NCBI GenBank assembly: GCA_037178625.1
Contig: CM074142.1
Span: 1,364,001 to 1,428,000, forward strand
Source of the DNA: Skeletonema tropicum
Taxonomy: Eukaryota; Bacillariophyta; Thalassiosirophyceae; Thalassiosirales; Thalassiosiraceae
Direction: 5' to 3'
Length of the DNA: 64,000 nucleotides
Shown: positions 1 through 64,000 of the stretch, in pieces
Layout of the letters: each line of letters opens with the position of its first letter
How positions within the stretch are numbered: position 1 is the stretch's first letter
Program-made: the position numbers and the translations under genes
Notes under the pieces: generated by a model
Database searches by the model: none
Seen by the model: only the letters and a program-made list of their open reading frames with translations
Told to the model about the DNA's origin: nothing

Positions 1-1036
1 ATTGAATTGCAGTTGGCGATAAGGCTCACTGATGATGACATCAGGAAGTTGCTGCTGTGCATCGACGCCATTAACAACGTGAAACGATTGAAGTTATCCA
101 ATTGCACAAACACATACCGGCGCTGGATTACAGCCGCTTCGTGGCTCTGCTGTGATCGAACTGATTGATCTCAGCTAAACATGATTCTATTATACTGGTC
201 CCAGAGCCGCGTATATCATGCGATCATTGCTGCCTATTTTGGACAGTATTATTGCAGTAGAGGACTGTTCATATATTGATCTATCTTAAATTTCCACATC
301 ATGATGTGCATGGTCGTGTTTCGATGATCCATAGTGTGAGATCCTCCCAGTAATTCGCAGATACAATGAAATGCGGATATTTCGAGAGGATGATGTAACC
401 TGCGTGGAATGTAAATCAAAGTCTCCCTCAGACCCGTGCTCAAACTCTGACTCTCCTTGATAATAGAGATCATCAATGGATTTTAACTGATCTTGACAAT
501 GTTCATAATGGAATCCAGTTTCATACCTGCTACAATTGTTTCAAACATTACTGCTACGAATGCACAATTGATGAAGAGACGAGAAACATGTTACGTCTCT
601 GTCACATATGTCATCAGCGAAGCTACTGCATACACTGCAAAGATATGAGGCAATGCCATGTTGTGAGATAGTCAGTTGTAAGGATTGCCATCAATATGAA
701 TGTCACAAATGCAATGCAAAGATATGCTGGGATTGCGTAGAGGGATGCATGAATTGTTATCAATATGACAAATGCGATGGCGTCTTTTGTTCCGATTGCC
801 TTGTTAATCCGAATGATGATGCGCGTCCTTGCACTCAGTGTTATGAAAGCCGCTGCGATGAATGTCTGTATGAGTAACTGCAGCTGCGCACTGTCAAACA
901 GATGTTGTGATCTATTGGGAGTGGTAAGCAACAGGTCATGTAGATCCCGAGATATTGCTTACTTCACCATGGTTGAAAATATCAAACAGAGAAGAGGAAG
1001 TGCTGAAAGCGGCTCTAAAGAAGTTGCAGCAGACTA
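1..1036 (+). pseudogene. Decayed F-box-like/Cys-rich family gene, 5' end outside window
   Basis: The first 180 bases encode, in broken frames, a segment matching the LTDDDI...D..NKVK.L...NC...ITGAGLE.LRGS...IEQIDLS region of the relatives at 23584-26028, 31123-32588 and 44862-46327. From about 500 the frame encodes Cys-rich text (CYNCFKHYCYEC, then CHICHQRSYC). A stop near 670 ends that frame and the Cys pairs continue in another frame (608-877, ending CDECLYE). At least two frameshifts and several stops make it a pseudogene. The sequence near 880-1280 is related to 3113-3720, so the remnant's tail belongs to the tandem unit that also holds the FCP genes. Function is unknown; in intact relatives an F-box-like motif precedes a zinc-binding Cys-rich tail. 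Confidence 0.7.
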
Positions 1037-1483
1037 ACTTGGGTATCTTCCTGAAGAGTAGCGTCGCTTCATCAAGGCAGCAACGGTGAAAAAATAACAT
1101 TGTACACAATAAACTGCTTGATCACTTTGAAAGTATGGTACCTGTTACTTATGCTAAGCACAAGCAAACTGCATGCAGCTGGCATTGTTACACAGAATGA
1201 TACTGCCTCTAGAGAAAGATCTGCTCCGATTTAAACTATCAAAGACTTAACTTATTGAAGGACACTATTTCCATAGGAGTAAATACAAGAGCTAATTAAT
1301 ATTTGACAATTGCATGATGTAGAAGAGAATTGGTTCTTTTATTATTATGGCACACATTATCTAGCTTTGAGCTCCTCCTCTTCCAAAGACTCGGCTCAAG
1401 CACAAAATACGTACGAGCGCGTTGTGTGTTCCTTCTACATGTACAACATGATGTTATTGTATACAATACATCAAACAAGAAAT

Positions 1484-1643
1484 TTATTGAAGGTGTCCAA
1501 TGATGGGAAGATCGGGATCATATCCAAGGGGCTGGATCTCCTCGTGGACCATAAGTCCGAGGATTCCGAACATGGCAGCACGGCCGTTGTTCAACTCAAT
1601 GGCACGCTTCTGAAGCTTGGTCTCTTCATCAAAGTCATCCCAG

Positions 1644-1684
<41 letters not shown>

Positions 1685-1880
1685 ATTTCCAGTTCCGGGA
1701 ACATCACGCATGAAGGCAATCTCCAACCAGCCAATGAAGGCGATGATCTGGCCTTGTCCCTCGAAGGGGATGGCATCAGGTCCGATCAAGGCGGCAACAC
1801 CGTTGGGGAAGGAGTCGAAGGAGTTTCCAGCGTAGTCGATGTTTCCAGGAAGGTGGATTCCGGCACGGGTGACGATCTGG

Positions 1881-1945
<65 letters not shown>

Positions 1946-2116
1946 TTCCTGGGAGCAGTCTCCAGAGAGCATGCCGAAGGGATCGAAGAATCCGAGAGGA
2001 GGCTGGGCACCGAGCTCATCCTCGAAGGCGTTCAAGGAGGTGGTGGCGGCCTTGTTTTGGGCAGGGGCGAAAGCGGCGGCAGAGCCGATAAGGGCAGCGA
2101 TGATGGCAGACTTCAT
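1484..2116 (-). CDS. Fucoxanthin chlorophyll a/c light-harvesting protein, copy 1
   Basis: The 210-residue protein binds chlorophyll a/c and fucoxanthin in the plastid thylakoid antenna and passes excitation energy to the photosystems. The start is an ER-type signal peptide (MKSAIIAALIGSAAAF) followed by the bipartite plastid motif SAAAFAP with Phe at 16, as expected for diatom nuclear plastid genes. Helix 1 carries EIKHGRIAQLAFLG (about 66-80), helix 2 GQIIAFIGWLEIAF (about 122-136) and helix 3 ELNNGRAAMFGILG (about 172-186). The Glu/Arg pairs of helices 1 and 3 are the ion pairs and chlorophyll ligands of the LHC fold. Length is typical of Lhcf-type FCPs. It is a single exon and its product is identical to that of the copy at 3911-4543. 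The subclass (Lhcf) is inferred. Confidence 0.95.
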
Positions 2117-2411
2117 GATTGATATGTTGTTGTTGTTGTTTTGAATTTATGATGAGCAGAGTGCAAAGTGCAAGAGCAGTTTTTGATGCTGAAATCTTCT
2201 GAATTCTGCAAATCTTGTGGCTTCAAGGTTCAAGTTGCGTCGCGCGCGTGCTTTGCACGGGCCGAGCGTGGACATGTGTCATAACGACACTCTAGACATG
2301 CTACGGTACTCACACCATCTTCAACGTTCAAACAGCTATGCTGAATGATTACATACATATATATACTGTTAAGTAGTTCGGCCCCGCGCGCGCGCATGCT
2401 ACATGGTCCTC

Positions 2412-2600
2412 TTCCAAACAAAATTCACTTCCTCCAGCAGTTTGGCCACCTATTCCTGCCCAGGCAGCAGGCACCACAGCCAGGAGTCTTCGGGACCAGC
2501 CCGAGCTCCTATCCTCCTGGTTTAAGTTCATTTGTCTACTGGCACACTGTATGTGCCTAGGGAGTAGCAGTAGCAACTAAAATAATCTATATCTATCTAG
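2412..2600 (-). repeat. Dispersed repeat family R1, copy on minus strand
   Basis: Read on the minus strand this has the family order: ACTCCCTAGGCAC, CCAGTAG, AACTTAAACC, GGGCTGGTCCCGAAGA, a GCC-rich variable part, then CAAACTG.TGGAGGAAGTG. Other copies are near 22625-22790, 32745-32975, 39215-39432 and 39645-39900, plus the U2 duplicates. No terminal repeat or target duplication is evident, so SINE, MITE or decayed coding sequence cannot be told apart. Confidence 0.55.
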
Positions 2601-3640
2601 TCCCCGAGAATGGACGCTGTCCTCAATCCTCAATGAACTCGAGAAATCGAAGACGTACAACAACCATATGGTTGAACTAATCCTGGCCAGGAGACTACTT
2701 AGTTCTTCTGGCTTGGAGTGCGATCTGAGAAACAGTTGTGGAGGCAATATGAAGTATCAATACTGACGACACAGCACACATGTTAGTCAGTCATAATTTC
2801 GCCCCTAGAGAGAGGGCTAATCAGACGTACTTTATAATTTCTGTTATTTTATCTATTTGTCATCCACCTAAGTACAAAAGTATCCACAATGCATAAGTAG
2901 TACTCCTACATAAAAGTAAGGAGCGAACGCTTGCGCGGGTATCTTTTACATAGCTGCCTCCTTCTTCGGTTTGAAAACTTTTCTTTTGTTTTGGTTTGTA
3001 GAAGAAGAAGTACTTAGCTGCTGACAACGAAAAAGCATGTACTATATACAATGCAGCTCTTCTTTTACCACTAGGTATTTATGATGCATTTGCATCATCG
3101 CTTCCGATACAAATGAGTTGCTGCACCAGCGCACTGGTGTCACAGAAATGTTGTGATCTATTAAGGTGTGGTAAGCACAGAGCAGCACCACGGCTGTAAT
3201 AAGTAGACGGTTCAATAGTGATTAACGCTGCTTGAAAAATACAATCATAAAGAAATAGAATCTCGTGCAAGCTTTGAGGCAGCTTGTTTTTGTTGACTTT
3301 CGTCATCATCAAAGGGAGGAGTTTCACAATCAACTTGCCAGATTCAAAATACTTCATTACTACGGTTAGCTTGACATAAGGTGTCTCTCATTACTCAAAA
3401 CAACAAAAAGCAAACAAAGAAATCATTGTCATCGGGCTTCATTTCCATCAAATATCGAAGAGGAAGTGCCGAAAGCGGCTGGAGAGGTGCATTAGAAGCA
3501 GCCGAAGTGGGCCTCTCCCTGAAGATAGAGTAGCATGACTTCATAAATGCAATGGTGAGTGAGGTGGAATTGGAATTGTACAAAGGTAAAATGCTTCATC
3601 GCGTTGAAAGTATGGTACCATCAAACTCCTGCTGGCATTG
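2601..3640. other. Intergenic stretch between FCP copies
   Basis: I see no convincing gene here. The part from about 3113 resembles 865-1290 and continues the pseudogene tail (ATGTTGTGATCTATT motif, then GAGGAAGTGC.GAAAGCGGCT). The remainder is AT-rich, without long open frames or clear repeats. Confidence 0.5.
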
Positions 3641-3910
3641 TTGCAAAGAATGATACCTAACACTACCAGGCTAGAGGTCTGTTATGACTTGAACTGTGTA
3701 AAAAGAAACATTGATAGCGAATATATTCAAATAATTCTATCATGTGTAGAAGAGAATTGGTTCTTTTATTATTATGGCACACATTATCTAGCTTTGAGTT
3801 CCTCCTCTTCCAAAGACTCGGCTCAAGCACAAAATACGTACGAGCGCGTTGTGTGTTCCTTCTACATGTACAACATGATGTTATTGTATACAATACATCA
3901 AACAAGCAAT

Positions 3911-4070
3911 TTATTGAAGGTGTCCAATGATGGGAAGATCGGGATCATATCCAAGGGGCTGGATCTCCTCGTGGACCATAAGTCCGAGGATTCCGAACAT
4001 GGCAGCACGGCCGTTGTTCAACTCAATGGCACGCTTCTGAAGCTTGGTCTCTTCATCAAAGTCATCCCAG

Positions 4071-4111
<41 letters not shown>

Positions 4112-4307
4112 ATTTCCAGTTCCGGGAACATCACGCATGAAGGCAATCTCCAACCAGCCAATGAAGGCGATGATCTGGCCTTGTCCCTCGAAGGGGATGG
4201 CATCAGGTCCGATCAAGGCGGCAACACCGTTGGGGAAGGAGTCGAAGGAGTTTCCAGCGTAGTCGATGTTTCCAGGAAGGTGGATTCCGGCACGGGTGAC
4301 GATCTGG

Positions 4308-4372
<65 letters not shown>

Positions 4373-4543
4373 TTCCTGGGAGCAGTCTCCAGAGAGCATG
4401 CCGAAGGGATCGAAGAATCCGAGAGGAGGCTGGGCACCGAGCTCATCCTCGAAGGCGTTCAAGGAGGTGGTGGCGGCCTTGTTTTGGGCAGGGGCGAAAG
4501 CGGCGGCAGAGCCGATAAGGGCAGCGATGATGGCAGACTTCAT
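3911..4543 (-). CDS. Fucoxanthin chlorophyll a/c light-harvesting protein, copy 2
   Basis: This encodes the same 210 residues as the gene at 1484-2116: the signal peptide plus SAAAFAP targeting motif, three LHC helices and both Glu/Arg pairs. It differs upstream: the stretch about 40-70 bases before the start codon has a 7-bp length difference, and identity to copy 1 ends about 215 bases upstream. The two genes therefore share a coding sequence, 3' region and proximal promoter, but not distal sequence. Both read toward lower coordinates. Tandem FCP pairs are common in diatoms; identical products suggest recent duplication or gene conversion and add dosage rather than new function. Confidence 0.95.
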
Positions 4544-4908
4544 GATTGATATGTTGTTGTTGTTGTTTTGAATTTATGATGAGCAGAGTGCAAAGTGCAA
4601 GGGCAGAGCTGCTTTTTTGAAGCTGAAATCTTCTGAATTCTGCAAATCTTGTGGCTTCAAGGTTCAAGTTGCGTCGCGCGCGTGCTTTGCACGGGCCGAG
4701 CGTGGACATGTGTCATAGCGACACTCTAGACATGCTACGGTACTCACACCATCTTCAACCGTCTCTTCCTGAAGAGTATTGTACTTAGCATCCTTCATCA
4801 AGGCAGCAACGATGAGAAATAAAGTGCTTCATCACTTTGAGAGTATGGTACCTGTCATGCTAAGCACAAGCAAACTCCTGCTCGTATTGTTGCATAGAAT
4901 GATACGAG

Positions 4909-5226
4909 AGCCGACATCCCCCGTCCTACGCCGCGGGAGCAGCGCCTAAGAATTCATGGATCTCTGCCGAAACCTGGGCTCTCGTCGATAAACGAGCAAG
5001 TTTGCGGCGTAATGGGAGTTTACAGGGGAAAGGTTATGCCCTCAGTCGCCAAATCAATGCGTCTTTCTGGAAAGACCGGAAGGCACGTGCGCGGAGCGTT
5101 GTTGGGCCCATCCCAACTACTCCGGTCCACCACCACCCGCAGGATGGGTGCCTGCTGCTGCGGAGGAATGAAGGTGCACGCGGTCTGCTGATACATCGAA
5201 ACATATGGATAAAGAATGGAAACTAA
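4909..5226 (+). pseudogene. LINE ORF2 fragment upstream of the reverse transcriptase core
   Basis: A continuous frame without an ATG reads ...SWISAETWALVDKRASLRR, then GYALSRQINASFWKDRKARA. This is the W.L.D.RA.LRR...R.I...DR..R pattern found in front of the RT domain of LINE ORF2 proteins. The frame runs on to a stop at 5226, but the last residues come from other sequence. The start coincides with the inner edge of the target duplication, so the element is 5' truncated. Bases 5091-5160 reappear inverted at 9816-9885. Confidence 0.65.
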
Positions 5227-8200
5227 TAGTTGGAGTAAATTTCCCTAAACCAGAAGTAAACACCAGCAAATTAATTTCTTCTTCTGATAATCCTTTCGAA
5301 GTATTAGCAGAGCCAGCCTCAATCCTACACAAGCATGCACGTGCAGCACCCATGCCACCCGAGCCACCCGATCCGCCCAACAAGCAAGTCCATTGGAAAG
5401 ACCAAATGCGATCAAAGAGGAAGCAACGCAAAGAAGCGGCCCGGAGACTCCGCCTAGCCGATAGAGAGTTGAATGAGGAACTGTCAATTCTTGCCAGCAG
5501 AAACAACATGCTACGTCATTTGCCAAGTGATGTGCAATCATATCGAGAGAAAAGTGCAGATAATAAAATCATCCTCAAAAGCATCCTCAAAGTATCCCGA
5601 CGAGGAAAAAGAGATAAATTGCCTCGTGTTCCACCCCCAACCCCCAAATCTACTGAAGCCGATGTTCTCGGCCCCCTGAAACAACTGCGGAACAAATTTA
5701 ATCGTCTAGCCGAGTATTCAGCTAATCTATCGCTGTTCAACATGAATAAGAGCTCACCTCCTAAAACAGCTATTGTCGATTCAGGAGCCACTAATCACTT
5801 CGGAACTGATGACGGTGGATTCGTGTCGACTGGTGTGCCTTCAACCAAAATTGTAGGAGCAGCTAATGGCAACTTCATGCGAGCTTCAACACAAGCGGTA
5901 CTCCCAATGTCTCAATTACGACCAGAAGCAAGAGAAGCTGACATCATCCCTCAACTGAAGAACTCCCTCGTTAGCATCAGCAAGCTTGCCGATAGTAGCT
6001 ATGTCACCATCTTTCAGCCCGGCAACAAAGGCGTTACTGTGTATGACGAAAAAGATGTACAGATCACCGTGACAGGCGAGGCTGTTCTACAGGGCTGGCG
6101 TGAAGGAAATTTATGGCGAGTCCCGCTTGAAGATGGATCTACTGTTCCAATAAATGAAGACAAGCTTTCGGAAGCAGCTCACAATTTGTTTGAGCTACCG
6201 TCTCTACGTGAGAGTATACGTTACCTGCATGCCTCGCTAGGATTTCCTGTAAAAAGTACGTGGTTGAAAGCAATTCGAGCTGGTAATTTCGCCGGTTGGC
6301 CGCTTGTTACAGTTGCAAATGTGCACAAATATTTCCCTGAATCAGAGGAGACGCAAATGGGCCATTTAATTCAACAACGGCAAGGCGTCCGCTCCACCAA
6401 AGCTCGCGAACCGCTCACGGATGTAGATACGTCTATGACCAAAGGGAAAAAGGAGAAAGATGTATACATCAAAGTTCTCGACATGAAGAATCAAATCTAC
6501 AGCGATCAAACAGGAGCATTCCCCATTCGATCCAAGGGAGGTCATCGTTATCTCATGGTCATGCTAGAGATTGATAGCAATGCCATTTTAGTTGAGCCAA
6601 TGAAGAGCAGGAAAGACGAAGAGATGCAACGAGCCTATCTAGTTCTCATCGGTCGCCTCAAACGAGCAGGAGTTCACATTAAGAAGCATGTCCTCGATAA
6701 TGAATGCTCACAAGCGATGAAGGATCTCATTGAGCAAACCTGTCGGTACGAGTTAGTTCCACCAGATTCCCATCGGCGTAACATTGCGGAAACAAGCATC
6801 AAGAATTTCAAACAGCACTTCATATCAGTTCTCAGTGGACTGCCACCATCTTTCCCAATGAACATGTGGCACAAGTTGTTACCACAAACTGAGCTAACGC
6901 TCAATTTATTGCGACAATCAAATGCCTGTCCCACCGTTTCCGCCCATCAAGCTCTATTTGGCGTTTTCGATTACAATAGACAGCCACTAGCTCCACTTGG
7001 TTGTGAAGTACTTGTGCATGAAGCGACTGCTAGACGTTCATCATGGGGGCAACATGCCAAGAAAGGCTGGTCGCTAGGAACATCTGCCGAGCACTACAGA
7101 AGCAATCTCATTTTCGTCAAGGATTCAGCAGCGGAACGAGTGTGCGAAACTGTATTCTTTAAGCATCATTACATCACGAAGCCAAAGGTCACGCACGCAG
7201 ATGTAGTCATCGCAGCAGCTCAAAATCTAGCAAAGGTCATTCAATGCAAGCCGAACTATGCAGGAGAAGGAAATCTTCGAGGACTCAAAGCTTTAAGTGA
7301 AATGTTTTCTTCCATAGCCGAAGGAAAGGCTCCAGCAGATTGGGAACGAGAATACGCACCTGAAAATAATCAACAAGAGCAGGAACATTCACCTCCAAGG
7401 GTGGAGATGGAAATGTCTACAGAAGAAGGAGCCAAGCTTCCATCTCCAAGGGTGGAGATGGAGAAGTCTACAGCAGAAAGAGCCAAGCTACCACCTCCTA
7501 GGACGCCAGAAAAAGAGCCAACAAGAACATCGTCGACCATCATTGCACCGTCAAAACCTATATCACCGTTGCAAAAGTTAATCTCCGATTTCAAGGCAGC
7601 AGCTCACTCTCCCACTGATAATATCTTCACACCAAAAAGGCTACGACGAGAAATGAGAGCTCCAGAAATATCCTCTTCAAACATTCTGCCAACCCGCACT
7701 CGTAGTGGTAGTAGGACATCCACTTCGACTGATACGTCTGAATACCTTGCCAATGCTCTCTTTGCATTAGACACCATGGAAGCAGAATATCTCAAACCAT
7801 CGGCACATAATGACCTAACCGACTTCGCATACCAACTGCTCGCCTCTGAATCAGCGTACAACGTTCTTGATCCAGATACAGGAAAATCTCTGAGTTACCG
7901 TCAACTTCGCCAACACCCCAAGTTAGGTCCAGCATGGGATATTTCTTCAGCAAATGAATTTGGAAGGCTGGCACAAGGAATTGGAGGACGTGTAAAGGGC
8001 ACCAACACCATCTTCTTCATCCCAAAGAGTAAAGTCCCAGTAGATCGACGCAAAGATGTTAGCTACGGAAAATTTGTATGCAAAGTACGGCCCGAGAAGG
8101 TAGATGAACCGAACAGAACTCGTCTGACAGTAGGAGGCAACCTTATCAACTATCCATTCGAAGTTGGTACACCAACAGCAGATCTTCTTCTTGCCAAAAT

Positions 8201-9593
8201 ACTTTTCAACAGTGTCATCTCCACCAAGAATGCCCGATTCATGACCATCGATATCAAGAACTTCTATTTAAACACACCGATGCAACGATACGAATACATC
8301 AAACTCAAACTCAGCGACATTCCAAACGAAGTAATCGAAGAATATAACCTCCGCAACATCGCTACTGATGACGACTTCGTTTACGTCGAAATTCGTGCAG
8401 GCATGTATGGCCTACCCCAAGCCGGCCTAATTGCGCAAGAACTTCTCGAAAAGCGTCTCAACAAAGAAGGGTACTACCAGGACAAATATGTCCCAGGCCT
8501 GTGGCACCATGAGTGGCGCCCAATCAAGTTCACTCTCGTAGTAGACGATTTTGGAGTCAAATACGTCGGAAAGGAACACGCTGATCATCTGCTTGGTGTA
8601 ATCCAAAAACACTACAAATGCTCCAAAGAATGGGACGGAAAACGATACATCGGCATAAAGCTTGATTGGGATTACGATCGACGCAAAGTACATTTATCTA
8701 TGCCTGGCTACGTCAAAACAGCAATTACAGAGTTAGGCCATGAACCACCAGAGCACAGGCAGGACCAGCCACATCGCCATGTCCCTCCTAATTACGGTGC
8801 CAAAACACAGTACGCCACACCAGACGACAATACGCCTCCCCTTGACAAAGCAGCAGCAAGTCGCATTCGCAAAATAACTGGAAAATTTCTCTACCTAGGA
8901 CGAGCCGTAGATGGTACACTCCTGACTCCACTAAGCGCAATCGCCTCAAATCAATCCAATCCAACCACCGACACGCTGGCTAAGGCTACCCAATTTCTCG
9001 ATTACGTCAGCTCCCAAGAAGAAGCCGTCCTAACTTACAACGCTAGCGAAATGATATTAGCCACGCACAGCGATGCTAGCTATTTGTGCGAACCCAATGC
9101 AAGAAGCAGGGCTGGAGGACATTTCTTCCTTTCAAACAACGATCCCTTTCCACCCAACAACGGAGCCATTTTGAACATCGCGCAAATCATCAAAAACGTC
9201 ATGACTTCCGCCGCCGAAGCAGAACTAGCTGCTCTCTACATCAATGCAAGAGAAGCTATCTACATTCGATTAATCCTTCAACAACTAGGACATCCACAAC
9301 CGGCCACACCCATCCAAACAGACAATTCCACTGCCGAAGGTGTCATCAACAGCAAAGTGCAACCAAAGCGCACTAAGGCAATGGACATGCGTTTCCACTG
9401 GCTACGAGATAGAGAAACTCTCAAACAATTCCGCATCTATTGGCGCCCAGGTCGAATGAACTATGCTGACTACTGGACCAAACATCATCCAGGCGCACAC
9501 CATCGAAACATCCGCCCAGAAATATTGTCTTCTCCCAGCGTTATCACAGAACTCAATGAACGCAAGAAAGAAGTCTCGGCAAGGGTGTGCTAG
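5205..9593 (+). CDS. Copia-type Pol polyprotein, copy 1
   Basis: The 1,462-residue open frame encodes the enzymes of a Ty1/copia retrotransposon in Copia order. They are an aspartic protease (DSGATNHF, about 192), a pre-integrase region (YLHASLGFP...GHL, about 340-400), an integrase with D (YSDQTGAF, about 432), D (LDNEC, about 497) and E (NIAETSIKNF, about 528), a reverse transcriptase (IDIKNFYL, about 1012; VVDDFG, about 1111) and an RNase H (HSDASY, EAELAAL, TDNSTAEG, about 1288-1400). VVDD replaces the usual YVDD. I see no Gag zinc knuckle (CCHC) and no 5' LTR in front, so the element is 5' incomplete. The frame has no internal stop. Diatom Copia lineages are called CoDi in the literature; I cannot assign a subgroup. 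Confidence 0.92.
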   Translation: MDKEWKLIVGVNFPKPEVNTSKLISSSDNPFEVLAEPASILHKHARAAPMPPEPPDPPNKQVHWKDQMRSKRKQRKEAARRLRLADRELNEELSILASRNNMLRHLPSDVQSYREKSADNKIILKSILKVSRRGKRDKLPRVPPPTPKSTEADVLGPLKQLRNKFNRLAEYSANLSLFNMNKSSPPKTAIVDSGATNHFGTDDGGFVSTGVPSTKIVGAANGNFMRASTQAVLPMSQLRPEAREADIIPQLKNSLVSISKLADSSYVTIFQPGNKGVTVYDEKDVQITVTGEAVLQGWREGNLWRVPLEDGSTVPINEDKLSEAAHNLFELPSLRESIRYLHASLGFPVKSTWLKAIRAGNFAGWPLVTVANVHKYFPESEETQMGHLIQQRQGVRSTKAREPLTDVDTSMTKGKKEKDVYIKVLDMKNQIYSDQTGAFPIRSKGGHRYLMVMLEIDSNAILVEPMKSRKDEEMQRAYLVLIGRLKRAGVHIKKHVLDNECSQAMKDLIEQTCRYELVPPDSHRRNIAETSIKNFKQHFISVLSGLPPSFPMNMWHKLLPQTELTLNLLRQSNACPTVSAHQALFGVFDYNRQPLAPLGCEVLVHEATARRSSWGQHAKKGWSLGTSAEHYRSNLIFVKDSAAERVCETVFFKHHYITKPKVTHADVVIAAAQNLAKVIQCKPNYAGEGNLRGLKALSEMFSSIAEGKAPADWEREYAPENNQQEQEHSPPRVEMEMSTEEGAKLPSPRVEMEKSTAERAKLPPPRTPEKEPTRTSSTIIAPSKPISPLQKLISDFKAAAHSPTDNIFTPKRLRREMRAPEISSSNILPTRTRSGSRTSTSTDTSEYLANALFALDTMEAEYLKPSAHNDLTDFAYQLLASESAYNVLDPDTGKSLSYRQLRQHPKLGPAWDISSANEFGRLAQGIGGRVKGTNTIFFIPKSKVPVDRRKDVSYGKFVCKVRPEKVDEPNRTRLTVGGNLINYPFEVGTPTADLLLAKILFNSVISTKNARFMTIDIKNFYLNTPMQRYEYIKLKLSDIPNEVIEEYNLRNIATDDDFVYVEIRAGMYGLPQAGLIAQELLEKRLNKEGYYQDKYVPGLWHHEWRPIKFTLVVDDFGVKYVGKEHADHLLGVIQKHYKCSKEWDGKRYIGIKLDWDYDRRKVHLSMPGYVKTAITELGHEPPEHRQDQPHRHVPPNYGAKTQYATPDDNTPPLDKAAASRIRKITGKFLYLGRAVDGTLLTPLSAIASNQSNPTTDTLAKATQFLDYVSSQEEAVLTYNASEMILATHSDASYLCEPNARSRAGGHFFLSNNDPFPPNNGAILNIAQIIKNVMTSAAEAELAALYINAREAIYIRLILQQLGHPQPATPIQTDNSTAEGVINSKVQPKRTKAMDMRFHWLRDRETLKQFRIYWRPGRMNYADYWTKHHPGAHHRNIRPEILSSPSVITELNERKKEVSARVC

Positions 9594-9814
9594 TCTCATC
9601 GTTTACCACTCGGGAATACCAGAGTTTGAACTCTGACACTTCTCTGTATCCGAGATTCTTTCTCGTTTCTCGATCGACTCCGAGCGGTGTCAGAATTCCG
9701 ATCCAACAAGAATTCTACATCGCCGGAGCCTCACGTTTTTTCACCATGATACAAAGTAGCCATAAAATCCATTCAGTAATTGATTCATAGCATTTACTTT
9801 GTTCACTGTTTAGT
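5384..9814 (+). repeat. First unit of a 4,431-bp Copia direct repeat
   Basis: Bases 5384-9814 recur at 9900-14330 (constant offset 4,516). I saw no difference in the stretches compared, and the encoded residues are identical. Each unit ends with about 220 bp after the stop codon (CTCATCGTTTACCAC... to ...GTTCACTGTTTAGT). This stretch could be part of a 3' LTR, but no matching sequence lies upstream of either unit, so LTR status is unproven. Confidence 0.85.
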
Positions 9815-9899
9815 ACAGCAGCAGGCACCCATCCTGCGGGTGGTGGTGGACCGGAGTAGTTGGGATGGGCCCAACAACGCTCCGCAGAGATGTAACGAT
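9815..9899. repeat. Spacer between Copia units: inverted 70-bp copy of LINE sequence
   Basis: Bases 9816-9885 are the exact reverse complement of 5091-5160, which lies in the LINE fragment just upstream of the first Copia unit. A few unmatched bases (AGATGTAACGAT) follow before the second unit begins. An inverted scrap of left-flank DNA between the direct repeats points to template switching or end joining, not LTR-LTR recombination. Confidence 0.8.
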
Positions 9900-12800
9900 G
9901 CAAGTCCATTGGAAAGACCAAATGCGATCAAAGAGGAAGCAACGCAAAGAAGCGGCCCGGAGACTCCGCCTAGCCGATAGAGAGTTGAATGAGGAACTGT
10001 CAATTCTTGCCAGCAGAAACAACATGCTACGTCATTTGCCAAGTGATGTGCAATCATATCGAGAGAAAAGTGCAGATAATAAAATCATCCTCAAAAGCAT
10101 CCTCAAAGTATCCCGACGAGGAAAAAGAGATAAATTGCCTCGTGTTCCACCCCCAACCCCCAAATCTACTGAAGCCGATGTTCTCGGCCCCCTGAAACAA
10201 CTGCGGAACAAATTTAATCGTCTAGCCGAGTATTCAGCTAATCTATCGCTGTTCAACATGAATAAGAGCTCACCTCCTAAAACAGCTATTGTCGATTCAG
10301 GAGCCACTAATCACTTCGGAACTGATGACGGTGGATTCGTGTCGACTGGTGTGCCTTCAACCAAAATTGTAGGAGCAGCTAATGGCAACTTCATGCGAGC
10401 TTCAACACAAGCGGTACTCCCAATGTCTCAATTACGACCAGAAGCAAGAGAAGCTGACATCATCCCTCAACTGAAGAACTCCCTCGTTAGCATCAGCAAG
10501 CTTGCCGATAGTAGCTATGTCACCATCTTTCAGCCCGGCAACAAAGGCGTTACTGTGTATGACGAAAAAGATGTACAGATCACCGTGACAGGCGAGGCTG
10601 TTCTACAGGGCTGGCGTGAAGGAAATTTATGGCGAGTCCCGCTTGAAGATGGATCTACTGTTCCAATAAATGAAGACAAGCTTTCGGAAGCAGCTCACAA
10701 TTTGTTTGAGCTACCGTCTCTACGTGAGAGTATACGTTACCTGCATGCCTCGCTAGGATTTCCTGTAAAAAGTACGTGGTTGAAAGCAATTCGAGCTGGT
10801 AATTTCGCCGGTTGGCCGCTTGTTACAGTTGCAAATGTGCACAAATATTTCCCTGAATCAGAGGAGACGCAAATGGGCCATTTAATTCAACAACGGCAAG
10901 GCGTCCGCTCCACCAAAGCTCGCGAACCGCTCACGGATGTAGATACGTCTATGACCAAAGGGAAAAAGGAGAAAGATGTATACATCAAAGTTCTCGACAT
11001 GAAGAATCAAATCTACAGCGATCAAACAGGAGCATTCCCCATTCGATCCAAGGGAGGTCATCGTTATCTCATGGTCATGCTAGAGATTGATAGCAATGCC
11101 ATTTTAGTTGAGCCAATGAAGAGCAGGAAAGACGAAGAGATGCAACGAGCCTATCTAGTTCTCATCGGTCGCCTCAAACGAGCAGGAGTTCACATTAAGA
11201 AGCATGTCCTCGATAATGAATGCTCACAAGCGATGAAGGATCTCATTGAGCAAACCTGTCGGTACGAGTTAGTTCCACCAGATTCCCATCGGCGTAACAT
11301 TGCGGAAACAAGCATCAAGAATTTCAAACAGCACTTCATATCAGTTCTCAGTGGACTGCCACCATCTTTCCCAATGAACATGTGGCACAAGTTGTTACCA
11401 CAAACTGAGCTAACGCTCAATTTATTGCGACAATCAAATGCCTGTCCCACCGTTTCCGCCCATCAAGCTCTATTTGGCGTTTTCGATTACAATAGACAGC
11501 CACTAGCTCCACTTGGTTGTGAAGTACTTGTGCATGAAGCGACTGCTAGACGTTCATCATGGGGGCAACATGCCAAGAAAGGCTGGTCGCTAGGAACATC
11601 TGCCGAGCACTACAGAAGCAATCTCATTTTCGTCAAGGATTCAGCAGCGGAACGAGTGTGCGAAACTGTATTCTTTAAGCATCATTACATCACGAAGCCA
11701 AAGGTCACGCACGCAGATGTAGTCATCGCAGCAGCTCAAAATCTAGCAAAGGTCATTCAATGCAAGCCGAACTATGCAGGAGAAGGAAATCTTCGAGGAC
11801 TCAAAGCTTTAAGTGAAATGTTTTCTTCCATAGCCGAAGGAAAGGCTCCAGCAGATTGGGAACGAGAATACGCACCTGAAAATAATCAACAAGAGCAGGA
11901 ACATTCACCTCCAAGGGTGGAGATGGAAATGTCTACAGAAGAAGGAGCCAAGCTTCCATCTCCAAGGGTGGAGATGGAGAAGTCTACAGCAGAAAGAGCC
12001 AAGCTACCACCTCCTAGGACGCCAGAAAAAGAGCCAACAAGAACATCGTCGACCATCATTGCACCGTCAAAACCTATATCACCGTTGCAAAAGTTAATCT
12101 CCGATTTCAAGGCAGCAGCTCACTCTCCCACTGATAATATCTTCACACCAAAAAGGCTACGACGAGAAATGAGAGCTCCAGAAATATCCTCTTCAAACAT
12201 TCTGCCAACCCGCACTCGTAGTGGTAGTAGGACATCCACTTCGACTGATACGTCTGAATACCTTGCCAATGCTCTCTTTGCATTAGACACCATGGAAGCA
12301 GAATATCTCAAACCATCGGCACATAATGACCTAACCGACTTCGCATACCAACTGCTCGCCTCTGAATCAGCGTACAACGTTCTTGATCCAGATACAGGAA
12401 AATCTCTGAGTTACCGTCAACTTCGCCAACACCCCAAGTTAGGTCCAGCATGGGATATTTCTTCAGCAAATGAATTTGGAAGGCTGGCACAAGGAATTGG
12501 AGGACGTGTAAAGGGCACCAACACCATCTTCTTCATCCCAAAGAGTAAAGTCCCAGTAGATCGACGCAAAGATGTTAGCTACGGAAAATTTGTATGCAAA
12601 GTACGGCCCGAGAAGGTAGATGAACCGAACAGAACTCGTCTGACAGTAGGAGGCAACCTTATCAACTATCCATTCGAAGTTGGTACACCAACAGCAGATC
12701 TTCTTCTTGCCAAAATACTTTTCAACAGTGTCATCTCCACCAAGAATGCCCGATTCATGACCATCGATATCAAGAACTTCTATTTAAACACACCGATGCA

Positions 12801-14109
12801 ACGATACGAATACATCAAACTCAAACTCAGCGACATTCCAAACGAAGTAATCGAAGAATATAACCTCCGCAACATCGCTACTGATGACGACTTCGTTTAC
12901 GTCGAAATTCGTGCAGGCATGTATGGCCTACCCCAAGCCGGCCTAATTGCGCAAGAACTTCTCGAAAAGCGTCTCAACAAAGAAGGGTACTACCAGGACA
13001 AATATGTCCCAGGCCTGTGGCACCATGAGTGGCGCCCAATCAAGTTCACTCTCGTAGTAGACGATTTTGGAGTCAAATACGTCGGAAAGGAACACGCTGA
13101 TCATCTGCTTGGTGTAATCCAAAAACACTACAAATGCTCCAAAGAATGGGACGGAAAACGATACATCGGCATAAAGCTTGATTGGGATTACGATCGACGC
13201 AAAGTACATTTATCTATGCCTGGCTACGTCAAAACAGCAATTACAGAGTTAGGCCATGAACCACCAGAGCACAGGCAGGACCAGCCACATCGCCATGTCC
13301 CTCCTAATTACGGTGCCAAAACACAGTACGCCACACCAGACGACAATACGCCTCCCCTTGACAAAGCAGCAGCAAGTCGCATTCGCAAAATAACTGGAAA
13401 ATTTCTCTACCTAGGACGAGCCGTAGATGGTACACTCCTGACTCCACTAAGCGCAATCGCCTCAAATCAATCCAATCCAACCACCGACACGCTGGCTAAG
13501 GCTACCCAATTTCTCGATTACGTCAGCTCCCAAGAAGAAGCCGTCCTAACTTACAACGCTAGCGAAATGATATTAGCCACGCACAGCGATGCTAGCTATT
13601 TGTGCGAACCCAATGCAAGAAGCAGGGCTGGAGGACATTTCTTCCTTTCAAACAACGATCCCTTTCCACCCAACAACGGAGCCATTTTGAACATCGCGCA
13701 AATCATCAAAAACGTCATGACTTCCGCCGCCGAAGCAGAACTAGCTGCTCTCTACATCAATGCAAGAGAAGCTATCTACATTCGATTAATCCTTCAACAA
13801 CTAGGACATCCACAACCGGCCACACCCATCCAAACAGACAATTCCACTGCCGAAGGTGTCATCAACAGCAAAGTGCAACCAAAGCGCACTAAGGCAATGG
13901 ACATGCGTTTCCACTGGCTACGAGATAGAGAAACTCTCAAACAATTCCGCATCTATTGGCGCCCAGGTCGAATGAACTATGCTGACTACTGGACCAAACA
14001 TCATCCAGGCGCACACCATCGAAACATCCGCCCAGAAATATTGTCTTCTCCCAGCGTTATCACAGAACTCAATGAACGCAAGAAAGAAGTCTCGGCAAGG
14101 GTGTGCTAG
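9865..14109 (+). CDS. Copia-type Pol polyprotein, copy 2 (altered N-terminus)
   Basis: The 1,414-residue frame is identical to the copy at 5205-9593 from QVHWKDQMRSKRK onward. It therefore has the same protease, integrase, reverse transcriptase (VVDDFG) and RNase H. Its first 12 or so residues (MGPTTLRRDVTM) are encoded by the inverted spacer and replace about 60 residues of copy 1. Whether this start is used is doubtful; it is simply the first in-frame ATG. No Gag and no 5' LTR are visible. The 220-bp tail ends at 14330, where LINE sequence resumes. Confidence 0.88.
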   Translation: MGPTTLRRDVTMQVHWKDQMRSKRKQRKEAARRLRLADRELNEELSILASRNNMLRHLPSDVQSYREKSADNKIILKSILKVSRRGKRDKLPRVPPPTPKSTEADVLGPLKQLRNKFNRLAEYSANLSLFNMNKSSPPKTAIVDSGATNHFGTDDGGFVSTGVPSTKIVGAANGNFMRASTQAVLPMSQLRPEAREADIIPQLKNSLVSISKLADSSYVTIFQPGNKGVTVYDEKDVQITVTGEAVLQGWREGNLWRVPLEDGSTVPINEDKLSEAAHNLFELPSLRESIRYLHASLGFPVKSTWLKAIRAGNFAGWPLVTVANVHKYFPESEETQMGHLIQQRQGVRSTKAREPLTDVDTSMTKGKKEKDVYIKVLDMKNQIYSDQTGAFPIRSKGGHRYLMVMLEIDSNAILVEPMKSRKDEEMQRAYLVLIGRLKRAGVHIKKHVLDNECSQAMKDLIEQTCRYELVPPDSHRRNIAETSIKNFKQHFISVLSGLPPSFPMNMWHKLLPQTELTLNLLRQSNACPTVSAHQALFGVFDYNRQPLAPLGCEVLVHEATARRSSWGQHAKKGWSLGTSAEHYRSNLIFVKDSAAERVCETVFFKHHYITKPKVTHADVVIAAAQNLAKVIQCKPNYAGEGNLRGLKALSEMFSSIAEGKAPADWEREYAPENNQQEQEHSPPRVEMEMSTEEGAKLPSPRVEMEKSTAERAKLPPPRTPEKEPTRTSSTIIAPSKPISPLQKLISDFKAAAHSPTDNIFTPKRLRREMRAPEISSSNILPTRTRSGSRTSTSTDTSEYLANALFALDTMEAEYLKPSAHNDLTDFAYQLLASESAYNVLDPDTGKSLSYRQLRQHPKLGPAWDISSANEFGRLAQGIGGRVKGTNTIFFIPKSKVPVDRRKDVSYGKFVCKVRPEKVDEPNRTRLTVGGNLINYPFEVGTPTADLLLAKILFNSVISTKNARFMTIDIKNFYLNTPMQRYEYIKLKLSDIPNEVIEEYNLRNIATDDDFVYVEIRAGMYGLPQAGLIAQELLEKRLNKEGYYQDKYVPGLWHHEWRPIKFTLVVDDFGVKYVGKEHADHLLGVIQKHYKCSKEWDGKRYIGIKLDWDYDRRKVHLSMPGYVKTAITELGHEPPEHRQDQPHRHVPPNYGAKTQYATPDDNTPPLDKAAASRIRKITGKFLYLGRAVDGTLLTPLSAIASNQSNPTTDTLAKATQFLDYVSSQEEAVLTYNASEMILATHSDASYLCEPNARSRAGGHFFLSNNDPFPPNNGAILNIAQIIKNVMTSAAEAELAALYINAREAIYIRLILQQLGHPQPATPIQTDNSTAEGVINSKVQPKRTKAMDMRFHWLRDRETLKQFRIYWRPGRMNYADYWTKHHPGAHHRNIRPEILSSPSVITELNERKKEVSARVC

Positions 14110-15175
14110 TCTCATCGTTTACCACTCGGGAATACCAGAGTTTGAACTCTGACACTTCTCTGTATCCGAGATTCTTTCTCGTTTCTCGATCGACTCCGAG
14201 CGGTGTCAGAATTCCGATCCAACAAGAATTCTACATCGCCGGAGCCTCACGTTTTTTCACCATGATACAAAGTAGCCATAAAATCCATTCAGTAATTGAT
14301 TCATAGCATTTACTTTGTTCACTGTTTAGTCTGAACTCGCATTTGGAGACGCAACACGGTGTGTTTCGATCAAGGGTGTTGAATCGGGACTTTCTATTGA
14401 ATGATGGAGAGCCGGAGACATATACTGCGTGTGCCAGCTTTAGCGGGAGTTTTTTCTGCCCTGTGCCAGCGTGCCAGGAAGCCACTGATTGTTTTAACAC
14501 TGCGTGGGCTATTCGTCGGCACTTCCGTGATCGTCATCCGCGGGACTATGTGGACGTCGAGGGATCTGGAGTCTTCCCGAAGTGTCATCTCTGCAATATG
14601 CAGACTGACCCACGGTGGGCTGCCAGACACGAGAGGTCAAAGTTCTGTCGAACGGGGAGGGAGAGGATAGTGCAAACTAATGCGAATATTGCAAACCAGC
14701 GGGCTCTAGAAGTTGGCTTTACGGCGTATGGAAAGGACCTCGAACGGGTGGAGGTGTTTAAGTATCTTGGTCAGCTCATGTCGTTGGACGATACTGACAC
14801 GCAGGCGATTCGGAGTAATCTGACCAAGGCCCAAAGGCGTGGAAAATGATATCTCGTCTCCTGCGTAGCGAGAACATGAAACCCAGGGTTTGCGGTATGT
14901 TTTTTAAGGCAGTCGTGCAGGCAGTGCTTTTGTATGGGAGTGAGACTTGGGTATTGACGGATTCGGCGTTGCGGTGTCTGGAAGGCTTCTATTATCGAGC
15001 TGTTTCCCGCATGGTAGGGGGGAGCAAGCCCTGTGTTTTTTGGGGAGTCACGAGTGGTGCGCGCCAAGAATTTTTTTGACCATGGCCAAAATTGGCCATC
15101 GCCTGATTGGAGTAAGAAATAGGACCCTTTTGCAGCTTTTACTCTGTTATTACTTGTTTTCATACTTTGATACTG

Positions 15176-15214
15176 TTTGGCCGCATAGACGGGGGTATGG
15201 TCTATGCGGCCAAA
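15176..15214 (+). other. Perfect 15-bp hairpin inside the TIR element, copy 1
   Basis: The arms TTTGGCCGCATAGAC (15176-15190) and GTCTATGCGGCCAAA (15200-15214) flank the 9-base loop GGGGGTATG. The element at 34539-36913 has the same hairpin with two changed pairs, both still complementary. It lies about 160 bp upstream of the likely start codon at 15375. Confidence 0.85.
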
Positions 15215-15374
15215 AAGTTTGGTGATCTCAAGTGCTGACCCGGTGGAGATTTTGTTGCAAAACCAGCCAATCTTGTCGACAAAACTCCAATCTTCAAAAG
15301 ACTCAACGCATCGGAGAGCTCGCCGATGCTCCGAAAGCAACAAGCAGAGAACTCAGTGGTGCACAAAAGCGACA

Positions 15375-16154
15375 ATGGAAGAGAGTAATGATGATACCGC
15401 AATGGCGGCCGGTGCCGAGGCAGCGCCAAAGCCAAAAAAGAGAAAGAGGAAGAAGAGTACTTTTAGCCGCAATCAAAGGGGTGGTGAGCAGAAGAAATCC
15501 AACGCACCACATGCCCCGAACGTCCCTCGAAACCCATCACAGCCAACACAGGCGCCGACGTCAGATAATAATACGGCAGATCCAAGAATATTCAATCTGA
15601 AGAGGGCAACGCAAAGGCGAGATAAGCAAATAGAAGTATTGTCTGCTCATAACCAACAACTGAAAAGTGCAGTCGAGACTGCTGCAAGAGAAATGCGATC
15701 GGTTGAACGTGAGGCTGCAATGAAAGTGAACGCCATTGAGAAGGGGGCAGAGAAAATGCAAGAGAGGGCTGAAAAGAAGATGAAGCGTGCAGCAGAGGCG
15801 ACAACTACAGCTCATACCAAAATGGCCACCGCAACAAAAGCAGCTACTGACGCAAAAGAGACGAAGAAGGAGTATGAGAAGTCAAACAAACAGTTAGCGG
15901 AAAAAGATGAGTTGATACGCGAACTGAAGGAGAAATTGAGGGCATCACAGAAGGCGGCCAAGGAAGCAGAGAAGGCTGCCAAGAAAGCAGAGGAGAGGGA
16001 AGTAAAGGAAATAGCAGCGCGGAAAGAAGTGGAGAATTCACTAGAGGATATGGAAGCAAAGTTGGCGAGGATGGAGGCAATGAAGAGGGCAAAAGGACAA
16101 TTCCGGAAAAGCCTCCTGTCAAAACACTTGAGCGGAAGGCTTTGCCAGTGCTAG
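15375..16154 (+). CDS. Coiled-coil protein of the TIR element, copy 1 (rearranged)
   Basis: The likely start is ATG at 15375 (MEESNDDTAMAAGAE), which matches the start region of the copy at 34893. An Ala/Lys/Arg-rich basic stretch (KPKKRKRKKSTFSRNQRGG) follows; from about residue 75 a long charged coiled coil runs through repeated KAA, EKAAKKAEE and KEVEN segments. After AKDETKKE the sequence no longer matches the other copy: about 230 bp of different coiled-coil sequence replaces about 670 bp. The last 20 residues (QFRKSLLSKHLSGRLCQC) are the other copy's IPEKPPVKRLERKALP region read out of frame. The protein is therefore truncated relative to its sibling. Function is unknown. Confidence 0.55.
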   Translation: MEESNDDTAMAAGAEAAPKPKKRKRKKSTFSRNQRGGEQKKSNAPHAPNVPRNPSQPTQAPTSDNNTADPRIFNLKRATQRRDKQIEVLSAHNQQLKSAVETAAREMRSVEREAAMKVNAIEKGAEKMQERAEKKMKRAAEATTTAHTKMATATKAATDAKETKKEYEKSNKQLAEKDELIRELKEKLRASQKAAKEAEKAAKKAEEREVKEIAARKEVENSLEDMEAKLARMEAMKRAKGQFRKSLLSKHLSGRLCQC

Positions 16155-16564
16155 GAACATTGTCTGCCGATGTTGCTACACTTAACGTCATGTCAGAGGA
16201 GAAAGAGCAAGAAATTAGGGACAAGGCAACCAAAATGCGTGACGAGCGGGAGTTGGAAGGAGTTGGAGACAGATACGGTGAAATGCAACCTAGGCTCCAC
16301 CCTGCATTGGATGAAAGCTTGATTGATCGTCGCATTGAAATCTGTTTGACGCGTGGTGAGCAGCTAATGTGGCATAGTGGGAAGGTGGTTGGGATAAAGA
16401 GAAGAAAGAAAACTTTCGAAATGCTATACGATGAAGATGTTGTAGATGATGACGAACCTCGTTTGCAAGAAGTTAAGCTGCTGCCAAGCTTTTGGATCAA
16501 GGCTAAGCAAGGCGGATGGAGATTAGCTAAAGAGGAGGTGGAGATGGAGCGTGCGCAACCTTGA
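16142..16564 (+). pseudogene. Out-of-frame C-terminal part of the TIR-element protein
   Basis: This 140-residue frame (PVLGTLSADVATLNVMSEEKEQ... to ...KEEVEMERAQP) is nearly identical to the C-terminus of the protein at 34893-36509, but is in a different frame from the upstream gene here. It includes a compact domain (LTRGEQLMWHSGKVVGIKRR...FEMLYDEDV) that may be a small beta-barrel of Tudor/chromo type; that reading rests on pattern alone. Separation from its N-terminal half shows this copy cannot make the full protein. Confidence 0.6.
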
Positions 16565-17464
16565 GTACCAATGTTAAAGTAGGGGGGGAGTAATGTATTC
16601 GTAGTAGAAAGAAGTGTGTAACTCAAGTTCTACTAAGTGATAATTAATCCAGTAGTTCGATACACGTAGCTTGCAGAGCCTAAATAGAGATTAAAAGAGG
16701 AGGTGGAGATGGAGTGCGCAACCTTGAGTACCAATTCCTACATAGAATAAATTGCGGGAGCGAAATTTGGCGCCATCCATCACTTTCAATTCATGACTCA
16801 ATGGCCAAAAATGTGCTCCTATGTAGTGCCAAAATGGGTATGAAGAAATGGAACAAATAGCACGAAACTTTGGATATATCTACATTGTATATATATGAAT
16901 TCATGTATGCAATAGTATTTGGTATAAAACCTATTTGAAAATTCATCATTCTGGGCTTGCTCCCCCCTACGCATGGCACGCAAGAATCGACCTAAGAAGA
17001 ACGAACGGACTGGAGAGTGGAGGTATCCGGATAAGAAGGAGTTATTGAGGAGGTTGGGCTGTATACTTTGACGGAGTACATCGAAAAACGGAGGAAGACT
17101 ATTGGGGCATACATCAGGGACCGCTCGATTCTGGATCTTTGTAGGGATGGTGAGAGACAACGTGGTACCAGCAAACACCGATGGTGGTGGGAGCAGCCGT
17201 TTGAGGCGGACCCGGAGAGGGAAGAGGATGCCTCTTCTATTGTATCTGGAGCCGCGTCTGAGGTGGAATCGCTGCTGTCTGTCGAGGATAGTGTATAAAG
17301 GGGTTGGCTAGCTGGATCTTCAAGTGTGGGGTTTAGTATAGTCTTTTATTTCTATAACAGCAAGCGCCTAGGGGTTGCACGAGCACTGCCCGCGGACTTG
17401 TTAGTCCATTCGTTGGGAAAGACGTGTAGGCCAAGTTACACACACACACATAGAATGATACGAG

Positions 17465-17664
17465 GCTAGAGGAGAGATTTGTTATGACTTGAACTGTAAA
17501 AAGAGACTATGTACTATCATACAGCCAGCTAATCTATATTCAATAAGTATAATTCTATCATGTGTAGAAGTAATGAGATGTCTTCATTCGTGCTATTCGT
17601 GTGTTATTTCCTCAAGCAATTGTGCTTGCCGCTGTACAGTGACGCAATCATAATGGAACTGTCA
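17465..17664. other. Resumed FCP-unit sequence and 3' flank
   Basis: After the LINE's right target duplication, the sequence TTATGACTTGAACTG...ATTCTATCATGTGTAGAAG continues the third FCP-type unit. It then diverges at about 17572, so no third FCP gene follows. Confidence 0.6.
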
Positions 17665-20600
17665 TTAGTGATAAAAATTGTATTCAACAAGTTCGCATGC
17701 TTTGTATTCATCACACCATTCCTTCTCCAAATTATAACAAGAGTAATTCGGATCAGATTCAAAGCAGCACAACCGCCTCTCGCATACTTCTCTGCATGCA
17801 GAATTTAAAGTCGGATTGACGGCCACTTCATCGATGCAAAGCTCATCTACACCAAATTCGTTCTCTTCCACATCCAAGGCATCACTGGCGACGCCGTTCT
17901 TGGTTACTAATTGCTCACATAGACTGAAGAGGTCGCATTCATCATCACCCAAAGTAGCCCTACACGAGCTTTGCAGCGAGTAGTCACTGAAGCAGCAGAG
18001 CCTTTCTGCACATACTGCGTGACAATTTGTTACTAATTCTTCAGTCACTCTCGTCGGATCATTGCCAAAGTAGCATGCATCGTAGACCCGCTTTTCTGTC
18101 TCTTCCTGTGTTAGTAATGCTGTTGGGGAAACAGCTGGTACAGTACCAGCAGGGGGGAAGACGAGCCTCTTGCAAGGCTCATAAGCACTACATCCTGCTG
18201 GAATTAGACCAGCACAATTTTGACCCACAAGCTTTGGATCTGAAGCGAAGCAGCAAAGATGTGTTTGACACTTGTTGTGACATGATTGTAGTCCTTCAAG
18301 CGTTTTGAGGGAGCTCTCGGAGCATATGTCTTCAAGCGACGAGGCCACACCATTACCAGTACTCCCACTTGGATATTGAACATTACTTCCCGGGCCTGAT
18401 GCGCTGTTGCTATTACTTTCGCCGGTCAACTTCAGTGTAGATTTTTCATCAACGCTGTCGTCGTCATCTTCAAATTCCTTCAAGTCAAGCTCAATGAAAG
18501 TCTTCACTACGCCTCCATCATCGGTGATCCATTTGTTCACACAAACTAAACAGCTCACATTCCTCTTCACCCACAGACGCTTTGCATGAACTCTCTAGCT
18601 TGTAGCTGTCGAAGCAGCATAATCTGGGTTTACAAACGTTGAGACATTTCGTTACCAGCTGTTGGGTGACTTTTGACTCATCATCTCCAAAGTAGCACTG
18701 CCAAATCAACAGAGGGAAGTTCAGTAAGTCAACAAATGGGACGGCAGAGCAGCAGAAACAAAGTTACAAATTGAAGTTGCTTGACACTTACGGCATCGTA
18801 TACCTCCTTCTCGATCAACTCCAGTGTAGATTTTTCATCGACGTTGTCGTCGTCATCTTCAAATTCCTTCAAGTCAAGCTCAATGAAGGTCTTGATCACG
18901 CCACCATCATCGGTGATCATTTGTTCGCACAAACTAAACAGCTCACATTCATCTTCACCCACAGACGCTTTGCATGAACTTTCTAGCTTGTAGCTATCGA
19001 AGCAGCATAATCTGGGTTTACAAACGTTGAGACATTTCGTTACCAGCTGTTGGGTGACTTTTGACTCATCATTTCCAAAGTAGCACTGCCAAATCAACAG
19101 AAAAAGTTCAGTAAGTCAACAAATGAGATGGAAGCAAATAAACAAGCAATCATTGAAGTGGAATGAAACTTACGGCATCGTATACCTCCTTCTCCGTCAA
19201 CTCCAGTGTAGATGATTCATCAACGCTGTCGCCGTCCTCAAATTCCTTCAAGTCAAGCTCAATGAAAGTCTTCACTACGCCACCATCATCAGTGATCATT
19301 TGTTCACACAAACTAAACAGCTCACATTCATCTTCACCCACAGATGCTTTGCATGAACTCTCTAGCTTGTAGCTGTCGAAGCAGCATAATCGGGGTTTAC
19401 AAACGTTGAGACATTTTGTTACCAGCTCTTGGGTGACTTTTGACTCATCACCTCCAAAGTAGCACTGCCAATTGAATAGAGAAGAAAAGTTTAGTAAGTC
19501 AACAAATAATGAGATGGAAGCAAATAAACAAGCAATCATTGAAGTGGCTTTTGGCACTTACGGCATCGTATACCTCCTTCTCGATCAACTCCAATGAAGA
19601 TGACGGTGCGTTGTTGTTCCCTCCACTATCTCCACCACTGCCATTATTACTCGTGGTAACACTTCCTGAAAACCTGAGATCAGTTCTTTCACATGCCTTG
19701 TATTCATCACACCATTCCTTCTCCATATCATAACAAGAATAACCTGGCTTGTCAAAGCAGCACGAACGCCTCTCAGTACATAAACCTTTACATGCATCGA
19801 ACAAATCTGGATCTTCCGTCACTTTCCTAGAGCAGAGATGATCCACATCAAACTCATTTTGTTGAAGATCTATCGCATTGCCAACTTCCACACCGTCATC
19901 TGTTACCAATTGCTCACATAGACTGTAGAGTTGGCATTCATCGTCGCCCACAGTATCCCTGCAGGAACTTTGAAGTAGGTAGTCACTGAAACAACAGAGC
20001 CTCTGCGCACAAACGCCATGACATTTTTGCACCATTTCATCGGTAATTTTCAACAGATCATTGCCAAAGTAGCATGCATCAAAGACAATTTTCTCAATGT
20101 CCTCAGGTTGCAAGGGTCTCACCGGTTCATTACCATCAGTTGGTTTGACAAGTTTCTTACACGGTTCGTACACACTGCATGCCGACGGACGTTCGGAGGA
20201 ACAATCGTACTGTAATTTTTCATCAACATCATCATCATCTGAAACAAAGCAACACAAATGTGATTGGCATTTGTTATGACACTTGTAGATCCCGTTGATT
20301 GATTTAAGATTTTGCTCCGAGCATATTTGTTCCAACTCGGTAACGAATCCATCAATTTCCATATCCATCTCTTCATCAGATCCAATCCCACCACCCCCTG
20401 AATTGTTGTTGTTGATGTTGTTATTGTTCTTAATGTTGATGATGTCCTCATTGTTGTCGTTGTTCTTAATGGTACTAACCTGCCCCCCGCCACTTGGGAC
20501 GTTGTAATACGGTTCACACCCAGCATAGGCAAGACAATTCAACGAAGGATTATCCATACACCCACCACCAACTTGGTCAAAACAACACGAATGATCCTTG

Positions 20601-22318
20601 CATACCTCATGACACTCACTCCTCCCACCAATAGTTTTCAGTGACGATTCCGAACACGCATCATCAATCCGTTCGGCAAGTTTCAACAATTCCTTCGTCG
20701 ACTTCTGTTTGGGTGGATACAATACATGACAATCAATATAATCCTCACAATCCAAATGACCCAACTCCACATCATCACAACCATACTCTTCCGAAAAGCA
20801 ACAATGTGCCGGTTGACATACATTACTACATTGCAATGCCCCAAACTGTGCAATATGTTCCACCTTGCACGGAGTCGAAACATCCACGACATACTTCACC
20901 TCATCACTATGCCACCCCGCCACATCCTTCATGTGATTTAAATGCTCACATGATCCATATTGTTGACAAAATCCTACATTGGATGATGCACAACTACCTG
21001 AGACTGCGTTCATGGGATTATGTTGAATTCCGTAATATTCACTGAATAATTGTTCAATGGGTTGGTAGGAGGTGGATACGTAACAACATGCTCCTCCCTT
21101 GCATGCCTCGAGGCAATCATCGGGTGGGTTTAGATTGGCGGCGTTGCATGCCTTCATTACCTCATTGGCAATAGTGGGACTTTTTGCAGATGTTGTTGTT
21201 GTTGATGATGAAGATGATGTAGTAGTAGCAACAGCATGACCACTCCCCCTCCAACTTTCCTCCACACTCGCACACAACTCTTCATAATCCTCACAGTACC
21301 GATCATCTGCCAAATTACAATCATACTGATCCGGGAAGCAACAACGAGAAGGTCGACAGACATTGGCACAATTGTCAAATCCCCCGGGTGTGGCTAGGGC
21401 GGTGGAGGAACATAGGATGGATAGGTTGGATGGTGGTGCGTAGAGGATTGTTTTGGGACCAATTACACCACTACCACCACCACCACTACTACTACTACCA
21501 TTTGCATCATCATTCGAATGCAACTCAAGCGCCATACAAGCAGCACGATACGTTGCACACTCTCCCGCCTGATCCTCCCAACAACTATTGGCATTGGAAG
21601 CGGGTAAGGAACAACATGCCGCCTTCGTGCATTCCGATTGGCATTTTTGACGACCGGATTCAGTGATCCAATCGGAACATAATTCGTGTAAGTTTTGGGG
21701 TGGTGGTGGAAGTTGTTGTTGTTGGGGTGGTTGTTTGGATGTGTTGATGATGGATGTTCCGCTATTATTCTTCGTGGTATCGATGGTACTAGTTGGTACG
21801 ACCCCTCCTCCAGTAGTAACGTCATCCTCATGAGCCTTTTGATAACTCCCATCCCGTGCAATAATATATCCAACCGCCGCAGCACAAACCATAATGGTAG
21901 CAAATAATACGACGTAGAAAAGACACATGAGGAATCGTTTGGTACGAGTTCCACCGAGGCAACCGCAGCATGTGACCATGTATTTGAGGTAGGCGCAGAT
22001 TAGGCCCGTGCGGTAGTGACGACGGTGGGGACGATTGTTGTTGGTTTGTTTGTTAGTGCTCAATTTAGAGTAGGAGTAGTTGTTGTTGCCATTGTGGTAA
22101 AAGTCACCTTCACCAAATCCGTCATCATCATATCCACCACTGCTGTTGGTGTTCTTCCCATTCCCATTATTATTATTTGGATTGTCCGAATAGGGAGAGT
22201 ACGATGGAGTGTCAGAGTAGGGTGGCAGGGCTGGCTCCTCTTCATCATCGTCATCGTCGCGGGTGGATAGAGGAGCGTGCTCGCTGTAATCTTTCCGTTT
22301 GGGCTTCCACAGTGGCAT
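17665..22318 (-). CDS. Type II-like membrane protein with 14 eight-cysteine modules (4 exons, one frameshift)
   Basis: The exons, read right to left, are 22318-19562, 19464-19174, 19085-18792 and 18697-17665. Introns of 97, 88 and 94 bp begin GTAAGT and end CAG, all in phase 0. The product would be about 1,458 residues. It has an acidic, Asn-rich cytosolic N-terminus, one membrane segment (LMCLFYVVLFATIMVCAAAV, about 130-149), a Thr/Ser/Gln-rich linker, then 14 repeats of C-x(n)-C-x3-C-x4-5-CC-x(n)-C-x(n)-C-x(3-4)-C, often CCF. Modules 6-8 and 12-14 form a duplicated triplet. Exon 4 has one extra base near 18529-18530 (ATGGATCAC against ATGATCAC in exons 2 and 3), which truncates the product unless it is a sequencing error. 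The role is probably at the cell surface or secretory pathway; I do not recognise the family. Confidence 0.8.
18500..19561 (-). repeat. Tandemly duplicated exon-intron units
   Basis: Exon 2 (97 codons), exon 3 (98 codons) and the first 100 or so codons of exon 4 are near-identical versions of one module (CYFG.DESKVTQ.LVTKC...CEQMITDDGG.). The intervening introns share TGTTGACTTACTGAACTT and TTGGCAG ends. The unit is about 380-390 bp, and the phase-0 introns allow in-frame expansion. Confidence 0.85.
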
Positions 22319-22321
22319 GGT

Positions 22322-23583
22322 TGCTTACTTGGTTGGTTTGTTTCATTCGATTGTATTAGATATTACTCCTGCTCGCTACTTACTCGTTGCATGGCTTGGG
22401 TAAAAGTAGCACTGTAGCATGCGCTGCATGCAGTAAGTGTGGATTTCAAAGATTTCGTGAGGTGGAATGAACAGATGGAAGCGTGAATGAACACGTGAGT
22501 GGATCTTTTGATACCGGTGTCTGTTCAGTCACGAGAATTTGTAAATACGGTAATCGAGTTTAGACTATTTGGTTTCTCTCGGTCCACAATTCAATTTTAG
22601 TTGTTACTACTTCTATGTAAGTACATATCTCTATAGACACGAGTGTCCAGATGTGGAAGGCGAACGCCTTGGTGCAGGCAAAGACCGAATTGTTGGAGGA
22701 AGTAGATTATCTTGGGGGTGGGTGCGGTGTAGGAGTGACCGTAGAATTTCTGGTGAAACCAAGTACTGAAGTAAGTAGAAGGTACATTAAGTTTAAGTAC
22801 CCATCTCAACACAACAGCTCCTCGACGTGCTGCATTTCATTAGTCTCTAGTGGTCCAGTTGATTGTATAGCCCAATATATTCATGCTAGGGTTTGAAAGA
22901 GTGGATGTGGATGTGTAGATTGCCTCCACGTGCTGGATTAACTCTACTAACTGGCACGTGAGGAAAAGTAGAGTATATAGAATACAGCCCAATGAGCTTG
23001 ATGCTGATTTTCCGCACTTTCAAAAGGGCAGTTGTTTCCAGATTGATTTGTAGCAAGTAAGTGGAAGTGCAGGGTCATCCTCTTCCAGCTATCCAAACTC
23101 TTTCTTGCCTTGCTCTTCCTCGGCAGCTGCCGGAAGATTCGCACCCCCTCCATCATCTTCGCCTCATCTCACATTGAGATATTTCTGTTTCTGTTCAAAC
23201 CACAATCAATACAGTTTCCTGCAGGGCTACGCTCTAGAAGTAAAACAGTCGTCGTGCAAAGGTTCATGTGTTAGATGTAGCAAAGTCACGAAGACTAAGC
23301 CAGCCAAGTAATCGATTAGAGATGGCATGGTCTGGTGCGGACTCGTAGTCTGTCTTAAACAAAGTGACGAAGTCGATTACCCGGCTTAATGCCTTTGCTT
23401 ACATCGAAGAACATGGAGGGGGCGTCAAGTCAGCTTGAGGCAAGGGAGACATGTGAGGCCCGACTGCCGTTGCTAACATTTCGAAACGTAGGTGTATACT
23501 AAACACCTTGAAGTCATCAAAAGAGGAACAGAGAGAAACATTAATATTGTTATGAATCACGTTTACAAAGACTATACATACCA
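22322..23583. other. Intergenic region between two divergent-looking gene blocks
   Basis: This holds the upstream region of the Cys-module gene and the downstream region of the F-box-like gene. A partial copy of dispersed repeat R1 lies at about 22625-22790 (GGCGAACGCCTTGGTGCAGG ... GAATTTCTGGTG). I see no convincing gene in the rest; open frames are short and have no recognisable motif. Confidence 0.5.
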
Positions 23584-26028
23584 CTAAGCTCCGGCTCCGC
23601 CTGAAACTTTCTTTGCCTTATTAAGCTGATCATCCAATAGCTTCTTCTTCTCTACTTTCCAAGTTTCGCAAGATGTTCTGCAACATCCAACACAACACAA
23701 TCCCTTCAATTTCATCGACCTGCAGTTTACGCAAGGCTCTTTGTTGACTTCGGAGCATGTGCGTGCAAGTTCAACAAATGATTTTTCTGGGCAATCAGCG
23801 CAATGAACTGAAATGCAACCGCGATCACGCCCAGGCACAATCCCATCACATCTGCGGAAAGTTACGCAATCCTGGCAAAACCTCTGATTGCAAGTGTCAC
23901 ACAGAGTAGTTGAACCAACACAACCGCAGAAGGCTCTTTTGCATTTTTGGCAAGTCTTGCCTGAAGCGCAATTATGACACATCACATCATGATCGCAACC
24001 ACCACACCAACAATCTTCTAGAAAGTCGGTGCATTCATCACACACCCAAGATTCGCAACTGTCACATTTGTTGGTGGAACAAGATGTACAGACCCTCTCC
24101 TCACATTTGAGACATCGACGTAATGTGCAACCATAATCATCATCTTCACGACAACAAAATGCTTTCTTACATCTGTGGCACGTCTCGAACCGACTTGAAA
24201 TGCAGGTATTACACATGTCATAAATGTATGAATCACAATTTGAACATTCTTGGACAATATCGTCACATTCTTCACACACAAAAGATCCACAAGTTTCACA
24301 ATCGGTAGCGCAAGACGAACAGAAGTCCTCCTTACATTTGCGGCATCGACGTAGGTCGCAGTCGCTGCATATCTTGTTTTCGCAATAATACTCATGGCAT
24401 GTCGTAGATTCTTTACAATCCATGCAATAATATCGTGAACAGGGATAACACTGATACATCCCTGAGCACTCTACACATTGCTCCTTCTCGCATAGATCGC
24501 AGCGTTCTATGAGAAATGCGCCAATGCGCTGTTCCCGGTCAAGAAATTGACCTTCCGCAGAAACGTCAATGCAGCGGTAGCAGCAGTGTTTCATGCATTG
24601 AGAACACGTTTGATTTTGGTTACCAAACGTAAAGAAACTTTTCTTATCTCCAGCACTGACACTGCTTCCAACCAATTCAAACTCACTGGAATGGAGATCG
24701 CGACTGCAATTGACGCAGCTGATACTGCCCCGGTTCATTAAAACCTGATTGTAACGCGATAGAAAATGCACAAAGGCTGGATCAGGTTTGAATGTTTTGT
24801 TATAGGAATCTCTCCTTGATTCAAGCCAATGCAACGTTGGTCTGAAACAACGCAACGTTAAGTCGTTTGCCCGCCAAGACTTCGGAAAATGCAAGTGCTG
24901 GAGTGAGCATTGCTCCCTCCCAATAATGCTATCGAGAATAGGCAGCACAATTGCACATGAAAGTGGCGGGTCAAATGGGACAACCACAGAATCCATCTTT
25001 CGCGGTGGATGCCATAGTTCAAGAAGTGTGGGCTCATCATGTCTGCCGACGAGACTCAGATCTATTTGCTCAATTATTGTAGACCCCCGCAGTGACTCCA
25101 ATCCAGCGCCAGTGATATTAACGCAATGAGCCAGGCTCAATCTTTTCACTTTGTTGGCTGCATCAATACACCATAAGACGGCATTGATGTCATCATCGGT
25201 TAGTCTTGCCCCTAGCTCCTTTTCTATCTCCCCAAAATCAAGATAGTCCCACTGATCGCCTACGATAGCAAAGCTATTTTTATTAAGTACTGCATCATGT
25301 GAGGCAGCAACCGAAAGTCCGAATAAAGCTTGCGAAAATCCCGAAAGAAAACTCGCTATGTGTTCCAACGACTCAGCTGATATATCAGCGAGACAAACGA
25401 TGCTTTCTTTTCTTAGGGACCCGTCGAAGTTTCTTTTGTGTCCACTTTTACGATTTGTGTCGGCCGACATGGTGGCAGAAATTGAAGACATGTCGAAATT
25501 TCCTAGCGAGACAGCTAATAATGCTTGTGATGGTTTGGTTAAATAGCTCGCAATAAGTTTCAGCACCATTAAAGGAAACGCAGAGAAGAGGGCGCCTCCC
25601 AAGGGCGAGCTCTGCTGCTGTTGTCGCAAAAATAGCTTGCGACGTTGCATCTGTAGATTATTTTCCAGCAACTTTCGACGCAAAATGGCTTCAGAGATCA
25701 GAAACCACTTCGGGAGGCCCTTCAACAGGGCAACGTCCCACACCTCTTCTTCAGCAACCCCATTCGGAGAAGAAATAATTGCTTCGATGAACTTTTTTAG
25801 TGCAAAACAGACTTGTTTTGATGTGAAGGAAATTCCCACATGACTCCTGAAGCGGACTCTCTTATTTTTCTCACACCATGGACAACCAGGGCAGCATTGA
25901 GGTTGCGGTTGAGCTAATTGCATTGACTGGGTTGCTTTTAACCAGAAGATGCCCAGGGGATAATGAAAAAAATCACTAGCGATCACCATGGCGCACCTCG
26001 ACCCCGTACGTGCTGACATCAACAACAC
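23584..26028 (-). CDS. F-box-like/Cys-rich (zinc-binding) protein, full-length family member
   Basis: The 814-residue protein has two F-box-like helices (FPLMVLKLIASYLTKPSQAL, about 149-168; ISAESLEHIASFLSGFSQAL, about 213-232). An LRR-like region follows (NKVKRLSLAHCVNITGAGLE...IEQIDLS, about 290-330), and then, from about 450, more than 20 closely spaced CxxC pairs (CSNCDSYIYDMCNTC, CHRCKKAFC, CDTCNQRFCQDC). That layout suggests a substrate adaptor or ubiquitin-related protein with many zinc sites, which is inference only. A basic Lys-rich C-terminus ends it. The first 35 codons upstream of ATG 25923 lie mostly within the adjoining TTAA element, so MQLAQPQPQ (start 25923, 779 residues) may be the native start. 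Relatives are at 1-1036, 31123-32588 and 44862-46327. Confidence 0.75.
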   Translation of the reverse strand: MLLMSARTGSRCAMVIASDFFHYPLGIFWLKATQSMQLAQPQPQCCPGCPWCEKNKRVRFRSHVGISFTSKQVCFALKKFIEAIISSPNGVAEEEVWDVALLKGLPKWFLISEAILRRKLLENNLQMQRRKLFLRQQQQSSPLGGALFSAFPLMVLKLIASYLTKPSQALLAVSLGNFDMSSISATMSADTNRKSGHKRNFDGSLRKESIVCLADISAESLEHIASFLSGFSQALFGLSVAASHDAVLNKNSFAIVGDQWDYLDFGEIEKELGARLTDDDINAVLWCIDAANKVKRLSLAHCVNITGAGLESLRGSTIIEQIDLSLVGRHDEPTLLELWHPPRKMDSVVVPFDPPLSCAIVLPILDSIIGREQCSLQHLHFPKSWRANDLTLRCFRPTLHWLESRRDSYNKTFKPDPAFVHFLSRYNQVLMNRGSISCVNCSRDLHSSEFELVGSSVSAGDKKSFFTFGNQNQTCSQCMKHCCYRCIDVSAEGQFLDREQRIGAFLIERCDLCEKEQCVECSGMYQCYPCSRYYCMDCKESTTCHEYYCENKICSDCDLRRCRKCKEDFCSSCATDCETCGSFVCEECDDIVQECSNCDSYIYDMCNTCISSRFETCHRCKKAFCCREDDDYGCTLRRCLKCEERVCTSCSTNKCDSCESWVCDECTDFLEDCWCGGCDHDVMCHNCASGKTCQKCKRAFCGCVGSTTLCDTCNQRFCQDCVTFRRCDGIVPGRDRGCISVHCADCPEKSFVELARTCSEVNKEPCVNCRSMKLKGLCCVGCCRTSCETWKVEKKKLLDDQLNKAKKVSGGAGA

Positions 26029-28658
26029 TAGCTACACATAAAATTAGACAGCCCCACTGCAGTAACTCCCTCTCCAATAGCCTTTCTGTGAAGTGATGTC
26101 CTCAGTTGGTCATCGACCGACGCCATTGCTACATATCATGGCACCAAAGTAGAGGTGTCGGAAAATTGCGCTTTGACATCGGTGTGATGATACACTTTCA
26201 ATATGGTCTTCAGATGAATAGACGGAGCTACTCTGCCACCGAACTGGTTTGCACACGCCAACTATATACTATTAAGCGGCGATCAGTTCCCTCTAGAGTG
26301 TGCCTGGGCGTTATATGACGCATGCAGTGGTATGGTGAATACAGGTGGTGAAAATGGATAATTTCCACAAAATACATCAAAAAGGAGAATGCATATATCT
26401 GACAGAATACAAGATGTAGAGGTGCCAAAAGTCAGTGAGGTGATGACTATTATATAACAATCAACGATGTTTGACCAGGTTTCTCTATTTCATTGCGGCT
26501 ACAACATAATTGGACTGGTTGGAATATAGCATGTTTTCATGGAAAATCAGGAGCCCTATTCCGTCACATACACGAGTATTTGAAGTGATATTGAGTGCAT
26601 TCACTCCGCGAAATAGGGGACCTTTCACCACACAACACCAATGGCCATCTGTTGCGAGCATTATACTGTGGTTTCAGGGTATCATATGACTCCTAACAGC
26701 ACCATTCCTACCAGATGGCATCAAAGCAACAGCGGATGATTCAGCCTACTACTCCATTATTACGTCTAATTGGCAAGTCATTAATAAAACTGATAATAAT
26801 TATCAATTATCATAATATATAGAAGGTGTCTGTGACGCACCATGGCTATTAATAACCGAATTGTATTAAATATGAGTATATCATGATGTTGCCCGGCAGG
26901 TGCAGAATTTATGTCTGCGTCGGTTAGAGCCGCATACCATCACAATGACCTTGATTCGACCGCCGCCGCTTACATAATCGGAATCTACATAAAAAATTGG
27001 ATTAGACGGAGTGTCATTTATCAGGTTTTGGGTGCATTGGCCCATACATGGTTTGCCTTCGGATTCGTCATGGTGGAGATGTTTTTTTTTAGTGTGTGAT
27101 GCGTGATGGCCGAGCACCGCCGCCGGCCGATGTCGATACTACTGAAATGGCACCCCCAAGATCTCGGGGAATGGTCGGAATACCACCATGGCGCGTTGCA
27201 GAGGCGTTCTAAACTCACTAAATGGAAAGTTGTTGGTCTTTGAACCATAAGAATCGGCCTATTATTGACGAAGTTATGCTGTAAAGACGCTAACCCGGGG
27301 AAACCCGGGGCTGGGCATCTTCTGGTTACCGTACGTGCCGACATCAGCAACACTAGCTTCATATAAAGTTAGACAGCCCCACTGCAGCAACTCACTCTCC
27401 AATAGCCTTTCTATGAAGCGGTGTCCTCAGGTGGTCATCGATCCACGCCATCGCTACTTATTATGACACCAAAGTAGAGGTGCCGGAAAATTGCGCTTTG
27501 ACATCGGTGTGATGATGCACTTCCAATATGGTCTTCAGATGAATAGTTGGAGCTGCTCTGTCACTGAACTGGTTTGCAGACGCCATCTATATACTATTAA
27601 GCGGCGATCAGTCCCCTCTAGAGTGTGTCTGGGTGTTCTATGGCGCATGTAGTGGCATGGTGAATACAGTAGTTGAAAATTGATAATTTCCACAAAATAC
27701 ATCAAAAAGGAGACTGCACATATCTGACAGAGAATGAAATGAGAAGGTGCCAAAAGTCGGTGAGGTGATGACTATTATATAACAATCAACACTGTTTCAC
27801 CATGTTTCTCTATTTCATTGTGGCTACAACAATATTGGACTGGTTGGAATACAGCATGTTTTGGTGGAAAATGAGGAGCCCTACCCCGTCACATAGACGA
27901 GTATTTGAAGTAATGTTGAGTGCATTCACTCTGCAAAACAGGGGACATTTCACCTCACAACATCAATGGCAATCTGTTGCGAGCATTATACAGTGGTTTC
28001 AGAGTATCATATGACTCCTAACAGCACCATTCCTACCCGATGGGATCAAAGCAACAGCGGATGATTTGGCCTACTACTCAATTATTACATCTAATTTGTA
28101 TGTAATCAATAAAGCTGATAATAATAATCAATCATCATAGTATGCAGAAAGTGTCTTCAATGCACCATGGCTATTAAGTAACCGAAATCTATTAAATATG
28201 AGTATGTCATGATGTTGCCCGGCATGTGCAGATTTTATGTGTCTGGCGGTTAGAGCCGTATACCATCACAACGACGCCGATTCGGCCGCCACCGCTTACA
28301 GAATCGGAATCTACATAAAAAATGGGGTTAGGCACCATGTTGTTTATGTTGATTTTGGGAATGTTGGCGCAATAGTACCATGGTTTGCCGTCGGATTCGT
28401 CATGGAGAAGATGTTTTTTGTTAGTGTGTGATGCGTGATGGCCGAGCACCCCGGGCCGACGATGCCAGTGCTACTGAATTAGTACCCCCAATATCTTGGA
28501 GAATGGTCGGAATACCACCATGGCACGTTGCATAGGCGTTCTAAACCAACTAAATGGAAGGTTGTTGGTCTTTGAACCAAAAGAATCGACCTATTATTGA
28601 CATAGTTACGTGGTAAAGACGCCACCCGGGGTGGATCCGGGGTGTGGGCATCTTCTGG
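25942..28658. mobile_element. TTAA-flanked TIR element with internal tandem duplication
   Basis: The ends are CCAGAAGATGCCCA (25942) and its reverse complement (ending 28658), each flanked by TTAA (25938-25941 and 28659-28662). A TTAA target with short TIRs is the signature of piggyBac and Kolobok elements. Inside, two 1.33-kb units (26004-27328 and 27329-28661) repeat, and unit 1 also ends in GGGCATCTTCTGG. No transposase is recognisable; short conserved open stretches may be decayed coding remnants. The left end overlaps the 5' coding region of the F-box-like gene. Confidence 0.65.
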
Positions 28659-28661
28659 TTA
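26004..28661. repeat. 1.33-kb tandem direct repeat (two units)
   Basis: Units 26004-27328 and 27329-28661 begin CCGTACGTGC.GACATCA and end GGGCATCTTCTGGTTA. They share long stretches with scattered substitutions (roughly 85-90 percent by eye), so the duplication is older than the 11-kb one downstream. Parts such as 27802-28014 stay open in unit 2, while unit 1 carries stops in the same frame. Confidence 0.75.
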
Positions 28662-28662
28662 A

Positions 28663-30865
28663 GCGAAGATCGTTTTTTTGTAAAAATAGGTGTGCGTTAT
28701 GGAACTAAATGCTATCTTTGCATCACTAATACTCGGCTCATACAACACCTACAGCAAAACCAACTGCCAATTATCAAATGGGCGGTCCGCCCATTTATTA
28801 TTATTATCTCACCGAATGGATTTGACGTACTATTGAAATCTCGAATTTTTGGGGTATCGACCATTAGAATTTTGGCTGTCAACAAAAAAATAAAAAAACA
28901 ATCGCTTACCCCTTCGTCCATCGCACAGTCCACAAGGCCGAAGACATCATATCGCATTCAGAGCACCTCCGCCTAGTTATATCCCTCTGTGTGTAAAACA
29001 ACACTATTATTTTTGTCATCAACGCTGTAGTTAGTTGGCTGGCTGGCTGGTGGTGACTGGCGACCGGGCCGACGGCGATCGGAGCGAGAGAAACTCATTT
29101 TCAACATTACTTAGAATATTACAGAGAGGGGAGATGTATATACGTAGGCTCCCCTCCCACCCCTTGCACACACACCCCTACAACCTTCCCGATGCCAGCA
29201 GGACAGTTCACTAGGACGTTGGCCTCTGCCTTGCTCTGAAGCCTTGGAGATTAGATGGGGGAGGGAGGGACATCGGCACCTGTTCAGGAGGGAGACCAGC
29301 ACCTGTTCATAGAGAGAGACAAGAGTAACGATGTGCATGAAAAGTAACATTAACTTGGTGCTGTACGTGTGGGGGGGGGAAGTGGGGGGGGAATAATGCT
29401 GTGGAACAGATACCACACCTCGTCATCCATTCGCTCTGTTGCGATCGTTGCTCAAAGATCCATGTCGAGGACAAATAAGGAAATGAATTGAATGTTCCAA
29501 GTTGCAATATTACGTATAGTGCTTAGTATTCGGTTCAATTGATTCATCCGTTGCACAGACATCGACGTCATTTCTTCTGGTTCAACTGCGAAGACGATCT
29601 CAAACTCGCCCTATCTCACATGTTTGGCCAAGATAGGGAGTTTGGTGGATGACTTCTTCAACAATAATGGCAGGTTCTTTGCTTCTGGAATCACCCAACC
29701 AGGTCACATTGTCGTCAAACACAAAGACGCTATGGAGGAAGACGATCTTCCCGTACGTTCTGCTTTTTTGGGGGATTCAGATCACAGCTATATGTATATG
29801 TACGATCCTCGCTGCGAGTCTCAGGTTCTCTAACTGCAAGCATGTTGGTGCGATATGTTCCTACTGGTGCTGTAATATACAATATGAGGGAAATGAAAAT
29901 CGAACAAAAATAAAGACCTAAATACCTTTATATATCACTACTCGAACTCGACTGTCCAAATATTTTGATCATTACTCTTGAACTTCTTGACTACCGAAAA
30001 CTTGAACGACATCAAAAACTAAGTATTGTAAAGATCGTTGTTCAATGCAATGGAACAATGATCAAGTCCCAACAGAAGACGAGCCAAACACACGGGCACT
30101 TTCTCCCTTTTTCTCTTATTACTCAGAACAATTATCGATACAACTGCTCGTTGGACATACATCATGATGTTATGCACATTTTCAAAACCTAACCAAGCTG
30201 AGTCTATTGTTGTTGTAGAGCAGACGTAAATGACACACCCGCCGACGAACTGCTCTTCGCCCACTCGCGACCACTATGGGCAGAGTTTAGAGGTGGACTT
30301 CATAGCGCATATTGGATACTAACTTCTTTCAGTCGAAGCACATTTCCAATATTATCTACGACGCGCAAGCAGGCATATGGACACATTCAACATATTAGAA
30401 ATGGGTTTATTTGAATTTCACCTCGTTCAGGCGCGTCGACGAACCAGTCAAAGTCCCATGCTGAAGAGGAGATGCAACAAACAACCTTCTCCGTCTTCCG
30501 ATCGCGACACTGTACGCTGTTTGGTAGCCATCGGTGTACGAAGAATAAATCATCATCTATGTTTGTCATATTGCATGTAGCATGCCTAATGTTGTCGAAA
30601 TGTAGGCTATGGCAAGTGTGAAGAGCGGATTGATCTCGTGGCTACAGCAGTCGTCCCTGATTCTTCCATCTGTGGTGACTGACAACAGGTAGGTGGTGCG
30701 GCTGACAACATCATTTGACATGGTGAGGTTCCGTAGTCGTAAGAGGTATTGTAGTGTGGAGAGATCACCCTTGGTTAGCTTGGTCGTTGGCGGAGATGCG
30801 CCAGCCAGACGACCACACGAAAAAGTTTAGTGCAATGGTACAAAAATATAGACAGTCGTCAATTT
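28663..30865. other. Gene-poor stretch
   Basis: I see no convincing gene here. There is a hairpin at AATGGGCGG.CCGCCCATT (about 28778), GC-rich low-complexity sequence near 29030-29090 and G-runs near 29370-29390. A minus-strand open stretch of about 85 codons at 30571-30830 (TKGDLSTLQYLLRLRNLT...) lacks an upstream ATG and could be a gene relic. A short frame at 29624-29833 (MAKIGSLVDDFFNNNGRF) is possible but unsupported. Confidence 0.4.
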
Positions 30866-31122
30866 CGATACTTGTAATGACGTGCATGCGTTGAGCCATG
30901 CGAACCCATGCGTTGGTTCCAAAAACTGCGATTTTTGCCCGATTCTTACAAAAAAACGATCTTAAATTGGTACCTTTCGCACTTTTGCGAAAACACAAAC
31001 ATCACAAAAACACAAGAAGTTCCAAGTACTTACCTCTACACAAGACCAATGAAGTTATGATGATGATCATCATTGTCAAAAGCAGCACGTACACCTTGGC
31101 TCTTATCATCAGAATATCAGCA

Positions 31123-32588
31123 ATGGCGGACGTGCAACCAAGCGGCGACGACAGCTCCAGCAAAAGCAAACACAGGAAGCTATCCGATAGTGCATCTTCC
31201 TCCCCTCTTATCTGCTTCGCTGATCTGCCGAGCGGAGTACTTGAGCATGCTGCTAGCTTTCTTGCAGCTCCGTCAAGAGTCTTATTTTTACAAGCACTTC
31301 ATGACGGCGATGATGCGCCCAGCAGCAGCTCGGCAATTGTAGGCAGCCATGAAGTATTAGATTTTGGACAGATAGAGAAGGATCTCGCAGAGAAGCTGTC
31401 TGACGATGATATTCAGAAGATTTTGCAGCATACCGATGCCGTCAATAAAGTGAAGAAATTGTTGCTCACAAATTGTATGAAAATCACCGGCGCTGGATTG
31501 GAGCCGCTACGTGGCTCTGCAGTGATAGAACAAATCGATCTGAGTATACTTGAATTTGCTGGGAATCGAGATCCGTCAATCTCATGTGATCATGTGCTGC
31601 CCATTTTGGATAGTATAATTGAACGAGAGGGAACCGCTGTGCAGTATTTGCAATTTCCAGCTAAGTGGCGAAATGGATCAGTTGTTGATTCAGAGTTTAC
31701 TGAGTCTGATTTCCATGCTTTTCTTGAACGATACAATGAAATGTGGGAGAGACGTGGAGATATTTATTGCCCTGAATGTGTTAAGGATTTTCCAGACTAT
31801 CGGATGGAGGGCCCTTGGGTTGACACAAGTGCGAAACGTGGTGGAGCAAATTATTTCGTGTGCTATGGATGTTTAAAGTATTCCTGTGGCGAATGTAAAG
31901 ATTTTGACTCCTATCGTCACTTTTGCTCCAAGTGTGCAAAACGTATTGCATTGATTGCGCACAAATATATTATTGTGCAGCTTGCGATGAGATGTATTGC
32001 GTGGATCATTGCGCTACTTTTTATAATTGTGATGGCATAAGCACAGAATTTTACAACATGAGGTGTGGGCAAAGTATTTGTGAAGATTGTGCATACAGTA
32101 AGGAGAGAGAATGCCGCAGTTGTAAGAAATCCTACTGTTCCTTTGATTGTTCCAACAGAACATATCGCGAACATGAAATTGAACGGTGTGATCATTGTTC
32201 CAGTTTCCTTTGCTACGAATGCGAAAATTCATCAAATAGCAGTAACCTTTGTGTCTGTGCTGATGAAATCATCGACAATGTGTTACCAGGCCGTCATGAA
32301 ATTGATGAACTGCGTAAATGTGACGAGTGCAACAAAGCTGCCTGCCCTGATTGCCAATTGCAATTTGGTAAATCAGTAGAAAAATTGGATTGCAAGGGAT
32401 GTATTAAGATGATTGTATCCGCACTGTTGAAGGAGAAAGAGTTGAATAAGAAGCTGGCAGCCCAGAACGAAGAGCTGAGGAGTGGAAATAAAGACCTGCA
32501 AGATACAATAAAATGGCAGACTGAGAGGTTGGAGAGCTACTGTGCACAAATCGCTGAATTGAAAGAAGAGAACACCATATCCATTTAA
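31123..32588 (+). pseudogene. F-box-like/Cys-rich gene, U1 copy, frameshifted
   Basis: The start chosen is ATG 31123 (MADVQPSGDDSSSKSKHRKL), just before the F-box-like motif (LPSGVLEHAASFL, about 34-46). The open frame begins further upstream at 30898, but those residues look like translated UTR. After an LRR-like region (KVKKLLLTNCMKITGAGLE) comes the Cys-rich part (CPECVKDF, CYGCLKYSCGEC). One base missing near 31938 relative to U2 (GCAAAACG against GCAAGAACG) leads to a stop at 32040. The remaining Cys-rich sequence and a C-terminal coiled coil (KEKELNKKLAAQNEEL) are intact in the other frame to 32588. A full-length version would be about 488 residues. Confidence 0.75.
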
Positions 32589-32744
32589 AGAATTGGATTG
32601 AAGAGAGGTGAAGAACGCGCTCAAAGGCTTGCCATCGTGAATGGGGTGATATTTCCCTTGATACCCCGTCTCCATTGGCTTTGTACGATGCATCATCATC
32701 ATTATTATCCACCACAAATGTATGAAAGGCGACAAGTAATAGAT

Positions 32745-32975
32745 AGATTATTTTAGTAACTACTCTCTCTAGACACTACGATCGGCATAGAAAGGAGAAC
32801 TTAAACCATGAGGGGCTCGGATTGTTCCCGAAGACGCCCTTGGGGCCTGCTAGGTAGGTTTGGTTGATGTTGGTTGATGTAAGTGGGTGGCAAACGCTTT
32901 GGTGCGGCGAGACTGCATGTTTGGAGGAAGTGGATGTTGGGTTTAGGGGTGGATAAGATGTAGGAGTCGCGAGTG
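32745..32975 (+). repeat. Dispersed repeat R1, U1 copy
   Basis: It shows the family landmarks ACTCTCTCTAGACAC, AACTTAAACCATGAGGGGCT, CCCGAAGACGCC, GGCAAACGCTTTGGTGC and GGAGGAAGTGGAT. The U2 counterpart is 46484-46714. Confidence 0.6.
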
Positions 32976-33057
32976 GGAGAATGATGCCATGCGCCGAGCT
33001 TTGAAGGTCGATTAGAGGTGAAAGAGCGAGACTCTAATCAGTTTCAAGATGCGCAGC

Positions 33058-33678
33058 TTAAAAGTACAAGCTGTTTCGTATCGAGTTCAAAGAGGCACAG
33101 CTCCATAATCGATGGTAAGGATGCGCATTGCGCTCCTCCTCTGTAACATCAGCCCCATTGAGATGAGACATCGAACAAGGAGGAGGGTTTGTCTGGAGAC
33201 TCATTTCTTGGAAGTCTTGCATGACATCTTGTTCTAAAAACAGAGCAGCTGTACGTGCCCGCTCTCTTGCCCATTGAGAATGCTGTGCCGATACTATGGC
33301 TAGCCTTGCTGAATGCGGAATCTGCGAGGCATGATGATGATGCCACCGCTGCTCTGCTAAGACGGCCCTTTGCAGGGCAAGCCTTCTATCCCTGTATTCT
33401 GCTGTTAGTTCAGGGTTGAGATACTTCTCGAGACCGAGAATCGCAGCAGCATTGATGGTAATGCCTTCTTGTTGTTGATTGATGAAGGCGCGATGATATT
33501 CGAGTTGCGAGCGGACCTCACGAACTCGGTGGGAGAACCACGACTTGAATAGATCAGTTTCTCCTTCGGAATACCAAAGTGTGGTTGTCTGCTCGTTGCT
33601 AAGTGAGAGATTATCAACAATGGCCATGAGGCTTCTATCGGAGAAGCGAACTTGCTTTTTGCTTCTTGTTGTATTCAT
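33058..33678 (-). CDS. Diatom-type hypothetical protein (WYSEGE...RR family), U1
   Basis: The 206-residue, soluble, mostly helical protein opens NTTRSKKQVRFSDRSL. It then has LWYSEGETDLFKSWF (about 34-48), GLEKYLNPELTAEYRDRR (about 82-99), an AVLAEQRW.HHH helix and an S.Q.SQWARERARTAAL helix. The spacing WYS..E...FK ... GLE ... RR ... AVL.EQ resembles an uncharacterised family that, from memory, is multicopy in diatoms. A paralogue lies at 42515-43051, and both are duplicated in U2 (46797-47417, 53870-54406). There is no signal peptide or membrane segment. Function unknown. Confidence 0.65.
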   Translation of the reverse strand: MNTTRSKKQVRFSDRSLMAIVDNLSLSNEQTTTLWYSEGETDLFKSWFSHRVREVRSQLEYHRAFINQQQEGITINAAAILGLEKYLNPELTAEYRDRRLALQRAVLAEQRWHHHHASQIPHSARLAIVSAQHSQWARERARTAALFLEQDVMQDFQEMSLQTNPPPCSMSHLNGADVTEEERNAHPYHRLWSCASLNSIRNSLYF

Positions 33679-33889
33679 CTTGACCAGAATGTTGCTGATG
33701 TTTATTGTGTGTCTAGCAAGTGTTTGTGTCCGCCAGCGCGCAGCAGTAGGTACCTACTTACTTCAGGCTCGGCCTTTATTACTTACTTCGGTGCGGGATA
33801 AATCGGCTTCCCAAAAAAAAATTTAAAGCTAGGCGCGCATGTTCACTGTAGGTCACATATTTTCCATACTAACTTAAAAAACATGTATT

Positions 33890-34180
33890 TTAAACTGACG
33901 AGGCCTTGAGTGTGGATGAGAACTCCTCCATCAGCACCAGGCACCTCGCTGTACTCACCATGATGGACAGGCCCAATAGGGCCTTCATTGACAGCCCCAG
34001 AGTTGTTGCCGACTCCAAACCAAAGGTACCTTCTGTCAGCGGACTACAGCAGCAGAGCATATTGTGTTGTCGGTTTATGAAATAAAGTTTTTGCCTCCTT
34101 AATTCGCATAACTTTGTGCGTGCAGCGCTGACCGATGAAGTGCCTCTACTTCTGATTACTCCTTCAGAGTTCAGATACAC
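33890..34180 (-). other. Open stretch of uncertain status
   Basis: The minus strand is open for 96 codons with no recognisable motif. The plus strand over the same bases also reads open (ALSVDENSSISTRHLAVLTM...). Either may be relic coding sequence. It is repeated in U2 at 47629-47919 with substitutions that do not decide between strands. Confidence 0.25.
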
Positions 34181-34253
34181 GATGATAATAGATGTGATTT
34201 CTTCGTAAATCTATATCGATTATTTATTTATTCCTATTTTTCCGTGTATAGAA

Positions 34254-34532
34254 TTATTCGTCATTGGTCGGATACTCAATTGCACTCATGTCTTCAAAAG
34301 CCTTACCAAACTTGTTGTACCTCTCCTTCTCTTCATCGGTGAAGTTGTCGTAGTCTGTGTCATCAACGTCACCTGCAATGATTTGTAGCTCATCAAAGTC
34401 AAGATATTCACTGATGTCGTAATCATCAACATTTGGAAGATCGTACTTTAGCTTCTTCATCTTGTCTATATCGACTCCTTCAATCACCTCGCACACCTTG
34501 ACACCGACCACCTTCCGACTTGGAGCTTCCAT
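34254..34532 (-). pseudogene. C-terminal part of an acidic protein, severed by the TIR element (U1)
   Basis: The frame MEAPSRKVVGVKVCEVIEG... to ...FEDMSAIEYPTNDE is very acidic in its second half (DVDDTDYDNFTDEEKERY). In U2 the same frame continues upstream without a break (DDENYTPNLATMEAPS), so the internal ATG here is not the natural start. In U1 the TIR element landed between those codons. Further upstream lies a foldback element and, beyond it, an open frame at 37715-38319 on the same strand. The two parts probably form one gene, although a simple join is one base out of frame. Confidence 0.5.
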
Positions 34533-34709
34533 TGTCGCTAGGGGGGAGCAAGCCCTGTGTTTTTTGGGGAGTCACGAGTGGTGCGCGCCAAGAATTTTCT
34601 CAAAATTTTTTGACCATGGCCAAAATTGGCCATCGCCTGATCGGAGTAAGAAATAGGACCCTTTGGCAGCTTATTCTCTGTTATTATTTGTTTTCATACT
34701 TTGAAACTG

Positions 34710-34748
34710 TTGGGGCGCATAGACGGGGGTATGGTCTATGCGCCCCAA
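34710..34748 (+). other. Perfect 15-bp hairpin inside the TIR element, copy 2
   Basis: The arms TTGGGGCGCATAGAC and GTCTATGCGCCCCAA enclose loop GGGGGTATG. Compared with 15176-15214, two pairs differ (T-A to G-C and C-G to G-C), and both remain paired. The loop sequence is unchanged. Confidence 0.87.
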
Positions 34749-34892
34749 GAGTTTGGTGGGCTCAAGTGCTCACCCTGTGGAGCTTTTGTTGCCAAACCAG
34801 CCAATTTTGTCGACAAAACTCCGATCTACAAAAGACTCAACGCATCGGAGAGCTCTCCGATGCAGCAAAGAGCTGACGATGCAGCAAAAGCA

Positions 34893-36509
34893 ATGATGGA
34901 AGAGAGTAATGATGATACCACGATGGCGGCCGGTGCCGAGGCAGTGCCAAAGCAAAAGAGGAGAAGGACGAAGAGCGGTATTAGCCGCAAGCCAAAGGGT
35001 GGCAAGCAGAAGAAATCCAACGCACCGCATGCCCCGAACGTCCCTCGGAACCCATCACAGCCAACACAGGCGCCGACGTCAGATAATAATACGGCAGATC
35101 CAAGAATATTCAATCTGAAGAGGGCAACGCAAAGGCGAGATAAGCAAATAGAAGTATTGTCTGCTGATAACCAACAACTGAAAAGGAAAGTCGAGACTAC
35201 CGCAAGAGAAATTCAATCGGTTGAACGTGAGACTGCAATGAAAGTGAACGCCATTGAGAAGGGGGCAGAGAAAGTGCACGAGAGGGCTGAAAAGAAGATG
35301 AAGCGTGCAGCAGAGGTGACGACTACAGCTAATGTCAAAATGGCCGCCGCAGCAAAAGCAGCTACTGACGCAAAAGAGATGAAGAAGGAGGCTTCAAAAG
35401 AGAAGACTATCGCAACAAAGGAGAGGAAGCAAATCAATAACAATAAATTTGGGGCACTCACCCAACAGATGGAGGCCTTCGTGACACTTGTAGGTATGAA
35501 TGCTTCTGCGGTTGGCCAGGCGCGCATCAATGGTGATTTCTATCGAGTCGAGACAGAGCTTCAAAAGAAGAAGAAAGAAGATGCAGATGAAACTCAACCT
35601 CAAAACGGTACTGTGATTGACCTTCCTCCTCAATTACTCACGACAGTGATTGAATTTGCACTATCTAAAACAAAGCAGGTGCGAAAGAAGGAGCAAGTAG
35701 CTCTCCGCAATCAGCAAGAAAAGAGGGCGCAAAGATTAGAGCTGATGAAAAAGGCAGGATACGAGAAGGCCACCCAGCTTCTCATTGATTGTCTGTACTA
35801 CCATGATATGTACTATTCTGAAAGGCGGCTGAGAAGTGCGGCAGCTGTAGATGAGATGCTTGGCCAACTAAAAAGTAAGACGGCAAAGTTAGATGAGATC
35901 AAAGAACAGATCCGTATCAGAGTACTTGGACTTGGCTGGGAAGACTTACATCATCCATGGAGTAAAGATGGTAAGGAGTATTCGGTAGATATCCTTGCCG
36001 ACTGGTTAAAGAACAAAATTATACCGGAAGAGGACAAAAGGCCAATTCCAGAAAAGCCTCCTGTCAAAAGACTTGAGCGGAAGGCTTTGCCAGTGCTTGG
36101 AACATTGTCTGCCGATGTTGCTAAACTTAACGTCATGTCAGAAGAAAAAGAGCAAGAAATTAGGGACAAGGCAACCGAAATGCGTGACGAGCGGGAGTTG
36201 GACGGAGTTGGAGACAGATACGGTGAAATGCAACCTAGACTCCACCCTGCATTGGATGAAAGCTTGATTGATCGTCGCATTGAAATCTGTTTGACGCGTG
36301 GTGAGCAGCTAATGTGGCATAGTGGGAAGGTGGTTGGGATAAAGAGAAGAAAGAAAACTTTCGAAATGCTATACGATGAAGATGTTGTAGATGATGACGA
36401 ACCTCGTTTGCAAGAAGTTAAGCTGCTGCCAAGCTTTTGGATCAAGGCTAAGCAAGGCGGATGGAGATTAGCTAAAGAGGAGGTGGAGATGGAGCGTGCG
36501 CAACCTTGA
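34893..36509 (+). CDS. Coiled-coil cargo protein of the TIR element, intact copy
   Basis: From ATG 34893 (MMEESNDDTTMAAGAEAVPK) the protein has 538 residues. The frame stays open upstream through the hairpin (possible ATG 34731). In order, it has a basic nuclear-signal-like stretch (KQKRRRTKSGISRKPKGGKQ), a Pro-rich spacer and a coiled coil (about 75-190). A helical region follows (LLIDCLYYHDMYYSERRL, about 290-310), then the motif RVLGLGWEDLHHPWSKDG and the segment EYSVDILADWLKNKIIPEE. The C-terminal domain is RGEQLMWHSGKVVGIKRRKK...LYDEDVVDDDEPRLQEVKLLP. I recall similar GLGWEDLHH-type proteins as repeat-associated in other eukaryotes but cannot verify this. No DDE/D triad, Tyr or Ser recombinase, or Rep/helicase motif is apparent. 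Its role in mobility is unknown. Confidence 0.7.
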   Translation: MMEESNDDTTMAAGAEAVPKQKRRRTKSGISRKPKGGKQKKSNAPHAPNVPRNPSQPTQAPTSDNNTADPRIFNLKRATQRRDKQIEVLSADNQQLKRKVETTAREIQSVERETAMKVNAIEKGAEKVHERAEKKMKRAAEVTTTANVKMAAAAKAATDAKEMKKEASKEKTIATKERKQINNNKFGALTQQMEAFVTLVGMNASAVGQARINGDFYRVETELQKKKKEDADETQPQNGTVIDLPPQLLTTVIEFALSKTKQVRKKEQVALRNQQEKRAQRLELMKKAGYEKATQLLIDCLYYHDMYYSERRLRSAAAVDEMLGQLKSKTAKLDEIKEQIRIRVLGLGWEDLHHPWSKDGKEYSVDILADWLKNKIIPEEDKRPIPEKPPVKRLERKALPVLGTLSADVAKLNVMSEEKEQEIRDKATEMRDERELDGVGDRYGEMQPRLHPALDESLIDRRIEICLTRGEQLMWHSGKVVGIKRRKKTFEMLYDEDVVDDDEPRLQEVKLLPSFWIKAKQGGWRLAKEEVEMERAQP

Positions 36510-36946
36510 GTACCAATGTTAAAGTAGGGGGGGAGTAATGTATTCGTAGTAGAAAGAAGTGTGTAACTCAAGTTCTACTAAGTGATAATTAATCCAGTAG
36601 TTCGATACACGTAGCTTGCAGAGCCTAAATGAGATTAAAAGAGGAGGTGGAGATGGAGTGCGCAACCTTGAGTACCAATTCCTACATAGAATAAATTGCG
36701 GGAGCGAAATTTGGCGCCATCCATCACTTTCAATTCATGACTCAATGGCCAAAAATGTGCTCCTATGTAGTGCCAAAATGGGTATGAAGAAATGGAACAA
36801 ATAGCACGAAACTTTGGATATATCTACATTGGATATATATGAATTCATGTATGCAATAGTATTTGGTATAAAACCTATTTGAAAATTCATCATTCTGGGC
36901 TTGCTCCCCCCTATTGTCGCCAGATTGGGCGTGTAATTTTCATCAT

Positions 36947-37714
36947 CTGTATGATTTGAAAGTGATGATACAATATTTTTCAACTTAGATTAGGACGTTA
37001 ATTACAATCTGTATGATTTGAAAGTGATGATACAATATTTTTCAACTTAGATTAGGACGTTAATTACTTGAACGAGTAGAGTAATGAACTCGTTTCGGTT
37101 AGACCTTCATCGGCAAGTGTCAACGTGAGACAGCCCCAGGAGCGGGCTGTTCTAATGAATCTTTTGTATAGTGGTGAACGGAGAAAAATGAAATGAACGG
37201 AGAAGTGAACGTCTTTTTGTATGATTTGAAAGTGATGATACAATATTTTTCAACTTAGATTAGGACGTTAATTACTTGAAAGTTTATTATTGCCTATCAT
37301 GGAGCCCCAACGATACGATCAGCTGTGACGAAAGCAAAACTGATACAAGAACCCGGCAAAGAGGCCAGTAAGTATTTTGATGGGGAGCCCGATCCTGACT
37401 GATCGAGCTCCCCTCCTTTTACTCTCCCGAGGAGCTGCCTTCCGGCAGCTCAGCTCGGGAGAGCAAAAGCTTCTCCTGTCTGAAAAGACATTGAACCGCG
37501 TCTGAAAAAGACGTTCACTTCTCCGTTCATTTCATTTTTCTCCGTTCACCACTATACAAAAGATTCATTAGAACAGCCCGCTCCTGGGGCTGTCTCACGT
37601 TGACACTTGCCGATGAAGGTCTAACCGAAACGAGTTCATTACTCTACTCGTTCAAGTAATTAACGTCCTAATCTAAGTTGAAAAATATTGTATCATCACT
37701 TTCAAATCATACAG
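36947..37714. mobile_element. Foldback element, U1 copy
   Basis: Long inverted arms of about 208 bp (37009-37216 and 37506-37714) begin CTGTATGATTTGAAAGTG. The terminal 59 bp is additionally repeated directly at 36947-37005 and again near 37218-37280. Between the arms are two strong GC-rich hairpins, GGGGAGC...GAGCTCCCC (about 37381-37412) and CTCTCCCGAG...CTCGGGAGAG (about 37421-37462). There is no coding capacity and no clear target duplication. It splits a minus-strand gene. Confidence 0.8.
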
Positions 37715-38319
37715 ATAGCACTTTCTGTGCCACCATCCTTGCCCCGTCCCAAAAGATATGGAATGCAACAGCCCATTTCATCCGCGATTGTTTGGTTTGC
37801 TCGGATGTACATTGTGGAAGTGTTTGCGTCTCGGTGTAGCGGAAACCATTCGTGCCCATCACCCATCTTGCCAATGCATGGTGCCCAATCGCCACCAACT
37901 GTATTATTTGGAGATGGTAGCCGCTCACCCTGAGGCCGAATATAATTGTGAGACAGTAGAGATGGTCCTGTTGCAGCATCATCATTAATATTTCCCCGAC
38001 GACGTGCGGAGGTGACAAGAGGATTACTACTCTGGATACGCCGTGGATGAACGTTTTTTTCAAGGCGGCCGCCAACGGTGAGGTTGATGTCAAATGTTCC
38101 ATCAGTATGGACACGGGAGACATAGCCAGTCCCCCCTTCACTATCAGGGCAATTGTATCTCCTCTCCCCTTCGATCGTCAGAAGGGCGCCGACGGTCACT
38201 ACGGATGGTATCGATGAAAGAGGCAGCATGTTTCGGCTGTAGTAACGGTTTGTTGTCATCGTCTTTTTGACAAGTGCAGATTTGAAATTTGAATCAGCCA
38301 CACTGGAGGTCAAAAACAT
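37715..38319 (-). pseudogene. N-terminal part of a foldback-interrupted gene with an SH3/Tudor-like domain (U1)
   Basis: From MFLTSSVADSNFKSALVKK the frame contains VTVGALLTIEGERRY, EGGTGYVSRVHTDGTFDINL and LEKNVHPRRI (about 42-95). This is the V..G....G.GYV.....DGT.DV......E..V...RI pattern of small SH3/Tudor-like modules frequent in diatom hypothetical proteins. It continues through NNTVGGDWAPCIGKMGDGHE and IADEMGCCIPYLLGRGKDGG. The frame leaves host sequence at 37715 and stops 4 codons into the foldback. Codons on the far side (NYTPNLATMEAPS...) probably belonged to the same gene. Function unknown. Confidence 0.55.
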
Positions 38320-38427
38320 ATTCTAAATAATTTTTTATTTTATTAGACAGTTTACGTGTGGAGTACAGGCCTAGCTTTCAAAAAAATTTTGGGAGGCCGA
38401 TTTATCGTGCTCCGAAGGAAGTATGTA

Positions 38428-39140
38428 CTCCCTCTGTCCCACAAAAAATGAGCTTTTTGATGTAAAATAGTTAAAATTTGGTCAATTTTCGTCCAAAAAA
38501 TTGCTATTGCACATCGTTGGAAAGCTTATTTCACGCCGGTTACAATTATATGGAGGTTGGAGGTTGTTAAGCAAGTATTTTTTATTATATTGTGACAAAA
38601 GGCGTTAAAATATCCTTAAAATCTAACCCTAATGTGAAACTGAAGAGGCCTCTCGGACACTTGTGTAGGACCTCACGTAGGAATAAGTACGTCAAAGAGC
38701 TAGTTTTTTGTGGGACTACGATTAACTTCAAATTTTTTTTTTTTTCAAGATAAATAAGTGATTAGTTTAGGATGGTATTCAGGAGCTGTTTACTGGGCAA
38801 GCTGGATCTGAACTTGCCCATTTTAGGTAATAAGAGGAGTGCAGTCTAGGTATCTCTAGTTCAGTGGCAAGTCCGCACTCCTCTTGTCACCTGTGCTAGG
38901 TGATGGTATGTTCCTCCTCCCTCCTACTCTCAACTGCCTCTCGACAGGTGAGAGTGAGAGTCCTCACTCAACCTCTGCCACCGCAGAGGTGGGGGAGAGG
39001 GGATTACTCCCCACTCCAGGTGTGCCAGTTGGACATCCCCGGCCCATTCTCAATGAGTGGCCGGATGCGGTGGTGCCTGTCCCTACTCCCTCTGAGCAGG
39101 AGGGAGTTCAAATAGCTCATTTTTTGTGGGACAGAGGGAG
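38428..39140. mobile_element. Stowaway-like MITE (Tc1/mariner type), U1 copy
   Basis: This 713-bp element has a perfect 27-bp terminal inverted repeat starting CTCCCTCTGTCCCAC and a TA target duplication (38426-38427, 39141-39142). The ends closely resemble plant Stowaway MITEs (CTCCCTCCGT...), which are mobilised by mariner-like transposases. It contains further short inverted repeats (AAGAGGAGTGC...GCACTCCTCTT) and no transposase. Confidence 0.8.
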
Positions 39141-39214
39141 TACCTACATGAACTTCTCCACTTCGCCGCGCGAGCATTGATAGTACATTCATAGATAGAT
39201 TATTTTATTCACTA

Positions 39215-39900
39215 CTCCCTAGACACCTGTGTCAGTAGAGAAAGAAGAATTTAAACCTGGAGGGGCTCGGGCTGGTCCCGAAGAAGCCTGTGTAGCCTGC
39301 CGGGAACTAACTGGTCGACGGATGTGGAAAGCGAACGCCTTGGTGCAGGCGAGGCCAAACTGTTGAAGGAAGTGGATCTGAGGGGTGGGTGCTGTATAGG
39401 AGTGGCCATAGAATCGCTGGTGGGTACATAGTAATACAGTAGGGTTTACGTGGTGTGCGGTTTGCTCATAAGTAGCGTTGGGTCGCTGTCGCAGCGCTAT
39501 GATTACAAAGTTTGAACCAGTGTTGTAAGGTAAGAACCCTTCTTAGTCCATGAGGTTATCCCTTTGGCCAGCAAAGTAGATATATACCTTCTACACCTGC
39601 AACTCCACCCCAACCCCAGCCAATCTTCTTTCAGTTACTATCTCCCTAAGCGTAGGCACTAGTGCCAGTAGAGAAAGGACAACTTAAACCTGGAAGGACT
39701 TGGGCTGGTCCCGGTCCCGAAGACGCCTGTGGCTGGGGGGGCTGCTGGGTACTAATTGGTCGACGTCGACGGAGTGGAAAGCGAATGCTTTGGCTTTGGC
39801 TTCGGTGCAGGCAAGACCGAATTGTTTGAGAAAGTGGATTTTGGGGGTGGGTGCTATGTAGGGATGGCCATAAAATTTCTGGTGGGCTGGTTTGGATGAG
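39215..39900 (+). repeat. Two dispersed R1 repeats (39215-39432 and 39645-39900), U1
   Basis: Both copies have TTTAAACCTGGA/CTTAAACCTGGA, GGGCTGGTCCCG, GTGGAAAGCGAA and GTGGGTGCT.TGTA.GG. The second copy is extended to about 40140. Between them, 39460-39575 holds another repeat (TGCTCATAAGTAGCGTTGGG ... TTATCCCTTTGGCCAGC) that recurs at about 43279-43400. Confidence 0.6.
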
Positions 39901-40141
39901 GACCACGAGGAGTTTGCAAGGGGGTGGATGCCATGTGGGGCCGAACTTTGGAGGGAGTCGAGGTACACCTAGAGTACATCTTTGCAGCTTGAGGCCAGTT
40001 GGCTGTGAAGGAGAGTGGTCGAATCGGGTCGTCACCGAAAAGGAATCTGCCGAGCATTGCCGCCATAGGGACATATTGCCAACATTTGGAGGTGTTTGGC
40101 GTCCGCGTGGAGGGTACGAATACGAAGAACGTCCTCTCTAG

Positions 40142-40560
40142 TCATTGTGTTGGTGGCGACAGGACTACTTCCCATTTTCGTGTGAACTTCCTCTTCTCTG
40201 CGGCTTGTAGACATCGTTCAGCATTGCCTGTATAATATGATGAAATGTCTTCAACTTCAAGGACAGGGTCAGAGGGAGGATCAGGACCATGGTTGATAGT
40301 GATGTCAGCGCTGGCAAAGTGAGACGGGGGGAGGTTGGAGTCTCCAAGTGTGTGGTGGGCTGGTACTCGATGTCTTCGCTTCGGGCTCTTGGACGAACAA
40401 GACGAGGCGAAGTCGTGCTCCCAACTGGAGTCAAAAGCTTCCCATGCCCTGTCGACTTCTTGTTGAGAGATGTCAATATCAATGCCCAATTGGTCTCTGT
40501 CAGAGATATCATCGCGAACCTCTTTCAGTCTTTCAGAATATCATACTGAGGAAGAGTTAA
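40142..40560 (-). pseudogene. Decayed copy of the SQQEVDRAWEAFDSSW protein, U1
   Basis: The minus strand encodes DDISDRDQLGIDIDISQQEV.RAWEAFDSSWEHDFASS... This is homologous to the better-preserved fragment at 41727-42029 (DDITDRDPLGIDISQQEV...). A stop and frame change upstream (ILKD followed by TGA where the relative reads MLKEVRDD) and the absence of an ATG mark it as broken. The 110 residues after the shared part have no recognisable motif. Function unknown. Confidence 0.45.
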
Positions 40561-40819
40561 GCTATCATAGATACCGCAGTTGTAGTTGACGACGAAGAAT
40601 CCATTTCGAGTGCTTGGAGTAGACTGTCGATCTCACGATGTATCGATCCGGGTCGTCTGGCGAGCCTTCGCGCAGCAGTAGAGGATCTCAGCGATTGGAT
40701 AGAAGAGAATGACACGGATCCCTACTTACAACATCTGATCGAAGAGTACCTCCTTGGCATGGAGAATTGGACATGTTGTGTGATATTATTGATGGACTTC
40801 CTGGACACATTTTGAATTT

Positions 40820-41526
40820 GCAGAGATACATGACACACTTGGGTGGGATAATTTCGTTGAAGGAGTATCAGCAAGCATCTGGTCCACATTCAAGCACAGT
40901 ATCAATCCACCATTCATACTTTCGTTCAACCTGCATCCTGGGCTAGTGGACTCATGAGACAACTTCTCCTTCTGAAACATCAGCAATGGCATTATCGCAA
41001 TTGTACAGTGCACTACAAAGCAGACGGCAGATCTCTTCCCCAACACGAACGCATTCTCCAGAAAGTTACGTGTCTCCTCAAAACGGACGAGGATATGTTC
41101 CTGCCGGAAGATAGGGATCTATTGCACATTGATTTCGCTCATCTGGCTGAAGGACCAACTATAGATAAAGAAAGATGGATAGCCAGTATGGAATCAGCCA
41201 TGGTAGTTCGCAGAGTACACTGGGCTAGACGGAGTCGGCGTTTCGACTACCTAATCTGTGGAACAGACGACGTTCGCGCAACTCTGCTTCGGACACCTGG
41301 GCTTCCAGTTCAGACGACACATATGTTGATGTTGGATCAGATAATAACGAAGAGGATGATGATGACGACTCACCCTCCAGTGTGGAGTCCGAAAGAGATA
41401 CCGCGCACCCTCCCCCAGTGCTTCAATCTCGACAATATATCACGTCATACTTTCCGCCTCGTAGGGACTCAGAAGGTAGCATTCGTTTTCGACGCAGACG
41501 ACGACGATCGTAGTATGGTGCAGTAA
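40820..41526 (+). pseudogene. Repeat-associated fragment (GWDNF...HQQWHYRN type), U1
   Basis: A first frame reads AEIHDTLGWDNFVEGVS, then shifts, and the second runs HIQAQYQSTIHTFVQPASWA into MRQLLLLKHQQWHYRNCTVH... and LLKTDEDMFLPEDRDLLHID, with a stop at 41526. I recall this block (GWDNF.EGRI ... H.QW.YRN...H ... LLPEDR.LL.IDF ... W...ME.A) as a recurrent, repeat-associated protein in algal genomes, often near LINE-type reverse transcriptases. That assignment is from memory only. The frameshift at about 40865 makes it a relic. Confidence 0.5.
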
Positions 41527-41726
41527 GTTGTGTCAAAAATGACCAAATTCCCCAGGAAGCCTCGTAGAGGCTTCTTGGAGATGGTATCATTACCGTTGCG
41601 GTTTCACGAAGCCTAAGAAACACAAAAGAGATGTGTACTTGTCTAGATTATAGAGAGTAGTTTTCTAACAAAAGTTTAAGCGTTGAATAGATTCTAAAGT
41701 TGATAACAAATAATGGAACTCTTGAC

Positions 41727-42029
41727 CTATTGATGTTGTACTTTTTGAATTGTATTCAGGCTCTTGGACGAACAAGACGAGGCTAAGCCGTGCTCCCAAC
41801 TGGAGTCAAAAGCTTCCCATGCCCTGTCGACTTCTTGTTGAGAGATGTCAATACCCAATGGGTCTCTGTCAGTGATATCATCGCGAACCTCTTTCAGCAT
41901 GTCATACTGAGGATGATTTAAGCTATCATTGATACCACAGTACACAGAGGAATTGTCTTCAGATGACGACGAAGAATGTGCTAGGAGTAGACTGGATCTC
42001 AATGGAGCTTGACTCAAGATTTGATACAA
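41727..42029 (-). CDS. Small Ser-rich protein, SQQEVDRAWEAFDSSW family, U1
   Basis: From MYQILSQAPLRSSLLLAHSS the frame contains an acidic/Ser run and QYDMLKEVRDDITDRDPLG, then SQQEVDRAWEAFDSSWEHGL. The last few residues (NTIQKVQHQ) may run past the true end. The partial duplicate is at 40142-40560. With only 100 residues and no known domain, it may be a gene or a fragment. Confidence 0.35.
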   Translation of the reverse strand: MYQILSQAPLRSSLLLAHSSSSSEDNSSVYCGINDSLNHPQYDMLKEVRDDITDRDPLGIDISQQEVDRAWEAFDSSWEHGLASSCSSKSLNTIQKVQHQ

Positions 42030-42514
42030 GATACCTTGGACATTAATCTGAACTTGAAAGATATTCCTGGCATCATTTCTCTGGAGGTCCTTCCTTACTC
42101 CTTACTCGCTGAGATTCCTGCCCTTTAGTTATGAAAAAGGATTATTGAATGAAGTAGCTAGTTTATCATTTTCAAGAACAGTTCCGCTACATCATGTATC
42201 TGTACAATATGTCAAATTCCGTCATTTACCAACCTACATGAAAATATGTAGATCAATTTCTCAGGATTCTTGGTGAATTATCATGGTAATTCAACAATCC
42301 GATAATACGTAAATCGGACGAAGCCAAACCCCAACCTTCCTCAAACTCAAACGAGCAATATGATGAATCTCTTCCAGGCAAAAACAGACCGTCACCGTCC
42401 ACTCCAGTTTCAAGATGCGCAGCTTAAAAGTACAAGCTGTTTCGTATCGAGTTCAAAGAGGCACAGCTCCATAATCGATGGTAAGGATGCGCATTGCGCT
42501 CATCCTCTGTAACA

Positions 42515-43051
42515 TCAGCCCCATTGCGATAAGGCACGAGGCACTGAACAAGGAGGAGGGGTTGTCTGGAGACTCATTTCTTGGAAGTCTCGCATGACAT
42601 CTTGCTCTAAAAACAGAGCAGCTGCACGTGCCCGCTCTCTTGCCCATTGAGAATGCTGTGCCGATACTATGGCTAGCCTTGCTGAATGCGGAATCTGCGA
42701 GGCATGATGATGATGCCACCGCTGCTCTGCTAAGACGGCCCTTTGCAGGGCAAGCCTTCTATCCCTGTATTCTGCTGTTAGCTCGGGGTTGAGATACTTC
42801 TCGAGACCGAGAATCGCAGCAGCATTGATGGTAATGCCTTCTTGTTGTTGATTGATGAAGGCGCGATGATATTCGAGTTGCGAGCGGACCTCACGAACTC
42901 GGTGGGAGAACCACGACTTGAATAGATCAGTTTCTCCTTCGGAATACCAAAGTGTGGTTGTCTGCTCGTTGCTAAGTGAGAGATTATCAACAATGGCCAT
43001 GAGGCTTCTATCGGAGAAGCGAACTTGCTTTTTGCTTTTTGTTGTATTCAT
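42515..43051 (-). CDS. Paralogue of the WYSEGE hypothetical protein, C-terminus altered, U1
   Basis: Residues 1-165 are almost identical to the protein at 33058-33678, including LWYSEGETDLFKSWF and the SQWARERARAAAL helix. A small insertion near 42535 shifts the frame. The last residues become PRALSQWG instead of about 35 further residues, whose coding sequence persists downstream (to about 42430) out of frame. The paralogous repeat covers about 700 bp (33040-33730 and 42410-43120), including upstream sequence. Confidence 0.6.
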   Translation of the reverse strand: MNTTKSKKQVRFSDRSLMAIVDNLSLSNEQTTTLWYSEGETDLFKSWFSHRVREVRSQLEYHRAFINQQQEGITINAAAILGLEKYLNPELTAEYRDRRLALQRAVLAEQRWHHHHASQIPHSARLAIVSAQHSQWARERARAAALFLEQDVMRDFQEMSLQTTPPPCSVPRALSQWG

Positions 43052-43420
43052 CTTGACCAGAATGTTGCTGATGTTTATTTTGTGTTTTAGGAGTACAAGT
43101 AAGTGTTCGTGTTTGTGTCCGCGTCCTACGATACTGTCGTACTCATAAATTATTTCAGTGCTATACTGTAAACTACATACATATCACTGGTATTTACTTA
43201 ATGGATAGCCTTCATTAGTACGAATGGTACATGAACTTCTTTGTAGTTATGTACTTAGGGTTGTACATGTACGTGCGTGCGGTTTGCTCATAAGTAGCGT
43301 TGGGTCGCTGTCGCAGCGCTATGAATAACAAAGTGAGAACCAGTGTAAGGTAAGAACCCTTCTTAGTCCATGAGGTTATCCCTTTGGCCAGCCAGACCGC
43401 CAAGAGCGGTTGGCCTTGTA

Positions 43421-44530
43421 AGGCGGGGACATACAATTTAATCTTTGAGTTACTAACTCACCGGTTTTAGGGCTAGTGGTTCCCCTGAGTGGATTTTTAC
43501 CCCCGCTGTGAGAACCACTAACAAACCACAATCAAACCTCCAACTGGTAGGCATCGAGCACACAACACCAACACAATGGTACAATGGTAGTACTACCCTC
43601 TAACAACACTATTAGTTGAGTTATTTTTTACATCGCTTGGTTCTAAACTCATCGGCTGCCGCCCCCCAGCATCGCCATGGTGCTCATTGACGTGCATTTC
43701 TATAGGAGCACGAAAACAGTTAATGCAAAGATCTGTACTAAGGTGCGGGCAAATGATGACCATTCGGATTTTCTGCTGACTGTTGTGAAGAAGGGTGTCA
43801 AAAAGCTCTTTGAAAAGGAAGGAAAAGATGTGACGGACGATGCTCTAGATGCCGCCATCGGGCGTATTGAGACAATCACTTGCAGATGCGTCTGACCCAG
43901 GTGCTTGCACTTGCAATCTTGTCAATCTTGTTGAATTTCTCCAGTGAATTGACTCCTCCACAATTCCGTAATGTTGCCCTACAGAGACAGCCAACACCAA
44001 TCATTAATCCCAGACAGCATTTTTATTCTCGCGATGAAGTCATTACTATGTTCGCAGGGAATGAGGATGCTCTCACAGATTTTTCTGATCTACCTTCTTA
44101 CAAGAGTCAAGGAGCAGAGACAAAAGCACAACGTGATAGAGCTGTCGCCAAAGAGCTCAAGCTTAAAAGTTGGGACCCGAAGAAATTAAGAAGTTTTATT
44201 GTCTGCTACTTTTGTGAAAAACGTCGCTGCATATATTCCCCTTCGGATGCGGATTTCGCTAGAGGAAGCGCAGCTCTTAAGGCAGAGCTTGAGTCTTTGT
44301 CTGATAGGTATTCGTGTGGTGATTTGATATTTGGCGATGAAGATGATATGAGTAAGATTATTGTTCAGAAGCTGAACTTGACCTGCGAGTCTCAAATTGA
44401 ACCAAGCTACTACAAAAATGATGGTCGCACATTGAAGCTGAAACCTATTTGTGTTCATTGCGGAGAGTCAGAGTCGGGAGCTGCTGGAAGTTTTCTTCTG
44501 GGGCAAGAGCAATTGAGACAACGCAATTTG
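43421..44530 (+). mobile_element. AGGCGGGGAC TIR element, left part only (U1)
   Basis: The left terminus AGGCGGGGACATACAATTT matches the start of the complete copy at 54776-56155. Here the element is cut at 44530 by the segmental duplication junction, so its right TIR is missing. It carries the two overlapping frames described next. Confidence 0.65.
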
Positions 44531-44533
44531 TAA
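43677..44533 (+). pseudogene. Cys-rich cargo protein of the AGGCGGGGAC element, truncated (U1)
   Basis: The first frame (43677-43895) reads MVLIDVHFYRSTKTVNAKIC...FEKEGKDVTDDALDAAIGRI. The second (ATG 43886 to stop 44531-44533) contains HFYSRDEVITMF, DLPSYKSQGAETKAQRDRAV, CYFCEKRRCIYSP, DRYSCGDLIF, LTCESQIEPSYY and CVHCGE. The C..C...CIYSP ... YSCG ... L.C...IE..YY ... C..CG pattern suggests a zinc-binding module that I recall from repeat-associated proteins across eukaryotes. Overlap of the two frames suggests one frameshifted gene or an unrecognised intron. The C-terminus is lost at the duplication junction. Confidence 0.5.
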
Positions 44534-44604
44534 TACCACTTTATCTGATATTGGTTCATATATTGATTATAGAGAGAAGTAAGGTCGCTCGCTTCGCTCG
44601 CTCC
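44531..44604. other. 74-bp filler between U1 and U2
   Basis: This sequence is not found at either outer breakpoint of the duplication. Its end, GGTCGCTCGCTTCGCTCGCTC, is nearly palindromic. Such filler is typical of end-joining or replication-based duplication. Confidence 0.75.
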
Positions 44605-44861
44605 CGATACTTGTAATGACGTGCATGCGTTGAGCCATGCGAACCCATGCGTTGGTTCCAAAAACTGCGATTTTTGCCCGATTCTTACAAAAAAACGATC
44701 TTAAATTGGTACCTTTCGCACTTTTGCGAAAACACAAACATCACAAAAACACAAGAAGTTCCAAGTACTTACCTCTACACAAGACCAATGAAGTTATGAT
44801 GATGATCATCATTGTCAAAAGCAGCACGTACACCTTGGCTCTTATCATCAGAATATCAGCA

Positions 44862-46327
44862 ATGGCGGACGTGCAACCAAGCGGCGACGACAGCTCCAGC
44901 AAAAGCAAACACAGGAAGCTATCCGATAGTGCATCTTCCTCCCCTCTTATCTGCTTCGCTGATCTGCCGAGCGGAGTACTTGAGCATGCTGCTAGCTTTC
45001 TTGCAGCTCCGTCAAGAGTCTTATTTTTACAAGCACTTCATGACGGCGATGATGCGCCCAGCAGCAGCTCGGCAATTGTAGGCAGCCATGAAGTATTAGA
45101 TTTTGGACAGATAGAGAAGGATCTCGCAGAGAAGCTGTCTGACGATGATATTCAGAAGATTTTGCAGCATACCGATGCCGTCAATAAAGTGAAGAAATTG
45201 TTGCTCACAAATTGTATGAAAATCACCGGCGCTGGATTGGAGCCGCTACGTGGCTCTGCAGTGATAGAACAAATCGATCTGAGTATACTTGAATTTGCTG
45301 GGAATCGAGATCCGTCAATCTCATGTGATCATGTGCTGCCCATTTTGGATAGTATAATTGAACGAGAGGGAACCGCTGTGCAGTATTTGCAATTTCCAGC
45401 TAAGTGGCGAAATGGATCAGTTGTTGATTCAGAGTTTACTGAGTCTGATTTCCATGCTTTTCTTGAACGATACAATGAAATGTGGGAGAGACGTGGAGAT
45501 ATTTATTGCCCTGAATGTGTTAAGGATTTTCCAGACTATCGGATGGAGGGCCCTTGGGTTGACACAAGTGCGAAACGTGGTGGAGCAAATTATTTCGTGT
45601 GCTATGGATGTTTAAAGTATTCCTGTGGCGAATGTAAAGATTTTGACTCCTACCGTCACTTTTGCTCCAAGTGTGCAAGAACGTATTGCATTGATTGCGC
45701 ACAAATATATTATTGTGCAGCTTGCGATGAGATGTATTGCGTGGATCATTGCGCTACTTTTTATAATTGTGATGGCATAAGCACAGAATTTTACAACATG
45801 AGGTGTGGGCAAAGTATTTGTGAAGATTGTGCATACAGTAAGGAGAGAGAATGCCGCAGTTGTAAGAAATCCTACTGTTCCTTTGATTGTTCCAACAGAA
45901 CATATCGCGAACATGAAATTGAACGGTGTGATCATTGTTCCAGTTTCCTTTGCTACGAATGCGAAAATTCATCAAATAGCAGTAACCTTTGTGTCTGTGC
46001 TGATGAAATCATCGACAATGTGTTACCAGGCCGTCATGAATTGATGAACTGCGTAAATGTGACGAGTGCAACAAAGCTGCCTGCCCTGATTGCCAATTGC
46101 AATTTGGTAAATCAGTAGAAAAATTGGATTGCAAGGGATGTATTAAGATGATTGTATCCGCACTGTTGAAGGAGAAAGAGTTGAATAAGAAGCTGGCAGC
46201 CCAGAACGAAGAGCTGAGGAGTGGAAATAAAGACCTGCAAGATACAATAAAATGGCAGACTGAGAGGTTGGAGAGCTACTGTGCACAAATCGCTGAATTG
46301 AAAGAAGAGAACACCATATCCATTTAA
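44862..46327 (+). pseudogene. F-box-like/Cys-rich gene, U2 copy, frameshifted at a different site
   Basis: Start, F-box-like motif, LRR-like region and the Cys-rich array are as in the U1 copy at 31123-32588. Here the frame passes the U1 frameshift intact (CSKCARTYCIDCAQIYYC) and continues through RCGQSICEDCAYSKERECRS. One A is then missing near 46038-46040 (CATGAATTG against CATGAAATTG). The frame ends at 46118 with LMNCVNVTSATK... instead of CDECNKAACPDC. The coiled-coil end (46097-46327) is preserved out of frame. The product would be about 418 residues from ATG 44862. Confidence 0.75.
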
Positions 46328-46483
46328 AGAATTGGATTGAAGAGAGGTGAAGAACGCGCTCAAAGGCTTGCCATCGTGAATGGGGTGATATTTCCCTTGA
46401 TACCCCGTCTCCATTGGCTTTGTACGATGCATCATCATCATTATTATCCACCACAAATGTATGAAAGGCGACAAGTAATAGAT

Positions 46484-46714
46484 AGATTATTTTAGTAACT
46501 ACTCTCTCTAGACACTACGATCGGCATAGAAAGGAGAACTTAAACCATGAGGGGCTCGGATTGTTCCCGAAGACGCCCTTGGGGCCTGCTAGGTAGGTTT
46601 GGTTGATGTTGGTTGATGTAAGTGGGTGGCAAACGCTTTGGTGCGGCGAGACTGCATGTTTGGAGGAAGTGGATGTTGGGTTTAGGGGTGGATAAGATGT
46701 AGGAGTCGCGAGTG
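46484..46714 (+). repeat. Dispersed repeat R1, U2 copy
   Basis: Duplicate of 32745-32975 with the same landmarks. Confidence 0.6.
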
Positions 46715-46796
46715 GGAGAATGATGCCATGCGCCGAGCTTTGAAGGTCGATTAGAGGTGAAAGAGCGAGACTCTAATCAGTTTCAAGATGCGCAGC

Positions 46797-47417
46797 TTAA
46801 AAGTACAAGCTGTTTCGTATCGAGTTCAAAGAGGCACAGCTCCATAATCGATGGTAAGGATGCGCATTGCGCTCCTCCTCTGTAACATCAGCCCCATTGA
46901 GATGAGACATCGAACAAGGAGGAGGGTTTGTCTGGAGACTCATTTCTTGGAAGTCTTGCATGACATCTTGTTCTAAAAACAGAGCAGCTGTACGTGCCCG
47001 CTCTCTTGCCCATTGAGAATGCTGTGCCGATACTATGGCTAGCCTTGCTGAATGCGGAATCTGCGAGGCATGATGATGATGCCACCGCTGCTCTGCTAAG
47101 ACGGCCCTTTGCAGGGCAAGCCTTCTATCCCTGTATTCTGCTGTTAGTTCAGGGTTGAGATACTTCTCGAGACCGAGAATCGCAGCAGCATTGATGGTAA
47201 TGCCTTCTTGTTGTTGATTGATGAAGGCGCGATGATATTCGAGTTGCGAGCGGACCTCACGAACTCGGTGGGAGAACCACGACTTGAATAGATCAGTTTC
47301 TCCTTCGGAATACCAAAGTGTGGTTGTCTGCTCGTTGCTAAGTGAGAGATTATCAACAATGGCCATGAGGCTTCTATCGGAGAAGCGAACTTGCTTTTTG
47401 CTTCTTGTTGTATTCAT
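46797..47417 (-). CDS. Diatom-type hypothetical protein (WYSEGE family), U2
   Basis: The 206 residues are identical to those of the U1 gene at 33058-33678, with the same start in an ATTCAT context and the same C-terminus (NSIRNSLYF). Sequence identity alone cannot tell which copy is expressed. Confidence 0.65.
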   Translation of the reverse strand: MNTTRSKKQVRFSDRSLMAIVDNLSLSNEQTTTLWYSEGETDLFKSWFSHRVREVRSQLEYHRAFINQQQEGITINAAAILGLEKYLNPELTAEYRDRRLALQRAVLAEQRWHHHHASQIPHSARLAIVSAQHSQWARERARTAALFLEQDVMQDFQEMSLQTNPPPCSMSHLNGADVTEEERNAHPYHRLWSCASLNSIRNSLYF

Positions 47418-47992
47418 CTTGACCAGAATGTTGCTGATGTTTATTGTGTGTCTAGCAAGTGTTTGTGTCCGCCAGCGCGCAGCAGTAGGTACCTACTTAC
47501 TTCAGGCTCGGCCTTTATTACTTACTTCGGTGCGGGATAAATCGGCTTCCCAAAAAAAAATTTAAAGCTAGGCGCGCATGTTCACTGTAGGTCACATATT
47601 TTCCATACTAACTTAAAAAACATGTATTTTAAACTGACGAGGCCTTGAGTGTGGATGAGAACTCCTCCATCAGCACCCGGCACCTCGCTGTACTCACCAT
47701 GATCGACAGGCCCAATAGGGCCTTCATTGACAGCCCCAGAGTTGTTGCCGACTCCAAACCAAAGGTACCTTCTGTCAGCGGACTACAGCAGCAGAGCATA
47801 TTGTGTTGTCGGTTTATGAAATAAAGTTTTTGCCTCCTTAATTCGCATAACTTTGTGCGTGCAGCGCTGACCGATGAAGTGCCTCTACTTCTGATTACTC
47901 CTTCAGAGTTCAGATACACGATGATAATAGATGTGATTTCTTCGTAAATCTATATCGATTATTTATTTATTCCTATTTTTCCGTGTATAGAA

Positions 47993-48303
47993 TTATTCGT
48001 CATTGGTCGGATACTCAATTGCACTCATGTCTTCAAAAGCCTTACCAAACTTGTTGTACCTCTCCTTCTCTTCATCGGTGAAGTTGTCGTAGTCTGTGTC
48101 ATCAACGTCACCTGCAATGATTTGTAGCTCATCAAAGTCAAGATATTCACTGATGTCGTAATCATCAACATTTGGAAGATCGTACTTTAGCTTCTTCATC
48201 TTGTCTATATCGACTCCTTCAATCACCTCGCACACCTTGACACCGACCACCTTCCGACTTGGAGCTTCCATTGTCGCCAGATTGGGCGTGTAATTTTCAT
48301 CAT
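47993..48303 (-). pseudogene. C-terminal part of the foldback-split gene, U2 (empty-site allele of the TIR element)
   Basis: The frame reads DDENYTPNLATMEAPSRK... to ...EYPTNDE without the TIR element. It stays open into the foldback, where an ATG at 48340 would give MKNIVSSLSNHTDDENY, a start supplied by the foldback arm. The single TTGTCGC at 48271-48277 is the unoccupied target of the U1 insertion. Confidence 0.55.
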
Positions 48304-49071
48304 CTGTATGATTTGAAAGTGATGATACAATATTTTTCAACTTAGATTAGGACGTTAATTACAATCTGTATGATTTGAAAGTGATGATACAATATTTTTC
48401 AACTTAGATTAGGACGTTAATTACTTGAACGAGTAGAGTAATGAACTCGTTTCGGTTAGACCTTCATCGGCAAGTGTCAACGTGAGACAGCCCCAGGAGC
48501 GGGCTGTTCTAATGAATCTTTTGTATAGTGGTGAACGGAGAAAAATGAAATGAACGGAGAAGTGAACGTCTTTTTGTATGATTTGAAAGTGATGATACAA
48601 TATTTTTCAACTTAGATTAGGACGTTAATTACTTGAAAGTTTATTATTGCCTATCATGGAGCCCCAACGATACGATCAGCTGTGACGAAAGCAAAACTGA
48701 TACAAGAACCCGGCAAAGAGGCCAGTAAGTATTTTGATGGGGAGCCCGATCCTGACTGATCGAGCTCCCCTCCTTTTACTCTCCCGAGGAGCTGCCTTCC
48801 GGCAGCTCAGCTCGGGAGAGCAAAAGCTTCTCCTGTCTGAAAAGACATTGAACCGCGTCTGAAAAAGACGTTCACTTCTCCGTTCATTTCATTTTTCTCC
48901 GTTCACCACTATACAAAAGATTCATTAGAACAGCCCGCTCCTGGGGCTGTCTCACGTTGACACTTGCCGATGAAGGTCTAACCGAAACGAGTTCATTACT
49001 CTACTCGTTCAAGTAATTAACGTCCTAATCTAAGTTGAAAAATATTGTATCATCACTTTCAAATCATACAG
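48304..49071. mobile_element. Foldback element, U2 copy
   Basis: Same 768-bp structure as 36947-37714: long inverted arms, triplicated end motif and two internal GC-rich hairpins. It was present before the segmental duplication. Confidence 0.8.
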
Positions 49072-49676
49072 ATAGCACTTTCTGTGCCACCATCCTTGCC
49101 CCGTCCCAAAAGATATGGAATGCAACAGCCCATTTCATCCGCGATTGTTTGGTTTGCTCGGATGTACATTGTGGAAGTGTTTGCGTCTCGGTGTAGCGGA
49201 AACCATTCGTGCCCATCACCCATCTTGCCAATGCATGGTGCCCAATCGCCACCAACTGTATTATTTGGAGATGGTAGCCGCTCACCCTGAGGCCGAATAT
49301 AATTGTGAGACAGTAGAGATGGTCCTGTTGCAGCATCATCATTAATATTTCCCCGACGACGTGCGGAGGTGACAAGAGGATTACTACTCTGGATACGCCG
49401 TGGATGAACGTTTTTTTCAAGGCGGCCGCCAACGGTGAGGTTGATGTCAAATGTTCCATCAGTATGGACACGGGAGACATAGCCAGTCCCCCCTTCACTA
49501 TCAGGGCAATTGTATCTCCTCTCCCCTTCGATCGTCAGAAGGGCGCCGACGGTCACTACGGATGGTATCGATGAAAGAGGCAGCATGTTTCGGCTGTAGT
49601 AACGGTTTGTTGTCATCGTCTTTTTGACAAGTGCAGATTTGAAATTTGAATCAGCCACACTGGAGGTCAAAAACAT
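49072..49676 (-). pseudogene. N-terminal part of the foldback-split gene, U2
   Basis: Identical in residues to 37715-38319, with the SH3/Tudor-like segment (EGGTGYVSRVHTDGTFDINL). Confidence 0.55.
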
Positions 49677-49785
49677 ATTCTAATATAATTTTTTATTTTA
49701 TTAGACAGTTTACGTGTGGAGTACAGGCCTAGCTTTCAAAAAAATTTTGGGAGGCCGATTTATCGTGCTCCGAAGGAAGTATGTA

Positions 49786-50497
49786 CTCCCTCTGTCCCAC
49801 AAAAAATGAGCTTTTTGATGTAAAATAGTTAAAATTTGGTCAATTTTCGTCCAAAAAATTGCTATTGCACATCGTTGGAAAGCTTATTTCACGCCGGTTA
49901 CAATTATATGGAGGTTGGAGGTTGTTAAGCAAGTATTTTTTATTATATTGTGACAAAAGGCGTTAAAATATCCTTAAAATCTAACCCTAATGTGAAACTG
50001 AAGAGGCCTCTCGGACACTTGTGTAGGACCTCACGTAGGAATAAGTACGTCAAAGAGCTAGTTTTTTGTGGGACTACGATTAACTTCAAATTTTTTTTTT
50101 TTCAAGATAAATAAGTGATTAGTTTAGGATGGTATTCAGGAGCTGTTTACTGGGCAAGCTGGATCTGAACTTGCCCATTTTAGGTAATAAGAGGAGTGCA
50201 GTCTAGGTATCTCTAGTTCAGTGGCAAGTCCGCACTCCTCTTGTCACCTGTGCTAGGTGATGGTATGTTCCTCCTCCCTCCTACTCTCAACTGCCTCTCG
50301 ACAGGTGAGAGTGAGAGTCCTCACTCAACCTCTGCCACCGCAGAGGTGGGGGAGAGGGGATTACTCCCCACTCCAGGTGTGCCAGTTGGACATCCCCGGC
50401 CCATTCTCAATGAGTGGCCGGATGCGGTGGTGCCTGTCCCTACTCCCTCTGAGCAGGAGGGAGTTCAAATAGCTCATTTTTTGTGGGACAGAGGGAG
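49786..50497. mobile_element. Stowaway-like MITE, U2 copy
   Basis: Same TIR and TA duplication (49784-49785, 50498-50499) as the copy at 38428-39140. It is one base shorter in the poly-T tract. Confidence 0.8.
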
Positions 50498-50571
50498 TAC
50501 CTACATGAACTTCTCCACTTCGCCGCGCGAGCATTGATAGTACATTCATAGATAGATTATTTTATTCACTA

Positions 50572-51255
50572 CTCCCTAGACACCTGTGTCAGTAGAGAAA
50601 GAAGAATTTAAACCTGGAGGGGCTCGGGCTGGTCCCGAAGAAGCCTGTGTAGCCTGCCGGGAACTAACTGGTCGACGGATGTGGAAAGCGAACGCCTTGG
50701 TGCAGGCGAGGCCAAACTGTTGAAGGAAGTGGATCTGAGGGGTGGGTGCTGTATAGGAGTGGCCATAGAATCGCTGGTGGGTACATAGTAATAGTAGGGT
50801 TTACGTGGTGTGCGGTTTGCTCATAAGTAGCGTTGGGTCGCTGTCGCAGCGCTATGATTACAAAGTTTGAACCAGTGTTGTAAGGTAAGAACCCTTCTTA
50901 GTCCATGAGGTTATCCCTTTGGCCAGCAAAGTAGATATATACCTTCTACACCTGCAACTCCACCCCAACCCCAGCCAATCTTCTTTCAGTTACTATCTCC
51001 CTAAGCGTAGGCACTAGTGCCAGTAGAGAAAGGACAACTTAAACCTGGAAGGACTTGGGCTGGTCCCGGTCCCGAAGACGCCTGTGGCTGGGGGGGCTGC
51101 TGGGTACTAATTGGTCGACGTCGACGGAGTGGAAAGCGAATGCTTTGGCTTTGGCTTCGGTGCAGGCAAGACCGAATTGTTTGAGAAAGTGGATTTTGGG
51201 GGTGGGTGCTATGTAGGGATGGCCATAAAATTTCTGGTGGGCTGGTTTGGATGAG
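50572..51255 (+). repeat. Two dispersed R1 repeats, U2
   Basis: Duplicates of 39215-39432 and 39645-39900, with a 2-base deletion between them near 50790. Confidence 0.6.
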
Positions 51256-51496
51256 GACCACGAGGAGTTTGCAAGGGGGTGGATGCCATGTGGGGCCGAA
51301 CTTTGGAGGGAGTCGAGGTACACCTAGAGTACATCTTTGCAGCTTGAGGCCAGTTGGCTGTGAAGGAGAGTGGTCGAATCGGGTCGTCACCGAAAAGGAA
51401 TCTGCCGAGCATTGCCGCCATAGGGACATATTGCCAACATTTGGAGGTGTTTGGCGTCCGCGTGGAGGGTACGAATACGAAGAACGTCCTCTCTAG

Positions 51497-51915
51497 TCAT
51501 TGTGTTGGTGGCGACAGGACTACTTCCCATTTTCGTGTGAACTTCCTCTTCTCTGCGGCTTGTAGACATCGTTCAGCATTGCCTGTATAATATGATGAAA
51601 TGTCTTCAACTTCAAGGACAGGGTCAGAGGGAGGATCAGGACCATGGTTGATAGTGATGTCAGCGCTGGCAAAGTGAGACGGGGGGAGGTTGGAGTCTCC
51701 AAGTGTGTGGTGGGCTGGTACTCGATGTCTTCGCTTCGGGCTCTTGGACGAACAAGACGAGGCGAAGTCGTGCTCCCAACTGGAGTCAAAAGCTTCCCAT
51801 GCCCTGTCGACTTCTTGTTGAGAGATGTCAATATCAATGCCCAATTGGTCTCTGTCAGAGATATCATCGCGAACCTCTTTCAGTCTTTCAGAATATCATA
51901 CTGAGGAAGAGTTAA
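51497..51915 (-). pseudogene. Decayed SQQEVDRAWEAFDSSW copy, U2
   Basis: Duplicate of 40142-40560 with the same broken upstream frame. Confidence 0.45.
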
Positions 51916-52174
51916 GCTATCATAGATACCGCAGTTGTAGTTGACGACGAAGAATCCATTTCGAGTGCTTGGAGTAGACTGTCGATCTCACGATGTATCG
52001 ATCCGGGTCGTCTGGCGAGCCTTCGCGCAGCAGTAGAGGATCTCAGCGATTGGATAGAAGAGAATGACACGGATCCCTACTTACAACATCTGATCGAAGA
52101 GTACCTCCTTGGCATGGAGAATTGGACATGTTGTGTGATATTATTGATGGACTTCCTGGACACATTTTGAATTT

Positions 52175-52881
52175 GCAGAGATACATGACACACTTGGGTG
52201 GGATAATTTCGTTGAAGGAGTATCAGCAAGCATCTGGTCCACATTCAAGCACAGTATCTATCCACCATTCATACTTTCGTTCAACCTGCATCCTGGGCTA
52301 GTGGACTCATGAGACAACTTCTCCTTCTGAAACATCAGCAATGGCATTATCGCAATTGTACAGTGCACTACAAAGCAGACGGCAGATCTCTTCCCCAACA
52401 CGAACGCATTCTCCAGAAAGTTACGTGTCTCCTCAAAACGGACGAGGATATGTTCCTGCCGGAAGATAGGGATCTATTGCACATTGATTTCGCTCATCTG
52501 GCTGAAGGACCAACTATAGATAAAGAAAGATGGATAGCCAGTATGGAATCAGCCATGGTAGTTCGCAGAGTACACTGGGCTAGACGGAGTCGGCGTTTCG
52601 ACTACCTAATCTGTGGAACAGACGACGTTCGCGCAACTCTGCTTCGGACACCTGGGCTTCCAGTTCAGACGACACATATGTTGATGTTGGATCAGATAAT
52701 AACGAAGAGGATGATGATGACGACTCACCCTCCAGTGTGGAGTCCGAAAGAGATACCGCGCACCCTCCCCCAGTGCTTCAATCTCGACAATATATCACGT
52801 CATACTTTCCGCCTCGTAGGGACTCAGAAGGTAGCATTCGTTTTCGACGCAGACGACGACGATCGTAGTATGGTGCAGTAA
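52175..52881 (+). pseudogene. Repeat-associated GWDNF...HQQWHYRN fragment, U2
   Basis: Duplicate of 40820-41526, including the frameshift; one substitution (CAATCCACC to CTATCCACC) separates the copies. Confidence 0.5.
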
Positions 52882-53081
52882 GTTGTGTCAAAAATGACCA
52901 AATTCCCCAGGAAGCCTCGTAGAGGCTTCTTGGAGATGGTATCATTACCGTTGCGGTTTCACGAAGCCTAAGAAACACAAAAGAGATGTGTACTTGTCTA
53001 GATTATAGAGAGTAGTTTTCTAACAAAAGTTTAAGCGTTGAATAGATTCTAAAGTTGATAACAAATAATGGAACTCTTGAC

Positions 53082-53384
53082 CTATTGATGTTGTACTTTT
53101 TGAATTGTATTCAGGCTCTTGGACGAACAAGACGAGGCTAAGCCGTGCTCCCAACTGGAGTCAAAAGCTTCCCATGCCCTGTCGACTTCTTGTTGAGAGA
53201 TGTCAATACCCAATGGGTCTCTGTCAGTGATATCATCGCGAACCTCTTTCAGCATGTCATACTGAGGATGATTTAAGCTATCATTGATACCACAGTACAC
53301 AGAGGAATTGTCTTCAGATGACGACGAAGAATGTGCTAGGAGTAGACTGGATCTCAATGGAGCTTGACTCAAGATTTGATACAA
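53082..53384 (-). CDS. Small Ser-rich protein, SQQEVDRAWEAFDSSW family, U2
   Basis: Identical in residues to 41727-42029; the same uncertainty about whether it is a gene applies. Confidence 0.35.
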   Translation of the reverse strand: MYQILSQAPLRSSLLLAHSSSSSEDNSSVYCGINDSLNHPQYDMLKEVRDDITDRDPLGIDISQQEVDRAWEAFDSSWEHGLASSCSSKSLNTIQKVQHQ

Positions 53385-53869
53385 GATACCTTGGACATTA
53401 ATCTGAACTTGAAAGATATTCCTGGCATCATTTCTCTGGAGGTCCTTCCTTACTCCTTACTCGCTGAGATTCCTGCCCTTTAGTTATGAAAAAGGATTAT
53501 TGAATGAAGTAGCTAGTTTATCATTTTCAAGAACAGTTCCGCTACATCATGTATCTGTACAATATGTCAAATTCCGTCATTTACCAACCTACATGAAAAT
53601 ATGTAGATCAATTTCTCAGGATTCTTGGTGAATTATCATGGTAATTCAACAATCCGATAATACGTAAATCGGACGAAGCCAAACCCCAACCTTCCTCAAA
53701 CTCAAACGAGCAATATGATGAATCTCTTCCAGGCAAAAACAGACCGTCACCGTCCACTCCAGTTTCAAGATGCGCAGCTTAAAAGTACAAGCTGTTTCGT
53801 ATCGAGTTCAAAGAGGCACAGCTCCATAATCGATGGTAAGGATGCGCATTGCGCTCATCCTCTGTAACA

Positions 53870-54406
53870 TCAGCCCCATTGCGATAAGGCACGAGGCACT
53901 GAACAAGGAGGAGGGGTTGTCTGGAGACTCATTTCTTGGAAGTCTCGCATGACATCTTGCTCTAAAAACAGAGCAGCTGCACGTGCCCGCTCTCTTGCCC
54001 ATTGAGAATGCTGTGCCGATACTATGGCTAGCCTTGCTGAATGCGGAATCTGCGAGGCATGATGATGATGCCACCGCTGCTCTGCTAAGACGGCCCTTTG
54101 CAGGGCAAGCCTTCTATCCCTGTATTCTGCTGTTAGCTCGGGGTTGAGATACTTCTCGAGACCGAGAATCGCAGCAGCATTGATGGTAATGCCTTCTTGT
54201 TGTTGATTGATGAAGGCGCGATGATATTCGAGTTGCGAGCGGACCTCACGAACTCGGTGGGAGAACCACGACTTGAATAGATCAGTTTCTCCTTCGGAAT
54301 ACCAAAGTGTGGTTGTCTGCTCGTTGCTAAGTGAGAGATTATCAACAATGGCCATGAGGCTTCTATCGGAGAAGCGAACTTGCTTTTTGCTTTTTGTTGT
54401 ATTCAT
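53870..54406 (-). CDS. Paralogue of the WYSEGE hypothetical protein, altered C-terminus, U2
   Basis: Identical in residues to 42515-43051, with the same frame-shifting insertion near its end. The change therefore predates the segmental duplication. Confidence 0.6.
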   Translation of the reverse strand: MNTTKSKKQVRFSDRSLMAIVDNLSLSNEQTTTLWYSEGETDLFKSWFSHRVREVRSQLEYHRAFINQQQEGITINAAAILGLEKYLNPELTAEYRDRRLALQRAVLAEQRWHHHHASQIPHSARLAIVSAQHSQWARERARAAALFLEQDVMRDFQEMSLQTTPPPCSVPRALSQWG

Positions 54407-55024
54407 CTTGACCAGAATGTTGCTGATGTTTATTTTGTGTTTTAGGAGTACAAGTAAGTGTTCGTGTTTGTGTCCGCGTCCTACGATACTGTCGTACTCA
54501 TAAATTATTTCAGTGCTATACTGTAAACTACATACATATCACTGGTATTTACTTAATGGATAGCCTTCATTAGTACGAATGGTACATGAACTTCTTTGTA
54601 GTTATGTACTTAGGGTTGTACATGTACGTGCGTGCGGTTTGCTCATAAGTAGCGTTGGGTCGCTGTCGCAGCGCTATGAATAACAAAGTGAGAACCAGTG
54701 TAAGGTAAGAACCCTTCTTAGTCCATGAGGTTATCCCTTTGGCCAGCCAGACCGCCAAGAGCGGTTGGCCTTGTAAGGCGGGGACATACAATTTAATCTT
54801 TGAGTTACTCACCGGTTTTAGGGCTAGTGGTTCCCCTGAGTGGATTTTTACCCCCGCTGTGAGAACCACTAACAAACCACAATCAAACCAACTGGTAGGC
54901 ATCGAGCACACAACACCAACACAATGGTACAATGGTAGTACTACCCTCTAACAACACTATTAGTTGAGTTATTTTTTACATCGCTTGGTTCTAAACTCAT
55001 CGGCTGCCGCCCCCCAGCATCGCC

Positions 55025-55243
55025 ATGGTGCTCATTGACGTGCATTTCTATAGGAGCACGAAAACAGTTAATGCAAAGATCTGTACTAAGGTGCGGGCAA
55101 ATGATGACCATTCGGATTTTCTGCTGACTGTTGTGAAGAAGGGTGTCAAAAAGCTCTTTGAAAAGGAAGGAAAAGATGTGACGGACGATGCTCTAGATGC
55201 CGCCATCGGGCGTATTGAGACAATCACTTGCAGATGCGTCTGA
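55025..55243 (+). CDS. First frame of the AGGCGGGGAC-element cargo
   Basis: The 72 residues from MVLIDVHFYRSTKTVNAKIC to ETITCRCV include a KKGVKKLFEKEGKDVTDDAL helix. It overlaps the start of the next frame by about 10 bases and probably forms its N-terminus through a frameshift or an unrecognised intron. It is identical to the U1 copy at 43677-43895, so the arrangement predates the segmental duplication. The start lies about 250 bp inside the left TIR. Confidence 0.45.
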   Translation: MVLIDVHFYRSTKTVNAKICTKVRANDDHSDFLLTVVKKGVKKLFEKEGKDVTDDALDAAIGRIETITCRCV

Positions 55244-56079
55244 CCCAGGTGCTTGCACTTGCAATCTTGTCAATCTTGTTGAATTTCTCCAGTGAATTGA
55301 CTCCTCCACAATTCCGTAATGTTGCCCTACAGAGACAGCCAACACCAATCATTAATCCCAGACAGCATTTTTATTCTCGCGATGAAGTCATTACTATGTT
55401 CGCAGGGAATGAGGATGCTCTCACAGATTTTTCTGATCTACCTTCTTACAAGAGTCAAGGAGCAGAGACAAAAGCACAACGTGATAGAGCTGTCGCCAAA
55501 GAGCTCAAGCTTAAAAGTTGGGACCCGAAGAAATTAAGAAGTTTTATTGTCTGCTACTTTTGTGAAAAACGTCGCTGCATATATTCCCCTTCGGATGCGG
55601 ATTTCGCTAGAGGAAGCGCAGCTCTTAAGACAGAGCTTGAGTCTTTGTCTGATAGGTATTCGTGTGGTGATTTGATATTTGGCGATGAAGATGATATGAG
55701 TAAGATTATTGTTCAGAAGCTGAACTTGACCTGCGAGTCTCAAATTGAACCAAGCTACTACAAAAATGATGGTCGCACATTGAAGCTGAAACCTATTTGT
55801 GTTCATTGCGGAGAGTCAGAGTCGGGAGCTGCTGGAAGTTTTCTTCTGGGGCAAGAGCAATTGAGACAACGCAATTTGACGGGTTGTTACAAATGCTTAC
55901 CCACATTTGTATCATGTGCCTTCAGAGTGGCAAGAAGGTTGTCAAGGGGAAAGCGAAAGATAAATTGGAAGCACGAGCGGAGCAGGCACGTGCAAATGCA
56001 ACAAGTAACAACTAAGATCATACACAATACAACCATGCCCACACGACCTACTCTACTACAGCCTCTACACCGGGGGTAA
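55234..56079 (+). CDS. Cys-rich zinc-module cargo protein of the AGGCGGGGAC element
   Basis: The frame from ATG 55234 carries FYSRDEVITMF, SYKSQGAETKAQRDRAV, CYFCEKRRCIYSP, DRYSCGDLIF, LTCESQIEPSYY, CVHCGE and GCYKCLP. This is a run of Cys pairs consistent with one or two zinc ribbons. Near 55905 the likely native C-terminus moves to the +1 frame (ICIMCLQSGKKVVKGKAKDK... to ...ANATSNN, stop 56015), completing a further C..C pair and a basic tail. The 281-residue frame to 56079 is therefore probably frameshifted at its end. It differs from U1 by one residue (LKTELE against LKAELE). Function unknown; a DNA-binding role in the element is only a guess. Confidence 0.55.
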   Translation: MRLTQVLALAILSILLNFSSELTPPQFRNVALQRQPTPIINPRQHFYSRDEVITMFAGNEDALTDFSDLPSYKSQGAETKAQRDRAVAKELKLKSWDPKKLRSFIVCYFCEKRRCIYSPSDADFARGSAALKTELESLSDRYSCGDLIFGDEDDMSKIIVQKLNLTCESQIEPSYYKNDGRTLKLKPICVHCGESESGAAGSFLLGQEQLRQRNLTGCYKCLPTFVSCAFRVARRLSRGKRKINWKHERSRHVQMQQVTTKIIHNTTMPTRPTLLQPLHRG

Positions 56080-56155
56080 AAATTACGGGGGTAGAAAAGT
56101 TGACCCCCCCCTCACCACAGCAAGCTGCGCTTTGAAGATTAAATTGTCCCCGCCT

Positions 56156-58110
56156 AATAGGACAAAAATTTCTACGTAGGAATTATGGGGTCACACTGGA
56201 GTTTTTTGGTAACGGAGCTTCCAGTTCCGTGAGTATGGAGTTTTTCATCACTTAGCAACTGTTTTATATAGTCACTATGAGAAATGAGAACCCAATCACA
56301 AGCCGAGCACCCCTACGGACGAAGCATCTAATCATGTATGTAGTCAATATACAATCTCCTGTTGCCGTTTTTGAAACTGCGTCTCTAAACTCACTGATCA
56401 ACCTACCCACTACGCTACATTGTGCCTCGCCTAGTCCAAATTTTGTAGGAATTAGTATGCCCCTACGTAATAACCCCATTTTATCCCGAGGAAGAGATGG
56501 TCGTCCATTTTGTGATATTTTGTAGAACAACGAATCGGGCATCCCCGCTGGGCCGCCCGATTTTCATCACCAACACTCACCACAACAAAAGTTGCACAAC
56601 ACCATGATGTGACGGCATCCCCATGCCAACTACTATTAACAAGTCCTTCGTTTTGAGAAGCTACTTCGATGTTTTTCATAGAGGTCTTCTTTGCAATATT
56701 TGTAGTTCAAAAATAAAAAACATCGAAGTAGATATCTGAAAGGAAGACGGGGCATTCACGTGGGCATTATCACCCACAACTTGAACAGTGGCGAGTACGA
56801 ATCGTCGATGTACTCCATCTTCTCCAAGAGCTCCACACAGATGGCAGAACAATATAAAGATGCATTCTTTCGAACTGTCTTTGTATAGAGTATCTCAAGT
56901 CATCTGTGAATCCGTGAGTTACCGTACTTCTTTACTCCCCGTGGTCGGCCGTGCGGACTGGGACTATCGACACGCCCTACACCCCATACCCTCCTTGCAA
57001 TGAATGTTGCGAAAGTCACAAATGGACATCTTCTGTCTCATGTGCCGAAGAATGATGGAGTGATGAAAGCCTCAAATATTGATTGCTAAGACATGGCTGA
57101 CAGGAAACGGAAACTACGAAATCAAAAGGAATGATTTAGTGAAGTATTTGAATGGCGTCAAACGCAGCATGCTTCCTGGGTCAAAAGATTCAGATCAATG
57201 AGCTTATTTCGTATCAGCAGATAAAAGCAACGAAGAGAAGTTGTGACGGAGACGCTACAAATTAATCTTTATCCAACACCCTGTCTCATTCAACAACAAA
57301 CACCGAACCGCACAACGTAGACTATTTTATGATGACATCACGAGACCTGATCTTTTTATCGAACTATCCTTCGATAGATAGTGATTTATTGATGCATCGA
57401 GTAAATAGATAGGAGGTCATAAACTCGTTAATGTACAATGGCATTGAACACATGTTGAAGAGCTGCAATCGTCCGTGCTGCATAGTACAAGAAGGTTTTA
57501 ATGGTGTCAATATCACATGATGCAAAATCCCAGCAAAAGACGAAAACCAAATAAAAATGATCGAGAATATCCATTGCTATAATGGGAGGAAAATAAAATA
57601 TTAGTGTCGAATCAAGCGCGGCGTTGGTATCATCGGATGATATCTTTCCAAAGCAGACGAAGTATGAATTTACAAGTGTTATTTTGGGTACAAAACATTG
57701 TGACGAGACAGAGAATTCCAACCATCAGGTGGTGTTTTAGATGCGGTCGATGGGTTTTAGCATGATTCCTCAACTGCATCGATTAGAGTGCCATCTCGTG
57801 CATCTGATGAGGACCATACCCGGACAGAGGTTTCATCAGAAGATGATTGGACACTGGGTGTTGGAGCAATACCGGTGAAACGCAACAGAAATGGAAAGAG
57901 CAGGGGAAGGCATTCGTACAAAAACAAGTGGGACTTCGTGCAAAGAGAAAGTAGATGTGTTTACAGTCAATAAATGCAGGACACAAGAATCATTGGCTCG
58001 AACATCCATACATAGAGTGCCCGAGCTAAGCAGTAGTAACAACCAGCGTATTGTACTTAGGCGCTCAGTCAACACAAGATATTCTTTTACCTTAAGATGG
58101 ATAATGAAGC
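56156..58110. other. Gene-poor region right of U2
   Basis: I see no convincing gene. A 16-bp inverted repeat, CTACTTCGATGTTTTT (56661-56676) and AAAAACATCGAAGTAG (56716-56731), could form a hairpin. Short open frames at 57788-57973 (RASDEDHTRTEVSSEDDW...) and 57428-57721 (minus) have no supporting motif. The palindrome-based motif CTACGTAGGAATT appears at about 56172. Confidence 0.4.
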
Positions 58111-58118
58111 ATTAGATG

Positions 58119-59596
58119 TAGAGGTTGGAACCGTCCCGATCCCGTCGGGATCGGGAGCGGATTTTCGGGCCGGTATTGAGGTCCCGTCCCGAGACCCCCG
58201 ATCCCGGTAGTCCCGGGATTTTGACACCCTCACCACGACCACCCATCACCACCCATCATGATGACCATGTCAAAGAACAATACGTAGTTGCGGCTCGATT
58301 CCTTCCAATTCATCAACGAGATCCCAATATTTTCAACACGACTGCTCTATCCGACTGTTGGGTACGTTCACAAGACTTAAGAGCATTGGAATTTGATCAT
58401 TTTTTGGTGCTTTCATCTCATAATCTCATACTTGCATTACTTAGAAAATCATGGCCGATGCCGATAATGCCACCCAGACCAACCCCGATGGAGTTGCCGC
58501 TGCGAGCAAGAAGCGCAAAACTGCAGAACCTTTGACCGCAGAGTCTTCGAGTGACGACGATAGCAATGTTTTTGACCAATCCTCTGTAGAAGAATCCCCA
58601 CCATCTTGTATCTGCAATGTCTCCTGGATTGGTGATAATAAGATGTGTGCCAGTTGCACAGTCACTTGTTCGAGCAGTGGATTGCTGATTTGCCTCCACC
58701 AGCAGATTTCGTGATGGGTCGCTCTAGAACTCCTCTGCCCAAGAAAAGCAGCACTACCGCCGTCTCTGCATCCAATGTGATTGACCTCATCCAAGAACCC
58801 TGCACACAAAAACCTCAAAGCAGCGTTTGAAGATGTAAAAGAAGCCAAAGCGACCAGGGTCGATGCCATGTTGAAAGATGCTCAGCATCGAAGTGTAAGT
58901 TCTCCTACGTTTGATGATGAATCACCCCGAACCGTTCAAGGCGCTGCCCTTTTTGCACTAGAATGCTATTTGTCAAAGTACTCACATCTGAACAATGCTG
59001 CGTCTATTCAAACCACGAAGGTCATGGATGCTGCTGCTACCACAAAGAATAAGAATGTCTCCCAAAAGAAGACTGCCCCAAAGAAGAAGTCTGCCCCAAA
59101 GGAGAAGTCTGCCCCATTCAAGAAGACGAAGACGACATTCCGAGGAAGGAAGTCTAATGTTATTGCCGCATCGAAGACAAAGACAGCCGCTGCTCTCGAA
59201 GTAATCGATGTAGACAAAGATGACATTCTTGCACCGGTCCCATCTAACAAGACAGCAAAAAGCTGGGCGCATTACAAATTGTACAAACGTTCAGTTTATC
59301 CAAACAAGCAGGATGTAGCTGTCTGCAAGCAGTAAATCCTTGAATGAGTTCCTCCCTCGCAAAAGACGAAGATGGGAATCCAATTGATGCAGGTCTAGAT
59401 GAGGATGAGGCTTAATCTAATTCATAAGTAGTAGATAGTGTTATTTGTTGTTTGTTTGCATCGCGTAAGTACTTACTACTCTATGTAGTTAACTTATCTT
59501 GGCAAATCCCGGGATTCTCCCGATACCGGGACCCTGTCGTCGGGACCAATCCCGAATCCCGGAAAGGGCGTCGGGACGGGACGGTACCAACCTCTA
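58119..59596 (+). mobile_element. hAT transposon with internal deletion
   Basis: The 1,478-bp element has ends TAGAGGTTGG...CCAACCTCTA and a perfect 8-bp target duplication ATTAGATG (58111-58118, 59597-59604), the hAT signature. The subterminal regions are rich in CCCG/CGGG repeats (GTCCCGATCCCGTCGGG), typical of hAT transposase-binding clusters. Only the two ends of a transposase gene remain, so it is non-autonomous. Confidence 0.93.
58451..59415 (+). pseudogene. hAT transposase remnant (N-terminus up to the BED finger, plus C-terminal tail)
   Basis: The first frame from ATG 58451 (MADADNATQTNPDGVAAASK) has a basic KKRK signal and an acidic/Ser tract, and stops at 58714. The same frame reopens at 58781 and contains Lys-rich repeats (KKTAPKKKSAPKEKSAP). 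It ends in SWAHYKLYKRS..PNKQDVAVCK, the start of a BED-type zinc finger of hAT transposases, then a stop. A last short frame, 59344-59415, ends AGLDEDEA and fits the C-terminal tail of the transposase. The catalytic DDE and dimerisation regions are deleted. Confidence 0.65.
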
Positions 59597-59604
59597 ATTA
59601 GATG

Positions 59605-62600
59605 ATTATATTGACACTGATGATATCATCGGGCCATAGTAAAGAGATCAATCGAAGCTTTATTATAATATTATCGTGTGCAGTGGCATGCATGAGAGTG
59701 CGTTTGCGTAGGTTTGCGTGTAGTTTCTACTAGAGAATGCAGTTCCCGCAAAATTCTACATAGGCCTACGTAGGAATTCAAAATGTAGCGCAGTGTATAG
59801 CTGTCTCATCTCCTTGACTCCATGACGTGGATTTTTTTGTCTACGTAGGAATCGTCCAAGAAGCGGTACCAAAGTGGCGCCAACGATCATCGAGCACATC
59901 ACCACCATGGGATTTCCGCCCGAGTAGCGTACTGTACTAAGCGTGGTGCCGTTATATAAAAGATACAATGCTCGAGACGTTTATATAGACACATATGATT
60001 GCATGTAGCAACTTTATATGTACTAATTTTTACAAATGATGTAAAATAAAAGCCAATTTGTGCACATGAATGTGTATCCTCAACTCTCATGAGCAATGAA
60101 CGATGGTGTTATAACAAATATTTCGGCACTAACGACACCAAACACTGCTAAAATAACGCTTGTAGAGTTATGAAAAGAATGTTTGCATCTTTTTAATGCG
60201 GTAATAATAATTTATGAGGCCCACAGATCCTTGTCATTCAATACAAACACTTCTGTATGCACATCCATCTACTACAAGAGAATCACTTTGTGCATTCCAA
60301 TGATGTCAGTAGTGATCATATGCAGCTCTATCCGTCGAACATTACTTCATTGAAACCAAAGGGCCTTAACAAGTCGTTGAAGATTCCACTCCGATCAATT
60401 CAGAGCAATGTAGCGCCGTAACAATAGCCTTCTTCGGAGACAAAATGTGCACCTATTCCACCCTAATCGAACTATGAGTCACCCAACTACGACCTTATCT
60501 CTTCAATCAAATACAATAGTTGTTGTGTCATTGTTGTCAGATGGTAATGTTGATTTGAATAACGAATCCATTGGAATTTGTTCGAGGAATGGCCATGTGT
60601 TGGGCGATGGTGATACCAAGGCTGAGTTCGCCGATGGTGGTGTAGGCAGTGAAATCGATCTCAATTGTCAACTTCACGGTACAAAGCGATCCTTACATAT
60701 TATTGAGAGCTCATTTGTCGTGTTTAGTTGTCTCGTCATGATTAGAGGTCGGAATAGAACAACGAAATGGGTGACATTTGTTTGTAATTGATGATGTGAT
60801 GTGTAGCAGCAATGTTGGTGCCCGACGGAGTGCTATGGCCATATGAAGTCACTAACAATGAACCACACCGACACTAGATGTCTATATGTAGAAGTAGCGG
60901 TGATAATTGGCGGAGAGAGGACGATCTCCGAGGTGTTACAGGCGTAGTATCGGACGACACATCGGGAGATTCGGCTTCTTCTGGTTGACTTTTTCTCATG
61001 TGACGCTTAGATGGGGTACCAAAAAGTGCATTACGTGGCCTAGCCAGTAAGTTTCCTCATAGCTTCAGCTGCATACAGTTATATAGCACGAAATGCAAAT
61101 CTGTGTACTTCAGGAGATACGATTTTTACCGCTATGCCATCAACATGGTGTTTTGGTTCACTTCCTCATGATGTGTGATGATGTTTTTGCTGCGAAATCT
61201 GCATGGAGCAAAAGAGGCGGGATTTTTTGTGAAATATTTTATTTTTCTAATTTCGGCGGAAAGGGAGTGCCGTTATCTATCTTGTATGACATATACGTAG
61301 GAATCAATTTGACGGAGTCGAGGAGATGAGACAGCTATACCATCAAAATACGGCAATAGGAGAGTGAGACTCTCACCATCAAAATTTTTGACTCCGCTCC
61401 CGTGACGACATGTCTTGGCGAGACGTCGCAGAGACTCGACATGCTTATATATGCTCGTTTGCTGTTAGCTGAGTTCATCAAACGCGTCTCAGATGATGTC
61501 AACACACGTACTTGGTAATTCTCTGTGCGAGGCAACTGTCGACTCATTATCAATCGGGTGTTTGGTCTATCACCGCGATATATGCAGTACTATTTTTGGC
61601 TGCTGAATTTGCGAATGTAAGGAAGAATGATGTTCACATCAAGTTCGGACGATGATCCCAATGGTTGCACTGAAATGACATACAGCGGTGCCTATTGGAA
61701 CAAACTAAATGAATCCTACCTCTGATATGGTGCAAATAATGATGTAAACAAAATGCTTTGGCTTTGCTGGATCTTTTTGTATGGGCCATTACCAAGAAGA
61801 AGGTGAGACAATCAAAGCCTCAGCAACAAATAATTTTGATGTGGATCCTCCGCCACTTTGTCATCGCCTGCGGACACATCAACGATGGCTAAGCCTTGAT
61901 CTACGCGACTAATCTTCTTGGAGAAGAAGAATCAGCACAAACTAGAACTTGTTGAAAAGTGGGTCAGATATTCCCAAGGGAACGAGCCTGGCTTAGACAA
62001 TTCATTGGTGTTACATTACAATCTGGCGACGGAGTGGCAAACAGTAACGACAACCTTGCGTGCATACTGATGCAGCTAATGGCCGTATCAATAGTGAGGA
62101 GGAGGATGCCGGAGGTGATGTAAAGAAGCATCGAAAGGGACCAAACTACTCCGGCGGCAATACCACTTCTCAAAAGACAATGACATCATTAGAAATGATT
62201 CTTAATAGAAGAGGTTCAATTTCACGTGTCATTTCTCAACTGGATGGAAGTTGCCAGGCGTCGTGAGCAAATCATTAATAACATCAAGCGGAAGACTTCG
62301 GAAGCAGTAGTGGGTATTGAGTATGTAGTAGCTGTAGCAGCTGCCGAAATGTGCCAAGATTGAGCGTGGAGACGGTTATATCAATCGTGCACTCGAACAA
62401 CAGGCTACCGAGGGCAATAATGCGGTTGAGGGAGCTGATGCGGCGGCATTAACATAGTAGAGAACAATTGCATCATCGTGCGATCTCTCTTGGGAAAAGA
62501 AGAGCCGACCCCATCATTTTAAATTTGAACATAGGAATTGGTACATCGATTTTGGCGGGAAATTACTTGGCGGTCGTGGCCAGCGAACTAAATCAGGGGG

Positions 62601-62886
62601 TGTTTTCATAAAAAGGGTTATTCCAACGTATATTTTATTACCGGAGACGTTTCGAAGCGGTTCTTAAAATTTTTTGTGGAGGTGTACAGACAGACCGAAA
62701 CTCCATTTTATTCGACAAACTTGTCGATGACATGCTCATCGGGAACAAGGCAGCCGGCCTATCTTTGCTAAAGTATTGAATTATACTAGCTTTTGAAAAG
62801 AAAGACGGACCGTAGTCCACCTGCGAATACACTGTGTGGGTGGACCACGGTGGCCGATTTTTGAAAATTCCCCGAACGGACGAGTA
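59605..62886. other. Gene-poor region with a 26-bp inverted repeat pair
   Basis: Inverted repeats TATAGCTGTCTCATCTCC... (59796-59821) and ...GGAGATGAGACAGCTATA (61314-61339) match over 26 bases with one mismatch. They may bound a decayed 1.54-kb element. A frame inside (60447-60791, 114 codons) and another at 62060-62266 lack known motifs. Around 62200-62340 broken frames (ARRREQIINNIKRKTSEAVV...) look like an eroded gene. The motif TACGTAGGAAT occurs at about 59768, 59845 and 61295. Confidence 0.4.
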
Positions 62887-63462
62887 TCTATATACTTAAA
62901 CTGACGCGCGTGTGCGTGCGTGCGTGTGTGTATATCATGTCCGTTAGTCCGTTAGTTAGTGAGGTAGCCAAAATTTGCTGGCCAAAATTCAAACGAGGTT
63001 GTTTCTTCTCAATCTACACAAAGTGTTACGTAGGAATTAGTACCAAAAGTCAAAATTGGCGAGGCATGTGACAGCCAGTCCCAGTGTCACATTTTGAGGT
63101 GTATGTAACACGAAGCGGATTGATTGAGTTTGGAGTGTCACAATCAGGGGGTTGAGTTTGGGAGTGTCACAAATAATTATTATCACAGTGCACAATCGTA
63201 CTTAGAGAAGTAGTGGATGCAGGTGCCCAGTAGAAGCGCTTTTCTTGCAGCGGCAACGAGTTCAGGGTAGGAGCAAGAATAGATTGGACGGTGGGTACAA
63301 GCAACATAAGCATTCATGAGAAGTGGCTTCTTGAGGTGCAGCTTCTTCTTTGGCAGGAGCGAGTGGTAAGCATGTTGCAAGGGAATACAAGAAGTGACTT
63401 GAGAGTGTAACATTTTTTGTGCGTACTGACGCGGGACGCGCTAGCCGCGCTTGCGCGGCTAG
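62887..63462 (+). mobile_element. Candidate non-autonomous Helitron-like element
   Basis: The left end TCTATATACTTAAACTGACG begins with TC after an A, as in many Helitrons. The right end has a perfect 10-bp stem, CTAGCCGCGC-TT-GCGCGGCTAG (63441-63462), ending CTAG before a T. That matches the expected A|TC...CTRR|T arrangement, although the CTAG here belongs to the stem instead of following it. It is 576 bp with no coding capacity. A (GT/GC)n tract follows the left end. It has no TIR and no target duplication. Confidence 0.4.
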
Positions 63463-64000
63463 TTTTTAGAAAACTACACTCCACCATGACGATGAAAATT
63501 GTGCCGCCCGAATGATCGTCCTCTACACCAATACAATCGTCACCCCTCCCATATTAACCTGATCGGATCCCCTCTATTGGTTGTTTACAACGTTGTTGTC
63601 CGTTTCTGGATTCAGAATCGCCCCAGAACTCAATAACTAACACTCCGGGCAAGTGTCGAGATCGGTCGGTCGGCACAACATTTCGGGGGGAGAATTCAAT
63701 TATTGGAACATAAGTTTTGCACAAAGCAGTCAACTTCACATCATCCGCCTCCTTTAGGATATATACGTCGGTTGTTATGCAGTTTGTGGATGATATTGCA
63801 TAGAGCGGACATGATATTGGAGTATCTCTCACGGATTTATTCAACAAAGAATTGCCCAACACGTGCATTATTCGACAATCTAGTGAAGAGGGGCGTACAA
63901 TACCCAAATGAGCCGCATCTACTGTATGTTAGTATAGGCTATGGTGGGTGCCTGGTTCAGTTGGTAAGGGACAAAATTGATGATTACCATGGCATCAGCT
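63463..64000. other. Right edge of window
   Basis: A minus-strand frame at 63554-63907 (117 codons, VRDTPISCPLYAISSTNC...) is open but matches nothing I recognise. At 63948-63960 the string TGGTTCAGTTGGT resembles a Pol III A-box, but the sequence after it does not fold as a tRNA before the window ends. Confidence 0.3.

Follow-up and report, generated by a model that had tools for sequence, protein, structure and literature searches.

Internally deleted copies of a DNA transposon family with 7-bp target site duplications, and a full-length copy with a transposase-like gene, in the diatom Skeletonema tropicum

Two elements in a 64,000-nucleotide stretch of the Skeletonema tropicum genome (the window), here called W1 and W2, are very probably internally deleted, non-autonomous members of a cut-and-paste DNA transposon family with very recent activity, whose transposase would be of the type that the full-length copy L027 encodes. 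The family displays terminal inverted repeats (TIRs), target site duplications (TSDs) of 7 bp, empty sites, near-identity among many copies, and mostly unique internal deletions with an excess of microhomology; furthermore, one full-length copy has open frames, and there is protein-level selection between two lineages.

The first-pass annotation of the window had described W1 and W2 as elements with 17-bp TIRs and 7-bp TSDs, and these structures and their coordinates proved exact (Table 1). The empty site that it had proposed for W2 was likewise recovered: when the flanks of W2 were joined (200 bp on the left, including one copy of TTGTCGC, and 200 bp on the right), the 400 bp matched 48078-48477 of the window at 100% identity with no gaps. 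This part of the window (30866-55878) is a tandem duplication of approximately 11.36 kb with units that are 99.8-99.9% identical, and W2 is present in one unit only. For W1, joined flanks of 300 bp matched 40 scored places among 69 candidates, and 28 of the 40 matches were 95-98% identical over nearly the whole 300 bp, across the junction; W1 has many empty sites because it inserted in a repeated sequence. The translated letters around W1 resemble what we take to be the tail of a non-LTR reverse transcriptase, and a Pfam search of these surroundings gave no confirmation of such an enzyme. Elsewhere in the window, two very long open reading frames (ORFs) of 1,462 and 1,414 aa are found on the plus strand (5205-9593 and 9865-14109), with no Pfam match at E <=0.001, and a fucoxanthin-chlorophyll protein gene is found on the minus strand (1484-2116; best PDB match 8j7z, 370.8 bits). 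Genes for fucoxanthin-chlorophyll proteins stand in arrays with identical scores, and the genome has 128 matches to PF00504.

Table 1. Coordinates of the two elements and their parts in the window.
Feature	Position	Strand	Remarks
Element W2	34539..36913	+	2375 bp; L027 positions 1-911 + 2991-4457, 3 bases shared at the join
TSD TTGTCGC, W2 left copy	34532..34538		
TSD TTGTCGC, W2 right copy	36914..36920		
W2 left TIR TAGGGGGGAGCAAGCCC	34539..34555	+	
W2 right TIR	36897..36913	-	
W2 internal deletion junction	35447..35449		3-bp microhomology ATT; 2,082 bp missing
538-aa ORF of W2	34893..36509	+	In-frame fusion of putative transposase exon 1 and 3' part of exon 3
10-bp subterminal motif ATGGCCAAAA, W2 left	34616..34625	+	Starts at position 78 from left end; candidate transposase-binding site
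10-bp motif ATGGCCAAAA, W2 right	36745..36754	+	Starts at position 160 counted from right end
Hairpin in W2	34704..34754	+	15-bp main stem 34710-34724/34734-34748, 9-base loop, 5 outer pairs
Empty site of W2	48271..48277		Single TTGTCGC, in tandem paralogous unit
Element W1	15015..16969	+	1955 bp; deletion derivative of a related subfamily
TSD CGCATGG, W1 left copy	15008..15014		
TSD CGCATGG, W1 right copy	16970..16976		
10-bp motif, W1 left	15082..15091	+	Starts at position 68 from left end
10-bp motif, W1 right	16801..16810	+	Starts at position 160 counted from right end

The 78.4-Mb assembly (125 contigs) was searched for the 17-bp TIR with up to two mismatches, and 64 + 66 matches were obtained, compared to 0 + 1 for a reversed control pattern; a looser form of the TIR gave 76 + 74 matches, compared to 0 + 1 for the control. 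Copy counts for the family are lower bounds. Forty loci were fetched from the TIR matches listed, so that copies with decayed ends are under-represented, and 36 of these loci had both ends, which together with W1 and W2 gave 38 pairs; at the other four (L039, L041, L044 and L046) the second end was not recognised, and these were excluded from the TSD counts. A perfect 7-bp TSD flanked 36 of the 38 pairs. Ten further pairs (nine taken from short end slices, the tenth a short complete element) comprised eight with a TSD of exactly 7 bp, one with a TSD of 8 bp, and one without a direct TSD. The 7-bp length, which the first-pass annotation had staked on a tabulation over many copies, was therefore borne out in 44 of 48 pairs; the TSD was 8 bp long in one pair (L078/L079), and no direct TSD was seen in three, namely L012, L043 (an 8-base match lies one base off the left end) and L075/L076 (a 7-base match lies 6 bases off the left end). 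Chance TIRs or mis-paired ends are ruled out by the 130 TIR matches against one in the control together with the 44 TSDs of exactly 7 bp.

All 36 TSDs of the first set differ from one another, and they share a weak, symmetric target motif, N-Y-N-N-N-R-N, with C or T at base 2 in 33 and A or G at base 6 in 32 of them; a palindrome across the whole 31-bp target site was not significant (p 0.35). TIR variants were also found, with TAGGGGGG followed by AGCAAGCC, TGCACGCC, AGCGAGCC, GGCAAACC and others, and the TSD length was unchanged in those of the related subfamilies that were examined. A second non-autonomous family, with the TIRs AGCGAGCC/GGCAAACC, comprises seven pairs of 1,987 bp (L083 at C4:989719-991705, and six on C5, C6 (two), C10, C11 and C12) and one of 544 bp (L077), and 7-bp TSDs flank seven of these eight pairs. 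At C8:3204090-3218018, TIR-like ends stand 13.9 kb apart and no 7-bp duplication is seen in the flanks that were read; this is probably not one element.

A longer family member with an extra gene, which the first-pass annotation had suggested looking for, was found in L027 (C16:133894-138350; TSD CTGTCGG). No other paired copy that was fetched is as long as L027 (4,457 bp), which carries a transposase-like gene in three long overlapping open frames. It is also the sole copy found that spans the whole exon 2 protein; searches of the genome with exon 2 of L027 and with the protein of a second lineage, L049, otherwise detected partial copies, together with the L049 lineage, which was seen on C23 and C7. 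When a single deletion of 2,082 bp is allowed for, W2 matches L027 along its entire length without a mismatch, and W1 is 89.5% identical to L027 in its left part and 98.5% in its right part. The earlier proposal of a non-autonomous family driven from elsewhere thus held for W1 and W2, which are internal-deletion derivatives of the 4,457-bp type, itself located on the same contig, and are non-autonomous; as for the driver, we infer that it is L027. Autonomy of W2 is ruled out because the part that bears the candidate catalytic motifs has been deleted.

Among 28 two-piece derivatives, 27 distinct junctions were counted, and in 16 of the derivatives each of the two pieces is at least 99.6% identical to L027. 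The one junction that recurs is that of L021 and L037, and the TSDs of these two copies differ, indicating that the deleted form moved after it arose; sequence matches suggest further copies of this form on C102 and C103. Another structure is common to L011, L038 and L042. Twenty of the 28 junctions were tested exactly; a single deletion, accompanied by few other changes, accounts for 13 of them, and the other seven did not fit owing to other insertions and deletions. Microhomology at the 13 single-deletion junctions averaged 1.6 bp, compared to 0.70 bp in simulated random junctions (p 0.003); these values come from exact junction counts, as BLAST overlaps at junctions overstate microhomology. 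Furthermore, L029 contains a re-copied internal segment of 224 bp. By analogy with P elements, in which internal deletions are reported to arise through interrupted, template-switching gap repair (PMC4168063), the deletions in this family resemble the pattern that such repair of excision gaps would leave.

Seven copies (L011, L038, L040, L042, L043, L045 and L047) have one end of the W2 type, the other end TGCACGCCC, and a long internal stretch in common. The exon 2 matches listed for these copies cover 26 residues only, and a 265-codon open frame lies within the shared stretch in six of the seven. These copies look like recombinant elements.

Two introns are predicted in L027, both in phase 0 and with GT-AG borders (1740-1825 and 3065-3158), and the predicted spliced product is 1,226 aa long when read from MVYAPQ. 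A stop lies upstream of MMEES in both of the other copies that were tested (L009 and L010), and exon 1 of L010 contains a further one; because of these stops in the first part of the frame, translation more likely starts near MMEES and gives a protein of approximately 1,170 aa, with some uncertainty as to the start codon. Intron 1 of L020 and L023 shows substitutions and length differences with its borders kept. The motifs DETKR, QDTCN and HCHHHLRN are encoded in exon 2 and NDVAE in exon 3, and the candidate catalytic residues, in the numbering of the 1,226-aa product, are D415, D514, the CxxH at 551-554 and E871; the assignment of the D, D and E is putative and follows from the motifs.

The L049 lineage shares the TAGGGGGG end and the 10-bp subterminal motif with the L027 lineage, and its protein is 70% identical to that of L027 over exon 2 and 54% over exon 3. 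QDTCN, HCHHHLRN and NDVAE are identical in the two, with CxxH following the second D by 37 residues in L027 and by 35 in L049; L049 is without its 5' part, and the comparison does not reach the first D. The right end of L049 is TAGGGGGGTGCGC, and its left end was not found in the stretch fetched, so that this lineage is without a TSD. Between L027 and L049, pN and pS were 0.19 and 0.80 over exon 2 (316 codons), and 0.30 and 0.76 over exon 3 (443 codons). Silent sites are near saturation with far fewer replacement changes, indicating protein-level selection between the two lineages. At short range, dN/dS of L027 against L009 and L010 was approximately 0.74-0.77 in exon 1 and approximately 0.46 in exon 2 of L009, with little sign of selection; these ratios were taken per exon for L009, L010 and L049, as whole-copy values are partly spoilt by misalignment at deletion junctions.

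The 538-residue ORF of W2 is present as first described, within a 602-aa ORF, and the earlier remark that no recombinase motif can be seen in it is explained by the deletion: the stretch missing from W2 starts at approximately codon 185 of exon 1, with MMEES as the origin of the count, and extends to the residue that follows NDVAE, and the ORF is without the D, D, CxxH and E motifs. A single-sequence structure prediction for the 538-aa protein consisted mostly of a long helix (mean pLDDT 55.9, pTM 0.22), and exon 1 would form a long helix in this low-confidence model. An independent role for the fusion protein, such as that of a repressor, is improbable. Truncated P proteins act as repressors, and the W2 deletion keeps the frame from exon 1 to exon 3, with 619 codons open; however, one deletion in three keeps the frame by chance, and many derivatives encode other products.

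The 10-bp motif ATGGCCAAAA, or its complement, occurs in 18 of 20 distinct end sequences, where it starts at position 78 from the left end (small insertions or deletions shift this to 68 or 82 in some copies) and at 158-160 from the right end; most of the ends scored share recent ancestry. The right ends of L009 and L045 are without the motif, and it is present in the right end of L049 and in ends with other TIR variants. In W2, the left motif forms part of the near-palindrome TTTTGACCATGGCCAAAA. The motif is absent from the 59,670 bp of the window outside the elements, which means little, since approximately 0.1 occurrences would be expected by chance; it is the constant position, rather than rarity, that constitutes the evidence. 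In P elements, internal transposase sites of 10 bp are reported to be spaced unequally at the two ends (PMC7776569), and because of this likeness ATGGCCAAAA is taken as a candidate transposase-binding site.

The hairpin in W2 has a folding energy of -37.6 kcal/mol (z -7.6). Six of eight distinct versions were aligned, with L016 (a change at an unpaired base) and L035 (two changes, one turning a pair into G-U and one breaking another pair) excluded. Both-sided changes were seen at 3 of 20 pairs in the six versions, which was reached by 19 of 500 shuffles, and 94.2% of the cells were paired, compared to 88.2% in shuffles (94.2% was reached by none of 500) and 25.8-46.5% when the structure was slid. 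With six related rows, these compensatory changes are suggestive of a conserved hairpin. It lies upstream of the likely start codon, and it may function in the mRNA or serve as a site in the DNA.

The L027 protein and its exons gave no match above cut-off in Pfam, where matches below cut-off had E 0.044 or worse, or in NCBIfam, where SMC_prok_B matched the coiled-coil-like exon 1 at E 9.4e-5 (20.3 bits; cut-off 567) and matches elsewhere had E 0.038 or worse. The longer copy has no match above cut-off to a known transposase superfamily in these two collections. In PHROGs there were weak matches only (best E 0.041, and one at E 0.085 over the CxxH region), and against PDB sequences, searched with exons 2 and 3, the best E was 0.14; none of the four collections gave profile or PDB sequence support for an RNase H fold in the L027 protein. 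PF18758 (KDZ; Zisupton and kin) had no match in this genome, and none in control genomes either. No homologue was confirmed in viral contigs (exon 2 protein, exon 3 alignment and two motif patterns), in bacterial and archaeal genomes (exon 2 alignment), or in phages (exon 2 protein), and the titles and abstract openings in the literature surveyed contain no description of such a family.

The family has TIRs, a consistent TSD length and, in its full-length copy, a transposase-like gene, the features of the TIR order of class II elements, with catalysis by the protein as a probable property. The order D, D, C/DxxH, E is reported as common to hAT, P, MuDR, Kolobok and Dada (PMC3706591), and judging from these motifs we read the family as a DDE cut-and-paste transposon of the hAT/P/MuDR group. 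Because no profile matches while the motif order is that of the hAT/P group and the distance between the second D and CxxH is close to that of P, the family is described as working like a cut-and-paste element of the P or hAT type and is filed under no superfamily. The first-pass annotation had regarded the rarity of 7 bp as a hint of novelty; this did not stand, and a 7-bp TSD alone is no argument for novelty. TSDs of 7 bp are reported in Galileo (PMC4168063), and the P range is given as 7-8 bp (PMC4168063, PMC7776569).

It is unlikely that the family is a strongly diverged branch of the P superfamily (P/1360/Galileo/THAP9) with its THAP domain replaced or beyond recognition, despite several points of resemblance. 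These are the 7-bp TSDs known in Galileo (PMC4168063); a full-length copy accompanied by many with internal deletions, a gene of several ORFs that are spliced together (predicted in L027), and 10-bp subterminal sites at unequal distances from the ends, all of which are reported for P (PMC7776569); and a [C/D](2)H that follows the second D by 36 residues in P (D303 to D339; PMC8230255) and by 37 in L027, with a long stretch before the E. In addition, when L027 was compared by hhalign with a P-like protein from the same genome, the best path aligned GQLNCDETKR with GQLVVDEMKL, with the first-D motifs in register; however, the match probability was 0.7% (E 0.08), and the alignments of L027 with the P-like and MULE proteins of this genome were not significant. 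Furthermore, the TIR is 17 bp long and starts with TAGGGGGG, compared to 31 bp in P, the second D and the E are 357 residues apart, compared to 228 in P, and the N-terminus would be a long helix according to the low-confidence model. At E up to 10, hmmscan of the spliced protein and of its separate exons listed neither a THAP nor a P RNase H model, although PF21787 (P RNase H) matches two other loci in the genome and thus works here. These loci (C8:2801814-2802212 and C13:578051-578446; L053-L056) lie in ORFs of approximately 800 aa and score 37.6 and 37.1 bits summed, against a cut-off of 24.6, indicating that P-like transposases also occur in this diatom.

It is doubtful that the family is instead a diverged branch of hAT, MuDR or Dada. 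It resembles hAT in its C/DxxH motif, its long insertion domain and its deletion derivatives, which in hAT are exemplified by Ac/Ds, and the E-x-x-F after the candidate E presumably resembles hAT as well; with MuDR/MULE elements it has in common the CxxH motif and several TIR families. However, no hAT domain was detected by Pfam, no hAT or MULE (PF10551) model was among the hmmscan matches of the L027 protein at E up to 10, and L027 is not among the 46 genome places listed for PF10551; the TSD is 7 bp, shorter than the usual 9 bp of MuDR/MULE. The TSD of hAT is approximately 8 bp, with hAT families of 7 bp implied by a Repbase paper (PMC4455052), and D, D, C/DxxH, E is common to all three groups (PMC3706591). 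Dada is similar in its 6-7-bp TSD, C/DxxH, introns (predicted here), large transposase and internally deleted derivatives; however, it is described as having no TIRs and as targeting small RNA genes (snRNA or tRNA genes; PMC3706591), compared to the TIRs and 36 different targets seen here.

That the family founds a new superfamily of DDE transposons is possible, and is held tentatively. The protein has no match above cut-off in Pfam or NCBIfam and none that is convincing in PHROGs or PDB sequences, and the family has a consistent 7-bp TSD and a TIR and target motif of its own. However, only two diverged lineages were seen, in one genome, the collections compared were Pfam, NCBIfam, PHROGs and PDB sequences, and diverged protist members of known superfamilies can escape Pfam. 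Such a new eukaryotic superfamily, tentatively, would comprise two lineages with 7-bp NYNNNRN targets, TAGGGGGG termini and conserved 10-bp subterminal sites, and would have converged with P/hAT or split from them early.

For the family as we read it, a DDE cut-and-paste transposon of the hAT/P/MuDR group, a transposase of the L027 kind (approximately 1,170-1,226 aa, from three predicted exons) would bind the 10-bp subterminal sites ATGGCCAAAA and the TIRs. The element would be excised by a DDE active site of the RNase H type, in which a CxxH motif is present and the E is preceded by a long insertion. Its ends would be joined to the target with a stagger of 7 bp, at sites where base 2 is Y and base 6 is R, and the internal deletions would arise when the donor gap is repaired incompletely. 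In this scheme, catalysis, the roles of the D, D and E, DNA binding and splicing are all predicted from sequence, and L027, with its open frames, may still be active.

Altogether, the family looks like a complete two-component system in a diatom, with one full-length element and at least 28 deletion derivatives. Such a system would allow the activity of the transposase, its choice of targets and the repair of gaps to be tested directly in organisms that have few genetic tools of their own, and the combination of P-like features with a transposase that is unrecognised by profiles bears on the relations among hAT, P, MuDR and Dada.
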